A stretch of 64,000 nt of DNA, from assembly GCF_001548375.1 (NCBI RefSeq), contig NZ_AP017295.1, positions 3,320,501 to 3,384,500 on the forward strand. Direction: 5' to 3'. The notes beneath the pieces were generated by a model. It was not told where the DNA came from. It did not search any database and saw only the letters and a program-made list of their open reading frames with translations. A program made the translations under genes and the position numbers. This document shows, in pieces, positions 1 to 64,000 of the stretch; position 1 is the stretch's first letter; every line of letters begins with the position of its first letter. The stretch is from Nostoc sp. NIES-3756. Its GTDB lineage: Bacteria > Cyanobacteriota > Cyanobacteriia > Cyanobacteriales > Nostocaceae.

Positions 1-1126
1 TTAGCTTAAGTAGTTCTTGATTTAATTCTTTACGCAATTGAGGTAAGGTTAAATCATTAATTGGTCTTTTTTTGTTTAAAGATTGCAGCGCTTCTACATA
101 TACTTGTAAAGCAGCAAAAGATTGGGCGCTGACTTGGGATGGTTCTTTACGATATTGCTCGATGTAGGCTTGGCGAAATGCAGAGTTAATTTCATTCTTG
201 TATTCTGGGCTGTAGGCTTGAGCAATAATTATGCCATCACAAAGCTTTCCACATACTGAAAATATATGTGAGGTATTAAAGCCATTTCCACCGATAATTA
301 TGCCTTTATAACCAAGTTCTCGTAGTTGTTTTACTAAATTTCCACCATCAACAGCTAGCCCAGATATAATTGCTAAATCTGGTTTTAAATTAATCACACT
401 GCTGGCTTGAGTTTGAAAATCAGTATCTGTGGTTTGAAATTTTTGAACTGTAATTAAATCTAATCCTAAATCTTTAACTGTCTTCTGAAATATTTCTGTT
501 TCTGATTTATTAAAGGCATCATTTTGTGCATAAAATACAGCTACTTTTTTTATTTTGGGATTTTGTTTGAGTGCTGCTTTTACTGCATAAGGGGCGACGA
601 CTGCAACCGATGAAGAAACACGGGCAACATAATCACCAATTTCAGGAATACCTTTAGCTGTATTTGATGCACCAATGACTGGAACTTGATTACGTTCTGC
701 TATGGGGTCAGCACTAAATGCTTGTTGTGATAGAGTAGGGCCAATAATGCTTACAACGTTATTTTGATTAATTAATGTTTGAAAGGCATTAATCGCGCCG
801 ACTTCATCACCACCAGTATCTTGAAATATTAATTTAATTTGTTTACCGTTAATACCACCTTTGTTATTAAAATACTTTTCAGCAATTTTTACTCCATCAG
901 TTCCCTCTTGACCAAGTAAGGCTACGTTACTTGTTTGAGCAAAGGCGATACCAATAGAAATGGTGTTAGTTTGGTTTGTTGTAGATGTGGGATTATTTGC
1001 TGACTGTACATTAGTACTATTACTTCTACCACAAGCAGTTAGCAGTACAGAGGAGATAACTAATAATGGTATGTAACGAGAGATACTAACGCGGAACTTA
1101 AAGGCGATCGCATTTTTCATACTCAT
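1..1126 (-). CDS. ABC transporter substrate-binding lipoprotein, Leu/Ile/Val type (3' end outside window)
   Basis: Periplasmic ligand-binding protein of the branched-chain amino acid/urea ABC family (Peripla_BP_6). The reading frame is open from the ATG to the window edge, about 375 residues, so only the last part of the C-terminus is missing. The N-terminus is a lipoprotein signal with lipobox LLTAC followed by GRSN, then a Ser/Asn/Thr-rich tether. The mature part reads ISIGIAFAQTSN, GQEGTDGVKIAEKYFN, GGINGKQIKLIFQDTGGD and VSIIGPTLSQQAFS, the usual lobe-1 pattern of LivJ-like proteins. Two in-frame starts exist (M-S-M-K); the second ATG is at 1120. No permease or ATPase genes are visible here; they may lie to the left. 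The ligand cannot be told from sequence. Confidence 0.9.
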   Translation of the reverse strand, partial: MSMKNAIAFKFRVSISRYIPLLVISSVLLTACGRSNSTNVQSANNPTSTTNQTNTISIGIAFAQTSNVALLGQEGTDGVKIAEKYFNNKGGINGKQIKLIFQDTGGDEVGAINAFQTLINQNNVVSIIGPTLSQQAFSADPIAERNQVPVIGASNTAKGIPEIGDYVARVSSSVAVVAPYAVKAALKQNPKIKKVAVFYAQNDAFNKSETEIFQKTVKDLGLDLITVQKFQTTDTDFQTQASSVINLKPDLAIISGLAVDGGNLVKQLRELGYKGIIIGGNGFNTSHIFSVCGKLCDGIIIAQAYSPEYKNEINSAFRQAYIEQYRKEPSQVSAQSFAALQVYVEALQSLNKKRPINDLTLPQLRKELNQELLKL

Positions 1127-1307
1127 AGTAATTCGATTTGATTTCTGTATCCCTTACGGGAGCGTAGCCATAAAAAGCTTAGTATCTGTAGGGTGGGTAA
1201 TGCTAGCCCTGTCAACGTGAACCTCTTGACTCTGTGACTCCGTGCCTCTGTGGTAAAAAATAATTAAGTCACAGAGGTACAGAGAAAATATGTCTCACCG
1301 TTAATAA

Positions 1308-1991
1308 CTACTCTACTAAACCGTGGGTCATAGCAAAGCGCACCAGTTCAGCTCGATTACTGGTAGCAGTTTTTCTCAATAAACTACTAACGTACTTTTC
1401 CACGGTTCTGGAACTTAGGTGTAATTGATTGCCAATTTCAATATTCGATAAACCGTGGGTTAGCATCTCTAATACTTCTTGTTCTCTAGCAGTTAAAGAC
1501 GAGAGTAATTGCGATTTGTCTACATGGGTAAATACAGAGTGATGATTCTCGACGGTTTTTGTGGGGAGGGCATTGGCTGAACTGTCTTTATGAGAAAATC
1601 TGTACTCAGATTGTATGATTTGCGATCGCTCTAATAAATTACGGATTGCTGCTGCTAACTCTTCTAACTCAAAAGGTTTAGGTAAATATAAATCACATCC
1701 CGACTGATAACCGAGAATCCTTTCCTGGGTTCTGGTACGTGCTGTTAATAAAATTACAGGTAGTAAACGGAATGGGGGTTGTTGACGTACCTGACGCACC
1801 AACTCATAACCATTCATTCTCGGCATCACAATGTCGGTAACAATCAAATCAGGATGGTATGTTTCTACCATTGTTAAAGCCTCTTGACCGTCATTAGCCG
1901 TAATCACTGAGTAGCCAGACAGTTCTAAATAGTCACTAATAGACAGACGAGTGCCCAGATCGTCATCCACCACAAGGATCGTCAAGGGCAT
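1308..1991 (-). CDS. Response regulator, receiver plus LuxR/NarL-type HTH
   Basis: Two-component transcriptional regulator. Receiver domain residues are all present: acidic pocket VVDDD near the N-terminus, phospho-acceptor Asp in IVTDIVMP, Thr in LLTA and Lys in LPKPF. The C-terminal HTH reads LTAREQEVLEML and then SNIEIGNQLHLSSRTVEKYV, typical of LuxR/NarL proteins (Ycf29/TctD-like in cyanobacteria). I start it at the ATG at 1991 (protein MPLTILVVDDD): an AGGGGT lies about 10 nt upstream and the receiver begins there. An upstream in-frame ATG at 2045 would add 18 residues without a visible ribosome site. No partner kinase is adjacent. A small inverted repeat (GAACAC/GTGTTC, 2050-2071) lies just upstream. 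Confidence 0.93.
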   Translation of the reverse strand: MPLTILVVDDDLGTRLSISDYLELSGYSVITANDGQEALTMVETYHPDLIVTDIVMPRMNGYELVRQVRQQPPFRLLPVILLTARTRTQERILGYQSGCDLYLPKPFELEELAAAIRNLLERSQIIQSEYRFSHKDSSANALPTKTVENHHSVFTHVDKSQLLSSLTAREQEVLEMLTHGLSNIEIGNQLHLSSRTVEKYVSSLLRKTATSNRAELVRFAMTHGLVE

Positions 1992-2530
1992 GGAACGTAC
2001 ACCCCTAGCATTATTTTTTACTGAGATTATCTCTACAAGCTCCATCTATGAACACCCACACAATAGTGTTCTCATGTTTCATACTATGACAGGATTAACA
2101 GTTAATGAATACTATAAAAAGTAATTTATAAAGAAAATATTAAATCAATATTCAGGTTAACGAATTTAGATGCTGCTTTCATCCCTCGCCAAGCAAAACT
2201 ACAGACTACTATGGATAGATCAATTTTTGTATATATAGTATAAATTATAACTTATTTTTGGAGCATTCATATTTAAGGGAAATTTTCTTTGGCAACTGAG
2301 AAAAGCTAAATTATGTAGATATTACCCAGACTTAGTTCAACATTTATTATAGTGGTTTAATATGCCCTGGCGAATCTACTATAGAATCCTATTTGATTTT
2401 TGAATACTCATAGTCGCTGTTGACTGTCAACGACCAAGAGAAATATGTATAACTCATTTAGGTTCACTATGGCTGATTCACCAAAATTATTTTTGTAGTA
2501 AGTTTAATTTTAAAAGCGGCCTGATTCTCA

Positions 2531-2998
2531 ATGAGCGATAAGAGCGAAAGTTACAAAGTTATTAGCGATAACCGACAAGCCCGTTACTTGTACGAAATTC
2601 TGGAAACTTATGAAGCTGGTATTCAGTTGACAGGAACAGAAGTTAAGTCAATTCGTGCCGGGAAAGTAAATCTTCAAGATGGTTATGCTTTACTGCGAGA
2701 TGGAGAAATATGGCTAATTAACGTCCATATATCCCCCTATAATGCCAGTGGGCAATATTTTAATCACGAACCACGCCGGACACGCAAGCTGCTATTACAC
2801 CGTCAGGAAATTCGTAAGCTGATAGGCAAGGTAGAACAGCAAGGTTTGACATTAGTACCGTTAAAAATGTACCTCAAACGCGGCTGGGTGAAAATTAGTA
2901 TTGCTCTTGGTAAAGGTAAAAAGCTCCACGATAAGCGAGACGACCTCAAACGCCGTCAGGATCAGCGCGACATCCAAAGAGCGATGAAAAATTACTAG
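2531..2998 (+). CDS. smpB: SsrA-binding protein SmpB
   Basis: Binds tmRNA and delivers it to stalled ribosomes for trans-translation. The 155-residue protein has the full family pattern: YEILETYEAGIQLTGTEVKS, IRAGKVNLQDGYA, NVHISPYN, the NHEPRRTRKLLLH stretch, LVPLKMYLKRGWVKISIALG and the basic tail KKLHDKRDDLKRRQDQRD. Length is normal for the family. It stands alone, with 540 bp of non-coding DNA upstream (back to 1992) and no ssrA gene recognisable in this window. The start is the only ATG that gives the complete N-terminus. Confidence 0.98.
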   Translation: MSDKSESYKVISDNRQARYLYEILETYEAGIQLTGTEVKSIRAGKVNLQDGYALLRDGEIWLINVHISPYNASGQYFNHEPRRTRKLLLHRQEIRKLIGKVEQQGLTLVPLKMYLKRGWVKISIALGKGKKLHDKRDDLKRRQDQRDIQRAMKNY

Positions 2999-3173
2999 TT
3001 TTTCTGGCTGCTAATTACTACAGTAGAATTAGATGGCGATCGCAACTAACGAAAGATTGTATATCCTCAGGTGAATTAGGAAACTCCCCACTTTATAGCC
3101 CCAGGTTGATTCGGCTTAATTGCAGACCCGATACATTGGTGAGTAACTTTGGAAGCGACAAGGAACTCTCACC

Positions 3174-3464
3174 ATGAAAAATGTTTTATCTAAAACTCTC
3201 GGCGCTGCTGTACTTAGTTTAGGTATGGCTTTACCTTTAAGTTTACCAGCAGACGCGCAAACAAATACTGTACCTAGCACAGATGGTGGTACAACCACCA
3301 CCACAACCTATGACCGCACCGCAAATAATGATGGTTTTGACTGGGGTTGGTTAGGTTTACTTGGTTTATTAGGTTTAGCTGGGTTAGCTGGTAAAAAACG
3401 TGATGATGAACCTACCCGTTACCGCGATCCTAGTGCGCCTGGTGCTGGAACCTATCGTGAATAG
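3174..3464 (+). CDS. Small secreted/membrane WGxxGxxG-motif protein
   Basis: A 96-residue protein with a signal peptide (cleavage expected after ADA, before QTNT), a Thr-rich linker (TTTTTTY) and one C-terminal hydrophobic segment with the glycine-spaced pattern DWGWLGLLGLLGLAGLAG followed at once by the basic KKRDDE. This matches the cyanobacterial WGxxGxxG family, a putative C-terminal sorting-type signal of unknown function. A start-proximal GGAACTCTCACC lies before the ATG. Transcription probably ends at the strong hairpin at 3511-3561. Function unknown. Confidence 0.8.
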   Translation: MKNVLSKTLGAAVLSLGMALPLSLPADAQTNTVPSTDGGTTTTTTYDRTANNDGFDWGWLGLLGLLGLAGLAGKKRDDEPTRYRDPSAPGAGTYRE

Positions 3465-3510
3465 ATAGCGAGAACATAGCAGATAGTGTACAAAGTTTCC
3501 TGTACATACA

Positions 3511-3561
3511 GGCACGGCGGTAGATAACTACCCTCTGGACACTGATAAATCATGCCGTGCC
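3511..3561 (+). terminator. Two-tier hairpin downstream of the WGxxGxxG gene
   Basis: The arms GGCACGGC (3511-3518) and GCCGTGCC (3554-3561) are perfectly complementary, with an inner GGTAG/CTACC helix (3519-3523 with 3528-3532). A weak T-rich stretch follows. It probably ends the gene to the left and could also serve ictB on the other strand. Confidence 0.6.
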
Positions 3562-3640
3562 TCATTATTTCAATTCAAAATTAAGAGATTTAAGCTTAAC
3601 CTTAGATTTTAAGGAATTAATATTGCTCTACTTCTCTTAA

Positions 3641-5077
3641 TTACGAATTATTATCAGTAATTTCCTGGTTCTGTGTCAGATAAATTTCTTGATTGTTACC
3701 TGTAACTAAAGGTGTCCAGTAACTAGCAATTAAAGCCACTATTAGCCACCAGAGGGTATTAACTTCAGGACGAAACCAAATAGTGTCTACTGTACCGTGA
3801 GCCAGCATTCCCATCAAAGTAGCTAATGCACCAATTAGCCAAAAACCCTGTATGTTGGCTGATTGACGTAGGCGGCGTAGCTGCATCAATGCTGTGTTAA
3901 CGGTGACTATAATTAACCAGAGAAAACAGGCTAGACCAACAAAACCCATCTCTACAGTTACTTCTAGAAAAATGGAATAGGCACTCAAAGCAGTGTAACG
4001 AGGGCGCTGATAAAAAGGGTAGATTTTATTAAAGGAATTGTGACCAGGGCCAATACCAATAATGGGGCGATCGCGGATCATCTCAAATACAGCATCCCAC
4101 ACATTGCGGCGGAAATTATTACTACTATCGTCGCGATCGGCAAAGATACTTAAAACCCGTAAGCGAACTGGCTCAACAAATATGAAGGCTAACAGCAATA
4201 TTCCCAGCAAACTTCCTAAAAGTATGGGTAATGACCAAACTCGCCAAAAAGGCGGCATTCGCAGACCCCACCAATAAATTAGCAATGCAGTTGCCGTTAA
4301 AATTGCTACTACCAACGCAATCCAACCACCACGACTATAAGTAAAAATCAGGCAAGCAGCGTTAATGCCTAGCATTGTGAATGCCAAAGCTTTTTTCATC
4401 CAGCCTTGCCAAACAAAAATAGCCATGAGACTAAAAACTACAGCTGGTAAGAGATACCCAGCTAACAAATTCGGGTTGCCTAAATAACTGTAAACCCTGG
4501 TTGTTTTGGAAAGTGTAGACTCAGGATCTACCCAAGTAGCTAGGGGTGGCGCACCAAAACGCCATTGTCGCATCCCATAGAAACTGACAACAAGCGAAGT
4601 GGCTAAGTATATGTTAATAATCCACGATCGCAGGCGAGGCAATCTTAGCACCCTAGCACAAAGGGCAAATAGCAGTAAATATAGCGTCAAAGTTAACAAG
4701 TCATTTAACGCCGCTTTTTTTACTGGTGATAGTGCCGTAGCTACAGCAGCAATTCCCCAATAGAGGAACACTAACAGGTGTATGGGAGTTACTTGGGTAT
4801 TATTGCCAGTAGCAGGTTCATCGGATAAAGTTAACAGTAACCAAAATCCTATACAAGCTATCAGCAATACCCCGACAAGGGTACTAGAGACAAAAGGAGC
4901 CAGAAGATATACCAAGCTGAGTAATGCAGCTGCTATGGTATCTCCCCACCGCAGCAAGAAGCTGGTTTGTCGCCAAGAAGATAACAGTCCCACCAGAGAA
5001 CGGTATAGGTAACTTGTACCTAAAAATTGTTTCAGGGGTACAGAGGATAAAGTAAATCGTTGCCAGACTAAATTCAT
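3641..5077 (-). CDS. ictB: IctB-type polytopic membrane protein (O-antigen ligase/Wzy fold)
   Basis: A 478-residue integral membrane protein with about ten hydrophobic helices, matching the cyanobacterial IctB family, first described as a putative bicarbonate transporter but belonging to the O-antigen ligase/polymerase superfamily. Diagnostic stretches are YSRGGWIAL after a transmembrane helix and the large extracytoplasmic loop with RDRPIIGIGPGHNSFN, where ligases keep conserved Arg/His residues. Whether it moves inorganic carbon or ligates glycans is unresolved for the family. It is followed by non-coding DNA on both sides and is not in an obvious operon. Confidence 0.85.
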   Translation of the reverse strand: MNLVWQRFTLSSVPLKQFLGTSYLYRSLVGLLSSWRQTSFLLRWGDTIAAALLSLVYLLAPFVSSTLVGVLLIACIGFWLLLTLSDEPATGNNTQVTPIHLLVFLYWGIAAVATALSPVKKAALNDLLTLTLYLLLFALCARVLRLPRLRSWIINIYLATSLVVSFYGMRQWRFGAPPLATWVDPESTLSKTTRVYSYLGNPNLLAGYLLPAVVFSLMAIFVWQGWMKKALAFTMLGINAACLIFTYSRGGWIALVVAILTATALLIYWWGLRMPPFWRVWSLPILLGSLLGILLLAFIFVEPVRLRVLSIFADRDDSSNNFRRNVWDAVFEMIRDRPIIGIGPGHNSFNKIYPFYQRPRYTALSAYSIFLEVTVEMGFVGLACFLWLIIVTVNTALMQLRRLRQSANIQGFWLIGALATLMGMLAHGTVDTIWFRPEVNTLWWLIVALIASYWTPLVTGNNQEIYLTQNQEITDNNS

Positions 5078-5263
5078 AAAACAAGCTGCACTTGATGCAA
5101 GTTCTTACTGAACCTGGACTTAATCTTAATGCGGCTCATTATAAAAAGCTAATAACACGGATGGCAAATTAACAATAATCTGAGTTCGCTGGGATGAAAG
5201 CCAGAAAGCTTGCGGTCAAAGGAATTGCAGGAATAGGGTGGAAGCAAAAGAAAACTGCTGTAA

Positions 5264-6265
5264 TTAAGTTTTACCGCTACCTATGAGGTACAACAAAGCC
5301 ATGCGTACAGCTACGCCACTAGTAACTTGAGACTGAATTAAACTAAATTCTGGGTCATCCATCAAATCGGAACTGATTTCTACGCCTCGGTTAACTGGGC
5401 CGGGGTGTAAAACTTTCACATTTGGCTGACACAGTTCTAATTTGCTGCGGGTGATGCCGAATAATTGATGATACTCGCGTAAGCTGGGCAGTAAATGGGC
5501 TGTCATCCGCTCTTTTTGCAGACGTAGCGTCATGACAAAATCAGCATCTTGCAAAGCTGGTTCTAATTGCCAATGAATAAATAGTTGACCGGGTGGTACT
5601 GTTTCTTCCCCAAAAATATAGTCGGCAAATAACTTGGGTAGTAAAGTAGGTGGTGCGGCTAGATGTACTTGAGCGCCGCTTGCAACTAAACTCCAAATAT
5701 TCGACCTTGCTACGCGAGAATGAAGGATATCACCAACGATCGCAATTTTTTTCCCCTGCAAAAGTTCTAACCGAGGATTAGCAGGGTCAATCAAACTACA
5801 TATCGTAAATAAATCTAACAATCCTTGGGATGGATGTTCATGTTGACCATCACCCGCATTGAGGACGCTAACACGCACACCTAAACGATCCATTTCTTGA
5901 GCGATCGCATTTGGTACTCCTGCTTCCTTATGGCGAATCACCATAATATCAGTACCCATCGCTAAATATGTCTTGGCTGTATCAAGAATTGTCTCTCCCT
6001 TAGTCATGGAAGAAGTAGATGCAGCAAAGTTCAGTGTATCCGCACTTAAGCGTTTAGCCGCCAGTTCAAAACTGCTACGAGTTCGGGTAGATGGTTCAAA
6101 GAATAGATTCGCCACTACCTGTCCCTGCAAAGCTGGTACTTTCTTCGTGCGTCGTGATAATACTTCTTGAAAACTGGCAGCAGTTTGTAAAACAGTATCG
6201 TATTCAGCCGCAGTGAAGTCAGCTAAAGAAAGGACATGATGGCGATTCCAAGTCGAGGTAGGCAT
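5264..6265 (-). CDS. pyrB: Aspartate carbamoyltransferase catalytic subunit
   Basis: Condenses carbamoyl phosphate with L-aspartate in pyrimidine synthesis. The carbamoyl-phosphate site [13 protein letters not shown] is at residues 55-67, the Lys loop SSMTKGE around residue 89, the MVIRHKE segment near 111, the [14 protein letters not shown] helix near 138 and the aspartate site LHPGPVNRG near 286. Length (333) is that of a free-standing class without a PyrI partner, as usual in cyanobacteria. The ATG at 6265 is only a few bases from the tandem repeat array that begins at 6271, so the repeat occupies its 5' region. Confidence 0.97.
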
Positions 6266-6270
6266 AAATC

Positions 6271-6369
6271 AATGGTCAATAGTCCATAGTCCATAGTCTA
6301 TAGTCCATAGTCCATAGTCAATAGTTATTTGGTTATTGGTTATTAGTCATTGGTCATTAGTCAACAGTT
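6271..6369. repeat. Heptanucleotide STRR array between pyrB and mgtE
   Basis: About 100 bp made almost entirely of seven-base units of the types AGTCCAT, AGTCAAT, AGTCATT and variants of TTGGTTA. It fills nearly the whole spacer between the mgtE stop (6382) and the pyrB start. The same units recur at 42252, 54744, 55422 and 59222. These are the short tandemly repeated repetitive sequences known from heterocystous cyanobacteria. Confidence 0.9.
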
Positions 6370-6381
6370 AAAAATAAACAT

Positions 6382-7731
6382 TTAAGCTGTGAAATGAAAT
6401 ACATTTAGGGCTGTGGAAATTAGGGTGAGGAAGGTTAAAAATCCAATGGTATCTAGCATTGTGGTGACTAGGGGGCCGCTAACTAGGGCAGGATCTAATT
6501 TGAGGCGTTTTAATGCCATTGGTAATAAAGTTCCGAGGGTAACGGCCACTATTGTATTAGTTGCCATCACCGCTCCAGCAATCACAGCCACCCACCTTTC
6601 TTCAGGTTTAGCCCAAATTAGAGACAGCGCAAACATCGTTACCGCTAAAACTACAGCCGTCCCTAAACCTGCAAGAATTTCTTTACGGAGAATTTTTATG
6701 GTGTCTTTGGGTGTGACTTCACCGATGCCTAAGCCACGAATGGTAACTGTTAATGCTTGAATGCCAACCGTACCGCCTGTATTGGAAAATATGGGCATGA
6801 TCACGGCTAACAACGGTACGGCTGAAATGATTGGTTGAAAGGGGGCGATCGCACTGGCTGCGCCAATATACAATGCCATAATTCCTAATAACCAAGGTAA
6901 GCGGTTACGGATGGTGAGTAGGGGAGGAGATAAGGCGGCTTCATCACCACTTACACCGGCTAATTTTTGAATATCTTCTGTGGCTTCTTCTTCTAAAATA
7001 TCGACTACATCATCAATGGTGACGATACCTACTAATCGCTCCTCCCTATCAACTACGGGGATGGCGATTAAGTCGTAGCGCTTCATAACTTGCGCCACTT
7101 CTTCTTGGGGTGTGTCGGTTCTGACTTTAACTACGCGATCGCTAGCTATATCACGAATCCGCACTTCGGGAAAGGTAAATAACAACTGCCGCAAGGAAAC
7201 CACTTGTACTAGTTTGCGGTTGTCGTCGGTAACGTAGGCGTAGTAAATCGTTTCTTTGTCTTCGTCTTGACGGCGAATTTTGCTCAGGGCTTCTCCTACT
7301 GTCAAGCCTTCGCGTAACCGGACGTATTCTGTAGTCATCACCCGCCCGGCTGTACCTTCGGGATAGCCGAGAATGGTGGCTGTGGCTTGTCTTTGTTCGG
7401 GACTCAGTTCCTTCAATAAGCGCTTAATTACGCCAGCCGGCAGTTCATCGAATAGTTCTGCCCGTTCATCAGGACTCATATCCTCTACAAGTTGCACTAC
7501 TTGCGCATCATGCAGGGAGTTAATTAATTCTTCTTGAATTTCTGTGGGTAAATACTCAAATACGTCAATTGCTTGATTTTTGTTGAGAAGCCGAAAAGCG
7601 ATCGCTCTTTGCTTCTCTGGCAATTGAACAATATACTCTCCTACATCTACAGGTTGTAGCCGATTTAAGTCCCATTTAAGCTGATTTAAGTCAGCAATAT
7701 CTAGCGCATTGCGAACATCCTGTGTGAGCAT
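6382..7731 (-). CDS. mgtE: Magnesium transporter MgtE
   Basis: Mg2+ channel/transporter of 449 residues. It has the N-terminal superhelical domain (about 1-130, with VFEYLPTEIQEEL and ELFDELPAGV), a pair of CBS domains (about 135-255, ending GIVTIDDVVDILEEE and the plug helix), then five transmembrane helices (about 280-445). The membrane signature DPALVSGPLVTTMLDTIG is intact; the first pore loop reads NTGGTVGIQALT. A textbook ribosome site AGGAGGT lies 11-17 nt before the ATG. A structured leader that could pair with that site is described separately. Confidence 0.96.
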   Translation of the reverse strand: MLTQDVRNALDIADLNQLKWDLNRLQPVDVGEYIVQLPEKQRAIAFRLLNKNQAIDVFEYLPTEIQEELINSLHDAQVVQLVEDMSPDERAELFDELPAGVIKRLLKELSPEQRQATATILGYPEGTAGRVMTTEYVRLREGLTVGEALSKIRRQDEDKETIYYAYVTDDNRKLVQVVSLRQLLFTFPEVRIRDIASDRVVKVRTDTPQEEVAQVMKRYDLIAIPVVDREERLVGIVTIDDVVDILEEEATEDIQKLAGVSGDEAALSPPLLTIRNRLPWLLGIMALYIGAASAIAPFQPIISAVPLLAVIMPIFSNTGGTVGIQALTVTIRGLGIGEVTPKDTIKILRKEILAGLGTAVVLAVTMFALSLIWAKPEERWVAVIAGAVMATNTIVAVTLGTLLPMALKRLKLDPALVSGPLVTTMLDTIGFLTFLTLISTALNVFHFTA

Positions 7732-7800
7732 GATTCTACTTACCTCCTATTGTCTCCCCCGCGCTGGGAGACTAGCTCGCCAAGCTCAGAGGAGGATAAT
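7732..7800 (-). promoter_or_regulatory. Structured mgtE leader that can hide its ribosome binding site
   Basis: On the minus strand the Shine-Dalgarno AGGAGGT (7742-7748) is complementary to CCTCCT (7790-7795). Between them sit a GTCTCCC/GGGAGAC hairpin (7752-7758 with 7766-7772) and a short AGCT self-complementary element (74-77 with 83-86 of 7700). Pairing of the two distant parts would close a branched structure over the ribosome site. A further GGAC-AAAA-GTCC hairpin lies just upstream near 7816-7827. It does not show the core of the M-box magnesium riboswitch. Regulatory role is inferred only. Confidence 0.4.
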
Positions 7801-8211
7801 ACTGCCGTCTTGTGGACTTTTGTCCATAAAATTTCAAAAATTGAACTCGATAGTAAATTAGGGCATTACTAAGCCTTCATCCTAACTCGGAATTTGGTTT
7901 TCCGATAGTTATGATGTGAAGTTGTGCAAAATCTTAGGGGTTCTGCACAGTATTCAGCCAATTATTACCCTAAAGCTTGCTAGTTATTGTAAATTTTACT
8001 ACTGTTACAATTTGTGTCAAGTCGTTCCCAAGATTTACTTTTAAACTTCATCAAGTCCAAACATTTATTACTTAAGTAATAAGCATTTTTCAGCAAGACT
8101 TATAACTTTAAAAGCAATACTTCAGTAAGTATACTTAACCTGGTTATAGTAATCTCTCGTAAACGTTGAAATTGCTGAAATATGAATTTAATATCAAGCT
8201 AAATTATAAAT
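7801..8211. other. Non-coding AT-rich spacer
   Basis: Apart from the small hairpin near 7816-7827 I see no gene, repeat array or recognisable RNA in this 410-bp stretch between two minus-strand genes. It must contain the mgtE promoter. Confidence 0.5.
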
Positions 8212-9075
8212 TTAAGGATTACAATACATGCACTGTGCTGGATCGGCAAATTCTTGACCATTAGGAAACAGCTTCTCTTGCCTAAAATCACATTTTTTAC
8301 ATTGGTAAATTACTGTGAGCGTTAGGTTAGTTGGCATTTGGCACAGTTCACAAGGTAAGCCTGTGATTCTTTCTGTGATTTCAAATCCTGGGGTATTACA
8401 TTGTGGGCAACAACTACTGATTTTCTTGAGTAGGCTATGGGTAGCTTTTTCGATATTTTTCATGCGGGTGGGGTTGTACATTGCCCGCATATCTGTCTCA
8501 AGATTTACCTTCCCATCGGCTGAGTTCTGCAAGGCAAAAGTAACAGCCTCTATTAAATCTATCTCTTTAATAATACCTTTAATTATCTCATTACATCTTG
8601 TTCCTGAACTTTTAAACCAAACAACTAACCCATGTTCAGGAAAACCAATTTTTTGGGCGAAAATAAATGCTTCATCTATGTTTTTTATAATTTGATGCTT
8701 AAAATTAGTATCTGTCGAAAATTCTTCACCAATAATTTCTAGGTTATTAATTTTATCTATCAGAATTACAATTTCTCGATTAGAAGAAATATAGGGAACT
8801 AATGGATGAGGAGCAAAACTACCTTCACTGGCGATCGCTAAACTCTCACCAGTTAATTCTAAAGCTTTCTCGGCTTTTATTCTCGCTGCTTCTATTTGTG
8901 TACCTGGACGTTTAACTTCTCTGGTAAATGTGCCGAAAATATCTGTATTAAAATTTTGTGGTACTAAAGTTTTTACGCCTAACTCTTTTTCTAATAGAGG
9001 AGCAATTACTTTTTCTTTTTGGTGCATTGTGGCCAATACAGCCAGGCGATCGCTAAATAATTGCTGATAATTCAT
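8212..9075 (-). CDS. DUF6671-like protein with C-terminal zinc ribbons
   Basis: A 287-residue soluble protein of unknown function. The N-terminal two thirds contain RLAVLATMHQKEKVIAPLL, LVPQNFNTDIFGTFTREV and ALELTGESLAIASEGSF, a pattern conserved in the DUF6671 family. The C-terminus carries paired CxxC knuckles: CPQC (around residue 224), CELC (242), CKKC (258) and CMYC (283), consistent with two zinc ribbons. No operon partners. The function cannot be guessed from context; metal binding is inferred from the cysteine spacing. Confidence 0.8.
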   Translation of the reverse strand: MNYQQLFSDRLAVLATMHQKEKVIAPLLEKELGVKTLVPQNFNTDIFGTFTREVKRPGTQIEAARIKAEKALELTGESLAIASEGSFAPHPLVPYISSNREIVILIDKINNLEIIGEEFSTDTNFKHQIIKNIDEAFIFAQKIGFPEHGLVVWFKSSGTRCNEIIKGIIKEIDLIEAVTFALQNSADGKVNLETDMRAMYNPTRMKNIEKATHSLLKKISSCCPQCNTPGFEITERITGLPCELCQMPTNLTLTVIYQCKKCDFRQEKLFPNGQEFADPAQCMYCNP

Positions 9076-9468
9076 CCTCTGCCTATCCCTGTTAATTATA
9101 GATACATTCTCATAATTCTAAAACACTTGATTATTCTAATTTTATAAATAATTTTGTTTCTTTTCACTGCTTGATAATGGGTGTGCTTGTGTCCGAGTAA
9201 ATATTCAATAGGGGAGGCAATAAGCGGTGGAAATCTTCCGCCTACCTCCTGTATAGCCTACGGCAACACTTCTGCGAATTACCTTCTCAAGATACAAACG
9301 ACACAAATCTTTGATGAGGGTGCTTGCTTCCTCATGGTTATCTATGATAGTTTCTTATAACCTTAACTACTGTAATTCGACCGTTTTACCGTAGTTAATA
9401 AATTAAGAGTGTAAGGGGAAAGCAAATGTCAGATTTCCAATCCCTAATTTATTGGAGTGTAGTTACCT
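9076..9468. other. Divergent intergenic region upstream of the SDR gene
   Basis: About 390 bp between divergent genes. It contains an imperfect hairpin GGTGGAA/TTCCGCC (around 9224-9243), a widely seen type of Nostoc spacer palindrome, and AT-rich DNA. No ORF with a recognisable product. The promoters of both flanking genes must lie here but I cannot place -35/-10 boxes with confidence. Confidence 0.45.
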
Positions 9469-10269
9469 ATGAGCTTAGAACTAAACCTAACGGGTAAAAC
9501 AGCGATAGTTACAGGAGGAAGTGCGGGGATTGGACTGGCGATCGCCAAAGCTCTTTATAGTGAAGGTGTGAATGTAGCGATCGCATCTCGTAACCCAGAG
9601 AGGTTAGAAAATGCCGTTAGTGCTATCCAATCTTTACCCACACCGGGGGCAAAAGTAATTTCCATCAGTGCTGATTTAACTCAAGCAGAGAGTGTTGATC
9701 AAGTTGTATCAACCACTTTGGCGCAGTTTGGGCAGATTGATATCCTGATTAACAACGCAGGTTCAGCTCGTGCTGGCTCATTTTTAGACCTGAGTGATGA
9801 TGTATTTCTAGATGCTTGGAACCTGAAGTTACTTGGCTACATTCGTCTGGTAAAAGCCGTTGTTCCCCATCAAAAAGACCGCCGTGATGGACGCATAGTC
9901 AATATTATCGGTGGTGCTGGACGTACACCCCGCCCCAGCTTTCTTCCTGGTGGTACAACTAACGCCGCCCTCCTCAACTTTACGCGGGGCATTTCTAAAG
10001 AACTAGCCGAGTACAACATTCGCATCAATGCCATATCCCCAGGCGCTACAGCAACCGAACGGGCTGAACGTTTAGCTGAACAAAACGCCCAAGCCCGTGG
10101 CATCACAGTTGAGCAAGCCAAGGCAGAAAGCTTACAAAGCATCCCCCTCAAGAGAATCGCCCAACCAGAAGAAATTGCTGCACTGACATTATTTTTAGTG
10201 TCCGACCTCGCAGCCTCGATTACAGGTGCAGAGATTCTTGTTGATGGCGGAAGTACACCGGGAGTTTAA
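9469..10269 (+). CDS. Short-chain dehydrogenase/reductase family protein without the catalytic Tyr/Lys
   Basis: Rossmann-fold SDR of 266 residues. Cofactor motif TGGSAGIG is at 15-22, NNAG at 95-98 and the C-terminal PEEIAALTLFLVSD/GAEILVDGG pattern is complete, so NAD(P) binding is expected. The active site is not standard: the Ser position is Gly (NIIGGAG, 145-151), and the YxxxK segment reads GGTTN (161-165), losing both Tyr and Lys. It therefore probably is not an ordinary ketoreductase, or works as a non-catalytic or atypical enzyme. A TauD-type dioxygenase follows 169 bp downstream on the same strand and may be cotranscribed. Confidence 0.88.
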   Translation: MSLELNLTGKTAIVTGGSAGIGLAIAKALYSEGVNVAIASRNPERLENAVSAIQSLPTPGAKVISISADLTQAESVDQVVSTTLAQFGQIDILINNAGSARAGSFLDLSDDVFLDAWNLKLLGYIRLVKAVVPHQKDRRDGRIVNIIGGAGRTPRPSFLPGGTTNAALLNFTRGISKELAEYNIRINAISPGATATERAERLAEQNAQARGITVEQAKAESLQSIPLKRIAQPEEIAALTLFLVSDLAASITGAEILVDGGSTPGV

Positions 10270-10359
10270 GAGATGTGGTTCGACTGCGCTCACCAGCCAG
10301 GAGATGAGGGGGATGAGGGAGATAAAAAGACCAGTTAGACACAGCAAGTAAAGATTCTT

Positions 10360-10415
10360 CTGTCTTCCCCTACTCCCCATTCCCTACTCCCCATTCCCCA
10401 CTCCCTATTCCCCAG
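10360..10415. repeat. Pyrimidine-rich tandem repeat (CTACTCCCCATTCCC-like)
   Basis: Two near-perfect 15-bp units followed by degenerate copies in the spacer between the SDR and dioxygenase genes. The preceding purine-rich GGAGATGAGGGGGATGAGGG is the complementary type of repeat that also appears in frame inside the histidine kinase at 38914-38980. Confidence 0.7.
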
Positions 10416-10438
10416 TTCATTTAAGGAGAGATAAAAAA

Positions 10439-11353
10439 ATGAGTTCACAATACTTTGATATCAAACCAATTGCTGGACGTATTGGTGCAAAAATTATTGG
10501 TGTTGATTTGAGTAGCAATCTCAACGACGAAATCATCAGCGATATTCGTAAAGCTTTAGTTCAATACAAAGTCATCTTCTTCAGAGGACAGAACCTTGAT
10601 GCTAAGGGACAAGTAGCTTTTGCGCGTAGGTTCGGTGAAGTGACGACAGCACACCCCACCGTCCCTTCTCTTGCAGATAACCCAGAAGTTCTTGACCTGA
10701 ACTACGGCAAAACTGTGGCGCGTGCGAATAACTGGCACACTGACGTTACTTTTGTAGACTGTCCACCATTGGGTTCCGTGTTACGGGCGCTAGTTATTCC
10801 TCCAGCTGGTGGTGATACTATTTGGGCAAACTCTGTGACAGCATACCAAGATTTACCAACTCATCTGCGTAATCTTGCTGATCAACTCTGGGCAGTACAT
10901 AGCAACGCCTACGACTATGCAGCCGCAGTAGTTGACCTACCAGAAGAAATCAGAGCTTACCGGGCTGTCTTTACTTCAACTGTCTACGAAACCTTACACC
11001 CAGTTGTGCGTGTGCATCCTGAATCTGGGGAACGTGGCTTATTTATCGGTGGTTTTGTCCGCCGGATTCGTGGGTTATCTCAGGATGAGTCCAACGAAAT
11101 TATCAAACTATTGCAAGCTTATGTCACCCGTCCAGAAAATACAGTGCGGTGGCGTTGGCAAGAGGGTGATGTGGCTTTTTGGGATAACAGAGCTACTCAA
11201 CATTATGCGATCGCAGATTACGGCAACCAACCCCGTCACGTCCAGCGTGTGACCATCGTTGGCGATATCCCAGTCGGTATCGATGGTAAGCAGAGTGAAG
11301 CCATTAAGGGAGATTCTTCTGCATATAACCGCCGCGAACCAGCTTTAGTTTAG
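10439..11353 (+). CDS. TauD/TfdA-family Fe(II)/2-oxoglutarate dioxygenase
   Basis: Soluble oxygenase of 304 residues. Iron ligands are H100 and D102 (NNWHTDVTF) and H255 (ATQHYAIADY); the 2-oxoglutarate Arg is R266 or R270 (PRHVQRVTI). IGVDLSS and IFFRGQ in the N-terminal half are typical of TauD relatives. Substrates in the family include taurine, 2,4-D-like acids and alkyl sulfates, so the substrate is open; no sulfonate transporter genes sit next to it, although an orphan NrtB/SsuC-like permease fragment occurs 3.7 kb downstream. A clear AAGGAGAG ribosome site precedes the ATG. Likely paired with the SDR upstream. Confidence 0.92.
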   Translation: MSSQYFDIKPIAGRIGAKIIGVDLSSNLNDEIISDIRKALVQYKVIFFRGQNLDAKGQVAFARRFGEVTTAHPTVPSLADNPEVLDLNYGKTVARANNWHTDVTFVDCPPLGSVLRALVIPPAGGDTIWANSVTAYQDLPTHLRNLADQLWAVHSNAYDYAAAVVDLPEEIRAYRAVFTSTVYETLHPVVRVHPESGERGLFIGGFVRRIRGLSQDESNEIIKLLQAYVTRPENTVRWRWQEGDVAFWDNRATQHYAIADYGNQPRHVQRVTIVGDIPVGIDGKQSEAIKGDSSAYNRREPALV

Positions 11354-11559
11354 AGATTAGGGGCTTGGGAGTGTTGAGTATGAGAGAGTTTGAGTAAGTT
11401 TTCCTCTCTGCTTTCCTACTCCCCAGCCTTAAAATTAATTGACCATCCCTGCAAGCAACAAAGCCAGAGTCATAATGATAATTAGTAATTCGTAGTTAAA
11501 ATTCCAATTACGAGTTATTTTATGTTGGGATAATAATTACGAATTATCAATTACAAGTC

Positions 11560-12513
11560 ATGTTGACAGTTTTATTATCCTCCTTTGTATTGACGTTTCA
11601 TAACGTCACTGTGCGAGTTTTGTTTTCCGAACATCTCGTATTAGGTCTATTTGTATTAGGTGGATACGTAAAACCAGATTTACAAAATTCCTTCCTGTTG
11701 ATGTTTATGCGAATGTTGCTAGTGGTTCCCCTAATGGCATCTCTAGCATTTAAGTTATATCCATCTGCTGGGAAAGAATTTCAAGAGTTGTTTACAAGAG
11801 AACGCTTTGATGTTCTTATCCAAGCGTTTGTTTGTGGGATATTAATGTTTGTCTATATTGCTGCATTGTATGTTGCTATTGGCTTAATTCCCACAGGAGT
11901 TGCATTGACATTATTCTTCACCTATCCCGTGTTTACGGCGCTGCTGGCTTGGAAATTTTTTGGCGATCGCCCTACTTTTTTCCGTTGGTTAGTCATGGGG
12001 ATTATTCTCATCGGTGGTGTTCTGACAATTCCCCAATCCTCTAGTAATTACAGCAACAATAATATTGCGATCGGCACTTTCGCCAGCCTTAGCGCTGGGG
12101 TGGTTTACGCCTTCTATAATGTCATCGCTCAAAAATGTATGGAACGATTTCATCCAGTTCCATTTACTTGGATTAGTTTTGCCTCTACTTTGCTACTTTC
12201 TGGTGTTAGTTTACTACTTTTTTCTCCCGCTAATTTCCAACTTGACTGGACTCCCCTTTGGATTGGCAGTATTTTTTCCGGCGTAATAAGTTTTATTGGA
12301 CACACTTTAAATAATTCAGGGATTCGCATGATTGGCGCAACTAAAGCTTCTATTGTCGGTTCTAGTAGTCCAGCTTTGACAGCGTTAGTTGCATGGGCAA
12401 CGATTAGCGAAAGTTTAAGCCTGATTCAGAGTTTGGGAATTGCTGTTGTCAGCTTGGGAATTGCATTGTTAAGTGGAGAAGGTTTTTTACGCAATCTGAA
12501 AAACCGTAGTTAA
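11560..12513 (+). CDS. EamA/DMT-superfamily transporter
   Basis: A 317-residue membrane protein with about ten hydrophobic helices arranged as two EamA repeats, including ALYVAIGLIPTGVALTLFFTYPVFTALLAW in the first half and SGIRMIGATKASIVGSSSPALTALVAW in the second. Family members export metabolites such as amino acids. The start at 11560 lies only a few bases after an AATTACGA-type repeat and has no obvious ribosome site; the first helix is short, so the true N-terminus could differ. It is 54 bp upstream of the HAD gene and probably cotranscribed with it. Confidence 0.88.
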   Translation: MLTVLLSSFVLTFHNVTVRVLFSEHLVLGLFVLGGYVKPDLQNSFLLMFMRMLLVVPLMASLAFKLYPSAGKEFQELFTRERFDVLIQAFVCGILMFVYIAALYVAIGLIPTGVALTLFFTYPVFTALLAWKFFGDRPTFFRWLVMGIILIGGVLTIPQSSSNYSNNNIAIGTFASLSAGVVYAFYNVIAQKCMERFHPVPFTWISFASTLLLSGVSLLLFSPANFQLDWTPLWIGSIFSGVISFIGHTLNNSGIRMIGATKASIVGSSSPALTALVAWATISESLSLIQSLGIAVVSLGIALLSGEGFLRNLKNRS

Positions 12514-12567
12514 TTATTAACCAGAGACAAAAGATATTTCTTAATTACGAATTACGAATTATAAATT

Positions 12568-13218
12568 ATGCCCATTTCCACTATTTTATTTGATTTAGAT
12601 GGTACTTTGACCGATCCAAAGCTAGGAATTACTCGCTGTCTTCACTATGCGCTTTCAGAGTTAGGTTATAAACCACCGGATGCTGATGAATTATTGTGGT
12701 GTATTGGCCCTCCTATCCAAGAAAGTTTTGCCCAACTACTAAATACTGCTGATCCTACTGTTTTGAAGGAAGCGATCGCACTTTATCGTAGGCGTTATTC
12801 CACAATAGGTTTGTTAGAAAATACTCTCTATCCTCAGATTACCGAAACCCTTAAAGATATTCATATTTCTGGTTATAAAACTTTTGTAGCAACTTCTAAA
12901 CCTTATATTTATGCTAATCAAATTATTGAATATTTTGGCTTATCATCGCTTTTTAATGGTGTTTATGGTAGTGAACTTGATGGTACAAGGAGCGTCAAAG
13001 GTGAGTTAATCAATCATATTTTACTCACAGAAAATCTGGCATCTGCTGATGTGGTGATGGTAGGCGATCGCAAACACGACATGATTGGAGCCAAGCTACA
13101 CAATGTAACTGCGATTGGTGTCACCTATGGTTATGGAACTGAGGAAGAATTAAAGACTCACGGTGCTGATGCGATCGCTCATTCTCCAGCAGAAATTACC
13201 GAGTTAGTTATTAGTTGA
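12568..13218 (+). CDS. HAD-family phosphatase, phosphoglycolate-phosphatase-like
   Basis: A 216-residue hydrolase of the Gph/PGP branch. Motif I FDLDGTLTDP (nucleophile D9, acid D11), motif II Thr/Ser in FVATSKP with the motif III Lys in the same stretch, and motif IV VMVGDRKHDMIGA are intact. The C1 cap helical domain lies between motifs I and II (KLGITRCLHYALSELGY onward). Phosphoglycolate or another small phosphomonoester is likely but not provable. Tandem AATTACGA octamers end 10 bp before the ATG. Confidence 0.9.
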   Translation: MPISTILFDLDGTLTDPKLGITRCLHYALSELGYKPPDADELLWCIGPPIQESFAQLLNTADPTVLKEAIALYRRRYSTIGLLENTLYPQITETLKDIHISGYKTFVATSKPYIYANQIIEYFGLSSLFNGVYGSELDGTRSVKGELINHILLTENLASADVVMVGDRKHDMIGAKLHNVTAIGVTYGYGTEEELKTHGADAIAHSPAEITELVIS

Positions 13219-13382
13219 CAGCTAGGAAAAATAACTATGCAGGTGTCATATTTATCTCAATACTTTTAACCGTAGTGAGGGATATTCACAATATCACCCT
13301 GGAGGGTACTATCTACCTATAGTTCTTAAAAGTTAGTTTAGAGAGAAGAAATGTAAAGTATTGGCACAAGTGATAAAATTAG
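13219..13382. other. Short non-coding stretch before the ATP-grasp remnant
   Basis: No gene seen. Contains weak self-complementary sequence only. Confidence 0.4.
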
Positions 13383-13589
13383 CTGTGTGGTATTGATTTA
13401 TGCCGCACACCGGAGGGTGAATGGTATTGCTTTGAAGTCAATCCTTCCCCTGGTTTTACTTGCTATGAATATGCTACCAATCAACCGATAAGTAGAGCGA
13501 TCGCAAATTTACTCGCATTTGGTACAGTCACGGCAATTACTGAGAACAATGGGAGCAAATCACCAATAATCAGCGTCAACAATACTTAG
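13383..13589 (+). pseudogene. Remnant of an ATP-grasp enzyme C-terminus
   Basis: An open frame with no start codon translates as GIDLCRTPEGEWYCFEVNPS followed by PGFTCYEYATNQPISRAIANLLA. This is the end of an ATP-grasp ligase of the RimK type, including the Mg-binding Glu-x-Asn (EVNPSPGF). The frame is closed by TAG at 13380-13382 on the left and ends at TAG 13587-13589, so only about 67 residues are left and the rest of the gene is gone. The remnant stops 22 bp before the collagen-like gene. Confidence 0.75.
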
Positions 13590-13610
13590 ATACAATCTCG
13601 ATTAATTCCA

Positions 13611-14990
13611 ATGCTCAAAGGTTTGAGAAGTCAACTACCACTACTGTTAACGTTCTGCTTATTCACCAGCTTATTGCCTGCTTCTGGCTCAGTGTTATGT
13701 TCTGCTATTGCCTATGAGAAATACGAGACGGCAGGTAGTAACGGTAGTGATGGACGAAGTGGCAGAAATGGCCGGGATGGTAATAACCAAAATCTATTTG
13801 TTGATGGTTCACCAGTAAATCTTGACCTATCTGGTCAAAATGGTGAAGGTGGTGAAGACGGTGAACGAGGTAACAGACCTTATTGCGGCAACCAACCCAA
13901 TAACCCCAACCATGATATTTATGCACCCAATGGTGGTGCTGGTGGGAATGGTGGTAGGGGTGGAAATGGCGGAAATGGTGGTTTATTGACTGTCTACTAT
14001 ACAAATTTGGCAGACTTACGCAAGATTTTCGTGCGTGCAACCCCTGGAGATGGTGGACGAGGCGGTCGGGGTGGCAATGGTGCATCCGGTTGTAATTGTC
14101 GGCGGCGTAGTTGGGAAATAGAAACCTGTAAAGGAACTCCGGGTAGTACCGACTATAAATGTACAAAGAAACGCTACAGGTGTCACGATGGCAATGATGG
14201 GCGTGATGGTAGCGATGGGGGAGATGGTAAACAAGGAAGTTTAGGAATCCTGAGTATTGTTAATAGTAAGGAACCTTTAGCAGCCGAAACTCCCAACTTA
14301 ACTATAAATTTAGCTGAACTTACAGGTAAAAAGTTGAATCTTTCCAAAAATAAATGGAATGTCCGCCAAGGTGCGACTGCTTTACTTGCCCCAGGTTCTG
14401 TCATTGCTGATGAATATCGAGAATTTGCCCAGCGTTTAGAAGAATCTTTTCAAATAGTTTGGCAAGAGAAACAACCCATCACTAGTTTTGCTAATCAAAC
14501 TTTGACAGTCACTTTAAACGACAATAAACAAGTAGAAGTCAACTTTCCTGAAGATTTGTGGCTTGTAGGTAACACCAGTAGTCAAGATAATTTGACAACA
14601 TTTACTGTGAACAATGCCATTCCTAGAAAAGATGTAACAAGATTAGCAGTAGCAGAATTTGCCGATGCTGGACAAAATCTCAATTTAAAAATAGTTGATT
14701 TAGCAGCAAAATCTGATGCACTGCAAACTCAGTTTCGCGTCAAATTTCGGGCAAGAGATAATTCTGGTGGCTTCTCTGACTACAGAACCGTCTACGACGG
14801 AGATATCCCTGGCGAATTGGTCACGCGCGACTATAACCGTTTTATTCTGGCTTTAGGTAAGCTAAAAATTCCCTCCGAAGCCCTCAGTTCTGGGGTAAAT
14901 GTTGATATAGAAGTAGTTGTCACCCGTTCTCTAGGAAATCGTTCTGCCAAGCAAACAATTAGTTGGCAAGGAGCTATTCGCAGAAGATAA
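13611..14990 (+). CDS. Secreted collagen-like glycine-repeat protein
   Basis: A 459-residue exported protein. After a signal peptide (about 1-34) come collagen-like Gly-x-x runs: NGSDGRSGRNGRDGN, SGQNGEGGEDGERGN, PNGGAGGNGGRGGNGGNGG, GDGGRGGRGGNGASG and HDGNDGRDGSDGGDGKQG. The runs are broken by short globular spacers, one with a cluster of cysteines (GCNCRRR, ETCKG, YKCTKKRYRCHD) that may form disulfides. Residues about 215-459 form a non-repetitive domain I do not recognise, rich in beta-strand patterns. The Gly-x-x parts lack the regular Pro content of animal collagen. Extracellular matrix or sheath role is a guess. ORFs on the opposite strand here are artefacts of the repeats. Confidence 0.8.
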   Translation: MLKGLRSQLPLLLTFCLFTSLLPASGSVLCSAIAYEKYETAGSNGSDGRSGRNGRDGNNQNLFVDGSPVNLDLSGQNGEGGEDGERGNRPYCGNQPNNPNHDIYAPNGGAGGNGGRGGNGGNGGLLTVYYTNLADLRKIFVRATPGDGGRGGRGGNGASGCNCRRRSWEIETCKGTPGSTDYKCTKKRYRCHDGNDGRDGSDGGDGKQGSLGILSIVNSKEPLAAETPNLTINLAELTGKKLNLSKNKWNVRQGATALLAPGSVIADEYREFAQRLEESFQIVWQEKQPITSFANQTLTVTLNDNKQVEVNFPEDLWLVGNTSSQDNLTTFTVNNAIPRKDVTRLAVAEFADAGQNLNLKIVDLAAKSDALQTQFRVKFRARDNSGGFSDYRTVYDGDIPGELVTRDYNRFILALGKLKIPSEALSSGVNVDIEVVVTRSLGNRSAKQTISWQGAIRRR

Positions 14991-15022
14991 TTCATAATTA
15001 CGAATTACGAATTACGAATTAT
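14991..15022. repeat. AATTACGA octamer array
   Basis: Four successive AATTACGA-type units lie between the collagen-like gene stop and the permease stop, and the last one touches the permease stop codon. Similar octamers are at 11534-11556, 12541-12564, 47929-47948 and 49747-49772. Confidence 0.75.
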
Positions 15023-15591
15023 GATTGCTTTTTACTATCTGTTACCATCTGAGCTAGAAGATAACCTGTGTAGTCAATAAATTGGTCTAGTAAAAATGCA
15101 ATAATGCCAATGTAAATTATTCCTTCAATTATGTAATTGGTATTACCTGATTTATAATTATTCCACAGTAAACCACCTAGCCCTTTAGAAGCTAGTAACA
15201 TTTCGATAGCAATAACTGTAAACCATGCTACCCAAATCCCAACTTTCAACGCATGAGTTGTATGGAATATAACTGCACGAAAGTTATTATTTTGTCTGCG
15301 GAAATGTTGTATTCCTATGGCAGTATTGATAATAATCGTCCAGAGACTAGCAAAAAAAATTACTACTGATACTGCTGATTCGTTCTCTTGGAAAACTAGA
15401 AGTGTAATAGGTAATAACGCAATAGGGGGTATACTATTTGGTATCTGGAATATCCGCCGCATGAATTGATATACAGTGACATTTATACCTATAAGATATC
15501 CAATGAAACTGCCGAATATTGCGGCTGGGATATAGCCTACAAATAATCTCTGTAGGCTGGTTAAAACATCTAAAAATATACTTTGATCCAT
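15019..15591 (-). CDS. Short orphan ABC transporter permease, NrtB/SsuC type
   Basis: A 190-residue membrane protein matching the C-terminal two thirds of nitrate/sulfonate/taurine permeases (BPD_transp_1). The ATPase-contacting loop EMLLASKGLGGLLW is present, as are SLQRLFVGY and the FQIPNSIPPIALLPITLL helix. Family members are usually 250-290 residues, so roughly the first 60-90 residues are missing. There is no ATPase or binding protein adjacent. It could be a decayed gene that still has an open frame, or a specialised subunit that works with components elsewhere. It is AT-richer than its neighbours. Confidence 0.75.
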   Translation of the reverse strand: MDQSIFLDVLTSLQRLFVGYIPAAIFGSFIGYLIGINVTVYQFMRRIFQIPNSIPPIALLPITLLVFQENESAVSVVIFFASLWTIIINTAIGIQHFRRQNNNFRAVIFHTTHALKVGIWVAWFTVIAIEMLLASKGLGGLLWNNYKSGNTNYIIEGIIYIGIIAFLLDQFIDYTGYLLAQMVTDSKKQS

Positions 15592-15874
15592 GCCTCAGTT
15601 CTTATTTGAAACGTCTAGAAAATACTGTGGCAAGCAAAAAAAGACAAACAGATGGGCAATCAAGATAAATTAAAGAGCTAACTTCAATATATCAGAAAAT
15701 ATAATTTACTTTCAAGAAATAAATAAAATCTGAATATTTTATTTTTTATAAAAAAATATACTAAATTAACATTTATAATCGTATTTTCGTCATTAAATAT
15801 ACATAATTAGTTAAAAATATTATTGGTAATAGATTTTGACCTATTACCAACCCTAAAGATATTGTTAGTAAAAC
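15592..15874. other. AT-rich spacer
   Basis: Very AT-rich, with no ORF, repeat array or RNA that I recognise. Confidence 0.4.
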
Positions 15875-16447
15875 TTATTTTCCTAAATTACGTTTCATTT
15901 GCTCTAATTCATCTTCTGTTTCCCAACGAAGGAACTTTTCTTCTAAGTCATCAAAGCCACTACTAGAACTGGTGGTATTCCACCAACCATTAGTTTCTAT
16001 ACGCTGTTGGGTTTGGGCTTTGGTGCGTGCTGTTTGTGCTTGTGCGGCTTTAGTTTGCACTTCCTGCCGTCTAGCTTGTATCTTACCTAGTAATTCTTTG
16101 GATTGCTGTATGCGTTCTTTTAGCCCTTGCATATGTCCCCAAAGCTGATTACCTTCGCGCAGAAGGGCAGCTTCTCTCTCTTGCGCTGGCCCGACTAAAT
16201 CTTGCCTACCAGCGTTCTTGGCTTTTTCGACGCGGATGTGCCAACGCTGAATTTCTTGCGCTGTGGCGAGAATGTCTTCCTGCGATCGCTTCTCTTGTAA
16301 CTGTAAATCTGCTATCAGTTTTAAAGTATCTTCCTCTTGCTGACGCAGTTGTTCTAACAGCGCCTCCAACTCCAAATGTGGATTATTACGCAAGAACTCC
16401 TCTAAACGGTTTTCTAGAAACCGACTCAAATCATCAAATAAGCCCAC
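15875..16447 (-). CDS. TIGR04376-family coiled-coil protein
   Basis: A 190-residue, cyanobacteria-specific hypothetical protein beginning MGLFDDLSRFLENRLEEFL and continuing with LELEALLEQLRQQEEDTLKL, the pattern of the TIGR04376 family. Residues about 25-145 are nearly continuous charged alpha-helix with heptads, suggesting a coiled coil; the end FLRWETEDELEQMKRNLGK is conserved. No signal peptide or membrane segment. Function unknown; it could be structural or interact with thylakoid or cytoskeletal partners, but nothing here shows that. Confidence 0.82.
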   Translation of the reverse strand: MGLFDDLSRFLENRLEEFLRNNPHLELEALLEQLRQQEEDTLKLIADLQLQEKRSQEDILATAQEIQRWHIRVEKAKNAGRQDLVGPAQEREAALLREGNQLWGHMQGLKERIQQSKELLGKIQARRQEVQTKAAQAQTARTKAQTQQRIETNGWWNTTSSSSGFDDLEEKFLRWETEDELEQMKRNLGK

Positions 16448-16551
16448 TGTCAGAACTCCAGAGGTTAGATGCGTTACTACTATATTGTAGTCTTATCATC
16501 TTTGACGAAAAGCAAATCATATAAATAGTATTTAGATTGTACGCTTTATGT

Positions 16552-16695
16552 GAGATGCGCACGTTGCTGTTAGATACAAAACCAATATCTGTAGTTGGCT
16601 ACAAACCTGACAAAAGCCAAAGTGATTTTACTGGTAGTGCTGATTATGGCTTGTGTGCCAGTCGCAACATGAATTACTTTGGCCACAAGTTAGCC
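16552..16695 (+). pseudogene. Transposase fragment 1 (middle of a DDE transposase, IS982-like)
   Basis: A 48-residue open stretch reads RTLLLDTKPISVVGYK and then SDFTGSADYGLCASRNMNYF followed by GHKLA. This is the first catalytic Asp region (LLLDTKP) of a DDE transposase of the type common in Nostoc (IS982/DDE_Tnp_1_3-like). The homology stops at GHKLA; the following residues are unrelated. The missing continuation, beginning with the second catalytic Asp region, is found in the same orientation at 22154-22237, beyond the pilus locus. Confidence 0.75.
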
Positions 16696-16871
16696 ATTTT
16701 TATAAAAATTTTATGTATTTTGATTGAATTGGTTAAATCACTTAATTTTATCCAGTTATATTAAATATGTATTTTTACTGTAGTCTTTGTATATTTTGAT
16801 AGATAGATTATTAGTTAGAGCGTTGACTCATAAAAGATTGAAACAAGCCCTCTCAGCCAAATAATTTATTA

Positions 16872-17348
16872 ATGCTCTATCGTTTGGCATTAACTTCTAG
16901 CTTGATAATAGCAAGCACCTTAGCTATTGAGCAAGCTGTAGTAGCTCAAAGTGTTGATGTTCCTTTTAATGGAACTGTTCCACTTCAAGCTACTTTTAGT
17001 ACGCCTACCTCTGGTAGTGCAGAACCAACTATTTCCACTACAAGTGGAAGTCCAACAAAATTTGAATCACAGACTCCTGCCATACTCAGCGTACAAACTA
17101 GTACACCTGCCACAATCACAGTTTCACCTCCCCGCTTTGTATCTGGCTCAAGCCCAGACCCGTCTGGGACAAAGTATGTTGGATTTTTAAAATTTGGTTC
17201 GACTAGCGTTAGCAGTAATGTTGGCGGTGGAAGTACAGTTTTACCTCAAGGTAATAACAATTTGGAGATAGGCCTGTTGGTAGAGCGACCGGAAGCATTT
17301 GCGCCGGGAACTTATACCTACATTGTCACCTTAACAGTGACTCCATAA
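16872..17348 (+). CDS. Pilus-like subunit 1 (SCPU-type), cysteine-free
   Basis: A 158-residue secreted protein with a signal peptide cleaved after VVA (mature start QSVDVPFNGTV). It is a paralog of the next gene: same length, same mature start (VDVPF-GTV) and same end (APGTYTYIVTLTVTP). The pattern fits spore-coat-U-type subunits of archaic chaperone-usher pili, with the N-terminal alternating hydrophobic strand as a possible donor strand. Unlike its two neighbours it has no cysteine: the expected pair is replaced by Ala (PLQATFS) and Thr (VQTSTPA). First gene of the locus, with 176 bp between it and the transposase fragment. Confidence 0.72.
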   Translation: MLYRLALTSSLIIASTLAIEQAVVAQSVDVPFNGTVPLQATFSTPTSGSAEPTISTTSGSPTKFESQTPAILSVQTSTPATITVSPPRFVSGSSPDPSGTKYVGFLKFGSTSVSSNVGGGSTVLPQGNNNLEIGLLVERPEAFAPGTYTYIVTLTVTP

Positions 17349-17401
17349 TTGATTTCCCTTTTGAGCAAAAGATTGAGTTAATTATTTTAGGAAATTTTGC
17401 T

Positions 17402-17878
17402 ATGATTCGCCGTTCTTTATTCACAGCTGCTTTGATATTTATGGGTAGCCTTGCTCTTGCTCCCAAGACGATGGCTCAAACTGTTGATGTTCCTTTTACT
17501 GGAACTGTTGGCGGTGCTTGCACCTTTGGTCAAGTAACACCTGGTAGTTTAGCAGTGAATCAGGTGACTAATCCAACAGCGCTAGCTGGTGGGTTTTCTG
17601 GGGGCGCATTTGGTAAGGTATCTGTTACTTGTAATACACCTGCCAGTGTTGTAACATCTCCTGCTGTGCAGACCGGAGGCCCAGCTTTCACGCCAATTAA
17701 CAACACGCCTTTGTCAGCTGTGAGAATAGCTGGTAGTGGTTCCTGGACAGTGGGTAGTCCCTTACAACTGAACCCTGGCATTTCTCTTCCATTAGAGGTG
17801 GATATGTTTGTGGACAAAGGTAGTACTTTAAGTCCTGGTACTTATAACTACAAAGTGACATTAACCATCACACCCTAG
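17402..17878 (+). CDS. Pilus-like subunit 2 (SCPU-type)
   Basis: A 158-residue secreted protein, signal peptide cleaved after TMA (mature QTVDVPFTGTV). It keeps the cysteine pair expected of the fold (GGACTFG and SVTCNTP) and ends SPGTYNYKVTLTITP, an edge-strand pattern typical of spore-coat-U/fimbrial subunits. The internal repeat of hydrophobic alternation fits an incomplete immunoglobulin-like fold that would need the chaperone downstream. A TAGGA ribosome site precedes the ATG. 53 bp after subunit 1. Confidence 0.75.
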   Translation: MIRRSLFTAALIFMGSLALAPKTMAQTVDVPFTGTVGGACTFGQVTPGSLAVNQVTNPTALAGGFSGGAFGKVSVTCNTPASVVTSPAVQTGGPAFTPINNTPLSAVRIAGSGSWTVGSPLQLNPGISLPLEVDMFVDKGSTLSPGTYNYKVTLTITP

Positions 17879-17900
17879 TAGTTTTATACGTTGAGGAATA

Positions 17901-17930
17901 TGTAGAGACGTTATATACAACGTCTCTACA
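17901..17930. repeat. Perfect 12-bp palindrome TGTAGAGACGTT/AACGTCTCTACA
   Basis: Hairpin with a 6-nt loop between subunits 2 and 3. This sequence type is a common dispersed palindrome in Nostoc spacers. It may damp transcription or protect the mRNA end; no long T-run follows, so it is not a clear terminator. Confidence 0.75.
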
Positions 17931-17965
17931 TTTGTAAGATTAGCAATCAGTCCCTCAATATCAAA

Positions 17966-18421
17966 ATGTTTCGTCAGTTAGTCTTAATTTCAGTTGTAAT
18001 GTTAACACTTGAGGTAGCTCTAATAACTAGAGCTACTGCTCAAAGTGCAGAGGTGTGTAGCTTTACTCTGGTTAATTCAGGAGAGTTAGTTGGTGACGGT
18101 GGAGTTTTGCCAACTAAGCTAGTTAGTTTGAACAGTAATGGCGGTTCTCCTATGCAAATTTCTATTAATTGTAAGGAGCCTGTCAATATAAGTGTATCTG
18201 AACCGATTCAGATTGCTGGGCCGGCTTTTCAACCTGTATCTTCTCTTGTGACTATACAAACTGCATTTGCTAGTTCAACTAATTCTCGTGGTGGTTCGCC
18301 ACTAACTTTACCTGTAGGAACCACTCCTGTCTTCATAAATTTATTTGTTGATAAAGGAAGTTTGCTTGTACCTGGGAACTATAAGTACGAAGTTAAATTT
18401 ATAATTGTGCCGCAATCTTAA
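17966..18421 (+). CDS. Pilus-like subunit 3 (divergent SCPU-type)
   Basis: A 151-residue secreted protein, signal peptide cleaved after ATA (mature QSAEVCSFTL). It shares with the other two subunits the GPAFQPVSS region, INLFVDKGSLLVPGNYKYEV and the cysteine pair (EVCSF, INCKE), but lacks the VDVPF-GTV mature start. That makes it a candidate for a terminal or tip subunit, by analogy with pili in which one subunit lacks a donor strand. The stop overlaps nothing; the chaperone ATG is 3 bp beyond, so they are surely cotranscribed. Confidence 0.72.
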   Translation: MFRQLVLISVVMLTLEVALITRATAQSAEVCSFTLVNSGELVGDGGVLPTKLVSLNSNGGSPMQISINCKEPVNISVSEPIQIAGPAFQPVSSLVTIQTAFASSTNSRGGSPLTLPVGTTPVFINLFVDKGSLLVPGNYKYEVKFIIVPQS

Positions 18422-18423
18422 AT

Positions 18424-19248
18424 ATGGTTTGTAATACTTGGCTGTTTAAAGCTGGTTTTGGGGTTTGCTTATCTAGCTTACTTTTATTTTCTAGTAAAGC
18501 TGCTGCACAAATGAGCATTTCTCCGTTGGTGATCGAAGCTAAAGCCGATCGCGGACAAGCCCAAGGTATGATCACAATTACAAATACTGGCAATACTCTT
18601 TCTCGCGTCCGTGTCTACGCTGAACCTTTTACCTATAGCCGGGATACAGGATTTCAAACCTTACCTGTCAATAGTCCCAACAACCTCACCCCATATCTGC
18701 AATTTTCACCGCGTGAGTTGACTATCCAACCAGGAGAAAGCCGGAGGGTACGCCTAATTGGTCGATTAGCTCCGAGTCTTGCTGAAGGTGAATATCGAGC
18801 TGTAGTGTTTAATGAAACTCTGAATGAATCTAAGGATAGTGCAGGCAATAATGTAACCTTGGCAACTCGCATTGGTGTGACTTTCTACATCCGCAAAGGT
18901 AATTTGTCTGGTAAGTTAGCAGTAAATAATGCTACCTTCAATCCCCAGCAAAAGCAGATTCAAATCTTAGTTCGCAACAGTGGCAAAGCAACTGTCCGTC
19001 CGAGTATAAATTGGAGTTTACAGCGTGAGGGAACTGTTGTTAAAACTGGTACAGTAGATGCGACTGCTGTTGTTGCCGAAAGCGATCGCCATCTTTTATT
19101 AAATTTCCCTGGTACAGAAAACCTTGCGCCTGCTCAATATCAACTTACTGGGGAGTTGGTATGGGGTGAAGATAAAAATAAAAGTAAGCTGCCATTTGAT
19201 GTTAATGTGCTGATTCCAGCCACAACTACTGACTCACCAAAAAAATAA
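18424..19248 (+). CDS. PapD-like periplasmic pilus chaperone
   Basis: A 274-residue exported protein, signal peptide cleaved after AAA (mature QMSISPLVIEA). Two immunoglobulin-like domains are visible. Domain 1 has ISPLVIEAKADRGQAQGMIT, YLQFSPRELTIQPGESRRVR and EGEYRAVVFNE, matching the subunit-binding G1/F1 region of PapD-type chaperones in its archaic form. Domain 2 spans about 150-262. It would hold the three subunits before export. It begins 3 bp after subunit 3 and ends before a strong terminator. Confidence 0.82.
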   Translation: MVCNTWLFKAGFGVCLSSLLLFSSKAAAQMSISPLVIEAKADRGQAQGMITITNTGNTLSRVRVYAEPFTYSRDTGFQTLPVNSPNNLTPYLQFSPRELTIQPGESRRVRLIGRLAPSLAEGEYRAVVFNETLNESKDSAGNNVTLATRIGVTFYIRKGNLSGKLAVNNATFNPQQKQIQILVRNSGKATVRPSINWSLQREGTVVKTGTVDATAVVAESDRHLLLNFPGTENLAPAQYQLTGELVWGEDKNKSKLPFDVNVLIPATTTDSPKK

Positions 19249-19311
19249 TTCTGGTTGTAAATATTACAAATTTTTATAAATTTTAGATTGTATTTAGGGA
19301 AATATAAGCTG

Positions 19312-19340
19312 AAAAAGACGTTGATTCTCAACGTCTTTTT
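19312..19340 (+). terminator. Strong intrinsic terminator between chaperone and usher
   Basis: Thirteen-base perfect stem AAAAAGACGTTGA / TCAACGTCTTTTT with a TTC loop, ending in a T-run. It should end transcription from the subunit-chaperone genes just 31 bp before the usher start. Because the A/T runs are symmetric it can work in both directions. Confidence 0.9.
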
Positions 19341-19370
19341 TATGTATAAATACTGAAAATTTAAGTTTCA

Positions 19371-22022
19371 ATGCTAAATAAAATAATTCAAATTAATAGT
19401 TGCTGGCTAACAGCGATCGCTTTGATATGGCAAATCAATATTACTTCAGCAAAAGCTAATACTCCTGTTGTCAATTCCCAAACACCAATCACCAAAACCA
19501 CTGCCGAATTATCTCAAAATTCTGAAGAAGTTACCCTAATAACTGTAGGTGTAACTGTGGGTAAACGGAATGTGATTCCCAGTACGTTAGTACGGGGGAA
19601 AGAAAATGGAACGGAGGTAATTGATTTTGAAAATTGGGTTTTATCTTATGAAGCAGTAATTCAGGCATTGAAACTGAATGTGACGACTTTAGCAGATGGT
19701 CAGTTGGAAGTGCGATCGCCTGGAGTTGTCACACGTATCGATCCAAAAAAACTTCGCAGCGATGCAGAATTAGGGTTAGTATTTTCTATCGCGGATTTAC
19801 AAAGGTTGTTTGGGGTGACAGCAAAATTTGATATTAAGGAATACGCTATTGTTTTAGAAATACCTTGGTTAAATCAATCTAGTCAGGAAGGAGAATTAAA
19901 AGATAGTCCGGTAGTCTTAGAAGGATTGCCACTCTTTAAGCCAGGGACTTTTAATGTAGCTGCAATTGAACAAAAGGTAAATGCTAGTAGTACGACTAAC
20001 TCATCAACCAATTATCGAGGAGATTTCCTAGCTGTTGGTAATATTGGGGATGGTTCATGGTTTGTGCGTGTCAATCAACAAGACTTACAAAATCAGCAAA
20101 CCTGGAACATCACAGAGGCGCAATTTCTGCGACAAACTAACCAAACAGATTATTTTGTTGGTTCCCATCCCACTTTTTGGCAAAGTCAAGCAACAGGAGA
20201 TTATTGGGGTTTTACCTTCATAGAACGCCAAGGATTCGCGCCTTCCCAATCCTTTGGCGGTGGTTCATCAGATCCGCGCCAACGCTTACAAACCAACCAA
20301 ATTGGACGCACTATTACTGGTAAGGCACAACCAGGTACTTTAGTCAGATTAGTCCCAGGTTTTGGTTATAGAGTCATTGCCGAAGTTTTAGTTGATTCTT
20401 CGGGAATTTATCGTTTTGAAAACATCAAAAGTGAAAATCAATTATTTGGTAGTAACTACCGTGTCTTACTTTATCCTGAAGGACGATTAACAGCACAACC
20501 AGAACTTCGGGAAGCAACATTTTCTACAGTATTGGGTCAAATTCCTGCAGGTACTTCCGCTTGGGTAGTTTCTGGTGGGTGGAAACGTGAACTGGCGGGA
20601 AATGAAAGCTTTCTAGGTGAATTTTCTCAGTTTCGTGGTGGGATTTCTGGACGTTGGGGTTTATCGGAAAATCTAACTTTTGGTTTAGGGGGAGTATATG
20701 ACGAATCTCTCAAAGGATTAGCAGAAATATTTTATCGTCCGACAAATATTCCTTTACAGATAGCAGTTTCTGCACTTACGGGTAATGAGTCAAATGTAAT
20801 TGCAGATATTCGTTATGAACCATCTGCTAAGTTAAGTGCGGTATTTACGAATGATTTTCTGTCTAGTCGTTTTAACGTCAATTGGAATGTGTTTTCTGGT
20901 TTTAGCTTATTTGCTACCAGTGATAGCCGCGACGCAACAGGTGGAGGGATGCAATTTAACTTTAGTAATAAGAATTTTTTCACCTTTGCCCGTGTTAGCT
21001 TGGATACAGAGAATCGCTGGCGCTGGAATTTACTGCAACGTCTCGGCCAGATGGAACTGAAACAGCAGGGTAGTGAAATCGGTACTTTTTCGGAATTAAC
21101 ATACAACTTATCTCAAAGTGGTATTTCTGGAAATTCATTGCTTTTAGATTATGAGACTCGCAGCCTTAATGGCGGGGATAATTTGCTTACCTTAGGTTGG
21201 CGGTATCGTTCCCCAAAACGGCTAATTGATGGTAGTTATCTATGGGAAGCACAACTAGGTTATGGTCTTGGTTCTCAAGGTGATGGGATCATTGCTTCAT
21301 TAGGAACAAGGATACTACCGGGCTTGATGTTGCGGGGACGTTATCAAGGTATATCCTTAACTTCTGATGAAGCAACTTTCAGTGTAGATTTATTGTCTAA
21401 CTTGAACTTGCAAGCTGGTATCGCACCAGGGGATATGCGTTCTGATTACTTCCGCACTCAAGGGGGATTGTTGGTTCAGCTATTTTTTGACCGCAACAAT
21501 AACGGTAAACGTGACTCAAGAGAGGAAGTTTATACTGACAACTTGGGTACTATGCTGTTAGTTAACAATAGATCGCTTAATTCTTTGCAACCAGATATTA
21601 AAGGTGATCGCATCAATATCCGTCTTCACCCAGGAATCTATCGTCTTGATTTTGATCCTGCTGGTTTTCCACCTGATTGGCAACCTGCGATTGATTCTAT
21701 CGCTGTTGACGTAGTTGCTGGCAGTTATACCCCTGTGATGATACCTATAATTCGCTCCTACACTCGCTCTGGAGTTGTGAGTGATGCCCAAAATCAAGCG
21801 ATCGCTGGTGCAAAGGTAGAAGCGATACAATCCAGTACAGGACAACGCCGATTTTCTGTTACCAACAGTGCAGGGGTGTATTATCTAGAAGGTTTGCAAC
21901 AAGGTAATTATGAATTGCAAATTAACGGCAAAGCCGTTGGTACTTTAAAACTGGAAGAGTCTTCTGACGCATTTCAAGAATTGAATCTCCAGCCAAGTCA
22001 AGCAGGAGAAAGCAGAAGGTAA
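19371..22022 (+). CDS. Usher-like outer-membrane beta-barrel protein
   Basis: An 883-residue exported protein, signal cleaved near AKA (before NTPVV). N-terminal residues 55-185 form a globular periplasmic domain; about 230-720 show the alternating aromatic/hydrophobic strands and tight turns of a large barrel (WGFTFIERQGF, RGGISGRWGLSENLTFGLGG, LTLGWRYRSPK), with one plug-like insertion GRTITGKAQPGTLVRLVPGF-type domain around 310-350. Near 705 a FFDRNNNGKRD segment resembles Ca-binding SdrD-type repeats. The C-terminus (about 775-875, YTRSGVVSDAQNQAIAGAKV, GVYYLEGLQQGNYEL) is a carboxypeptidase-regulatory-like domain. The position next to subunits and a chaperone argues for an usher of the archaic class, but I see no classical FimD N-terminal motif. 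Confidence 0.7.
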   Translation: MLNKIIQINSCWLTAIALIWQINITSAKANTPVVNSQTPITKTTAELSQNSEEVTLITVGVTVGKRNVIPSTLVRGKENGTEVIDFENWVLSYEAVIQALKLNVTTLADGQLEVRSPGVVTRIDPKKLRSDAELGLVFSIADLQRLFGVTAKFDIKEYAIVLEIPWLNQSSQEGELKDSPVVLEGLPLFKPGTFNVAAIEQKVNASSTTNSSTNYRGDFLAVGNIGDGSWFVRVNQQDLQNQQTWNITEAQFLRQTNQTDYFVGSHPTFWQSQATGDYWGFTFIERQGFAPSQSFGGGSSDPRQRLQTNQIGRTITGKAQPGTLVRLVPGFGYRVIAEVLVDSSGIYRFENIKSENQLFGSNYRVLLYPEGRLTAQPELREATFSTVLGQIPAGTSAWVVSGGWKRELAGNESFLGEFSQFRGGISGRWGLSENLTFGLGGVYDESLKGLAEIFYRPTNIPLQIAVSALTGNESNVIADIRYEPSAKLSAVFTNDFLSSRFNVNWNVFSGFSLFATSDSRDATGGGMQFNFSNKNFFTFARVSLDTENRWRWNLLQRLGQMELKQQGSEIGTFSELTYNLSQSGISGNSLLLDYETRSLNGGDNLLTLGWRYRSPKRLIDGSYLWEAQLGYGLGSQGDGIIASLGTRILPGLMLRGRYQGISLTSDEATFSVDLLSNLNLQAGIAPGDMRSDYFRTQGGLLVQLFFDRNNNGKRDSREEVYTDNLGTMLLVNNRSLNSLQPDIKGDRINIRLHPGIYRLDFDPAGFPPDWQPAIDSIAVDVVAGSYTPVMIPIIRSYTRSGVVSDAQNQAIAGAKVEAIQSSTGQRRFSVTNSAGVYYLEGLQQGNYELQINGKAVGTLKLEESSDAFQELNLQPSQAGESRR

Positions 22023-22071
22023 AAGGATTGGGGACTGGGAACTAAAAGTATCCTAGTAACCCCTCGTTAAA

Positions 22072-22094
22072 CCTCTCCCCGACGCGGGGAGAGG
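22072..22094. repeat. GC-rich hairpin CCTCTCCCC/GGGGAGAGG after the usher gene
   Basis: Nine-base perfect stem with a GACGC loop, 50 bp after the usher stop. This is a common Nostoc spacer element and probably ends the usher transcript. Confidence 0.7.
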
Positions 22095-22153
22095 CTTTAA
22101 AGGCTTAAATTTTCCTTGGTATTCAAGAATAAACCTCTTGCATAAGTAGTTTT

Positions 22154-22237
22154 CATCGGCGTTTAGCGGCAGAATCGGTTTTAGATTCCGTTCGTGGCTG
22201 CCGTATGCTTGCAGATAAAGGATTTATCGGTGGTGAA
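22154..22237 (+). pseudogene. Transposase fragment 2 (second catalytic Asp region)
   Basis: In one frame the DNA reads HRRLAAESVLDSVRGCRMLA followed by DKGFIGGE, the part of a DDE transposase carrying the second catalytic Asp (ADKGF). It fits as the continuation of fragment 1 at 16552-16695 after a gap of about 20-25 residues. Homology fades after GGE and the frame stops within the end of the next gene. The two pieces flank the pilus locus in the same orientation. Confidence 0.75.
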
Positions 22238-22268
22238 ATTTATACATACACTAATCACTTTGGTAGAT

Positions 22269-23720
22269 TTATTGTTTATGAATATTTTCAGACAATTTAA
22301 CAGTATCAGCAGGTAAATATTTTTTCAAAGTTAGCTTATTATTCTTACCAGATAAACATATTTCTGTCCCTTCTACTACTTTGGCTAAAAAATTTGATAG
22401 CTTTTTACAATTTTCTTCTTGTGACCTTCTTTCATCAAAGTCAGGAATTTCTGCCCTTAGCAAAGTATGTATTTGAGAAATAGATATACCATCTTTATCA
22501 AATTTATTTTCTTTTTTTAACTTCTGTAAAAATAATTTTGTTTTAATAATAATGTCATCATCTGTGTGCTTAACAAAATCACTTGAGCTACTAATTTGTA
22601 ATTCATCCATGTTGGCTTGCAGAGAAGGTAAAATTATAAAATAGTCACAAATAGACTGAAAAAATCGGTTAATCTTGCCTTCGTAAGCACAGCCAATAAT
22701 AGTTTTTCTATATTCATGTAGCTTTTTTGCTAAAGAAGCAAACCCACCATCACCAGATACAATGACAAATACTTGTATGTAAGAACGTAACGCTACTAAC
22801 TCCATTACATCAATAGAGAGTTGAATATCTGCTGCGTTTTTATTATGTCCAAAATCAAAGATTTGGATTGGTGCAACACCAAGTTCTTGAATTTCATCTT
22901 TCAGAGGCTTCAGCCTGCTATCACTCCAATCAGCGTAAGCGTATTGAATAGCAGCTTTTTTAAAGCCATCAATTTTCTTTAAACTATTTTGAATTTTTTT
23001 AAAAGAGAAATTTGGTTGAGAATTGCTTTTCCCTAAATTTAGATTTTCAATATCATAAAATATAGCTGCATTAAAATCAGTATTACAAAAATTAGTAAAT
23101 TGATAATTGCTTATATTGCCATGACTATGTTTTATGTTTTGAAACTCAGTCATTAAAGACTGTATTTCATCTGCTTTAACAAATTGAAATTCCTGTTGTT
23201 TTAACTTTATCAGTTCGTTTCTTAAACTTTCAATTTGTAGTTCTGCTTGTTTTAATTCCTTTGGTAATTTCTCAAATATAGTGTTGAAATAATTTAAGCT
23301 TTGATGAGCTTCATGTTTTAGTTCAGCAATAGTTACAGACAAAAGATGTTGACGTTGTTGATAAGCTGCTAACAAGGATTGCTGTATGCGATACCAATCT
23401 TGAGGAAAAGTCTCATAAGTATAAACCTGTAAAGATATTTCATAGCCAGCAATAGCTATTTCTAAATTAGTAGTAAGATTACCATATTCAAAAGAGTGAA
23501 TAGTCTGACTAAATTCATAAATAACTTTAGCTATATTCATAGCTATATTTGGTCTATGCTTAAACTGATTAACAGCCCATTTTCGTAAGTTTAAGGCAAA
23601 ATATTCATTAAGTTTATCTATATTTTTGGATAAAATTGTGTATATACTCTGTTTTTGAGAAGTTGCTTTTAACAGTTCAATTAATAAATTTTGATACTCG
23701 TTATTGATTTCATCTGACAT
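22269..23720 (-). CDS. TPR-coiled-coil-NYN nuclease-LOTUS protein
   Basis: A 483-residue soluble protein with four parts. About 60-125 is a TPR-like segment (NLEIAIAGYEISLQVYTYET, then FPQDWYRIQQSLLAAYQQR) of the kind seen in cyanobacterial CHAT proteins. About 140-190 is a coiled coil. About 215-365 is an NYN (PIN-like, LabA/DUF88) ribonuclease domain with acidic residues in AIFYDIENLNL, NAADIQLSIDVMEL and VIVSGDGGFASLAKKL. The C-terminal 395-475 region (FLQKLKKENKFDKDGISISQ) is an OST-HTH/LOTUS RNA-binding domain. RNA cleavage is predicted, target unknown. Its stop overlaps the relic of transposase fragment 2. Confidence 0.88.
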   Translation of the reverse strand: MSDEINNEYQNLLIELLKATSQKQSIYTILSKNIDKLNEYFALNLRKWAVNQFKHRPNIAMNIAKVIYEFSQTIHSFEYGNLTTNLEIAIAGYEISLQVYTYETFPQDWYRIQQSLLAAYQQRQHLLSVTIAELKHEAHQSLNYFNTIFEKLPKELKQAELQIESLRNELIKLKQQEFQFVKADEIQSLMTEFQNIKHSHGNISNYQFTNFCNTDFNAAIFYDIENLNLGKSNSQPNFSFKKIQNSLKKIDGFKKAAIQYAYADWSDSRLKPLKDEIQELGVAPIQIFDFGHNKNAADIQLSIDVMELVALRSYIQVFVIVSGDGGFASLAKKLHEYRKTIIGCAYEGKINRFFQSICDYFIILPSLQANMDELQISSSSDFVKHTDDDIIIKTKLFLQKLKKENKFDKDGISISQIHTLLRAEIPDFDERRSQEENCKKLSNFLAKVVEGTEICLSGKNNKLTLKKYLPADTVKLSENIHKQ

Positions 23721-23784
23721 AGCTATGTACCTTGATAATACAATTCTCGATTTAGTATTCCCAATTTTGCATAGCCTTTAACAC

Positions 23785-24627
23785 TTAAATCGGCGTTAAC
23801 CAATAGCTAATTCCGCGAACAACTTTATTTCTTAACCCCAAAGTTGGGAGATTATCTACATTCACGCCCAGATAAGTCCAGTGTGGGACATCGTTTTCTA
23901 CCGTTTGAAACCAACCGTTATTATAAAGAGCTTGTCTTTGTTTTGCATTAGATACTCGTAAATCAATTGCTAATCCCCATAAGTGTTGTGATGCTCCCGG
24001 TGGTGCGACTACTCCAAGAATTGCTGTTTCTTTACCTTCTCGGACTTTATCTAAAGTATTTTGATTAGCATATTTTCGCCAGAATCTTAAATTGGTCGCA
24101 TAATTGCGTGTACAGTCACTAGCACCATAACCAGATTTAAGAGGAATATTTTGTTGAGAACGTGCTTTATTTAAAGCTGCTGCTGCTGATTGTTGTAAGT
24201 AACAGTTATTAGTCCCGGTGATTTTCTCCATCGCTAATGTACTTTGATATGCTTGTGTTTCCTGATCATTGTTGAAGACTACTGTAGGTGGAAATTTAAC
24301 TGCTGGTTCTGGATCTATAAAAGCTGCACCATAGGCACGGAGCAAGATATATTCATAACTTCCAGGTTGGGGAACTGTGGGAAAATGAGTGGCGATCGCA
24401 CTTAAAAAACGTTCTTGCTCAGTCTGGGGAATATTAGGGTTGGGCGTGGGTAAAATTGGCTGATTATATAGCTCAAGACAAGCTATAGAAGCGTTAATCT
24501 CACAAGCATTCAATGTTTGATTATTATGCAAGCTGCTAAAATGATTGATTGAGTTACTTGCAACTAATGTAAAAACTATTAAAGTGGTAATACAAATAAA
24601 TTTTATTCTTCTATTTAATCGCTTCAT
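23785..24627 (-). CDS. M15-family D-Ala-D-Ala carboxypeptidase-like protein
   Basis: A 280-residue exported protein with one N-terminal hydrophobic segment (signal peptide or anchor, about 9-27). The zinc site is complete: SQHLWGLAIDLRV (His and Asp of the SxHxxGxAxD motif) and PHWTYLG (last His). Four cysteines before the catalytic domain may form disulfides. It probably trims peptide stems of murein. The gene is alone, divergent from mnmG; a second, unrelated-looking M15 peptidase is at 44376-45176. Confidence 0.85.
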   Translation of the reverse strand: MKRLNRRIKFICITTLIVFTLVASNSINHFSSLHNNQTLNACEINASIACLELYNQPILPTPNPNIPQTEQERFLSAIATHFPTVPQPGSYEYILLRAYGAAFIDPEPAVKFPPTVVFNNDQETQAYQSTLAMEKITGTNNCYLQQSAAAALNKARSQQNIPLKSGYGASDCTRNYATNLRFWRKYANQNTLDKVREGKETAILGVVAPPGASQHLWGLAIDLRVSNAKQRQALYNNGWFQTVENDVPHWTYLGVNVDNLPTLGLRNKVVRGISYWLTPI

Positions 24628-24874
24628 AAAATTATCAATACTAAATAAATATAAAAAGCCACATAATTCTATTTATAACAAAAACATTCATGTAATGCGG
24701 TGAAAACTAGGGAATAATCAATTATTTAACCTATATCATCAATAATTAATATGCAATAAGAAACAAAAGGTTAATGAATTAGATTAAGTTTTATCTAAAA
24801 ATTTCACCTCCCTAAAATTACTGGCTAGATAGGTTAAAATCGAAAGTAACTCTCAGCTTGTTAATCCTGTACGT

Positions 24875-26797
24875 ATGACCATGCACAGTTCAATCGAATT
24901 TCAAGACGCTTTTGATGTCATTGTCGTCGGTGCAGGTCACTCCGGTTGCGAAGCAGCCCTTGCTACTGCCCGCCTCGGTTGTCGTACCCTGCTACTGACA
25001 CTCAACTTGGATAAAATCGCTTGGCAACCATGTAACCCTGCTGTGGGCGGGCCTGCCAAATCTCAGTTGACTCATGAGGTGGATGCTTTGGGTGGGGAAA
25101 TCGGCAAGATGGCAGACCGCACATACCTGCAAAAACGCATCCTCAACTCTTCACGGGGGCCGGCAGTGTGGGCATTACGCGCCCAAACTGACAAGCGGGA
25201 ATATGCGGCTGTGATGAAAAATATTGTCGAGAACCAAGAGAATTTGAGCATCCGGGAAGCGATGGTGACGGACTTGGTTCTGGGTAAGAATGACGAAGTT
25301 ATTGGTGTTGAAACTTATTTTGGCGTAGCTTTTGAGTGTAAAGCCGTAATTTTGACTACGGGTACATTCCTCGGTGGAAAAATTTGGGTGGGGAACAAAT
25401 CCATGCCAGCCGGACGCGCTGGGGAATTTGCGGCTGAAGGATTAACACAAACTCTCAACCGTTTGGGATTTGAAACCGGGAGGTTAAAGACTGGTACGCC
25501 GGCACGGGTAGACAAGCGGTCTGTAGATTACAGCAAAATGCAACTCCAGCCTGGGGATGCAGAGGTGCGTTGGTTTAGTTTTGACCCAGAGGTTTGGGTA
25601 GAACGGGAACAGATACCTTGTTATATGACCCGTACAACAGCCGAAACACATCGCTTGATTCGGGAAAACTTGCACCTATCGCCTGTGTATGGCGGCTGGG
25701 TAGATGCTAAAGGCCCCCGTTACTGCCCCAGTATTGAAGATAAAATTGTCCGTTTTGTTGATAAAGACAGCCATCAAATCTTTATTGAACCAGAGGGACG
25801 AGATATTCCTGAATTATATATCCAAGGGTTTTCCACAGGGTTGCCAGAAAATTTGCAACTACAGATGTTACGTAGTCTCCCTGGTATGGAAAAATGCGTA
25901 ATGTTACGACCAGCTTATGCAGTGGAATATGATTACTTGCCTGCAACTCAGTGTTATCCCACACTGATGACGAAGAAGATAGCTGGCTTATTTTGTGCTG
26001 GACAGGTAAACGGAACCACAGGTTATGAAGAAGCGGCTGCCCAAGGAATTGTGGCAGGTATTAACGCAGCGCGGTTTGTACGCAATCAGGAAATGATTGT
26101 GTTTGCCCGTGAGCAAAGTTACTTAGGTACGTTGGTAGATGACCTGTGTACAAAGGATTTGCGCGAACCTTACCGGATGCTAACTAGTCGTTCTGAATAT
26201 CGCCTGCTGCTACGTTCCGATAATGCAGACCAACGCCTGACACCCTTGGGACGGGAAATTGGCTTAGTAGATGATCGCCGTTGGGAAATGTTTACCCGCA
26301 AACAGGCACAGATCACAGCCGAGAAAGAACGGCTGTATGCTACCAGAGTCAAGGAAAATGATGAAGTAGGGAAAGCGATCGCCTCTGATACCCAACAAGC
26401 AATCAAAGGTTCGATTACCTTGGCGGACTTGCTACGTCGTCCTGGCTTCCATTATGTAGACCTTGATAAGTACGGGCTAGGAAATCCCAGTCTCACCCAA
26501 GCTGAAAGAGAAGGCGCAGAAATCGATATCAAATATTCCGGCTATCTCGCCAGACAACAAAGTCAAATTGAACAGATTGCCCGTCAAGCGCAACGCCCAT
26601 TGCCAGGGGATTTGGACTACACAAAAATTGACACTCTTTCCAAAGAAGCAAGAGAAAAACTCAGTAAAGTTAAGCCTTTGACAATTGGTCAAGCTGCCCG
26701 TATTGGTGGGGTAAATCCAGCTGATATTAACGCTTTATTAATTTATTTAGAATTGCGTCAAACCAAGAACCAGACAGGATTACCAGCTTTAACTTAA
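24875..26797 (+). CDS. mnmG: tRNA uridine 5-carboxymethylaminomethyl modification enzyme MnmG
   Basis: FAD-dependent enzyme that works with MnmE to modify U34 of tRNAs. The 640-residue protein is full length. The FAD motif [16 protein letters not shown] is at about 15-31, the signature [20 protein letters not shown] at about 57-76, the [10 protein letters not shown] segment near 205, CPSIEDKI near 287 and the C-terminal helical MnmE-binding domain ([21 protein letters not shown]) follows. Two ATGs (M-T-M-H) are possible starts; the first is at 24875. Confidence 0.97.
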
Positions 26798-26913
26798 CTT
26801 CATCTTCATTAAGGGTGAGTATAGTAGAAGGGGGGATGGGTATGATAGATGACAAGCGATTAGAACTGGCATCATCAACTGATCCCCGTTTTACGTTGGA
26901 TTTAATACACTGA

Positions 26914-27042
26914 GGGCTTTTGCATAAGCATGAGAAATCAACGATTTGGACAAAGGGTGCAAATCAGTTAACAGTGGAAATAACCTGACAACTGTCAACT
27001 GTCACACCCCTTCCAAAGTGCAAATTCTCATTGCTTAAGTCC
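26914..27042. repeat. Possible small inverted-repeat element
   Basis: The ends GGGCTTTTGCATAAGCATGA and, read on the other strand, GGACTTAAGCAATGAGAA are imperfect inverted repeats about 130 bp apart, like a small non-autonomous transposon. STRR-like ACTGTCA units sit inside. The rest of the 318-bp spacer 26798-27115 holds nothing I recognise. Confidence 0.35.
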
Positions 27043-27115
27043 TAACTCATTTAAAAAATCCTAATTTCCAGGTAGTAGGGGCAGCGTTGCCCCATCCTGG
27101 CTACTACCACCCAAA

Positions 27116-28501
27116 ATGCTTATGTTACAAAAAGTTAGCAACCATCTGATTATTCCAGAGGCTTCGGAAGACTTAATCGTCAATGAGCCTTGGTCAATAG
27201 AATTTTACGCTGATGGCTTGATGGATGAGCTTTTTGCTGATATTGATGAGATTCTGGATGTAAATTTGCCTCACCTCACCAACACCAGAGGTAGACAAAT
27301 ACGCCAAGCATCTTCAGTCAGCAGAACGAAAGAAACTGCCGCCAGCGATTGGTTCCTTAGTTCCAGCAACTCGTCCCATCAACAAACTTTAGAATATGAA
27401 AATCTGCGCACAGTAGATGTGCCGCAGATTGTTTTACCAAGCACCCTCAACCGGACTGTGCAGACAGTATCCCCCGTCATTAGTAAAGGGGGTAAGGTTG
27501 TAGTTGATAGTCAAACTGCCAAGCCACTAGCGAAAATCCATCAGCAATCTCAATCGGGTTTAGGCAAACTGCTGATTGTCGGGACAACAATTGGTGTAGC
27601 GATCGCAGGTGTACTATACATAGTGCAATCTGGACTGTTATTGCGCCTCACTTCCAGACTGACTCAATCAGATATTTATGTATCTCAATCCCAATTCTCT
27701 CCACAAGTAGATGTAGAGGGTGACTTAGCACAGTATATGCTGGGAGCGTTGGCAGTTATAGACAAATCCGATGTGAGGAATCAACAACCAGCGCGTGCAG
27801 AAATTGGCAACAGGGTAGCGTATAACCCTACAGCCTTGGCATTAAACAACACTCAGCCGCCTGTTGGTAATCTTCCAACGCCTCTCACAGCTAACAATAC
27901 ACTACCAGCGCCCAGCCGCCCCAACGTTGTTGAGCGGATTTATATCCCTGTGTATCAAGCGCCCTTGCCAATGCGCTATGCACCACCACCAATTGCAGGT
28001 ACTCCCTTACCGCCTATTGCAAATAATTTGGGGACAACCCAACCTAATGTAGTGAAAAATACTTTAAATCAAGTACAACCAACAAGTAAGCCTGCCAGCG
28101 TAAATATTTTAGCTTCGGCTGTGCGTTCTGAACTCAAACCTGTACCTGTACGCAATGCACCAATCAATGTCCAACCCGCACCTAAATTACTGCCTACATT
28201 GCCCGTTGTGCCATTTGGTGCAAGCCTACCAACACAGCCTAATACTGGTGGAGACGCTGTACCCATAGCATCATTAACAGTGAACGCTTCTACACCTGCT
28301 CCCAGCCACACCTTAGAAGGTTTATTAGAGTTAGGCAATAAATCTGTTGCCTTATTTCAAATTAATGGTGCTAGCCGCCGCGTCAGTATTGGTGAAACCA
28401 TCGGTACTAGCGGTTGGACTCTAGTTGAAGTAAATAACGGCGAAGCTATTGTGCGACGTAATGGTGAGGTGCGATCAATTTATGCAGGACAGAAGTTGTA
28501 A
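27116..28501 (+). CDS. Single-pass membrane protein with GspC/PilP-like C-terminal domain
   Basis: A 461-residue protein. An N-terminal acidic cytoplasmic part (about 1-145) is followed by a single transmembrane helix (about 150-172, LLIVGTTIGVAIAGVLYIV), a long Pro/Asn/Gln-rich periplasmic linker (about 190-395) and a compact C-terminal domain: LEGLLELGNKSVALFQINGA, then RRVSIGETIGTSGWTLVEVN and RRNGEVRSIYAGQKL. That end resembles the periplasmic HR/PilP domain of GspC-type proteins in type II secretion or type IV pilus systems. No secretion genes are adjacent. A role as envelope-spanning connector is inferred. Confidence 0.65.
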   Translation: MLMLQKVSNHLIIPEASEDLIVNEPWSIEFYADGLMDELFADIDEILDVNLPHLTNTRGRQIRQASSVSRTKETAASDWFLSSSNSSHQQTLEYENLRTVDVPQIVLPSTLNRTVQTVSPVISKGGKVVVDSQTAKPLAKIHQQSQSGLGKLLIVGTTIGVAIAGVLYIVQSGLLLRLTSRLTQSDIYVSQSQFSPQVDVEGDLAQYMLGALAVIDKSDVRNQQPARAEIGNRVAYNPTALALNNTQPPVGNLPTPLTANNTLPAPSRPNVVERIYIPVYQAPLPMRYAPPPIAGTPLPPIANNLGTTQPNVVKNTLNQVQPTSKPASVNILASAVRSELKPVPVRNAPINVQPAPKLLPTLPVVPFGASLPTQPNTGGDAVPIASLTVNASTPAPSHTLEGLLELGNKSVALFQINGASRRVSIGETIGTSGWTLVEVNNGEAIVRRNGEVRSIYAGQKL

Positions 28502-28587
28502 TGGTAGTGGTAGGCGGGTTGGGTAGCTTGCCCACAAAAATTAGGGACGGGGCAAGATGCACCATCCCACAAAATATTTATTGGAAA

Positions 28588-30150
28588 TTAACTTCTCACT
28601 GGTGGATTGATTTCAAAATGAATATGATGGTCGTGACCACTGGCAAAAGTACAAAGTTTTTCTCCTATTAGTTCGCTATCGTTGAAAAAAATTGCTCTTA
28701 CTAGCTTTTGTTTGCGGATTGATTTGAGAATGGCTCGTGCTGCATCTTGATCGTATTCAGGGCTTGTCCAGAAAATGCCACCAAATTTACCATCTTTTTT
28801 TGGCAGGAACACATCACACATCAAGCCAGTTTCATGTCCGTGATGGTCAGGAGTATCACCGCCATGTGGTAGGCTGACATCATTAATAGCAAAGTGAGCA
28901 GCATTGGGATGAGTATCCCGATAAGTGTTTTGATAATCTTGAGTAATTGCTTGAATGACATCAGCTAGCCAATGCGTACCAAAATCGTGTTTATCTTCGG
29001 TTTGTGCTAGTTCACCGTTGATAAAACCATTATCAGGGTCGCTTTTTGGCATTAATACCCATTTTGGTGCATTAGCTGCTTGCAACCATTGGTGAGTCAT
29101 TTCATCTATATCAACTCTGCCATCACCTTTAATAGTGCTGCTACCCGTAATAATTGATTGAAATAGCCTAATAGCTTCTTCTAAGCCTCTGTCTCTAGTG
29201 GGGGTGTTAGGGTCGCCTACCCATGTGTAACCGAGTTCTTGCAACCTTGCTTTTACAGCTTTGAGATCATTGGCTTTGTTGACTCCACCAACTCCCACAC
29301 TACCGGAGAGTGTAATGGCTTTAGCTCCTGGGTTAGTTGATGCTAGGTTGTTCTGTTGAGCAACGGGAACAACTTTAAACTTAATTTCTAAACTTTGGTC
29401 ATCAATGGCTATTAATATAGTGCGATCGCCTGCTTGATTAAAGACAAAGTTTAGTCGCCATTTGCCATCTTCACCCACTGTAATATCTTCACTAGGGAAG
29501 CGATCGTCAATCATTACCGATAAAACTCTGCCTTTGTCTGTTAAACGTGCTACACCTTCTACAATAAAAACTTGCCCTACACTAACTTCTTTTGGCGCAC
29601 GCATCAGTTGTAGTTGTTCTACTGAAGCAGAAGTGAATTCTCTACTAACACTAGTGAATAATTGCTGCGCTTCTGGTAATAAACTTACAACCTTGGTGAC
29701 ATAATTTGGATCAGAGGAATAACCTTTACTCTTGAGAAAGCCAATAAAGTTTTCTGGAGTATTAGTATGTTCTTCTAAACCTTTGTAGGGAGCGCGAGCT
29801 AAAAACTTCCAGTAGCCAATAAAAAAGCCATCAACATCTGGAAATTTACAAAATTCAACTTCTTCTAGTTCAGAAGGTACTTTAATTTTCAACGCTTCGG
29901 CAAAACCTTTCATATCAGGATCGCGCCATTTTAAGCCAGCAAAGTTGTTAGCTGTAGTCGCTAGTTTACTAGTAGCTCTAGCAGATTCTAGTAACCATTG
30001 TGCTAGGGTAACTTCTTTTAAAATTTGTCTATTTATCTCAGAAATTTTATCAGCATCAATGCCAACTTTTCCAAAGATTGTTTCTAAATCTGTAGACAGA
30101 TATTTATTTACTACATCATCTAATAATGCCATTTTGATTATCTCAAACAC
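28588..30150 (-). CDS. Modular cell-wall hydrolase: glucosaminidase, PG-binding and MepA-like endopeptidase domains
   Basis: A 520-residue protein without signal peptide. Residues 8-165 are a glucosaminidase (PF01832-type) domain with catalytic Glu in AQWLLESARATSKLA and NNFAGLKW. A beta-rich linker (about 180-270) follows, then a peptidoglycan-binding repeat (DLKAVKARLQELGYTWVGD, about 290-345). The C-terminal region 370-520 resembles penicillin-insensitive murein endopeptidase (M74): zinc motifs SLPHGGDTPDHHGHETGLMC (His and Asp) and GHDHHIHFEI. Both glycan and peptide bonds of murein could be cut. Two starts are possible (30150 or 30132). Third gene of a minus-strand group; lack of an export signal suggests release by lysis or by another route, as with endolysins. 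Confidence 0.82.
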   Translation of the reverse strand: MFEIIKMALLDDVVNKYLSTDLETIFGKVGIDADKISEINRQILKEVTLAQWLLESARATSKLATTANNFAGLKWRDPDMKGFAEALKIKVPSELEEVEFCKFPDVDGFFIGYWKFLARAPYKGLEEHTNTPENFIGFLKSKGYSSDPNYVTKVVSLLPEAQQLFTSVSREFTSASVEQLQLMRAPKEVSVGQVFIVEGVARLTDKGRVLSVMIDDRFPSEDITVGEDGKWRLNFVFNQAGDRTILIAIDDQSLEIKFKVVPVAQQNNLASTNPGAKAITLSGSVGVGGVNKANDLKAVKARLQELGYTWVGDPNTPTRDRGLEEAIRLFQSIITGSSTIKGDGRVDIDEMTHQWLQAANAPKWVLMPKSDPDNGFINGELAQTEDKHDFGTHWLADVIQAITQDYQNTYRDTHPNAAHFAINDVSLPHGGDTPDHHGHETGLMCDVFLPKKDGKFGGIFWTSPEYDQDAARAILKSIRKQKLVRAIFFNDSELIGEKLCTFASGHDHHIHFEINPPVRS

Positions 30151-30188
30151 ATAGGTTTATATCAATTCAAAATTAAGACTAACTGTAG

Positions 30189-30246
30189 GGTGCGTCAGTC
30201 CCAATAATTTCTTACACATCAAATAATTTTCCACATCTGACGCACC
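30189..30246. repeat. Inverted repeat GGTGCGTCAG/CTGACGCACC
   Basis: Ten-base perfect arms 38 bp apart between the two hydrolase genes, part of a wider imperfect palindrome bounded by GTAGG and CCTAC. A related half (GTAGGGTGTGTCAG) is at 40346-40359. It is a dispersed cyanobacterial repeat and could reduce readthrough between the genes. Confidence 0.75.
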
Positions 30247-30261
30247 TTTATTGTACCTACA

Positions 30262-31317
30262 TCATGTTTTCTCCTCAATTTTGGAGTGTCCAGCAAAAAC
30301 AAAATGCTCGTCGCGGTTGGCGAAACTCTTATCAGTCCACTTGACTAGATAATGCTGTTCTTCAAAACTGAAGTCTAAGATTGGGTACTTACCTGGATTA
30401 ATTTCAGCTAAGGTTTCTGGCTTTAACTTTGATGCTTGTTGTGTTGATGCTTTGAGAACAGTTGGTACTGTAATTTCCAAAATATAATCTTGATTTGTTG
30501 TTGCTGAAAGTTCCTTTATCTCACCAATTAATCCAACTTTGATAGCTTCAGCCATGTCCTCGGCATTAAAGCGATCCATGTCTATTTGAGAGTCACAAAA
30601 ACAGCACTCAATTAAGATAGCTGGCATTTGTGTATTTTTTAAAACAAAGAAACTTTTAGATTTAACACCTCTATCTCTAAAACCAAGCTGGACAATCTCT
30701 TTAAGCACAGATTGTGCTATACCCTTGGCAGAGTTACTAATTGCGTAGATTTCTGAGCCGTTGGCTTCTTTATTAGCTGCATTAAAGTGAATTGACACGA
30801 AAATATTCACATTATTACTATTTGCCTTATCAACCCTTTGCCTGAGAGAATCATCAACGTCACCAGCAGATGTAGGTGTGCAATTGACAACAGTATGACC
30901 CGCATCCTTAAGTTTTTGTATCAGTAATGTGCCAACAGCTTTGGTTAAACCATCTTCTTGTTTAACGCCTGATGCACCAGTATCAGGAGGACAATTGTGT
31001 CCGATCAAGGTAAAACTAGCATAAATTCCGGCGATCGCTACACAAACTAGAAAGAAAATTCCTATACCATGTGCTTCAACTTGGGGAAACATTGGCATTA
31101 AAAATAGTACCCAAATTAACCCAGCAGCTACAAACCCATTATATAATCCTTGATTACGAGCAAGAATAGCAGTCTGTTCCTCTAATGTGAAGTTATTCAT
31201 GAGTTTTTTTTGAACAAAATCTCCCTGCCAAAAAAACATTTCCACAGTTAAAAAGATAATGTGAATTAAGGCGATCGCACCTAAAAGTAATTTAAAAGTT
31301 ATTTCCATATTGTTCAC
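30262..31317 (-). CDS. DUF1304 membrane domain fused to N-acetylmuramoyl-L-alanine amidase
   Basis: A 351-residue protein of unusual architecture. Residues 1-107 are a DUF1304-type membrane domain (LLGAIALIHIIFLTVEMFFW, ARNQGLYNGFVAAGLIWVLF and VAIAGIYASFTL), about three helices; the usual last helix is missing. It runs directly into an Amidase_3 domain (about 108-270) with all zinc/catalytic residues: IGHNCPPDTGASG (His), EDGLTK (Glu), SIHFNA (His) and ILIECCFCD (Glu). A small C-terminal domain (about 280-345) resembles wall-targeting tails of other cyanobacterial amidases. The fusion would anchor a murein amidase in the inner membrane. It is 55 bp downstream of the SLATT-like gene. Confidence 0.82.
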   Translation of the reverse strand: MNNMEITFKLLLGAIALIHIIFLTVEMFFWQGDFVQKKLMNNFTLEEQTAILARNQGLYNGFVAAGLIWVLFLMPMFPQVEAHGIGIFFLVCVAIAGIYASFTLIGHNCPPDTGASGVKQEDGLTKAVGTLLIQKLKDAGHTVVNCTPTSAGDVDDSLRQRVDKANSNNVNIFVSIHFNAANKEANGSEIYAISNSAKGIAQSVLKEIVQLGFRDRGVKSKSFFVLKNTQMPAILIECCFCDSQIDMDRFNAEDMAEAIKVGLIGEIKELSATTNQDYILEITVPTVLKASTQQASKLKPETLAEINPGKYPILDFSFEEQHYLVKWTDKSFANRDEHFVFAGHSKIEEKT

Positions 31318-31372
31318 CTAAAATATTTAACTTTAATAACTTATGAAATAATTAAAAAAATCAAAAATATAA

Positions 31373-31777
31373 CTATTCAGTTTCAACTTTAGCCGCCTCG
31401 ATGCTCAGTTGCCGAAATTGAGATGAGATATTTTTTAATTCTTCTGGATTTTCTGTATACTGTGCATCGATAAGCAAATTATTAGCTTGAGCTTGGAGTA
31501 ATCGGTAACTTCCGGCTTTTTGTTTAACTGGAAAAGCATTACCAATGGCTTGAATAGCTACAATAACCGCTCCTAAAATGCTAGTACCGATTTTTTTATC
31601 TTCTTCGTTTATCTGATTCACAGAAGACAAAATAGTAATCATGAGCGTAAGGACAATTGTAGTAATTGTCAAACCCGCATCCCAACTACTATTAATTCGT
31701 CTCAATCTGGTCATGTGATGAGTGAATTGATGAATCTGCTTATACATATCTTCTTTTTTATTTTCAAAGTCTGGCAT
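31373..31777 (-). CDS. SLATT/DUF4231-like two-helix membrane protein
   Basis: A 134-residue protein: N-terminal amphipathic helix (QIHQFTHHMTRLRRINSSWD), two transmembrane helices (about 35-53, ITTIVLTLMITILSS; about 63-84, IGTSILGAVIVAIQAIGNAF), then a cytoplasmic helical hairpin (AGSYRLLQAQANNLLIDAQY). This layout is that of SLATT/DUF4231 proteins, predicted pore-forming effectors linked to nucleotide-signal and STAND conflict systems. First gene of the minus-strand group with the amidase and hydrolase, and divergent from the NB-ARC gene 158 bp away. Assignment is by layout, so moderate. Confidence 0.6.
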   Translation of the reverse strand: MPDFENKKEDMYKQIHQFTHHMTRLRRINSSWDAGLTITTIVLTLMITILSSVNQINEEDKKIGTSILGAVIVAIQAIGNAFPVKQKAGSYRLLQAQANNLLIDAQYTENPEELKNISSQFRQLSIEAAKVETE

Positions 31778-31934
31778 AGCGATCGCATCCCAACATACTT
31801 ACGTAATTGTCCTTCATTAAATACCAGACTGCATAACTTAGCAGTGAGTAAAAGTAACTATTTTTTGTAAATAGTTGTAAATATCTTTATCAACTAAATA
31901 CTGAAAAGACGCATAATAATTGCTTGAGCGGGTC

Positions 31935-34900
31935 ATGAAAGACGGTTGGTTGATGACGGGAAATGAGGCACTTAATTTAGTAAATGCAATTTTAGGCGCT
32001 AAATTAGGAATAAAGCTGAATGATGTAAAATCTGTAGTCTTTTTAGAAAGTTGGCAGGGAAATACTTATGAGGCAATTGCGGAGAAATTAGGTTATCAAA
32101 ACGATTATATTAAACAGGTCGGCTCCCAGTTGTGGCGATCGCTCTCTCAGGTTTTTGGTGAAGAAGTCACAAAAAAGAATATCCGCACGGTTTTACTTCA
32201 CTATCAGCAATTCCCAAGCCACACACAAGATTGGGGAGAAGCGCTTGATGTTGCGCAATTTTACGGTCGTCAAGTAGAATTGCAAACATTAACGACATGG
32301 ATTGAGTGCGATCGCTGTCGTTTTATTGGTCTTTTCGGATTGGGTGGAATTGGCAAAAGTAGTCTATCGGTAAAATTGGCGCAAAAATTAGAGTTCCAGT
32401 TTACCCACATAATTTGGCGTAGTTTAGGGCAAGCATTAACTTTGGATGCCTTACTGTCCGAAATCCTGCCAATTTTAGCTGGGTCAGAAGTTACTATAGA
32501 TATTTCCATTCATGCTTTGATGAAACAGTTGCAGCAAAAGCGCTGTCTGTTAGTTTTAGATAACGTAGAGTCTATATTGCAACCTGGAAACCGAGCAGGG
32601 CAATATCAATTAGAATTTGAACCATACCAACAGCTATTTGAGCGCATATGTGATGAACGCCATCAAAGTTGTTTGATAGTTACAGGAAGAGAAAAACCAG
32701 GCTCGATAGCGGTACGCGAAGGGAAAAATTTACCTGTGCGATCGCTTGTTGTGAGTGGAATTACACAAGCAGCAGGTCAGCAAATCCTCATAGACAAAGG
32801 TTTGGCAGCAACACCAGCCCAGTATCAGACCTTAGTAAACTACTTTGGGGGAAATCCTCTAGCACTGAAAATTGCTGCCACCACCATTCAAGATATATTT
32901 TGTAGTGATATACAGGCATTTTTAGCCCAAGGCAATACTGTTTTTAGCAATCTCTGGGATTTACTTAAACAACAGTTTGAGCGTTTATCACCTCTACAAA
33001 AGCAGATTATGTACTGGCTAGCCATTAATCGGGAAGAGGTGACAGCAGCTAGGTTGAAAGCACAAATATTACCATCAGTAACGCAACAAGAAATATTAGA
33101 AGCCTTAGAATCCCTCAAGGGTTTGTGTCTGATAGAAACGGGGTCAACCGGATTAACACAGCAACCCGTGATTATGGAGTATGTAACACAACAATTTATC
33201 CAGACTCTAGAAGGGGAAATTATCACAGGTGAACTAGATTTATTTCACAGCCACGCCATCATCGAAGCCGTAACACCAGACTATATCCGCGAAGCCCAAA
33301 CTCAACTCATCTTACACCCACTGTTAGAACAGTTGTTAACTCACTTCGGCACAAAAAGCCAACTTGAACATTACCTGAGCAAAATCTTAAGGGAATTACG
33401 AAAGCATTCAGTATGGCAAACTGGTTACACAACGGGTAATTTATTGAATTTATTTAGTTATTTGCAAACAGACTTACAGGGGTATGATTTTTCTGGACTG
33501 ACTATTCGTCAAGCTTACTTAGCCAACACTAATTTACATCAGACTAATTTTATTGATGCTCAATTTATTGGGACTGTTTTTGCCGAAACTTTTGGTGGTG
33601 TAGTCAGCGTAGCTTTTAGCCCAGATGGGAAGTATTTTGCTACTAGCGATACTAAAGGAGAAATTCAAATTTGGGATGCAGATACAGCAAAACAACTATT
33701 ACGTTGTCGAGGACATCAACATTGGACTTGGGCTGTAGCTTTTAGTCCTGATGGCATGTATTTAGCCAGTGCTAGCGATGATTATTTAGTGAAATTATGG
33801 GATGTGGAAACTGGGCGATGTTTGCAAACTTATACAGGGCATACATACTCAGTTAATGATGTAGCTTTTAGTCCTCATGGCATTTTAGCAAGTTGCGGAC
33901 AAGATGCCACTATTCGATTATGGGCGATCGCAGATGAACAAATATATGCCTCTGTATTAGTCGGTCATCAAGGGCGAGTTTGGGCAATTGCCTTTCATCC
34001 TGATGGTAAAACTCTCGCCAGTTGTGGGGAAGATTGTACAATTCGCTTGTGGGATATTACTACAGGTAAAAACTTTTGTGTTTGGCAAGCACATGAGGGC
34101 TGGGTACGTTCTCTAGCATTCAGTCCAGATGGTAAGTTACTTGCTAGCAGTAGCTACGACAACACCATCAAACTTTGGGATAGCAAAACCCAACAATGCT
34201 TACAAATTTTACATGGTCATCGACAAGCAATAACTGCGATCGCCTTTAGTCCCCACTCTCAGCAGTTAGCAAGTAGCAGCTATGACCGCACTATCAAACT
34301 CTGGGATATCAACACAGGCAATTGTCAAAAAACATTTCTTGGTCATAATAGCCGCGTTTGGGCAGTTACTTTTCATCCTCAAGAGCAAAAATTAGTCAGT
34401 GCTGGTGACGATCATGCTACCAAAATCTGGAACATTCACACAGGACGCTGTACAAAAACCCTCAAAGGACATACAAACAGCGTCTTATCTCTAGCTTTGA
34501 GTCCCGATGGTAATTACCTAGCCAGTGGTCACGAAGACCAAACCATCAAGCTTTGGCACATCAAAAGCGGTACTATCATACAAACATTACGAGAGCATAC
34601 TAACCGTGTTTGGTCGGTGGCGTTTCATCCCCACAGTCACCAACCCCTACTCGCTAGTGGTAGCGCCGACTACACCATCAAATTGTGGGATTGGCAGTTA
34701 GGTATTTGTTTACAAACCTTACACGGACATAATAGTTGGGTGTGGACAGTAGTTTTTAGTCCAGATGGAAGAAAATTAGCCAGTAGCAGCTATGACCAAA
34801 CTGTGAAACTTTGGGATATAAGCACAGGTCAATGTTTACAAACCTTCTTAGGACATACTAGTTCTGTTGTTTCTGTCGCCTTTAGTCCCGATGGTAAGCT

Positions 34901-35516
34901 ATTAGCCAGCAGTGAATTTGACGGCATCATTAAACTGTGGAACATTGAGACAGGAGAATGTTGCCAAAGCCTGACAGGACACACAAATAGCATTTGGTCA
35001 GTTAGCTTTAGCCCTGATGGGCAATGGCTTTTAAGTAGCAGTTTTGACCACACACTCAAACTTTGGTCAGTCTCCACAGGTGAATGTCTACGAACCTATA
35101 CCGGACACCAAGCCCCAATTTTAAAATCTCAATTCAGTCCAAATGGTCAATTGATTGTCAGTGGTAGTTTAGATCGCAGCCTGAAAATTTGGGATACGCT
35201 CACAGGAGAGTGCTATTACACGTTAACTGGTCACTCAGACCTAATTTACACTCTCCTAGTGGCTTTTATTGCCGTTGGAGATGGGGCTGTTAAACTAACT
35301 GCCTTTAGTGGTAGCTTAGACGAAACTATTAAAGTTTGGAATTTGCAAACTTACCAATGTGAGCAAACTTGGCGGGTATCTCGTCCTTATGAAGGGATGG
35401 AATTAAGCAAAAATCAAGGATTAACAGAAGCGCAATTAGCCACTTTGCAAGCCTTAGGTGCTGTAATTCATTGCGAATCAGGCAACCTAAAGATTGACAA
35501 TATCATGTCCGCTTAA
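31935..35516 (+). CDS. STAND protein: N-terminal HTH, NB-ARC ATPase and 14 WD40 repeats
   Basis: A 1,194-residue protein. About 5-90 is the helical domain MTGNEALNLVNAILG, ESWQGNTYEAIAEKLGY of the vMAP-associated HTH type. The NB-ARC domain (about 105-430) has Walker A GLGGIGKSSLS and Walker B KRCLLVLDNVES. Pentapeptide-like LRQ/NLHQTNF follows, then WD40 repeats, about 555-1160; I count 14 blades (IKLWD endings), enough for two seven-bladed propellers. Blades are strikingly alike (ASSSYDNTIKLWD, ASSSYDRTIKLWD, ASSSYDQTVKLWD), suggesting recent repeat exchange. Such proteins sense ligands and oligomerise. I start at the ATG at 31935; a TTG at 31920 is also in frame. Confidence 0.92.
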   Translation: MKDGWLMTGNEALNLVNAILGAKLGIKLNDVKSVVFLESWQGNTYEAIAEKLGYQNDYIKQVGSQLWRSLSQVFGEEVTKKNIRTVLLHYQQFPSHTQDWGEALDVAQFYGRQVELQTLTTWIECDRCRFIGLFGLGGIGKSSLSVKLAQKLEFQFTHIIWRSLGQALTLDALLSEILPILAGSEVTIDISIHALMKQLQQKRCLLVLDNVESILQPGNRAGQYQLEFEPYQQLFERICDERHQSCLIVTGREKPGSIAVREGKNLPVRSLVVSGITQAAGQQILIDKGLAATPAQYQTLVNYFGGNPLALKIAATTIQDIFCSDIQAFLAQGNTVFSNLWDLLKQQFERLSPLQKQIMYWLAINREEVTAARLKAQILPSVTQQEILEALESLKGLCLIETGSTGLTQQPVIMEYVTQQFIQTLEGEIITGELDLFHSHAIIEAVTPDYIREAQTQLILHPLLEQLLTHFGTKSQLEHYLSKILRELRKHSVWQTGYTTGNLLNLFSYLQTDLQGYDFSGLTIRQAYLANTNLHQTNFIDAQFIGTVFAETFGGVVSVAFSPDGKYFATSDTKGEIQIWDADTAKQLLRCRGHQHWTWAVAFSPDGMYLASASDDYLVKLWDVETGRCLQTYTGHTYSVNDVAFSPHGILASCGQDATIRLWAIADEQIYASVLVGHQGRVWAIAFHPDGKTLASCGEDCTIRLWDITTGKNFCVWQAHEGWVRSLAFSPDGKLLASSSYDNTIKLWDSKTQQCLQILHGHRQAITAIAFSPHSQQLASSSYDRTIKLWDINTGNCQKTFLGHNSRVWAVTFHPQEQKLVSAGDDHATKIWNIHTGRCTKTLKGHTNSVLSLALSPDGNYLASGHEDQTIKLWHIKSGTIIQTLREHTNRVWSVAFHPHSHQPLLASGSADYTIKLWDWQLGICLQTLHGHNSWVWTVVFSPDGRKLASSSYDQTVKLWDISTGQCLQTFLGHTSSVVSVAFSPDGKLLASSEFDGIIKLWNIETGECCQSLTGHTNSIWSVSFSPDGQWLLSSSFDHTLKLWSVSTGECLRTYTGHQAPILKSQFSPNGQLIVSGSLDRSLKIWDTLTGECYYTLTGHSDLIYTLLVAFIAVGDGAVKLTAFSGSLDETIKVWNLQTYQCEQTWRVSRPYEGMELSKNQGLTEAQLATLQALGAVIHCESGNLKIDNIMSA

Positions 35517-35589
35517 ACACTTATCATAAGTAGAACGACTCGAAAAAAACAAACTACATTAACTAATGTAAAAAGACTAGGATTCAGTT

Positions 35590-35617
35590 CGTAGTAAGGA
35601 CTAAAGTTCTTACTACG
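35590..35617 (+). terminator. Hairpin CGTAGTAAG/CTTACTACG after the STAND gene
   Basis: Nine-base perfect stem in a spacer where T-rich DNA follows. A common Nostoc palindrome that would end the STAND transcript, 74 bp beyond its stop. Confidence 0.6.
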
Positions 35618-35680
35618 AGCCTTTAATTATTTAACCTATTCTACTTATAAGTAGGTGAACATAATTATTTAGAAGACGCA

Positions 35681-35738
35681 TTTCGACTACGCTCAATGCT
35701 AGCTAACTTTATCCGAAGAGGGTTGAGCGCAGTCGAAA
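35681..35738. repeat. Inverted repeat TTTCGACTACGCTCAA/TTGAGCGCAGTCGAAA
   Basis: Sixteen-base arms with one mismatch and a 26-bp gap. Another dispersed spacer palindrome. The spacer 35517-35876 contains only these palindromes and no gene. Confidence 0.75.
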
Positions 35739-35876
35739 CCCGGCGATCTCAAGTTAGGTTTAATTTAGTCCTTCTACTTATAGTGAGGGTTGGTAATTGC
35801 TAATTGGTAATGGGAAAAAACAATTACCTATGATTATCCCCCACGGTATCATCAACATCTAAACAGATGTGCTATG

Positions 35877-38063
35877 TCAAGTTTTTTCTATGGAATGGTC
35901 TTTATGGTTTGGCATATTCCATGTTTTCTGCCATAGTTCTTTGATGTTTTGAATGGTACTTTCGTTTTTGATTACTAGCCAACCATTTTTAATAGCTTTC
36001 TTCTCTTTATCGGTTAACTTCCATGATAAAGGCGGTCGATACTTACCATTGCAATAAAATTCACTAATCTCCAAATTTTTATCTTTTAAATCATCAGGAA
36101 AGAAAATAGGAAAATAGCGGATATCAACTTGACCTTGCCATTTTTTCGCTAAGAGATCAGCTTCCTGAGCATTGCGAGATGCCAAAACTGGATCTCGTAC
36201 TTTGAACATTGTTAATAATGGGCCGATAGTTGCCATAAACCAGCCTCCACTTCCATCTACGTTTTCAGTTGAAGGAGATTGAGGAAAAGGATTGATTTGT
36301 AATATGAGGACTCGTTTGATATTGGAATTATTTTTAGCTTGGAGTAATTGGTCTAGCCATTCTGCTGCTGTGACAAAACCAGAGTTATCAAAATAGCCTC
36401 CATCCGCAACGTGATAGTTCTTACCGGGAATATTTATATTGCTGCGACTGATAGGAGAAACATAGGGGAAAGTTGCTGATAATCTGGCAGCCGTGACCAC
36501 ACTCATATCATAATTATAGGCTCCATAAAGAGTATTAAAATCAACATATTTTTTCCCTTTTTGCTCATCATCTTTAACGAAAGTCATCGGTGTAATCAAA
36601 AATCGCCAACCATTTTCAACTAAAGTAGCATTGAAAACAGGAATGGGAATTTTACCCTCAAAAATCTGTTTTCGCCAAGTGCCTAAGGTTGTCAATTGTT
36701 TTGGATTTTTCATTTCCCCTTGCCAATCTGTTTCAACTGCTGCACCACGGTCAAATTTTGAGCTAATGAGGAAAGGAAAACCGATAAATCGCCATAAATC
36801 TAAATAAGCCAGACCCCAACCAACAGCATCTAAACTATCAGTGGTAGCAGCATTAAAACTATCTCTAACCTTTCCTTCCAAGATGGTTGATGTGGCATCT
36901 TCCAAACAACCATCTTGATTAAAATGATCTAGATAATACATTGCTCCGACCGAACCACCAGACACAGAACTAATCAAGCCAATTGCTTGAGTAAATTCTT
37001 TTCCTAATAACCTTTGTAAACCAGCTAATACTTCAACTGTCCATCCTGCTGCTTGAATCCCACCACCACTTGCACAAACAACTACTAAGGTTTTTTCTCC
37101 CTGTTGATGTTGGAGGCGTTTATCAAGAAACTTTTGAAAATCACCTGCATCAGCGTCAATATTATTTGTGTTTTCACTAGACTGAAATTTATTAAGTTGG
37201 AAAAAATGATTGACATTAAATCCCCAATAATTTAATCCAGAGAACACAAGAAATAAAACTAATACAGGTATGCGGAAGTAATCAAAATAAAATGTAACTC
37301 CACCGTAGGCAATGACCATGATGGCAGTTATCAATAGGACATACAACAAAGCAGGTGCTTCCGGTCGATTTGGTTCTGGTTTGGGATTATAGATTAAACC
37401 AATGGTAATATAAACAACTAAGCCAATGAGAAAATAAGCGATCGCAGTTAGATGTCCTGTAGTTAATTCACCAGTTTGAGGATTGATATAGCCAGCTTTA
37501 TCATATTCTCTAAACAGTGGCAGGATGTCAGCAACCAACTGCTTTAAAAAAGTATTGTAACTTAACCAGTGTCTCAGTAAGCTCACAAGTAATAATAGTC
37601 CAATACCTAAGCCTCCACCAACCAATGTTCCCCACTTTATTTCTGGCTGATTCAACTTCTCTTTAGATAAATTAACTGCCGAGATACAAACATTTAAACT
37701 CAAGACAATAGCTATTCCGTATTGCCAAATTTCGGGAATTGTTATTAATGGTGGTATAGAAAAGCGGGCTGGTGCGTTAGCTAAAATAATTGCAGATACC
37801 AAACTGACTGAAGCTCCTGCACCGATTGCACTCACAATGATAGCGACTAGCTGCCATTTGTTGCGGAGTACAAATAGATTCTTCAACATTGGTGCAAGAT
37901 AACCTTTAGCAAGTGTAGGCAGGAGTACAAGAAATAAGCCTACTAATATCGGTAGTCGTAGAAAGAAAAGATATTTCCACCCAATATCAGGAACAAATCG
38001 CCATATTAATGCTATAACTGCCAGTATTACTAGTGGCGATAAAAACTTAATAACTTTGTTCAT
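35877..38063 (-). CDS. Membrane patatin-like phospholipase
   Basis: A 728-residue protein. The first 290 residues contain about seven hydrophobic helices; then a soluble patatin domain (about 325-640). The oxyanion motif is CASGGGIQAAGW, the nucleophile elbow is ISSVSGGSVGAMYYL and the Asp dyad partner is VADGGYFDNSGF. Patatins hydrolyse acyl chains of membrane lipids with a Ser-Asp dyad. In bacteria, patatins also appear as effectors of defence systems (e.g. CBASS), but no cyclase is adjacent. The seven-helix attachment is an architecture less common than soluble patatins. Confidence 0.85.
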   Translation of the reverse strand: MNKVIKFLSPLVILAVIALIWRFVPDIGWKYLFFLRLPILVGLFLVLLPTLAKGYLAPMLKNLFVLRNKWQLVAIIVSAIGAGASVSLVSAIILANAPARFSIPPLITIPEIWQYGIAIVLSLNVCISAVNLSKEKLNQPEIKWGTLVGGGLGIGLLLLVSLLRHWLSYNTFLKQLVADILPLFREYDKAGYINPQTGELTTGHLTAIAYFLIGLVVYITIGLIYNPKPEPNRPEAPALLYVLLITAIMVIAYGGVTFYFDYFRIPVLVLFLVFSGLNYWGFNVNHFFQLNKFQSSENTNNIDADAGDFQKFLDKRLQHQQGEKTLVVVCASGGGIQAAGWTVEVLAGLQRLLGKEFTQAIGLISSVSGGSVGAMYYLDHFNQDGCLEDATSTILEGKVRDSFNAATTDSLDAVGWGLAYLDLWRFIGFPFLISSKFDRGAAVETDWQGEMKNPKQLTTLGTWRKQIFEGKIPIPVFNATLVENGWRFLITPMTFVKDDEQKGKKYVDFNTLYGAYNYDMSVVTAARLSATFPYVSPISRSNINIPGKNYHVADGGYFDNSGFVTAAEWLDQLLQAKNNSNIKRVLILQINPFPQSPSTENVDGSGGWFMATIGPLLTMFKVRDPVLASRNAQEADLLAKKWQGQVDIRYFPIFFPDDLKDKNLEISEFYCNGKYRPPLSWKLTDKEKKAIKNGWLVIKNESTIQNIKELWQKTWNMPNHKDHSIEKT

Positions 38064-38306
38064 AGTAAGTCTTTAATAGAACATTGTCTAATTTCAATAT
38101 GTAGCGTAAATTTACTCACTTAGTAGTGAGAAAAAGTCACTAATTAATATAAAATTATGTAAACATCAATATCAATTTCAGCTAATTACTGACTAGCCCC
38201 TACCTTGCAGGAACATGCCCCTGAGTGTCAACAGAAGGGTAATTGTTTTCTGCCATTACCAACCACTACGATATGATCAATCTGGAAACAGATGTGATGT
38301 ATCAAC

Positions 38307-40187
38307 CTAGCTATTGAATATTGGGAATGTAAACCAAAATGTCGCGCCTTTTTGGGAATCCCTTTTAACACCAATATCGCCACCGTGAGCAGTGATGATT
38401 TGCTTGCATAGATATAAACCTAAGCCTAGACTTAATGAATTGCGGTTACTACCACCCCGGAAGTAAAGGTCAAATAAGCGATCGCTCTGCTGTTGACTAA
38501 TGCCACTACCATTATCCTTGACGGTACAGTAAATCATTTCGCCTTGGGGGACGGCGTTAATAGTTATCTCTAAACCAGGGGGATTGTGTTTGATGGCATT
38601 GACAATTAAGTTAGAAAATACACGCCATACTTGCGTAGGATCGGCATTTACTAATGGTATATCTGCGGGGACTAAATTTGTGAGTGTGGTTTGATTATCT
38701 ACCAACATAGGCTCTAAATCTGCGATCGCCCCTTCTACCACCCCTTGTAATTGTACAGGCTGACATTGCACACTCAAACCTTGCACTTCACCAATATGGG
38801 CTTCTAATAAAGAGTTAATCAGATTTAACTGGCGATCGCTACTTTGCACCATCCTCTCTAAAATAGAGCGAGGTACAGGAATTGAGGACTGGTTACTATT
38901 CACTGGCGCTATCTTCTCCCCATCTCCCCCCACTTCCTCATCTCCCTCATCTCCCCCATCTTTCACTCTCCCTACTTCCTCATTCAGTAAATTCCTCAAC
39001 ACCATCACAGTCCCCAACACCGGGTTACGTAAATCATGGGACACGGCGTGGAAAAATACTCTAAGGGCTTCCTGGGCTTGTTTGCGTTGGGTGATATCTT
39101 CAACTAAACCTTCGTAGTAAAGTAATTTCCCTTGTTCATCACGGACAGCGTAGGCTTTTTCGGAAATCCAGACAATGCTACCATCTTGCCGATAAATCTG
39201 CGACTCAAATTCTGGTGCTAGTCCAGACTCTTCCATCAACCGGACAAACTCGGCGCGGCGCTTCGGGTCAACATATAATTGATGTTCAATATCTGTAAAC
39301 TTTGCGGTTACTTCTTCGGGAGAAGTGTAACCATATATACGAGCTAAAGCTGGGTTAGCTGTAATGTAACGTCCATCAGGGCTACTTTGGAAGATACCTT
39401 CAATGGCATTTTCAAAGATGCTACGGTATTTCGCTTCCGCCAACCTTAACTTATCATTAGCTGATTCTAATTCTTTACGGGCATAAAACTCTGAACGTTG
39501 CAGGCGATCGTACAGATAAACACCAAGGTCACATATAACACAAAACCAGAAGATGTAAAGAATAAACGAGACATTGTATATTTCTGGATGTTCAGGTAAA
39601 GGAGTACTCAGCCTCAGAACTGTATTCACACCAAAATAATAAACTAAAACCCCTAGCTGGCAGACTAAATGGAGACTCCAGCGCACAGGCATAAACGTAG
39701 CTTGGCTCAAAAATAATAATGACCAGCCTGCGGTATCGGGTAGGGCAAAACCTTTAAGGGTGGCAAATAATTGTGATGCTAAACTCAGCGACCAAGATGA
39801 GCCTAAAAATAGTATCCCTGGATGACGATGACCAAAGCTAGTTTTACGCAGGGCAAAACAAACCAGTAAACTCAACAACATTGCTGCATTGATGATTAAC
39901 CTTTGAGTTCTCATCACTTGGGGGAGTAAATGAAACTCTTGGAGAGGAAAAAACAGGTCGTAGACATCCCTAAGAGTAAACGACAATAGGCAGCCTAGTA
40001 CTAGCCATAACCACAGATGTAACCTCTGCCATAAAAAACGATGCCTAATTACCTGCCACTCTTGTTGTTGAGAGTGTGGGTAAACAGCTTTAATTTCATC
40101 CGTACTTGGTGCAGAAATAGCTTCTCTCCACCGCCGTTGCAATTTTCTCAACAAGGTAGCCATTAGAGTTTTACCAACCTCACCCAT
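38307..40187 (-). CDS. Membrane PAS-domain sensor histidine kinase
   Basis: A 626-residue kinase: six hydrophobic helices (about 48-235), a PAS/PAC domain (KYRSIFENAIEGIFQSSPDG, about 255-375), HisKA (FHAVSHDLRNPV, phospho-His around 384) and HATPase (VIVNAIKHNPPGL-type N box, DNGSGIS, LGLGLYLCKQ). Between the two HisKA helices there is an acidic low-complexity insert, KDGGDEGDEEVGGDGEK (about 415-440), encoded by a tandem repeat (38914-38980). No cognate regulator is adjacent. Start at 40187 or the ATG at 40163. Confidence 0.9.
   Translation of the reverse strand: MGEVGKTLMATLLRKLQRRWREAISAPSTDEIKAVYPHSQQQEWQVIRHRFLWQRLHLWLWLVLGCLLSFTLRDVYDLFFPLQEFHLLPQVMRTQRLIINAAMLLSLLVCFALRKTSFGHRHPGILFLGSSWSLSLASQLFATLKGFALPDTAGWSLLFLSQATFMPVRWSLHLVCQLGVLVYYFGVNTVLRLSTPLPEHPEIYNVSFILYIFWFCVICDLGVYLYDRLQRSEFYARKELESANDKLRLAEAKYRSIFENAIEGIFQSSPDGRYITANPALARIYGYTSPEEVTAKFTDIEHQLYVDPKRRAEFVRLMEESGLAPEFESQIYRQDGSIVWISEKAYAVRDEQGKLLYYEGLVEDITQRKQAQEALRVFFHAVSHDLRNPVLGTVMVLRNLLNEEVGRVKDGGDEGDEEVGGDGEKIAPVNSNQSSIPVPRSILERMVQSSDRQLNLINSLLEAHIGEVQGLSVQCQPVQLQGVVEGAIADLEPMLVDNQTTLTNLVPADIPLVNADPTQVWRVFSNLIVNAIKHNPPGLEITINAVPQGEMIYCTVKDNGSGISQQQSDRLFDLYFRGGSNRNSLSLGLGLYLCKQIITAHGGDIGVKRDSQKGATFWFTFPIFNS
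38914..38980. repeat. In-frame tandem repeat within the histidine kinase
   Basis: On the coding strand GGGGGAGATGAGGGAGATGA-type units encode GGDEGDEEVGGDG in the loop of the dimerisation domain. The same unit occurs in the non-coding spacer near 10302-10320, so it looks like a mobile or slipping repeat that entered a coding frame. Confidence 0.7.
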
Positions 40188-40700
40188 ACTCTTGTAGGTT
40201 TTTCGTGCTTCCAGACAGTAATAATACCAATTGGTAATGCGTAATGCGTAATGGGCTACGCCCCGCTTCGCTAACGTAATTCGTAATTAACAAACTTAAG
40301 TAGGTGGATATCAATAAGGAACTTCCAGATAAAAAATATTTAACATGTAGGGTGTGTCAGTTCTATTTATTTTTTGGTGTTCCTTAAATGCGATCGCACC
40401 AGATTTTTTGTGCGGAAAACAATTAATACTTGATACGAATTGCTCAAATTCATTCGTTTTTATATTTATTGTTTGCAAAGTTAATTTCACTAATAAACAT
40501 TCGATAAGTTGATATTTGCTGCCCGTTTTATTGTCATGAAAAACTAAAGATTTAGATTTTTATTTTAATCACCAAAGCTTTTAATTACTAAGTTTCAGAG
40601 GAAAAATTAAAAAATACAAAAATATTTTGTTGTTTTTTGTAAAACACAAAGCAATTTAATAGATGAACTCATAGTAATTATTGACTAGGAGGGTAAAATC
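40188..40700. other. Spacer with AT-rich DNA and dispersed repeats
   Basis: A GTAATGCGTAATGGGCTACG repeat with CCGCTTCGCTAACGTAATTC lies near 40239-40285, and a GTAGGGTGTGTCAG half-palindrome at 40346-40359. From 40420 on the DNA is AT-rich and must hold the protease promoter. No gene seen before 40701. Confidence 0.5.
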
Positions 40701-40766
40701 ATGCGTGCAAATCTTAATTGTCCAGAATTAACCATTAAAACCACAAAAAACATTGACGTTAGTTGA
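40701..40766 (+). CDS. 21-residue upstream ORF before the subtilase
   Basis: ATG at 40701 with a very good ribosome site (AGGAGGG, 7 nt upstream). It encodes a 21-residue peptide (MRANLNCPELTIKTTKNIDV and S) and its TGA (40764-40766) overlaps the GAGGAG ribosome site of the protease gene (40765-40770). This is the arrangement of translational coupling or a leader peptide. No known homolog is recognised. Confidence 0.5.
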   Translation: MRANLNCPELTIKTTKNIDVS

Positions 40767-40779
40767 GGAGCAAATACCT

Positions 40780-42270
40780 ATGCCCACAAATAAGATTAAT
40801 CAGAATCCACTTACAATTGACGGGCAAAATTCTCTTTATCTATCCTCCTCTGATGCTTTTAGTACAGAAAATAATTATATTTCCAAGTTAGGAAATCGTA
40901 GTAGCTACACATCAAATGATAATGGTACTGCCATGAGCAGCACCTATAATTCTAACAATGGTTACGGCTTGGTTAATGCTGGATTGTCTGTATCTCAAGC
41001 TGCTGGGCAAAATCCCTACAGTGATGTGGCAAATCTCGGTGGTAATAATTGGGGATTAGATATGATTAATGCCCCAGAAGTCTGGGCAAATGGATATACA
41101 GGACAAGGCGTAATTGTAGCTGTAGTAGATACAGGAGTAGACACTAGCCATCCAGAATTAGGTAATAATATTTGGACTAATACTAAAGAAATCGCTGGGA
41201 ATGGTATAGATGACGATGGTAATGGTTATGTAGATGATACTAACGGTTGGAATTTTAACAACAACAATAACAATATTGCTGATGATAATGGACATGGAAC
41301 CCATGTTTCTGGAATTGTTGCTGGGAAAAATGATGGAGTTGGTGTGACTGGTGTTGCTTACAGTTCCCAAATTATGCCAGTCAAAGTTTTAAATGAATCT
41401 GGAGAGGGTTCTTATAGTGCGATCGCTAATGGAATCCGCTATGCTGCCGATAATGGGGCTAGAGTAATTAACTTGAGTTTAGGCGGTGATTATTCTAGCC
41501 AGACTCTTCAGTCTGCCGTTGAATATGCAGCTAGTAAAGGGGCAGTTGTCGTCATGGCGGCTGGTAATGAAAGCAACTCACAACCAAGTTACCCTGCCCG
41601 TTATGCTGATAACTCTGGTATTGCCGTTGGTGCTGTAAATAGAGAAGGTGATTTAACTGATTTCTCTAACCGTGCTGGTAGTAATGAACTGGCTTATGTT
41701 ACAGCCCCAGGACAGAACATTTATTCCTCAGTACCAAATAATGGGTATGGCAGTTATAGTGGTACATCTATGGCTACTCCCTACGTTGCTGGTGTAGTGG
41801 CTCTGATGCTGAGTGCTAATCCTAATTTGACTGTAGCCCAAGTGCGTGAAATCATTACCAGCACAGCAGGCAACACCGATAGCAATGCCACACCAACTAC
41901 ACCAAATACACCTACAACCAGCCCTGGCTTTGGTTTTGATCCTAATGATTTTTTAGGACTTATTGGTTCTCCAGGCAATAATAACCCTACACCAAATACA
42001 CCTACAAGCAGTCCTGGGCTTAACTTTGATTTTGTCTCTATCATCGGTGAATTATTTACAGATGAACCTGTGAATAACACATCAACTAACACTTCTAGCT
42101 ATAGCCTGAAATCCTTCTCACAAAACAATACTTACACTACAGATTCCCAAATTCTATCCATATCATCAAATAGTTCCGTAACCGCCAACCCCGAAATAGA
42201 ATTTGTCAATCGCCAATATCAAGACTCTGAGCTTAACACCCTAGTTAGTAAATTAGTCATTGGTTATTAG
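40780..42270 (+). CDS. Subtilisin-like (S8) serine protease
   Basis: A 496-residue protease. The catalytic triad is visible: Asp in VVDTGVDTSHPEL (about 120), His in GHGTHVSGIVAG (about 171) and Ser in YSGTSMATPYVAG (about 330), plus the oxyanion Asn in MAAGNES. No signal peptide; residues 1-95 could be a propeptide. After the catalytic domain the C-terminus carries two copies of a TPNTPT-S/T-SPG motif. I start at the ATG at 40780 behind GAGGAG; an in-frame TTG at 40753 would add nine residues. The last residues (LVIGY and stop) are encoded by the STRR array. Known relatives include calcium-dependent proteases of heterocystous cyanobacteria. Confidence 0.92.
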   Translation: MPTNKINQNPLTIDGQNSLYLSSSDAFSTENNYISKLGNRSSYTSNDNGTAMSSTYNSNNGYGLVNAGLSVSQAAGQNPYSDVANLGGNNWGLDMINAPEVWANGYTGQGVIVAVVDTGVDTSHPELGNNIWTNTKEIAGNGIDDDGNGYVDDTNGWNFNNNNNNIADDNGHGTHVSGIVAGKNDGVGVTGVAYSSQIMPVKVLNESGEGSYSAIANGIRYAADNGARVINLSLGGDYSSQTLQSAVEYAASKGAVVVMAAGNESNSQPSYPARYADNSGIAVGAVNREGDLTDFSNRAGSNELAYVTAPGQNIYSSVPNNGYGSYSGTSMATPYVAGVVALMLSANPNLTVAQVREIITSTAGNTDSNATPTTPNTPTTSPGFGFDPNDFLGLIGSPGNNNPTPNTPTSSPGLNFDFVSIIGELFTDEPVNNTSTNTSSYSLKSFSQNNTYTTDSQILSISSNSSVTANPEIEFVNRQYQDSELNTLVSKLVIGY

Positions 42271-42306
42271 TCATTAGTCATTAGTCATTAGTCCATAGTC
42301 AACAGT
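42252..42306. repeat. STRR array overlapping the protease stop codon
   Basis: Heptamers TAGTCAT, TGGTTAT, TAGTCAT, TAGTCAT, TAGTCCA, TAGTCAA run across the stop codon at 42268-42270, so the array provides the final residues and the termination signal. Confidence 0.85.
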
Positions 42307-42385
42307 TTTTCTCCCTTTCCCCTCCTGGGAGGGGCTAGGGGTGGGTTTCTCCCACATCTCCCACATCACCACTCCCTACTCCACA

Positions 42386-44149
42386 TCAACACTGCTTCGC
42401 TGAGGCGGGACTAACAAAATCGTGTAAGTCTGCTTCCCAAACGCTGATGTAAATTAAATCGCAGTTCTGACGGACAATTTGCCCTTTCACTCCGCCTACG
42501 GTAAAACGGAAATTATCTGACTGACGTTGTTGTATTTGTTGCAACCCTTGGCGAATTTTGGCGTTAGATTGACCGCTTAATATACCATCTAGCGTAGTTT
42601 GCATGACTTCCGGGTCTACTGACTGGGCAAAAGCTACTTCAGTTTGACGCAACGCTCCAGAGTTACGATCAAATAAGTAGCCTAAGTCAACTTGGTTTGG
42701 TACTAAGCGATAGACTACAGCACGGGTATTGCGCCACACGCCTCTTAAATCTCTATTTGGCTTTCCAAGTGACGCTTCTACCGTGCTTCTTGCTGTACCT
42801 GTAGGAAAGGCGGGAACGCTGGGACTGTTTGTATTTGCTGTTTTTCTTGGTAAGTCAGCTTGGGTTGTCGGCTCTGGAACGGGCTGATTTTCGATTTGTG
42901 GTGTTGGGGTGGGTTGTGGTGTAGGAATATTTGCAGTTGTAGGTGTGTTTTCTGGTATGGGTGCAAATACTTCTGGTGGGTTAGAGTTGGCTTGACTGTT
43001 TTCTGTTGACGTTGGCGTGTCAGAAATTACTGGCTGCTGAGTAGAATCAGACTGGGGTAAGGATGGGGTTGTTTGGGGTGAAACAGATGGTGTATCAGGT
43101 AGGGAAGCCGGAGAAGGTAAAGGTTCACTGACGATGCGTGTATCAGATTGTGACTGGCGTGACAGAGTAGAAATGGTGATACCCGCTATTAAACCACCTA
43201 CTACCAAGCTGCCAAATATCCAAGCAGACTTTTGACGACTGCGCTGAGGTTTGATAGCCGGAACAGCCAGATGTCGGGTCTGTTGGGTTGGTATTGTAGT
43301 GGGAGCGTCCGTATGTTCAGATGTCAGATGAGGCGATAAAGCATACAGCATTTTACTAGCGGTACTGTAGCGATCGCCTGGTTGTGGTTTAATGGCTTGA
43401 TTTAGTACCTCTATTAATTGTGGCGAAACATGAGGCGCAAAGTTCTGCCAGATAATTTCCCCATTTTGGGGATTAGTTGGCAATTCATCAGGACTTTTAC
43501 CAGTTAATAAATAAATCGCTGTCAAACCCAAGCTGTAAATATCTGTGGCGTAAACTGGTCTACCTACGGCTTGTTCGCTGGGCATATATCCGGGTGTACC
43601 AATGACGAGCGATCGCGTCACATATCCTGGAGAACTGACAACTGAACGAATGGTTTCTTTGACCGCACCAAAATCAATCAAAACTGGCTTTTGGTCAACA
43701 GTCCGCAGAATAATGTTATCTGGTTTAATATCTCTGTGAATAATGCCTTTGCTGTGGACGTAATCTAAAACTTGTAGCAAACTCAACAATATTGCTCTAA
43801 CGCTAGCCTCACTTTGACTTCCTGTGTCTGCAACCAAATTCCTTAGAGTTTGCCCATGAATCCATTCTTGCACCAAATAAAACTGCCCATTCTCCGAAAA
43901 GTAAGCGTAGAGTTTGGGAATTTGGTCGCTGTGTTCGCCTAAAAACTCTAGAGTTGCTGCTTCCCTCTCAAACCTTTGTTGAATCATTTGATAGGTTTGT
44001 GGGTTATTGCTGACTGGTTTGAGTTGCTTAATCACACAACGTCGGCGAGAGGGCATATGGGTATCTTCCGCCAATAAGGTTTCTCCAAACCCACCAGCAC
44101 CGAGTACCTGAATAACTTGATAGCGATTGTTCAGCAGAATAGATGTCAT
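42386..44149 (-). CDS. Hanks-type Ser/Thr protein kinase A, membrane-anchored
   Basis: A 587-residue kinase (about 1-275) with LGAGGFGETLLAED, catalytic Lys in CVIKQLK, HRDIKPDNI, DFGAVKE and the GTPGYMPSEQA activation segment. One transmembrane helix near 312-335 (AWIFGSLVVGGLIAGIT) is followed by a Pro/Thr/Gln-rich linker and a C-terminal domain (about 465-587, GTARSTVEASLGKPNRDLRG, VVYRLVPNQVDLGYLFDR) I cannot name. Start chosen at the ATG at 44149 (MTSILLNNRYQ), the position where the three sister kinases begin; an upstream ATG at 44179 adds ten residues. First of four related kinases on this strand. Confidence 0.92.
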   Translation of the reverse strand: MTSILLNNRYQVIQVLGAGGFGETLLAEDTHMPSRRRCVIKQLKPVSNNPQTYQMIQQRFEREAATLEFLGEHSDQIPKLYAYFSENGQFYLVQEWIHGQTLRNLVADTGSQSEASVRAILLSLLQVLDYVHSKGIIHRDIKPDNIILRTVDQKPVLIDFGAVKETIRSVVSSPGYVTRSLVIGTPGYMPSEQAVGRPVYATDIYSLGLTAIYLLTGKSPDELPTNPQNGEIIWQNFAPHVSPQLIEVLNQAIKPQPGDRYSTASKMLYALSPHLTSEHTDAPTTIPTQQTRHLAVPAIKPQRSRQKSAWIFGSLVVGGLIAGITISTLSRQSQSDTRIVSEPLPSPASLPDTPSVSPQTTPSLPQSDSTQQPVISDTPTSTENSQANSNPPEVFAPIPENTPTTANIPTPQPTPTPQIENQPVPEPTTQADLPRKTANTNSPSVPAFPTGTARSTVEASLGKPNRDLRGVWRNTRAVVYRLVPNQVDLGYLFDRNSGALRQTEVAFAQSVDPEVMQTTLDGILSGQSNAKIRQGLQQIQQRQSDNFRFTVGGVKGQIVRQNCDLIYISVWEADLHDFVSPASAKQC

Positions 44150-44325
44150 GCAAATTTGAGATTGTCCGCCCTTTTTCAATGTACATCACGATGTGGCAAT
44201 AGGTTATGTTCCTATGTGGGGGTATAGGAGGAGGCAAATCAATTCAAAATTCGTCTTGAAAAGTTTCCTACGGCGGGAAACCCGCCTACAGAACTTTCCG
44301 CAAAATTCAAAATTAAGAATTTCTC

Positions 44326-44372
44326 ATCACTCAGCACGCGCTAAACGCCCCGCTACCGCTAACATCACTCAG
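44326..44372. repeat. Compound dispersed repeat (CGCTAAACGCCCCGCTACCG plus ATCACTC units)
   Basis: CATCACTCAGCACGCGCTAA, CGCCCCGCTACCGCTAAC and ATCACTCAGTACTCATC units lie 4 bp from the VanY-like stop. The same combination recurs next to ribH at 58068-58160. Confidence 0.75.
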
Positions 44373-44375
44373 TAC

Positions 44376-45176
44376 TCATCTATTTCTGGCATTAGCAAAT
44401 AGTGCTGCTGCATTTGCTGAACCTACATAACGCCAATGCCAAGGTTCAAAACTTACTCCTTGAGGATTATTCGCTGGGAAAGACAACTCAAAGCCAAATT
44501 GACTAGCATGAACAGTTAACCAGCGATAAGCTTCTGTTTTTGCAAATGCCAAAGTCAGATCCTGTTTGGGAAGTTTCCCATCTGCTACATCTACAGCAAA
44601 ACCTGTGTGATGTTCGCTATGTCCAGGAGGTGCGCTGATTTTAGCTGCTTTTTCAACAGAACCAAGACGTTTAATTTGGTTGTCAAATAACTTTTGTTGT
44701 TGTTCTATGGTGCGAAAGCCGGAAACCGGAATTATCCAAACACCTTCTTCTCTGGCTGCATAGATCATTTTCATCAATGCTTGGGCTGCTTCTGGATGAA
44801 GTCCTTCAAATCTTTGTTCTGTTCCCGTAGCGTAGCTACCGACAATTATCATTTGGTTGGCATCAGCTTGTGCATAGCTCAAGTGACCATAACTAGGTTC
44901 GTTGCTAAGTGATCGTTGATTGTTAACTGGCGATAGCTTGTCTATGGTAATTGGTTGAGAGTTAGTAGTAATACTTACACTTGGTAATTGCGGTGAAATA
45001 GGCTGGGAATTAGAAGTAACTACACTGGGTGTAGGAGGATTTGTAGTGGCTTGTACCGCAGGATTCGGACTTGATAGGCGGATTAGTATAGCCCCAGAAA
45101 CTACAATAATAAATGAAACTACTGTGGCAATTCCCATCATACGGAGAAGATAAGAATTTTTATTGTTTCTTCTCAT
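44376..45176 (-). CDS. VanY/LdcB-type M15B carboxypeptidase
   Basis: A 266-residue exported or anchored peptidase: N-terminal transmembrane helix (about 12-34), Pro/Ser/Thr-rich tether, then a complete M15B domain (about 105-260) with VSGFRTIEQQQKLF, the zinc motif PPGHSEHHTGFAVDVAD and EPWHWRYVG. It removes the terminal D-Ala from murein stem peptides. The gene starts 11 bp after the stop of kinase B and so is almost surely cotranscribed with it, which links the kinase to wall remodelling. Confidence 0.92.
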   Translation of the reverse strand: MRRNNKNSYLLRMMGIATVVSFIIVVSGAILIRLSSPNPAVQATTNPPTPSVVTSNSQPISPQLPSVSITTNSQPITIDKLSPVNNQRSLSNEPSYGHLSYAQADANQMIIVGSYATGTEQRFEGLHPEAAQALMKMIYAAREEGVWIIPVSGFRTIEQQQKLFDNQIKRLGSVEKAAKISAPPGHSEHHTGFAVDVADGKLPKQDLTLAFAKTEAYRWLTVHASQFGFELSFPANNPQGVSFEPWHWRYVGSANAAALFANARNR

Positions 45177-45187
45177 AATTAATATAT

Positions 45188-46927
45188 TTAATCTGTAAAA
45201 TTAGTTTTAGAAGCTATCTTCCATTTGTTATCTACAAGTTGCAAATTATAGCGCACTACCCTAGTTTTAAAATCTGTCTGGCTAGGAACAACCTTTCCGT
45301 TTCTATCATATAGTGTTCTATCTTCAGTCACCTTGACTGTAATCGCTGCTTGGTTAGCATTGGCAGAAAATTCATCTACACTATCAATTCTTTGTAGACC
45401 ATACTTATAGTAATGACCATCCTTCTTGAGAGAGTTAATTGAACCATCAGACCCGGCAACATTTACATATTCCTCGCCTGTAGTTAATTCATTAGCTGGT
45501 TGAAAGTCGTATGGCGGGGCAAACATTACCCGTTTGGCGATTAGCCAATTATTGATTAGTTCTTTTGCTTGTTCCTGGGTAATTGTTGTTTCTTCAACCG
45601 CAGTCTTAGTAGGAGTAATTACAGGGGTATTTTCCTGCTGTTCAGAAGAATTGGAACTAACTGGTTCGGAAGAAGTACTTATTGATGGGGTGGGTGAAGG
45701 TTGAATATTATTAGGAGTATTTGTAGAAGAATTTGACTCTGTTCGACTAGAGTTTGCTTGAGTATTTGAACTTGGTGGAGTTGATGCAGATGATGTTGGC
45801 GAAGGAGTAGTTTGGGTAACAGTTGTTGTAGATTCTGGTTGCTGAGACGACTGTCCTCTAATTAACCACAAACCACTCACAACAAATGTACCAATGACAC
45901 TGCCGATGATAATTGCTTTTTGCCAATCCCTCATTCCTTGGCGGGGTTGAGTTGGCGGTTGAGAATAACTGTGCTGATGTGGTACTGGTGCTGGTGGTGT
46001 GCTGACAACAGTAGGCTGTTGCGGTGGTACTGGTGCTGGTGGTGGAGAAACTACCGTGGGAGTGGATACAGAAATAGTTGGGGGAATTGGTGTAACACTA
46101 TGCTGTAAGGACTCTAACATTTCCTTGGCGGTGGCGAAGCGATCGCGTGCGTGTGAGGCGATCGCTTTATCTAAAAAAGCTGCAAAACTGGGAGTGACGC
46201 TTAAAGCATACTGTCGCCACAACAAATCTCCTGTAGCCGGATCGATTTCTAGTTGCTGCGGAAATTTCCCAGTCAACAGATAAATTGCTGTTAATCCCAA
46301 ACTATAAATATCACTAGAAAATACTGGTCTTCCTGCCAATTGTTCACTTGGCATAAATCCTGGTGTACCAATTACAATTGACCTACTAGAGTTACCAGAA
46401 GCAGTCATTACTGTCCCCATTGTTTCTTTGACTGCACCAAAGTCAATTAACACAGGTTTACTATCAGCGTGACGAATCAAAATATTGTCTGGTTTGATAT
46501 CTCTATGAACGATGCGTTTACTGTGGACGTAATCAAGAATTGGTAAAATACTGATGATAATTTCTTTGACTGAAGCTTCACTTAACAATCCTTGTTGTAA
46601 CTTCTGCTGTAGAGTTTCGCCTTCGATATATTCTTGGACTAAAAAAAACTCGTCATTTTCTACAAAGTAGGCGTACAGCTTAGGAATCTGATTACATCCA
46701 TCACCTAATTCTTCTAAAATTGCTGCTTCCCGCCGAAACCGTTCTTGTACCAACTGATAAATCTGCGGGTTATTAGCCACAGGTTTGAGCTTTTTAATTA
46801 AGCACCTGCGTCCTGATGGCATTTGAGTATCTTCTGCTAAAAATGTTTCGCCAAATCCACCAGCAGCTAAGATGCGAATGACTCGGTAGCGATTGTTTAA
46901 TACAGTTGGTGTTTGCATTACGTTCAC
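45188..46927 (-). CDS. Hanks-type Ser/Thr protein kinase B with ARC6-like IMS domain
   Basis: A 579-residue kinase with LAAGGFGETFLAED, HRDIKPDNI, DFGAVKE and GTPGFMPSEQLAG, one transmembrane helix (about 340-358, AIIIGSVIGTFVVSGLWLI), a long Ser/Thr/Pro/Gln linker and a C-terminal domain (about 455-578, ITQEQAKELINNWLIAKRVM, DNKWKIASKTNF) of the ARC6-like IMS/DUF4101 type. In ARC6 this domain lies outside the membrane and binds a partner. Followed at 11 bp by the VanY-like gene. Start at 46927 or the ATG at 46918. Confidence 0.92.
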   Translation of the reverse strand: MNVMQTPTVLNNRYRVIRILAAGGFGETFLAEDTQMPSGRRCLIKKLKPVANNPQIYQLVQERFRREAAILEELGDGCNQIPKLYAYFVENDEFFLVQEYIEGETLQQKLQQGLLSEASVKEIIISILPILDYVHSKRIVHRDIKPDNILIRHADSKPVLIDFGAVKETMGTVMTASGNSSRSIVIGTPGFMPSEQLAGRPVFSSDIYSLGLTAIYLLTGKFPQQLEIDPATGDLLWRQYALSVTPSFAAFLDKAIASHARDRFATAKEMLESLQHSVTPIPPTISVSTPTVVSPPPAPVPPQQPTVVSTPPAPVPHQHSYSQPPTQPRQGMRDWQKAIIIGSVIGTFVVSGLWLIRGQSSQQPESTTTVTQTTPSPTSSASTPPSSNTQANSSRTESNSSTNTPNNIQPSPTPSISTSSEPVSSNSSEQQENTPVITPTKTAVEETTITQEQAKELINNWLIAKRVMFAPPYDFQPANELTTGEEYVNVAGSDGSINSLKKDGHYYKYGLQRIDSVDEFSANANQAAITVKVTEDRTLYDRNGKVVPSQTDFKTRVVRYNLQLVDNKWKIASKTNFTD

Positions 46928-47086
46928 ACCGGATTAATTGATTTCTTCGGATGATTAATTATATACTTCATTGCGGAATATTTATATTCCGTATATCTAT
47001 TAGTAAATCTTTATAATTTTCTTGATAAAAAATATATTTAAGTAGCTTTCAAGAAAATCAATAAATATTCACAAAATAAAATTTCA

Positions 47087-47212
47087 ATGAATTTTAATAA
47101 AACCAACCCTTATTTAATTTTAGAAAAACAAGGTAGTACACTTCACTTTGAACTAGAACCGCCACATCATAGAATAGGACGCGATCGCACTATTTCTGAT
47201 TGTAAACTTTAG
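47087..47212 (+). pseudogene. Truncated FHA-domain gene remnant
   Basis: ATG at 47087 starts PYLILEKQGSTLHFEL, then PPHHRIGRDRTISDCKL and stop. This is the first half of an FHA phosphothreonine-binding domain (RIGRDR being the first conserved motif). The frame ends where the S-R-R/H motif should follow. A remnant of 41 residues is left in the 446-bp spacer between kinase B and mscL. FHA proteins read Ser/Thr kinase output, so its place within the kinase cluster is sensible. The rest of 46928-47373 is AT-rich and holds nothing else I recognise. Confidence 0.65.
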
Positions 47213-47373
47213 GTTCTTTCTGGGATAATAGAGGCAAAACATAACTTTATAAAATACATGGTTCTTCATCTGGTAATATACCAATATTTACTACAATCAG
47301 TTTTATTTACTCTGGCACTTGATGCCATTTTTACAAAAAAACAACAAACTTCCAGATAATATCAACAAAAAAT

Positions 47374-47805
47374 ATGGTAAGACCAAGAAGACGAGCAAGC
47401 GGTTTTTTAAAAGATTTCCAAGACTTTGCGCTTAAAGGCAATGTAGTTGATTTAGCGATCGCGGTTATTATCGGTGGTGCTTTCGGGAAGATAGTCACTT
47501 CCTTTGTTGAAGATGTGATTATGCCATTAATTAATCCTCTAGTTTCTATGGCTGGGAAAGATTGGAGAACAATCACTGTTGGCCCAGGAATTGCATTAGG
47601 TAAGTTTTTTGGCTCAATAGTTGATTTTGTGATTATTGCCTTAGTTTTGTTTGTGGCAATTCAAGCTTTACAAAAATTCAAAAGAAAAGAAGAAGTTATA
47701 GCTGAACCTCCACCACCAGATCCTAACCTTGTAGCTCAGGAAAGATTAACTGGGGCATTAGATAGACTTACACAAACCTTGGAATCTCGAAATCCTCAAT
47801 TTTAA
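47374..47805 (+). CDS. mscL: Large-conductance mechanosensitive channel MscL
   Basis: A 143-residue inner-membrane emergency-release channel. The N-terminal FLKDFQDFALKGNVVDLAIAV helix, GGAFGKIVTSFVEDVIMP, second helix FGSIVDFVIIALVLFVAIQAL and cytoplasmic KRKEE with a Pro-rich stretch are all present. Normal length. The only plus-strand gene inside the kinase cluster. Confidence 0.96.
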   Translation: MVRPRRRASGFLKDFQDFALKGNVVDLAIAVIIGGAFGKIVTSFVEDVIMPLINPLVSMAGKDWRTITVGPGIALGKFFGSIVDFVIIALVLFVAIQALQKFKRKEEVIAEPPPPDPNLVAQERLTGALDRLTQTLESRNPQF

Positions 47806-47904
47806 AAAGACTAGTACCGCTACGCGAAAGTCAAAAGTTACAAGAATTGTATTCTAGGCTTTTGTAGCATTTTGTAGACGCGGAGCGGCTACTCTAACGA
47901 AAGA

Positions 47905-47922
47905 GAGTGAACTCGTTCACTC
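47905..47922. terminator. Small palindrome GAGTGAAC/GTTCACTC between convergent genes
   Basis: Eight-base perfect stem with a two-base loop between mscL and kinase C. Followed by AATTACGA-type octamers (47929-47948) that touch the kinase stop. Confidence 0.5.
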
Positions 47923-47943
47923 CACCAAATTACAAATTACGAA

Positions 47944-49695
47944 TTATCTAGCCCCACTCACAACCCATCTATTATTTTCTCCATCCCATAATAAGGAGAA
48001 ACGTACAGAACTAGGTGCTTGTTTGCCATTTTTCATAAAATACCGCAACTTAGCGTTAACTGTAGCTGTGTCTGCATTAGCTTCTTCTGTCGTTACCTGT
48101 TCAACCTCTACACTGTCCACTTGTCCACCCCACCAGTCGAGGTAGGAAAGATAACCATTGGGGTGTAATCTGCGATTATTTTGAAAGCTGGGGGCTAGTA
48201 AATTCCATGCTGCATTATATTCACCCCGGTTAATAGTTGCATAATAATTCTGTACAGCACCGTCTGGTGAAGGTCGATTGACTTCTGGTTCGCTTGTTAC
48301 TTCTGGTTGACTTGCATCAGGGGTTTCCTGTGGTGTAGTTTCTTGAGGAACTGATGTAGAGGGGTCTGTATTGCTGGAAGACGGCGACTCTGTGGGTGTG
48401 GCTGAGGGTCGTAAATTTATGGGAAATGGAAAACTTGTTGGTCGTGTGGGGTTTTGACTGACATTTCTATTTGTGGTTGTGTCAGGTGTGGTTGTGGGTG
48501 AAGAACTAGGTGATGGTTCTGCACTTGAGGTTGTGCTGCTAGCTGTAGTTTCGGTAGGTGTAGAGGTTGTTTGAGTTACTTGTTGATTTGGTCTTGTGAG
48601 GGCAAAACCAATGACAACAGAAGCCCCAATCAAGCCACCTGCAATTAAGCTACCAAGGAGGACACCTTTATTACCGTTGTGGTGATTTACAGGTTGGGGT
48701 GTTGGTGCAGTACCGGGACTAACAGCAACAGTGTTGGATATGGTTGCACCAGGTGGTGTATTAACTACTGGTGGTTGTTGATAGGGAACTGTGGGTGATG
48801 ACTGCGGTTGTTGATAAGGAAGTGTGGGTGATGATGGAGGTTGTTGATAGGGAACTGTCGCCGGAAAGTTAACTACACCTAATTGCAAGGCTTCTAGCAT
48901 TTCTCTGGCGGTGGGGAAACGTTCTCGCGGATGGTAGGCGATCGCGCGGTCAATCACACCTGCTAAAGTAGGACTTATACTCAAGGCGTATCTATGCCAA
49001 ACAATTTCACCAGTACGGGGATCTGTTTCTAATTCCTGCGGCTGTTTCCCCGTCAGCAGATAAATTGCTGTCATCCCTAAACTATACAAATCACTCGAAT
49101 AAACTGGTCTTCCGGCTGCTTGTTCGCTGGGCATATAGCCGGGTGTACCAATTACAATCGAGCTGGTAGGTAGCCCTTGAGAATTGACTACTGTTCCCAT
49201 CGATTCTCGTACCGCACCAAAGTCAATGAGTACGGGTTTGCCGTCCCGATGACGCAGAATAATATTATCTGGTTTGATGTCGCGGTGAATGATGCGTTTT
49301 GAGTGGACGTATTCAAGAACAGGTAATAAATTAACTAAGATTTCTTTTACAGCACTTTCACTAAATATCCCTTGTTGCTGAACTTTGGCTGTGAGTGTAT
49401 CGCCTTCTACCCATTCTTGCACTACATAAAATTGGGTATTTGATTGAAAATAAGCATATAAAGTAGGGATTTGGTCTGTATGGCTACCTAAATCTTCTAA
49501 AATTGCCGCTTCTCTTTGAAAACGCTCTTGCACTAGCTGGTATATTTGCGGATTATTATGAATCGGTCGGAGCAGTTTAACTACACAACGACGGTTAGAA
49601 GGCATTTGGCTATCTTCAGCTAAGAAAGTTTCGCCAAAACCACCACTACCTAAAGTCCGAATCACCCGATAACGATTGTCAAGCAGCGTTTCCAT
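47944..49695 (-). CDS. Hanks-type Ser/Thr protein kinase C with NTF2-like domain
   Basis: A 583-residue kinase: LGSGGFGETFLAED, HRDIKPDNI, DFGAVRESMG, GTPGYMPSEQAAG; linker with a triple YQQP-type repeat (TVPYQQPPSSPTLPYQQPQS and PTVPYQQPP); one transmembrane helix (about 348-368, GVLLGSLIAGGLIGASVVIG); Ser/Thr-rich tether; C-terminal domain (about 470-583, AVQNYYATINRGEYNAAWNL, SLLWDGENNRWVVSGAR) with the pattern of NTF2-like/DUF4878-type domains. The kinase part is close to kinase D, so the pair looks like a recent duplication with exchanged C-termini. Confidence 0.92.
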   Translation of the reverse strand: METLLDNRYRVIRTLGSGGFGETFLAEDSQMPSNRRCVVKLLRPIHNNPQIYQLVQERFQREAAILEDLGSHTDQIPTLYAYFQSNTQFYVVQEWVEGDTLTAKVQQQGIFSESAVKEILVNLLPVLEYVHSKRIIHRDIKPDNIILRHRDGKPVLIDFGAVRESMGTVVNSQGLPTSSIVIGTPGYMPSEQAAGRPVYSSDLYSLGMTAIYLLTGKQPQELETDPRTGEIVWHRYALSISPTLAGVIDRAIAYHPRERFPTAREMLEALQLGVVNFPATVPYQQPPSSPTLPYQQPQSSPTVPYQQPPVVNTPPGATISNTVAVSPGTAPTPQPVNHHNGNKGVLLGSLIAGGLIGASVVIGFALTRPNQQVTQTTSTPTETTASSTTSSAEPSPSSSPTTTPDTTTNRNVSQNPTRPTSFPFPINLRPSATPTESPSSSNTDPSTSVPQETTPQETPDASQPEVTSEPEVNRPSPDGAVQNYYATINRGEYNAAWNLLAPSFQNNRRLHPNGYLSYLDWWGGQVDSVEVEQVTTEEANADTATVNAKLRYFMKNGKQAPSSVRFSLLWDGENNRWVVSGAR

Positions 49696-49804
49696 AAATT
49701 AGCACAGAGCAGAACAACTAATGATTGTATGTACGTAAATATAATTACTAATTCGTAATTCGTAATTATCAATTATTGATTAACTACACATTTATCAACA
49801 TAGA

Positions 49805-51331
49805 TTACTTAAAATGTCGTAAATTATTACGGTTTTGATACGCGGCAATGTAATCTACATTACGCTGCTCTAATCTTGTCAACAGTTTTAAGGGAAATTC
49901 TTTAGGTAAATACGTGGGGTTATACCAAGGTTGATTATTAAAGTAGTCTTGCAAACCCTGATTATCAAATCGGCGACCGTGCCGAGCAAAAACAGTATTT
50001 CGCATAATATCTAAGGTGTAACCATCTTTACCAACTAAATCTGCGTCGGTTACAACTCTTTCAGAAAGCCAGAAATAATTATTATCCGTTGTATTTATAT
50101 CTGTTGATGGGGAGTTAACAAAAGGAGTGGGAGCAGAATCAATATTTTGTGTGTCAGATGCAGAGGGGACAACAGGTGTTGAGGTTACTGGAGGTTGTGA
50201 AACGATATTTTTTGTAGGAGAGGGTATAACAGATGGTGTAGTTACTGGTGTTGATGTAACTGGTGTCTCAGTTACAGATTCTACCGACTTACTAATATTT
50301 TTTTCCGCTATGGGTTGGGATGACCTTGTAAATACAAATCCCACAATGACCGATACACCAATTAAACCACCTGCAATTAGGCTACCGAACAGGATGCCTT
50401 TTTGATTATTATCGGAAATATTCGCCTTAGGAGCTACGGGAAGGGTTGGTGGTGTAGCTACTACTGGTGGGGGTGCAAAATAAGGTTGTGTAGGGGGAAT
50501 GGGATTACTCAGACTCTGTAAATCATCTAGCATGGCTCTAGCGGTGGAATAGCGATCGCGGGGATGATAGGCGATCGCTCGATCAAGTACACTAGCTAAC
50601 ACCGGACTAATATGACTAGCGTACTCTCGCCACATAATCTCACCTGTCTGGGAATCTAATTCTAATTGTTGTGGCTGTTTCCCAGTCAACAGATAAATTG
50701 CTGTTAAACCTAAACTATATAAATCACTAGAATAAACTGGTCTTCCGGCTGCTTGTTCGCTCGGCATATATCCGGGTGTACCAATCACAATTGAACTGGT
50801 AACATTACCTTGGGAATTGACAACTGTTCCCATCGATTCCCGTACCGCACCAAAATCGATTAGTACAGCTTTGCCATCACGATGACGCAGAATAATATTG
50901 TCTGGTTTAATATCTCGGTGAACAATACGCTGAGAATGGACATATTCCAGCACTGGTAATAAATTTACCAAAATCTCTTGCACAGCACTTTCGGACAATA
51001 ACCCCTGCTGTTGTATTTTGGCTGTGAGTGTGTCCCCCTCAATCCATTCTTGCACCAAATAAAATTGACTATCTGCCAAAAAATAAGCATACAATGCGGG
51101 AATTTGGTCAGTCGCACCGCCTAATTCTTCTAAAATCGCTGCTTCCCGTTGAAACCTTTCCTGGACTAACTGGTAAATCTGCGGGTTATTTTGAATTGGT
51201 CTGAGCTGTTTGACCACACACCGCCGTTTAGAAGGCATATAAGTATCTTCAGCTAGATAGGTTTCGCCAAACCCACCAGCACCCAGTGTGCGGATTACTT
51301 GATAGCGATCGTTCAACAGCTGTATTGTCAT
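49805..51331 (-). CDS. Hanks-type Ser/Thr protein kinase D with YARHG domain
   Basis: A 508-residue kinase: LGAGGFGETYLAED, HRDIKPDNI, DFGAVRESMG, GTPGYMPSEQAAG; transmembrane helix (about 310-330, GILFGSLIAGGLIGVSVIVG); Thr/Pro-rich tether; C-terminal YARHG domain (about 420-505, DIMRNTVFARHGRRFDNQGL and NPTYLPKEFPLKLLT). YARHG is an extracellular domain of unknown ligand found in bacterial envelope proteins. 109 bp upstream of kinase C; possibly one transcript, though AATTACGA-type octamers lie between them. Confidence 0.93.
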   Translation of the reverse strand: MTIQLLNDRYQVIRTLGAGGFGETYLAEDTYMPSKRRCVVKQLRPIQNNPQIYQLVQERFQREAAILEELGGATDQIPALYAYFLADSQFYLVQEWIEGDTLTAKIQQQGLLSESAVQEILVNLLPVLEYVHSQRIVHRDIKPDNIILRHRDGKAVLIDFGAVRESMGTVVNSQGNVTSSIVIGTPGYMPSEQAAGRPVYSSDLYSLGLTAIYLLTGKQPQQLELDSQTGEIMWREYASHISPVLASVLDRAIAYHPRDRYSTARAMLDDLQSLSNPIPPTQPYFAPPPVVATPPTLPVAPKANISDNNQKGILFGSLIAGGLIGVSVIVGFVFTRSSQPIAEKNISKSVESVTETPVTSTPVTTPSVIPSPTKNIVSQPPVTSTPVVPSASDTQNIDSAPTPFVNSPSTDINTTDNNYFWLSERVVTDADLVGKDGYTLDIMRNTVFARHGRRFDNQGLQDYFNNQPWYNPTYLPKEFPLKLLTRLEQRNVDYIAAYQNRNNLRHFK

Positions 51332-51384
51332 AACAGGCTTAAAAGACTAGCTAGTCTAATATAGCTGTTGTCATTAGTCATTAG

Positions 51385-51582
51385 TGAATGGCACTAAGTT
51401 AAAACGAAACCTCGCGTTTGGCAGGGTGTTAGGGGTAGGGTGTAGGGTATGAGGAATTAAGAAGAAAAAAGTTTTCTAGTACACACTCAAATCAATTGCC
51501 TATAAACACCACACCCCACACCCCACACCCCACACCCAGACTCAGTAATATCAAAGGTGTACGCTTATCTTAGTGCCATTCA
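51385..51582. mobile_element. Probable 198-bp MITE
   Basis: The ends are perfect 14-bp terminal inverted repeats, TGAATGGCACTAAG at 51385-51398 and CTTAGTGCCATTCA at 51569-51582, extended inward by a near-matching TAA. There is no coding capacity; a tandem CACACCCC array (51508-51537) fills part of the interior. A lone copy of the same end is at 54733-54746. A target duplication is not obvious. Family unknown. Confidence 0.65.
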
Positions 51583-51678
51583 ACTCTCGATTTGATGTGT
51601 GTGAAAGTCTATGAAGTTCTGATAGAGGTTTACGAGCGATCGCTCTCTACGCTGACTGGACTGAAACAGGATGTATCA

Positions 51679-52947
51679 TTACCAAGAGGCAGTTGTTGGC
51701 CATATAGCAAAAGTTATTCCTGGACTTTGGATGTTGACAAACATTGTCTGACCATCACTGGAGAAGCATACCCCAGCGAACTCTGATGTATTAAGAGCAT
51801 TCCTCGCAAACTTGTAAAGACTACCACTAGCCGTGATACCTAGAATGTAATCTGTGCCATCCCCATCTTCACATAAAAAGATGTCTCGGTTAGGGAAAAT
51901 TACAAGATTATCTGGATTATCTAGTACACCAGAATTGTTGGGTTCAATATACAACTCAACGGTATTATTGGTAGGCGAATAACGCCAGATTTGCCCATCT
52001 CCAGAACTACCTCCACTCTTACAGGTGAAGTAGACATAACCACCGCCATAAAAAATACCCTCCCCACCTGAAAACCTAGCAGCACCTTTGTTATATCCTT
52101 CTGTTCTGACGGTATCAGTGGCAGGATCAGGATTGTTAATTTGTACCCATTCCACCACTTTTGGCGTATTTTTCGGAAAACCTGTAGCTGTGTTGATTCC
52201 AGATGATCCGGTAATCTTTAAAGCGTATAACAAACCACCTGCGCTGAGGTTATTGGTTTGATTAGGCACAAAGCGGTAGAACAGTCCATCTCCCCGGTCT
52301 TCCGTCATATAGATATACCCGGTGTTAGAGTCTACAGCCGCAGCCTCGTGATTAAAACGCCCCATCGCAGTTAGGGGAACTGGAGTGACAAAAGTATTTG
52401 CACTACTAGGCACTTCAAATACATAACCATGCTTTTTACCGTTATTGGTTTCAAATGTTTCCTCGCAGCTTAACCAAGAAAGAGAAGGTGTAGGGCCACC
52501 AGCACAATTGCGAATGGTTCCTGCTAAAACTCCTCTATGTTCTATGAGGTTACGGGAAGAACTGATGACTAATTTAGTACAACCGCCCCTTGCAGCAGAG
52601 TTGTATTTGCTGCCTGTAGGAGCGCTCAGACCATTACTAGAAGTAGGAGCAAGTTCATGATTGCGAATGAGAATAGTACTACCATTAGCTCCGGCAAAAG
52701 CACCCATACCATCATGACCACCAGGTACTCGATAACCATCGTTCATCGTTTGACCTGTCTCCGATAGCCGACGATAGGTGAATCCAGCAGGCAAATCTAA
52801 GACTCCGTTGGGATCTGGTACTAAATTGCCATAAGGCCCAGCAGCGAGAACGGGTTTAGCATAGAATGCTTGCAAAGGGGATAGGAGAACAGCACCTGTA
52901 GCCGATGCCCCTGCCAGAGTAAAGAAATCACGTCTCGATAGATTCAA
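51679..52947 (-). CDS. PhoX/DUF839-like Tat-exported protein
   Basis: A 422-residue protein with a twin-arginine signal (NLSRRDFFTLAG, then hydrophobic region; cleavage probably after VLA near 35). The body matches alkaline-phosphatase PhoX/DUF839 proteins: GNLVPDPNGVLDLPAGFTYR, RNHELAPT, SCEETFETNNG, FNHEAAAVDSNTGYIYMTED, the RFSGGEGIFYGGGYVYFTCK blade and NPDNLVIFPNRDIFLCEDGD. PhoX enzymes use Ca and Fe and release phosphate from esters in the periplasm; Glu residues of the metal site are visible. It is shorter than most PhoX enzymes, so substrate is uncertain. Confidence 0.85.
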   Translation of the reverse strand: MNLSRRDFFTLAGASATGAVLLSPLQAFYAKPVLAAGPYGNLVPDPNGVLDLPAGFTYRRLSETGQTMNDGYRVPGGHDGMGAFAGANGSTILIRNHELAPTSSNGLSAPTGSKYNSAARGGCTKLVISSSRNLIEHRGVLAGTIRNCAGGPTPSLSWLSCEETFETNNGKKHGYVFEVPSSANTFVTPVPLTAMGRFNHEAAAVDSNTGYIYMTEDRGDGLFYRFVPNQTNNLSAGGLLYALKITGSSGINTATGFPKNTPKVVEWVQINNPDPATDTVRTEGYNKGAARFSGGEGIFYGGGYVYFTCKSGGSSGDGQIWRYSPTNNTVELYIEPNNSGVLDNPDNLVIFPNRDIFLCEDGDGTDYILGITASGSLYKFARNALNTSEFAGVCFSSDGQTMFVNIQSPGITFAIWPTTASW

Positions 52948-53694
52948 TATATACCCCCTAGTGTTTTATACAAGGCTTAATTGATGACACATAACCAGCC
53001 AAGATTATCTAGGAGGAACAGTATTTTTCTAATTAATAGAAGGTTAAATAAAGATTATTAAAAATAATAAAATAATCTAGAAAAACGACAAACTTTTAAT
53101 AGCTTTGCGACAGTCAAACTCAATCAAAATCATAATTTTCAGTCTTGTAAATCAGAAAAAACGTTACTTTCATCCTCTTAACTTTCTTCAAATATTACAT
53201 ATTAATTTTTATAACAATCCTGTTACTAATATTTAAATCAACTTAATAAATTATAAAAATATAATTCTGCTATCAAGTTAAAGGAGAAGTTCTAATGTAC
53301 TTTTGCCAATGCTAGAATATTTGATTATTTAGCAATGAAAATATTAATATTCAATTTATTTAACATGATGCAAAATTTTATTTTATTAGATTAATAAACT
53401 TTGGATATAACTATTATCAAATGTCGTTGCAAAAGAAATTTGATCATAACTGTTTAATTATAAGCATTTACCAATATACCCATCAAATCTGTCTTAGAAT
53501 ATTCCATCAGATAGAAGCGAACTTACCTGATAACTCTTTAAAGTAAACATATTAAGGTAATACCATTTATTTGATGTTGTCAGGACTCAACATTGATATT
53601 TTATCTACTAAATGGTTTATTTCTTAATAAGTAAATAGGCTCATTCTTTATCTATTAAAAGCTAGATATAGAGTCGCAAGTAGGTTCTAATATT
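52948..53694. other. Long AT-rich spacer without a gene
   Basis: About 750 bp of very AT-rich DNA between divergent genes. No ORF with coding character, no repeat array and no RNA signature that I recognise. An AAGGAGAAG-like site with a short frame at 53284-53310 leads nowhere. Confidence 0.5.
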
Positions 53695-54288
53695 ATGCAA
53701 AACAATAATAGCTTTCTCAATAAAAATTTCTGTTTCAATAAAACAGCGCTTTTAGCACTCTTAGTCAGTGGGCTAACTGCTTGTGCCTCCGAAACAAAGC
53801 AACCTGATGTTGTTGTAGTTCCTACACCGCAAGCAACTGTTACTGTCACGGCGACTGCTACTCCAGAGGTAACAACTACTGTTGTCGCCACTCCTACTCC
53901 CCAAGCCACAACAGTTGTTCAAACTGAACCAATTACTGATGTATTAGTAATTACTAATGCAAATAAACAGACACTTATAGATAAACCAGTAAAGTTTACA
54001 AATGTGAAGGTTCAAAGTGTAGTAGGCGATCGCACCTTCTGGGTTGGCTCAAGTAATGCTCAACGAGTATTTGTAGTTTTAGCTCCTAATTTAGATGAAG
54101 GGACTTTGGAAAACAAAGTTGTAGTCAAACCAGGACAGACACTCGATTTAGCAGGGGTTCTCAAACCAGTACCAAGTGTCAAACAAGCACAGCAACAATG
54201 GAAGGGTTTAACTGCGACTGAAGCTCAAGGATTAAAAGAGCAAATCATTTACTTACAAGCAAATCAAATCAGATTTAAGCCAAGCTGA
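53695..54288 (+). CDS. Lipoprotein with OB-like C-terminal domain
   Basis: A 197-residue lipoprotein: signal with lipobox SGLTAC (lipid Cys around residue 25), a Val/Thr/Pro/Ala-rich tether with TVTVTATATPEVTTTVVATP, then a compact domain (about 85-195): VKFTNVKVQSVVGDRTFWVG, VFVVLAPNLDEG and TLDLAGVLKPVPSVK. The pattern resembles small OB-fold periplasmic proteins. Function unknown. Confidence 0.75.
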   Translation: MQNNNSFLNKNFCFNKTALLALLVSGLTACASETKQPDVVVVPTPQATVTVTATATPEVTTTVVATPTPQATTVVQTEPITDVLVITNANKQTLIDKPVKFTNVKVQSVVGDRTFWVGSSNAQRVFVVLAPNLDEGTLENKVVVKPGQTLDLAGVLKPVPSVKQAQQQWKGLTATEAQGLKEQIIYLQANQIRFKPS

Positions 54289-54732
54289 TATTATATTCTG
54301 GTCGCAATTGGAGCCAGTTGCTTCTACCCGAACAAGTGCCAATAATGTAGCGATAATAGCACTCCCGCAACTGGCATCCACTGAGATAACACAAAAGTTA
54401 CCGCCGTCCGTCTCACACAACTTCTTGGTCATCCCAGTGTTTTGATATGCTTATTGAAACAGCAACAGCAAGACATTAAGTGCCAATTTGCCAAAATAAT
54501 CAAGGGATTTATTAGTTTTTATAGTTAATTTACAACTTTAACCTAATTGTATTACTCTATATTGAAAAAATGTATGTAGTTTTTATTGCAGATGAATTAC
54601 ACAATATTTAACTAATGACAATAGATTTTATCTTTATAGTATAGCCAAGGGTAATGGCAATTAAAGCCACAGTGATTATAAATAGCTTTAATACTAATGC
54701 AACCTGCTTAAACCGCAAGTGTTTCAGTTTTT
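54289..54732. other. Spacer with a possible recombinase remnant
   Basis: One frame (about 54400-54530) reads KVTAVRLTQLLGHPSVLICL, reminiscent of the LLGH-S motif near the C-terminus of tyrosine recombinases, but no further catalytic residue is visible. I regard it as a weak remnant. Nothing else recognised. Confidence 0.3.
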
Positions 54733-54791
54733 CTTAGTGCCATTCAGTCATTAGTCATTAGTCCATAGTCCATAGTCAACAGTTTATAGTT
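54733..54791. repeat. Solo MITE end joined to an STRR array
   Basis: CTTAGTGCCATTCA (54733-54746), identical to the end of the element at 51385-51582, runs directly into heptamers GTCATTA, GTCATTA, GTCCATA, GTCCATA, GTCAACA. No partner end is seen upstream. Confidence 0.75.
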
Positions 54792-54873
54792 ATTAATTTT
54801 TATACCCTGCTCCCTGTTCCCCTCTTGGGAGGGGTTAGGGGTGGGTTACTGACTCATTTCCCCAAACCAAATC

Positions 54874-55419
54874 TTATTTCAAATCTAGTAACCCTTCTTC
54901 TTTTAATTTTGGATTAAAACGCAATTGTGTTTTTAATCCGCGTAATTCTAAAGTTTCTAAAATATCTGTTTCTACTCGTCGAGCTACATTTTTGATAATT
55001 TTAGTTTGTGTGAGTTCGTCATTAGTAGGTTTGTGATAATTTGCCTGTTCTTCCTCTGTCATTAAAGTTTTCACATCTACAGGCTGTATCCATTTCTCTT
55101 TATCTTCTCCATTCCCCGCAGGAATATCACCACTCTCAGCTATCCAAGCCTTTTCAATATTTTCCAAAATTGTCCGATTAGGACGTTCAATAGTTTGCAC
55201 TTTCACCCAATAGCAATGTTTTGGCTGTCGTACTAAATGCTGTCTGAGACTGAGATATACATCACGAGAATATCCGATAAATTGCAGGGTTTTTTCTTGG
55301 TCAAAAACTGCATATACTCCAATCTTTTCCTGATAAATTTCAGGCAATTGACCATCTTCATCAATATAAGGAATATATTCAAGATTAACTAAATGAGAAA
55401 TATTAATTTCTGTAGTCAT
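54874..55419 (-). CDS. GIY-YIG nuclease-family protein
   Basis: A 181-residue protein with a GIY-YIG-type fold near residues 28-105: KIGVYAVFDQEKTLQFIGYS (GVY and FIG in place of GIY and YIG), then SRDVYLSLRQHL and ENIEKAWIAESG (candidate Glu). The second half is helical and unknown. Cyanobacterial relatives are hypothetical; nuclease activity is not certain given the variant motif. The gene starts directly at an STRR array that fills the 50-bp gap to proA upstream on the same strand. Confidence 0.75.
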   Translation of the reverse strand: MTTEINISHLVNLEYIPYIDEDGQLPEIYQEKIGVYAVFDQEKTLQFIGYSRDVYLSLRQHLVRQPKHCYWVKVQTIERPNRTILENIEKAWIAESGDIPAGNGEDKEKWIQPVDVKTLMTEEEQANYHKPTNDELTQTKIIKNVARRVETDILETLELRGLKTQLRFNPKLKEEGLLDLK

Positions 55420-55472
55420 AAGGTTGACTGTTGACTGTTGACTGTTGACTGTTGACTATGGACTAATGACTA
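55420..55472. repeat. STRR array filling the gap between proA and the GIY-YIG gene
   Basis: GTTGACT units repeat four times, then GACTATG, GACTAAT, GACTAAA. The array begins beside the GIY-YIG start codon and includes the stop codon of proA (55470-55472). Confidence 0.85.
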
Positions 55473-56735
55473 AAACCTCCCATTCCCCTGAATAATATGC
55501 TTGAGGGTAGTCAAGGTTTCTAGACTGATAAATCCCCGGCGATGACCTTTTTGATTGGACATTCCTAAAAAAACTGAATCACCCCGTGATGGGTTACGGG
55601 AGAAGCGGGGAGATGTGTTGATATAGGTAGCGGCGCTGTTAACTCCTAGCGCAAATTGGCGACTTTCTTGATAGGATTCAGTGGCGATAGAATCAGCATG
55701 ACCGCTACTGTATTGATTTATCCAGGCGATCGCACTATCTAAGCTATCTACCAGTTTAAATGCTACTGTCTTAGTTAAATACGGGTTGCCCCATTCGTTA
55801 TCTTTTGCCAGTTGCAATTGGGGAAAGGCTTCTACTAATTCTGCATCGCCTTTAATCTCGAAACCTTTTTCTTTGAGGCTATTCCACAATACTGCTAACG
55901 ATGAAGGCATGGCTTGGCGATGAATTAGCACCTTTTCGATGGCGTTGACGGGATCTGGTTCGCTTTCATGGCTATCAAGAATCATCCAACGTACAATTTC
56001 TAAGCTGCTATTTAACGACCAATACAGATAACAGTTCCCCATTGCTGACTTTAACACTGGGCAAGTCGCTTGACGTACTACCTGCTGTATCAAACTGGAA
56101 CGTCCGTAGGGAATGACTAAGTTGATATATTGGTCTTGAGTGATTAAATCGCGTAGGGAACCGCCGTGTTCTGTGGTTACTAGTTCCACACACCCGGCTG
56201 GTAGTCCAACTTCGACAATAGCATTTTGCAATGCTTCAGCGATCGCGGCGTTGGAATGACTCGCTTCTGTACTACCCTTAAGGATGATACTATTGCCAGT
56301 TTTAATACACAACCCTGCGGCGATCGCTCCTAAATCGGGAAAGGCTTCATAAATAAAGGCAATCACTCCCAATGGCATTAATTGGGAATAACTTTGAGAG
56401 TCTTCTGGTTGATAGTCGGCGTTTCTCACCCGTCGTAAGGGGTCAGATATTTCCCCCAACCTTTGGAGAATTTCTACTGTTGTCTCCAACCTACTGGGGG
56501 TTAGCTTTAACCAATCTAAAATTAACTCTGGCACAGCCATTTCCCGGCTTGCCTCTAGATCCAAGGTATTTGCTTCTAAAATGTCATCAAATGCCTGTTC
56601 TAGTGCTTGTGCCATCGCCAGAACAGCGCGACTACGGTCTACCCCCTTAGTAGTGCCTAACTTCAGGGAGGCGTGAAAAGCACGCTTGGCGCTTTTCATA
56701 GGTTCGGGACAATCATCTACGGCTGCAACGGTCAT
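55470..56735 (-). CDS. proA: Gamma-glutamyl phosphate reductase-like protein (divergent ProA)
   Basis: A 421-residue aldehyde dehydrogenase-superfamily protein of ProA length. The catalytic Cys is C235 (AMGNCYLYWS). Family features are LGVIAFIYEA, ILKGSTEASHSN, GNPYLTKTVAFKLVDS and SRGDSVFLGMSNQKGHRRGF. Several positions differ from ordinary ProA as I recall it: EAFP instead of EARP, VIPYGRSSLI instead of IPRGG-LI and KSAMGNCY instead of KHxxGxCH. It may be a specialised paralog; proline synthesis is the default prediction. Four bp separate it from the upstream zinc-ribbon gene, so they are one transcript. Confidence 0.75.
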   Translation of the reverse strand: MTVAAVDDCPEPMKSAKRAFHASLKLGTTKGVDRSRAVLAMAQALEQAFDDILEANTLDLEASREMAVPELILDWLKLTPSRLETTVEILQRLGEISDPLRRVRNADYQPEDSQSYSQLMPLGVIAFIYEAFPDLGAIAAGLCIKTGNSIILKGSTEASHSNAAIAEALQNAIVEVGLPAGCVELVTTEHGGSLRDLITQDQYINLVIPYGRSSLIQQVVRQATCPVLKSAMGNCYLYWSLNSSLEIVRWMILDSHESEPDPVNAIEKVLIHRQAMPSSLAVLWNSLKEKGFEIKGDAELVEAFPQLQLAKDNEWGNPYLTKTVAFKLVDSLDSAIAWINQYSSGHADSIATESYQESRQFALGVNSAATYINTSPRFSRNPSRGDSVFLGMSNQKGHRRGFISLETLTTLKHIIQGNGRF

Positions 56736-56739
56736 TTAA

Positions 56740-57162
56740 TTATCGTCTGTAAGTAAGCCAGACCATGAGTGCCGGCAAAAGAACCAACAATAGCGCTACC
56801 ATTGCCCAAGCGATGAGACTAGAACCATTGGCCATTCGCAGTGCTAATGGTAGCCATATAATCACTAGCACGAAAATACTGCCTAAGGCTATAGGTAAGT
56901 ATCTTTCTCCCAATTTTGAGTGGACGAGGTTCCAATTGTTGCCATTCCAGCGCCAAGCGCGTTTGTAGGGATATGTGGTAGAAAGTTCTTCTAACACATG
57001 ACCATTATCTTCTACTACAAAGATTCGCTGACAGCGATCGCAACCAAAAGCTTCTGTCAGCGTAATCGGTACTAATTTGCCTCGACGACGGCAAGGGCAA
57101 GGATATTCACTATTTAAGTCGATTTTTTCGGGTTTTTTAGATTGCACAAGCGTTTTTAGCAA
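56740..57162 (-). CDS. Small zinc-ribbon, two-helix membrane protein
   Basis: A 140-residue conserved cyanobacterial hypothetical protein. N-terminal zinc knuckles (YPCPCRRRGKL and FGCDRCQRIF) precede two transmembrane helices (about 89-108, YLPIALGSIFVLVIIWLPLA; about 115-137, IAWAMVALLLVLLPALMVWL). Cotranscribed with the proA-like gene 4 bp downstream. Function unknown. Confidence 0.8.
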   Translation of the reverse strand: MLKTLVQSKKPEKIDLNSEYPCPCRRRGKLVPITLTEAFGCDRCQRIFVVEDNGHVLEELSTTYPYKRAWRWNGNNWNLVHSKLGERYLPIALGSIFVLVIIWLPLALRMANGSSLIAWAMVALLLVLLPALMVWLTYRR

Positions 57163-57413
57163 TTAAAAATATAAAAATTTTTGGGGCATTGGGAACTTAG
57201 CACTCATAACTTTTCCAACTAATCTGGAATGTATGAGCGTGCAGATAAAAACCAAGTAAATTGCTTGTTTAAATATTTCTGTATTTTCATATCTAAATTA
57301 CAAAAATAATGTATTGATATCTGATTAGTTATTTATGGTGCAAGCATCTAGTGTACATTTTTAGCTTACGTGGCGGACTCTCCCAAGACAACCCATTAGA
57401 GATGTATTTATTC
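57163..57413. other. Spacer
   Basis: No ORF or repeat recognised. Confidence 0.4.
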
Positions 57414-57540
57414 TAAAAAACAGCGAACAAGTCACAGGCAACAGGGCTAAGAGCCTTTTAAGGTAAGGATTTGATGATTGATGCTCTTAACTATCAGCCG
57501 ACTGCCATAACTTAATTTTTATGTTCAGTTGTTCGCTCTC
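57414..57540 (-). ncRNA. Candidate structured small RNA with intrinsic terminator
   Basis: On the minus strand about 125 nt fold into a rod: outer helix AGCGAACAA/TTGTTCGCT (57529-57537 with 57422-57430), then GGCA/TGCC, then TAAGAGC/GCTCTTA (57483-57489 with 57448-57454). The outer helix is followed directly by GTTTTTTAG, a proper T-run terminator, which fixes the strand. No SRP RNA or tmRNA motif is visible. It could be a regulatory RNA, or a 6S-like rod although it is short for that. Confidence 0.45.
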
Positions 57541-57859
57541 TGCCATGAACTAAGTCCCACCATCGGCGATCGCTACTCTTTCTGCGTAGGATTGACTGTT
57601 AAGATGCTCTCATCCCGGTATTTTCAGCCACCTGTTTCTAATTAAAGGCGATCGCTAGGAAAGAACTTTCTGTTCCCCTGACTATTCTTCAAAATGTCCC
57701 ACTTTTATGATGCACCCGATAATACTGCTATCTACTTAAGTATTATCTTTTAGTTTAATATACTCTCTACATTAAACTGTTCATCTACCCCGATAAACGC
57801 AGTCGTCAGTTGTTAACTGTTTCAGTAACTGGTGTAATATTACTCTTGTTTTTCTCAAA
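57541..57859. other. Spacer between the RNA candidate and tRNA-Gly
   Basis: Two HIP1 sites and AT-rich DNA; no gene recognised. The promoter of the RNA candidate would have to lie in its left part. Confidence 0.4.
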
Positions 57860-57931
57860 AGCGGGTAACGCGATTCGAACGCGCGACATTCACCTTGGCA
57901 AGGTGACGCTCTACCACTGAGCTATACCCGC
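57860..57931 (-). tRNA. tRNA-Gly (anticodon GCC)
   Basis: A complete cloverleaf on the minus strand: acceptor GCGGGTA/TACCCGC with discriminator U, D arm GCTC/GAGC, anticodon stem TCACC/GGTGA with loop TTGCCAA (anticodon GCC), five-base variable loop, T arm GCGCG-TTCGAAT-CGCGT. CCA is not encoded, as usual in cyanobacteria. Confidence 0.97.
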
Positions 57932-58067
57932 AAACCTCACATATACAAATATGTCACATTAATTTTTATTTGTCAACTGTTTAAATTGATAAATTTTTCT
58001 GGGTGTGGGTTAGAGATGAGGAGTGGAAGCGGAAAGGCAGGATGCAGAATATTTTAACTTACCACTC

Positions 58068-58160
58068 ATCACGCTGCTCATCGCCCCGCTACCGCTAACA
58101 GCACGCGCTAAACGCGCCGCTACCGCGCTTCAGCACTCAGCACTCATCACTCATCACTCA
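58068..58160. repeat. Compound dispersed repeat ending in AGCACTC heptamers at the ribH stop
   Basis: CCGCTACCGCTAACAGCACG and GCTAAACGCGCCGCTACCGC are followed by AGCACTC, AGCACTC, ATCACTC, ATCACTC units. The ribH stop codon (58154-58156) lies within the last unit. Same compound element as at 44326-44372. Confidence 0.85.
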
Positions 58161-58723
58161 GAAGACTCTGCGGTCAAATTACCGATGTTGGCGTTAGGAA
58201 AAGCGGCTGGTAGAGATTGGGTACGGGAATATGGGTCTGTTAGGTTAGAACGTAGCTGGCGCATGAGGCTAGCCATTTCTAGAGCATTCATGGCATAATC
58301 CCAGCCGTGATTGGCTTTAATGCCTGCTCTTTCTAAGGCTTGCTGCATCGTATCTACCGTTAAAATGCCAAAAATCACAGGTACTCCTGTCTGGAAACTC
58401 GCAGCCGCTACTCCCTTAGCTACTTCTGAGGATACGTAATCGAAATGAGGTGTTTGTCCGCGAATGACTGCACCAAGACAAATTACCGCGTCATAACGAT
58501 GGGTAAGGGCTAGTTGACGAGCAACCAGAGGCACTTCAAAACTACCAGGAACCCAAACATAATCTACCTGATTACCTTCGGGATCAGGGTCTACACCGTG
58601 GCGTTTTAAACAATCTTGGCATCCTTGCACCAGCTTTGTGGTTACAAGGTCATTGAATCGACCAATCACTATTGCTAAACGCAAAGGTTCTGTTTGAGTA
58701 AAGGTTCCCTCGAAAACTGCCAT
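58154..58723 (-). CDS. ribH: 6,7-dimethyl-8-ribityllumazine synthase
   Basis: Penultimate enzyme of riboflavin synthesis. The 189-residue protein has [54 protein letters not shown] (catalytic His) and [19 protein letters not shown], all in place. C-terminal residues after about 160 are a variable tail. Full length; TGA lies within a heptamer array. Confidence 0.96.
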
Positions 58724-58782
58724 GTCTCTACCTGAAATCTACTATACTTCTTGTCAATATACATTTCTTCTTAAAAGATGGA

Positions 58783-58873
58783 AGAGCAGAAGAACACAAT
58801 TAGGTAATGACAACAAGAAAAATTTGTCAATTTATCTTGTATTTGATACCTGTGATAGTGGATCTTCTGCTCT
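58783..58873 (-). terminator. Long hairpin downstream of psbZ
   Basis: Perfect 11-base arms AGAGCAGAAGA (58783-58793) and TCTTCTGCTCT (58863-58873), with inner complementary AGGTA/TACCT and ACAAG/CTTGT segments. The whole 91 nt can form one long interrupted stem, and on the minus strand it is followed by a T-rich CATCTTTTAAG. It probably marks the end of the psbZ transcript; a small RNA is also possible. Confidence 0.5.
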
Positions 58874-58918
58874 TGTAGTCTTAATATTGTTTAACTAAAT
58901 CCTAGACAAAACACTTGC

Positions 58919-59107
58919 CTAGACTACGAAAAAGTTTAACAACCCTACTAAAAGTACCAAGGCAATCCAAACACCAGAACCAACCCAGAGGAGCTTTTTC
59001 GATTCAACCCAGTTTTGTGGAGTAGCATAAGCAACAGGTACGCCTATAACCAACACAAAAGATAGTAAAACAAGTGATACCAGGGCAAATTGGAATATTA
59101 TGGTCAT
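58919..59107 (-). CDS. psbZ: Photosystem II protein PsbZ (Ycf9)
   Basis: A 62-residue thylakoid protein with two transmembrane helices: [20 protein letters not shown] and [20 protein letters not shown], linked by [16 protein letters not shown], as in PsbZ. It stabilises the PSII antenna and dimer contacts. The ATG at 59107 (MTIIFQF) follows GGGAGAAG at the right distance; an in-frame TTG five codons earlier is not the likely start. Confidence 0.96.
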
Positions 59108-59221
59108 TTTGACTTCTCCCAAGACAGCGAAATACTAAAGGAAGCACTAAAAATAGAATATCGTAACTGGCGACACTGACAGTTTTTCCTTATTTGTAAC
59201 CTAGCAGAAATTGCGACAATT

Positions 59222-59300
59222 AGTTAATAGTCCATAGTCCATAGTCAACAGTCCATAGTTGACTGTTGACTGTTGACTGTTGACTAATGACTAATGACTC
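59222..59300. repeat. STRR array upstream of the tRNA nucleotidyltransferase gene
   Basis: About eleven heptamers: AGTCCAT-type units, then TTGACTG units, then TAATGAC units. Part of the array is self-complementary (AGTCAACAGT/ACTGTTGACT), so it could fold. A spurious ATG of the repeat (59294) is in frame with the gene. Confidence 0.85.
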
Positions 59301-59302
59301 TT

Positions 59303-62014
59303 ATGGATTTAATTCTTTGCCACACCACAGCAGATTTTGATACCTTGGGCGCAGCCGTAGGGTTAACTTGTCTATTGCCAGGAAGTAAGATTGTGTTGAC
59401 TGGTGGCGCACATCCGCCTGTGCGGGATTTTTTGGCGCTGCATCGGGATGAGTATCCGTTGATTGAAAGACGTTCGGTAAATGCTGAGAAAATTCGATCG
59501 CTAACGGTGGTAGATGCACAACAGCGCGATCGCCTGGGTAAACCTGCTGAGTGGTTGGATTTACCTCAAGTCAAAACAATTACCGTCTACGACCATCATA
59601 TGGGACAGGACTCAGATATTCCTGCTACACAGTTTCATATTGCCCCAGTAGGTGCAACGACGACGTTGATTGTGGAGGAATTACAGCAGCAGCAAATCAC
59701 CCTCAACCCTGCCCAAGCCACGGTAATGGCTTTGGGTATTCATGTAGATACGGGTTCTTTGACCTACGACCAATCAACCCCACGGGATGCGGTGGCTTTA
59801 GCTTGGTTGATGGCACAAGGCGCTAGTTTATCAGTAATTTCCAGTTACCGTGACCCTGGTTTATCTCCCCAATTGCAGAGACTGTTAACCGAAGCATTAG
59901 AAAAATTAGACTATCTTTGCTTGCGTGGTTATACTATTGCTTGGGTGACTTTACAAACCGAGGGGTTTGTCCCAGGATTATCAAGTCTGGCATCGCAACT
60001 GATAGAGTTAACAGAAATTGATGCCTTGCTGTTGGCAAACGAACACCCCTTAAATAAGGATGATTCACGCCTCACAGTGATTGGGCGATCGCAAATTCCT
60101 GGTTTACATCTCAACCAATTATTCCAATCCTTCGGCGGTGGTGGTCATTCCCAAGCTGCATCACTCAATTTACGTGGTGTCGATAGCCAAGATATCCTGC
60201 AACAACTCCTCAAGGGTGTCAAAGCGGCTATTCCTCATCCGCCTACAGCCAGAGATTTAATGTCTTCGCCAGTGCGCACAATTCGCCCGGAAACCACCAT
60301 TGCCGAGGCACAACGAATATTATTACGTTATGGTCACTCTGGCTTGTCTGTAGTCGATTCCCAAGGGCAACTGATGGGTGTGATTTCTCGCCGTGATTTG
60401 GATATTGCCCTACACCACGGATTTAATCATGCGCCAGTCAAAGGCTACATGACAACCAATGTCAAAACAATCGCCCCAGACACGACATTGCCACAAATTG
60501 AGTCGTTAATGGTGACTTATGATATTGGTCGCTTACCAGTGCTAGAGAACGGTCAGTTAGTAGGTATTGTCACTCGGACAGATGTGTTGCGGGAACTGCA
60601 TCAAAATAGTCGTGAGTCGGGAGAAATCAATCCAGGGTTTAAACCTCCACTTAGCACTCAGCACTCAAAACTCAGCACTGAATTACAGTCTCGCCTCAAT
60701 CCCCAACTCTGGCAATTACTCACCACCGCTTCCCAAGCAGCAGAGGAAAGGGGTTGGCATTTATATTTGGTAGGGGGTGCGGTAAGAGACTTGCTATTGG
60801 CGGAAGCCGCAGATAAGAGTCTCATGATTACAGATATTGATTTGGTAGTTGATGGTTTCCACAAATCAGCCGATGTGGGTGCAGGTGTGGAACTAGCAAA
60901 AGCACTGCAAGAAATTTACCCAGCCGCCCGTTTAGAAATTCACGGTGCTTTCCAAACGGCGGCTTTGTTGTGGCACAAAGACCCAGAATTAGATTCATTA
61001 TGGGTAGATATTGCCACTGCCAGAACAGAGTTTTATCCTTACCCAGCAGCCAATCCTGAAGTTGAAGCTAGTTCTATTCGTCAAGATTTATACCGCCGCG
61101 ACTTTACTATCAATGCCCTCGCCTTGCGCCTCACCCCTCCCCGCGCGGGTGATTTACTAGATTTCTTTGGCGGTTTCCTAGATTTAAAAGCCAAGCAAAT
61201 CAAAGTTCTCCATGCCAACAGCTTTATCGAAGACCCCACCCGCATTTATCGTGGTGTGCGCTTTGCGGTGCGTTTTGGATTTGCTATTGAACCACGTACC
61301 GAAGAATATATCCGCTATGCCATCAATAGTGGCGTTTACGATCGCACCGCCCAAACCAACACCAAAACCCCAGCCCTACAAACTCGCCTCAAAGCAGAAT
61401 TAAAGCATATCTTAGAAGCGCCCTACTGGCGATCTGCTTTAGAATTACTCGATGATTTAGGGGCTTTGCAGTGCATCCATCCCACTCTCAGTTTAGATAG
61501 TGAACTCAAAAGTCAATTGCGGTTATTAGAACGCTGTTTGCGGCGATTTGCACCACAGCCTAATTTGATTCCTTGGCAAATGCGCTTAGAAGTTATCATT
61601 GCCCACCTAAAACCACAGTATCGGGGTAAAGTCGCCAAAAATCTACAATTACAAGAAGATAGCATTAAGCACTTACAAAACTTAGCTAAAGCTAAAAGCG
61701 AGATTGAAGAATCTTTACCTAAAGTTCAATATCCTAGCCAAGTAGTGCAATTACTCCGTAAATATAACTTAGAAATATTGATTTTAATTGCCTTACAAAG
61801 TCAGCAAAAAATTAGGCGGCAAATATGGTACTACTTAACTGTTTGGGCTAATGTGCAGCCAATATTAAACGGTAATGACCTGAAGAAATTAGGATATAAA
61901 CCTGGCCCGCAGTATAAACAAATATTAGATGATATATTAGCTGCTACTTTAGATGGATTAATTAGCGATCGCGCAGAGGTCGAAAAGTTTTTGTCACAGC
62001 ATTATCCTCTTTGA
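59303..62014 (+). CDS. DHH-CBS-poly(A)polymerase/tRNA nucleotidyltransferase fusion
   Basis: A 903-residue multidomain enzyme. About 1-310: DHH/DHHA1 phosphoesterase ([44 protein letters not shown]). About 315-435: two CBS domains ([40 protein letters not shown]). About 465-900: class II nucleotidyltransferase of the CCA-adding/poly(A) type ([50 protein letters not shown]). It should add A or CC to tRNA 3' ends. The linker at about 449-460 ([12 protein letters not shown]) is encoded by AGCACTC-type heptamers. I start at the ATG at 59303 because 59294 lies in the repeat array. Confidence 0.92.
60654..60681 (+). repeat. In-frame heptamer array inside the nucleotidyltransferase gene
   Basis: Four units GCACTCA, GCACTCA, AAACTCA, GCACTGA. 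The same heptamer is in the array at the ribH stop. Its product is a flexible linker between CBS and transferase domains. Confidence 0.8.
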
Positions 62015-62094
62015 TAACATACCTATTTTTAAGGAAGGGCAAGATGCCCAGCCTAAAAAACTAACAAAATTATCCCGCCAGCATACTACAACCT

Positions 62095-62775
62095 TTAAAT
62101 TGTATCTGGGTCAATATTTAACTCTCTTAGTTTAGCTGCTAAACGTTCAGCTTTTTGCTGTGCTTGTTGCGCCTCTTCTTCTGGTGTTGGTACTAATACC
62201 CCATCTGCCGTAAAAAACCTTACCAATTCCTGATGAACTCCCAGATATAACCCTAACTGCTGACTCCACAAAAATCCTTGCACGTTTGGTTGTAGAGGTT
62301 CATATTTTCCATCTAATAGATGAAACCCGGCAAATTCTTGTGTATATGGGTCAAACCAAAAATAATCCGGTGTACGGAAGGTATCTTGATAAATAGTTTT
62401 CTTTAAACCTTTATCTGTTTTAGCTGTTGAGTCAGACAATATTTCTAAAATTACGTTGGGATATTTACCATCTTCTTCCCACACTACCCAACTTTTACGA
62501 GTTTTGCGTTCAGTTCCTAAAACGACAAAAAAGTCCGGGCCTCGGAAATATTCTGATTTCAGTTGGCGTGGACTATAGTAGATAGTTAGATTACCCACCG
62601 CATAGAAATCATTTCTATCTCGCCACACCCATTCTAAACATTGTAAAAGTAAAATTATTTGTCGTAAATGTAGTTCCGTTTCCAAGGGCGGTTCGTCACT
62701 CCATAAATCACCAGGGGGAAATATTACATCTTGGGAGATGTCTTTTTGTGATTCTAATTCTTGGGCAATAGTCAT
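62095..62775 (-). CDS. Uma2-family (DUF820) endonuclease-fold protein
   Basis: A 226-residue protein of the PD-(D/E)xK-fold Uma2 family, greatly expanded in cyanobacteria. The core reads GPDFFVVLGTERKTRKSWVV, KYPNVILEILSDSTAKTDKG, KKTIYQDTFRTPDYFWFDPY; Asp, Glu and Lys of the motif (PD, ILEILS, K of TDKGLKK) are visible. The C-terminal helix EEEAQQAQQKAERLAAKLRE is the typical tail. Cellular role unknown. Confidence 0.88.
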   Translation of the reverse strand: MTIAQELESQKDISQDVIFPPGDLWSDEPPLETELHLRQIILLLQCLEWVWRDRNDFYAVGNLTIYYSPRQLKSEYFRGPDFFVVLGTERKTRKSWVVWEEDGKYPNVILEILSDSTAKTDKGLKKTIYQDTFRTPDYFWFDPYTQEFAGFHLLDGKYEPLQPNVQGFLWSQQLGLYLGVHQELVRFFTADGVLVPTPEEEAQQAQQKAERLAAKLRELNIDPDTI

Positions 62776-63215
62776 AGAATCAATTTGGTGTCAATTATTG
62801 GTGCGATTATTTTAGCATTTATAATAATTTTGATTAACCACAGAGGCTCAGAGGAGGACACTTGCGTGCGGGGGTTCCCCCCGTTGAGCAAAGTGTTCGT
62901 CACACGGAGAAAATCTGTTAACTTTGCGAAATCTTCTTGTGCTACACTGTAGTTTATAATCAAACCTCAAACCAGAAAGCTGCAATGAAGTAGTAATGAA
63001 GTAATGTTGCGTCTCGTCAACAAATGTCAAAACCGAATCAGCAAAACATATTTGACAGGTTACTTCTCCATAGTCATGAGCTAACAGACTTTTCCTAATT
63101 CATATCTATATTTAGCCGTTTTGTGAGTTTTTGCGGTTGTATTTTTTGTTTGTCTAATCTACCCGTAGCTTATTGCATAAATGGGTAGGATTTTGTCAAT
63201 TGAGGTTTGAAAATA
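62776..63215. other. Spacer upstream of the ABC-F gene
   Basis: Contains a GCGGGGGTTCCCCCCG palindrome near 62869-62884 but no gene. The ORFs here are out of coding character. Confidence 0.45.
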
Positions 63216-64000
63216 ATGCAGAGAAAATCAATATTAATAGCTGAGAATCTAGCTTATGAACTCAGCTTAGAGATGACTTTGTTCCAAGGGGTTAATGTAA
63301 GTATTGAGCAAGGAAGCCGCATCGCTTTAGTTGGTAACAATGGTGTGGGTAAATCATCTCTTCTAAAAATACTTGCAGGTCAAGTTCATCCCTCAAGAGG
63401 TTCTGTAACGAAATATGCTTCTGTCTCTTATTTACCTCAAATCAGCACTATTAAAGAAGCAATCAATACCGATACAGTATTGGATTTATTAAGTGATATT
63501 TCTGATGAATGGTGGCAAATTCAAGAGATTTTACAGACGCAATTTACTACAGATATTGACCTACAGCTACCAGTCAATAATTTAAGTGGTGGTGAACTAA
63601 CAAAGCTATTTTTGGCGATTGGTTTATCTAAGGAACCAGATTTGTTATTACTTGATGAACCAACCAATCACATGGATTTACAAGCATTAGAAAGCTTGAG
63701 AGAATTTCTAGTAAATTTCTCTGGTGCATTTGTGATTGTTTCTCACAAGCCGTTTTTCCTAGACCAAGTAACAGATGTTACCTGGGAACTAACACCTGTT
63801 GGGTTGAAGGTTTATGGTGGTAATTTTTCTTACTACCGAGAACAGAAGGAGATAGAATTAGAAGCGGCTATGCGATCGCATGAAGTAGCCAGAAAGGAAC
63901 TCAAGCGTGTCCAGACTACAGCCATGCAGGAACAGCAGCGTGCAGCGCAAGCTCAACGCAACGGTAGAGCTAAGTTGCTTGATGGTAGTATTGATAGAAT
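63216..64000 (+). CDS. ABC-F family ATPase (3' end outside window)
   Basis: The first 261 residues of an ABC-F protein (Uup/EttA/YheS group), which acts on ribosomes or DNA rather than in transport. Walker A is VGNNGVGKSSLLK, the signature is NLSGGELTKL, Walker B is LLLLDEPTNHMDL and the switch His is VSHKPFF. After the first ATPase domain the charged linker begins (QKEIELEAAMRSHEVARKEL). No membrane segment. The ATG at 63216 gives the complete N-terminus. Antibiotic-resistance versus housekeeping role cannot be told. Confidence 0.93.
   Translation, partial: MQRKSILIAENLAYELSLEMTLFQGVNVSIEQGSRIALVGNNGVGKSSLLKILAGQVHPSRGSVTKYASVSYLPQISTIKEAINTDTVLDLLSDISDEWWQIQEILQTQFTTDIDLQLPVNNLSGGELTKLFLAIGLSKEPDLLLLDEPTNHMDLQALESLREFLVNFSGAFVIVSHKPFFLDQVTDVTWELTPVGLKVYGGNFSYYREQKEIELEAAMRSHEVARKELKRVQTTAMQEQQRAAQAQRNGRAKLLDGSIDR

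Follow-up and report, generated by a model that had tools for sequence, protein, structure and literature searches.

What connects a group of peptidoglycan hydrolase and membrane protein genes of the cyanobacterium Nostoc sp. NIES-3756 to the STAND ATPase gene from which it diverges? Within the 64,000-nucleotide stretch analysed here (the window; contig NZ_AP017295.1, positions 3,320,501 to 3,384,500; all coordinates below are window positions), the initial annotation had read this group as a STAND-controlled self-lysis module. An open-reading-frame check bore out the coordinates of its four genes and their divergent arrangement, a minus-strand trio facing a plus-strand STAND gene. The operon's first gene (31373-31777) encodes a SLATT-like protein of 134 aa; it is followed on the minus strand by a DUF1304-Amidase_3 fusion gene (30262-31317) and by the gene of a predicted glucosaminidase/peptidase, called HYD520 here (28588-30150). 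The STAND gene occupies 31920-35516, and its likely start, by comparison with its relatives, is ATG 31953. Between the SLATT and STAND genes lie 142 bp by the listed coordinates (31778-31919) and 175 bp if ATG 31953 is the STAND start, in place of the 158 bp first reported. The host genome measures 7.0 Mb, and the closest relatives of both SLATT and the amidase are found in Nostoc-like cyanobacteria. An RNA element at the locus was rejected, since no Rfam family scored over threshold at 27000-40300. PADLOC returned no match for the three operon proteins and, for STAND, two matches only, HEAT-ARM_XIII within the WD40 region and VakA (E 0.03).

Endolysin-like hydrolases and a candidate pore protein

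HYD520 combines a glucosaminidase domain (E 7e-17), an Ig-like/PG-binding region with a weak, sub-threshold PG_binding_1 match, and an M74/LAS-like peptidase region. The Peptidase_M74 match is also weak and sub-threshold (E 0.005, 16.8 vs 25 bits); HYD520 carries HxxxxxxD...HxH residues, which we take to be the LAS peptidase motif. The protein, which probably starts at ATG 30132, has no export signal and matches the PHROG endolysin family phrog_3513 (E 1e-11).

In the second gene, likely to start at ATG 31308, a DUF1304 membrane domain (about 31006-31308; E 5e-21) precedes an Amidase_3 domain (about 30262-31005; E 7e-33), which matches the PHROG endolysin family phrog_435 (E 1e-54). The nearest amidase (P0082, 99%) is unfused and 253 aa long; the unfused amidases of relatives measure about 250-263 aa and begin with MKFGIDIGHNC or a close variant. 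In Fischerella muscicola PCC 7414 and Nostoc UCD121 (loci L078 and L081) a separate gene adjoining SLATT encodes DUF1304, and coverage of the fusion protein stays at or below 70% in each of the 120 listed matches, out of 952. For these reasons the window amidase seems to have arisen by the joining of two adjacent cassette genes, and in the alignment it lacks the end of DUF1304 and the first amidase residues; the product may be an active enzyme or an assembly error. The inner-membrane-anchored amidase first proposed is thus not a general feature: among those 120 of 952 matches the fusion is confined to this genome, the amidases of relatives being unfused.

Endolysin similarity and the lack of an export signal extend to the enzymes encoded at the related loci described below. 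A hydropathy scan found no hydrophobic N-terminal segment in any of the 11 cargo enzymes checked, the window amidase having one solely through its DUF1304 fusion, and an endolysin family was the best PHROG match for eight of the nine cargo enzymes scanned (the exception is C39).

The SLATT-like protein has two hydrophobic segments in a hydropathy scan and scores below the curated cut-offs of NCBIfam SLATT_1 (E 2e-7, 31 vs 41 bits) and Pfam SLATT_5 (16 vs 29.5 bits). Because both cut-offs are missed we call it SLATT-like, and we regard it as a candidate pore. Comparison with solved folds gave no useful PDB match. A prophage or plasmid origin was rejected, as no match to SLATT was found in phages, plasmids or viral contigs; PHROG gave none either.

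A STAND protein with an HTH-like N-terminal domain

The STAND protein was rightly annotated as an ATPase with propeller repeats: its NB-ARC match (34.8 bits) exceeds the cut-off of 23.5, and 14 WD40 stretches follow. The N-terminal domain (about 31953-32210) is HTH-like, its model resembling GerE/NarL and sigma-4 domains; no death-fold protein appears in the fold list for this model, an absence that in such a list is no proof. Similar STAND N-terminal halves occur in 87 of 99 relatives. An HMM of the HTH domain matches STAND, HTH-only and HTH-Uma2 proteins and does not match the hydrolases. HTH-only or HTH-Uma2 proteins replace STAND in many loci, so that STAND is one of several box-associated proteins. 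In several Microcoleus-like genomes STAND measures about 430-450 aa and lacks WD40; there STAND and its flanking genes recur and the box cargo changes.

A 40-bp box in front of the divergent genes

Three overlapping 9-mers recur in seven of nine divergent intergenic regions, against a maximum of four in 200 shuffles. Aligned, they define a 40-bp box, GGTGAGAAAAAGTGAC-N4-TTTTGTAAA-N5-GTAAAT, made of direct repeats in 10-bp steps. Inverted-repeat operators were rejected, dyads being scattered and none being common to a set of loci. A weight matrix built from the box finds two sites scoring at least 8 in the window. The first (31843-31882, plus strand), with a leave-one-out score of 34.1, is separated by 65 bp from the SLATT start on one side and by 70 bp from STAND ATG 31953 on the other. 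The second (38125-38164, plus strand), which was outside the training set and scores 32.1, lies 6 kb from the STAND-operon box and 61 bp before a minus-strand gene (35877-38063). The product of this gene is a patatin-like phospholipase, the N-terminal third of which contains about seven hydrophobic segments. Both boxes thus have the same orientation and geometry relative to the minus-strand gene, which makes the patatin gene a predicted member of the same regulon. The background maximum of the matrix was 16.8 in 384 kb of Markov sequence.

A pattern search of 378 genomes of the order gave 83 sites in 44 genomes with at most three mismatches, compared with three sites for the reversed-pattern control. 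With a pattern taken from other genomes, the host's own 7.0-Mb genome yielded the two window sites only (one and two mismatches), and a separate pattern derived from the two window sites gave an agreeing result. Where a box precedes an HTH gene it is oriented towards that gene in all 37 cases; ten of these boxes come from the first loci, several of which were in training, and only orientation was used from this set because some distances were measured from a later aligned domain. Close HTH domains (at least 131 bits) are present in 29 of 44 box-positive genomes and in none of 36 box-negative genomes hand-picked from 334, with a threshold that was set after the gap had been seen (highest box-negative match, 122.4 bits). 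Boxes scoring at least 17 are absent from 40 control STAND loci (491 kb in total), and also from G474, from G479 and from G069, which has a STAND without this HTH. The HTH gene has become separated from the amidase operon in G010 and G012, and each of the two keeps a 15-bp core of the box with one mismatch, which is weaker evidence because one-mismatch 15-mers occur elsewhere in those genomes. These comparisons show that the operator-like 40-bp box co-occurs with a close HTH clade.

Lysis-type cargo follows the box and the HTH gene

We fetched 40 site regions of our own pick, mostly around better sites; one (L267) was dropped for a score below 28, leaving 39 loci, and the set does not include the sites of G084, G094, G589, G212, G751, G595 and G606, nor certain second sites. 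An HTH gene lies within 3 kb of the box in 23 of the 39 loci. A peptidoglycan-hydrolase or PG-binding, C39 or patatin gene is present in 19 of these 23, compared with three of the 16 loci without HTH; 13 of the 39 boxes have neither an HTH nor a lysis-type neighbour. These counts use a panel widened during the survey with domains from L252, L263, L269 and L278, PG-binding being counted as a hydrolase mark; with the original panel, fixed before the survey, 15 of the 23 HTH loci are positive, or 16 with a marginal PG-binding match in L280. The widened hydrolase panel found nothing in 40 control loci chosen by STAND similarity alone (20 with alignments beginning near the N-terminus and 20 with alignments beginning at residue 92 or beyond; contig ends truncate a few of the loci), and a generic linkage of STAND and hydrolase genes was rejected accordingly. 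An earlier count of hydrolases near nearer STANDs (3 of 11) was discarded, since G096 had been chosen with knowledge of a hydrolase-domain match nearby and the 11 were not in strict top rank.

The cargo enzymes differ between loci. They include Amidase_2, Amidase_3, M74, M15, GH24, GH25, Muramidase and VanY domains and a 583-aa Glucosaminidase-Amidase_2-LysM-M23 protein. Patatin genes sit inside box-led hydrolase operons in G529 and G650 (68% and 57% identical to that of the window). G059 encodes a 78-aa protein, preceded by a box of its own, that matches the phage holin family phrog_9752 (E 8e-8), and holin-like relatives in the box loci of G744 and G807 bring the total to three loci; in several other box loci no SLATT or holin-like gene was seen. 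In Nostoc UCD121 (G524) the SLATT-STAND locus is free of hydrolases, and a box elsewhere in the genome is accompanied by amidase, HYD520 and HTH genes.

Conservation of the SLATT neighbourhood

A protein of Nostoc sp. NIES-2111 shares 97% identity with the window's SLATT. SLATT is rare: a single-protein query found it in three of 99 relatives and two of 386 genomes of the phylum, and an alignment query in 12 of 217 family genomes and 23 of 388 order genomes. Close relatives occur in ten genomes, seven of which have a hydrolase beside SLATT, compared with one of 19 distant-SLATT loci (Fisher 5e-4, kinship ignored), or two of 19 if a PG-binding gene 2 kb away is included (p 0.002, kinship likewise ignored). 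This gene, in the distant-SLATT locus of G805, is the only one of its kind there, about 2 kb off on the opposite strand. An HTH domain or HTH-STAND gene diverges from SLATT in seven of the ten genomes as well (the SLATT position in G460 was taken from a separate search). The type of hydrolase is exchanged from one locus to another: Amidase_3 and HYD520 in the window, G480 (as remnants), G069 and G711, a GH24 lysozyme in G059, Muramidase and C39 in G758, and PG-binding and CHAP in G460. In G069 the STAND is of a different, AAA_35 type, and in G474 and G479 SLATT has neither partner. Distant SLATT relatives were rejected as further systems, since in 18 of 19 loci SLATT has neither the STAND nor a panel hydrolase next to it. 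Only G625 departs from this: there SLATT accompanies a GH24 lysozyme, Lipase_3 and a NACHT protein, in divergent arrangement with a 67% identical STAND.

In four genomes of the host's own genus (G006, G009, G010 and G012) HYD520 and amidase genes adjoin the same T2SSC-like gene, and SLATT and STAND are absent. The divergent gene carries the HTH domain of STAND; in G006 and G009 this domain is joined to a Uma2 nuclease. The G012 product, outside the domain scan, is 307 aa long, and the gene of G010 is cut by the edge of the fetched region. SLATT is an optional part of the system, present in only some of the loci. Leaderless endolysin-type hydrolases nonetheless recur in different genera alongside a divergent STAND and a 2TM protein, with the enzyme type exchanged, so that the initial reading withstands the check for a conserved neighbourhood.

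A probable STAND-controlled lysis regulon

We regard a STAND-controlled lysis regulon, with STAND as a MalT-like activator, as a fairly probable reading of the locus. The shared box, together with the holin-like gene at three loci, argues for one lysis regulon. The HTH-like N-terminus and the operator-like box point to a STAND that probably acts through transcription, and not by triggering the effectors directly. STAND would remain inactive as long as no signal, perhaps from a phage, reaches its WD40 propellers; on receiving one it would bind ATP, oligomerise and bind the 40-bp box through its HTH-like domain. The bound protein would switch on the divergent operon of SLATT, amidase and glucosaminidase/peptidase, the patatin gene that follows the second box and, probably, the STAND gene itself. 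Since they have no export signal, the hydrolases would wait in the cytoplasm, and since the cargo is of endolysin type and has no N-terminal hydrophobic segment, a pore would be needed for it to reach the cell's own wall. The SLATT 2TM protein, or the holin-like protein in other genomes, may open the inner membrane; the enzymes would then reach the wall, the phospholipase would damage membranes and the cell would lyse.

The self-lysis module of the initial annotation is partly supported, by the conserved neighbourhood, the common box and the endolysin-type enzymes; SLATT proved optional, the amidase normally unanchored and STAND often replaced. Its comparison to a holin-endolysin cassette is borne out for the leaderless enzymes; for the membrane protein that would release them, the SLATT-like 2TM protein of the window and the holin-like genes of three loci are candidates.

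The strongest alternative, in our view unlikely, is that the regulon is a weapon, making antibacterial enzymes (lysins, LodA, peroxidases, lipases) against competitors or predators, with limited lysis as the release step. LodA and a vanadium haloperoxidase lie behind the box in L282 and a DyP peroxidase in L284, and the lack of an export segment in all 11 cargo enzymes checked is in keeping with such release. We noticed no secretion genes in the neighbourhoods shown, however, and the regulon holds a holin-like protein and a patatin; self-lysis and the killing of others are, moreover, not exclusive.

We think it improbable that the HTH and STAND proteins instead control cytoplasmic or non-classically exported peptidoglycan enzymes in development (hormogonia, akinetes, septal pores) or under wall stress. 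In several Nostocaceae genomes HTH-only or HTH-Uma2 genes do accompany the amidase and HYD520, SLATT and STAND being absent, but leaderless, interchangeable endolysin-like enzymes accompanied by holin-like, SLATT and patatin genes are untypical of a developmental pathway. Slightly less probable still is an antagonist, in which STAND releases repression or HTH-only proteins silence a toxic operon in toxin-antitoxin fashion. HTH-only genes of about 91-155 aa do share the hydrolases' box in six genomes (G261, G432, G524, G536, G711 and G733), but direct-repeat arrays fit cooperative activators, and MalT and other STAND regulators whose DNA-binding domains have a known action are activators. Accidental adjacency of two common gene types, for which the 11 NB-ARC matches in this genome and the wide spread of similar STAND N-terminal halves could be cited, is highly implausible given the repeated conservation, the box and the panel-negative neighbourhoods of all 40 other STANDs.

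Relation to known systems

The regulon that we favour, one of STAND-controlled lysis, has several partial counterparts. MalT-type STAND activators combine an NTPase switch with an HTH and bind asymmetric direct-repeat boxes. The NTPase switch and the direct-repeat boxes recur here, with the HTH-like domain as the candidate DNA-binding part; this domain is N-terminal and sigma-4/GerE-like, however, the sensor is WD40, and the targets are of lysis type instead of serving sugar use. Phage holin-endolysin cassettes likewise pair leaderless endolysin-family hydrolases with small membrane proteins, one of ours being holin-like, but here the genes are host-chromosomal and under a STAND/HTH regulator, and SLATT has no PHROG or phage match.

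The nearest precedent, within the part of the account available to us, is the set of EAD1-linked lysozyme and peptidoglycan-peptidase effectors of Kaur et al. (2020; PMC7159879). That work on EAD/STAND/SLATT conflict systems of multicellular bacteria predicts SLATT to be a pore effector and proposes that EAD1-linked lysozyme and papain-like peptidoglycan peptidase domains attack peptidoglycan; STAND NTPases, SLATT and peptidoglycan-directed enzymes are thus common to both (PMC7159879, as far as available). Effectors there share the adaptor domain of the core protein, whereas the hydrolases scanned here lack it and are linked by a DNA box; the HTH-Uma2 proteins would fit the adaptor-sharing principle (PMC7159879, same portions). 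Those portions describe neither a 40-bp box nor a divergent leaderless lysin operon, and the main text of the follow-up (PMC8195603) does not mention peptidoglycan, lysozyme, holin, SLATT or patatin. The Alp system of Pseudomonas aeruginosa (AlpR/AlpA/alpBCDE) shares a programmed-lysis output, and the second AlpA target locus carries a peptidoglycan amidase gene; AlpA is an antiterminator induced after DNA damage and not a STAND, the box, gene families and phylum differ, and exchangeable cargo was not seen in the portions consulted (PMC7969949). Cyanobacterial sigma-r4-type HTH domains joined to NB-ARC, WD40 or AAA_35 have been noted and, in the sections available, are listed as accessory-domain sigma factors, with no targets, box or link to lysis (PMC11119718).

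Beyond these, our literature search found no description of a STAND-controlled endolysin regulon or of the 40-bp box, in line with the initial claim of novelty; the sources were judged largely by title and abstract, with preprints and most subscription literature outside the scope. To our knowledge, bacterial NB-ARC/WD40 proteins have no defined output, and they are very common in filamentous cyanobacteria. It is possible, and we advance it tentatively, that the locus represents a new class of programmed-lysis immunity, in which an activator of NLR architecture with its own operator governs swappable domesticated phage lysins, holin-like pores and phospholipases, partly at an exchange hotspot, and the cell bursts on sensing a phage or other invader. 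If the regulon is real, the output of these NLR-like proteins could be read from its operator box and effectors, a single box, reporter and mutant would suffice for a direct test of programmed cell death in cyanobacteria, and phage lysis genes would have been domesticated as an exchangeable, host-controlled self-destruct set.

Relatives of the operon and its neighbouring genes

The 336-residue protein P0248, a copy of HYD520 (the glucosaminidase and M74/LAS-like peptidase protein encoded on the minus strand at 28588-30150 of the window), is 100% identical to it over the matched part. Since P0248 is without the glucosaminidase domain, the HYD520 gene seems broken in the genome that encodes it. 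The DUF1304-amidase fusion (window 30262-31317) was absent from the relatives among the matches listed, and represents either two cassette genes that were joined naturally or an assembly error. In two same-genus genomes, the amidase and HYD520 genes are divergent from genes that fuse the HTH domain of the STAND protein to a Uma2 nuclease (L048:10405-11340 and L049:6737-7633). A further gene, 4 kb away from the operon (window 23785-24627), encodes a VanY-type D-alanyl-D-alanine carboxypeptidase whose N-terminus is hydrophobic; this gene is kept next to mnmG in genomes of the same genus.

At the SLATT-STAND locus of Nostoc UCD121, a gene for a 290-residue lipoprotein-like product overlaps one for a 149-residue helical protein with a hydrophobic end (L081:6481-7759). 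Searches of Pfam and PHROG returned zero matches for this pair, which, speculatively, is reminiscent of spanin pairs.

Genes behind the box

A weak copy of the box, the 40-bp direct-repeat element (score 23.1; L064:2849, genome G073), was located 55 bp upstream of an alpha/beta-hydrolase-like gene, a fold judged by eye. The nearby STAND protein is 61% identical, and the hydrolase cassette is absent there. At L282 and L284, box-linked genes adjoining STAND genes encode a LodA L-lysine oxidase, a vanadium haloperoxidase and a DyP peroxidase; lysis genes and hydrogen-peroxide chemistry stand side by side in this cargo. In Microcoleus-like genomes, variant boxes of the GGCAAGAAAAAGTGACACGATTTTGTAAACTTACGTAAAT type precede non-lysis genes (L248 in G758, L251, L253, L255, L279, L281 and L285), among them a GmrSD restriction protein gene, as well as Uma2-like and toxin-antitoxin-like genes assigned by eye. 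The box regulon of these genomes may be wider, covering defence.
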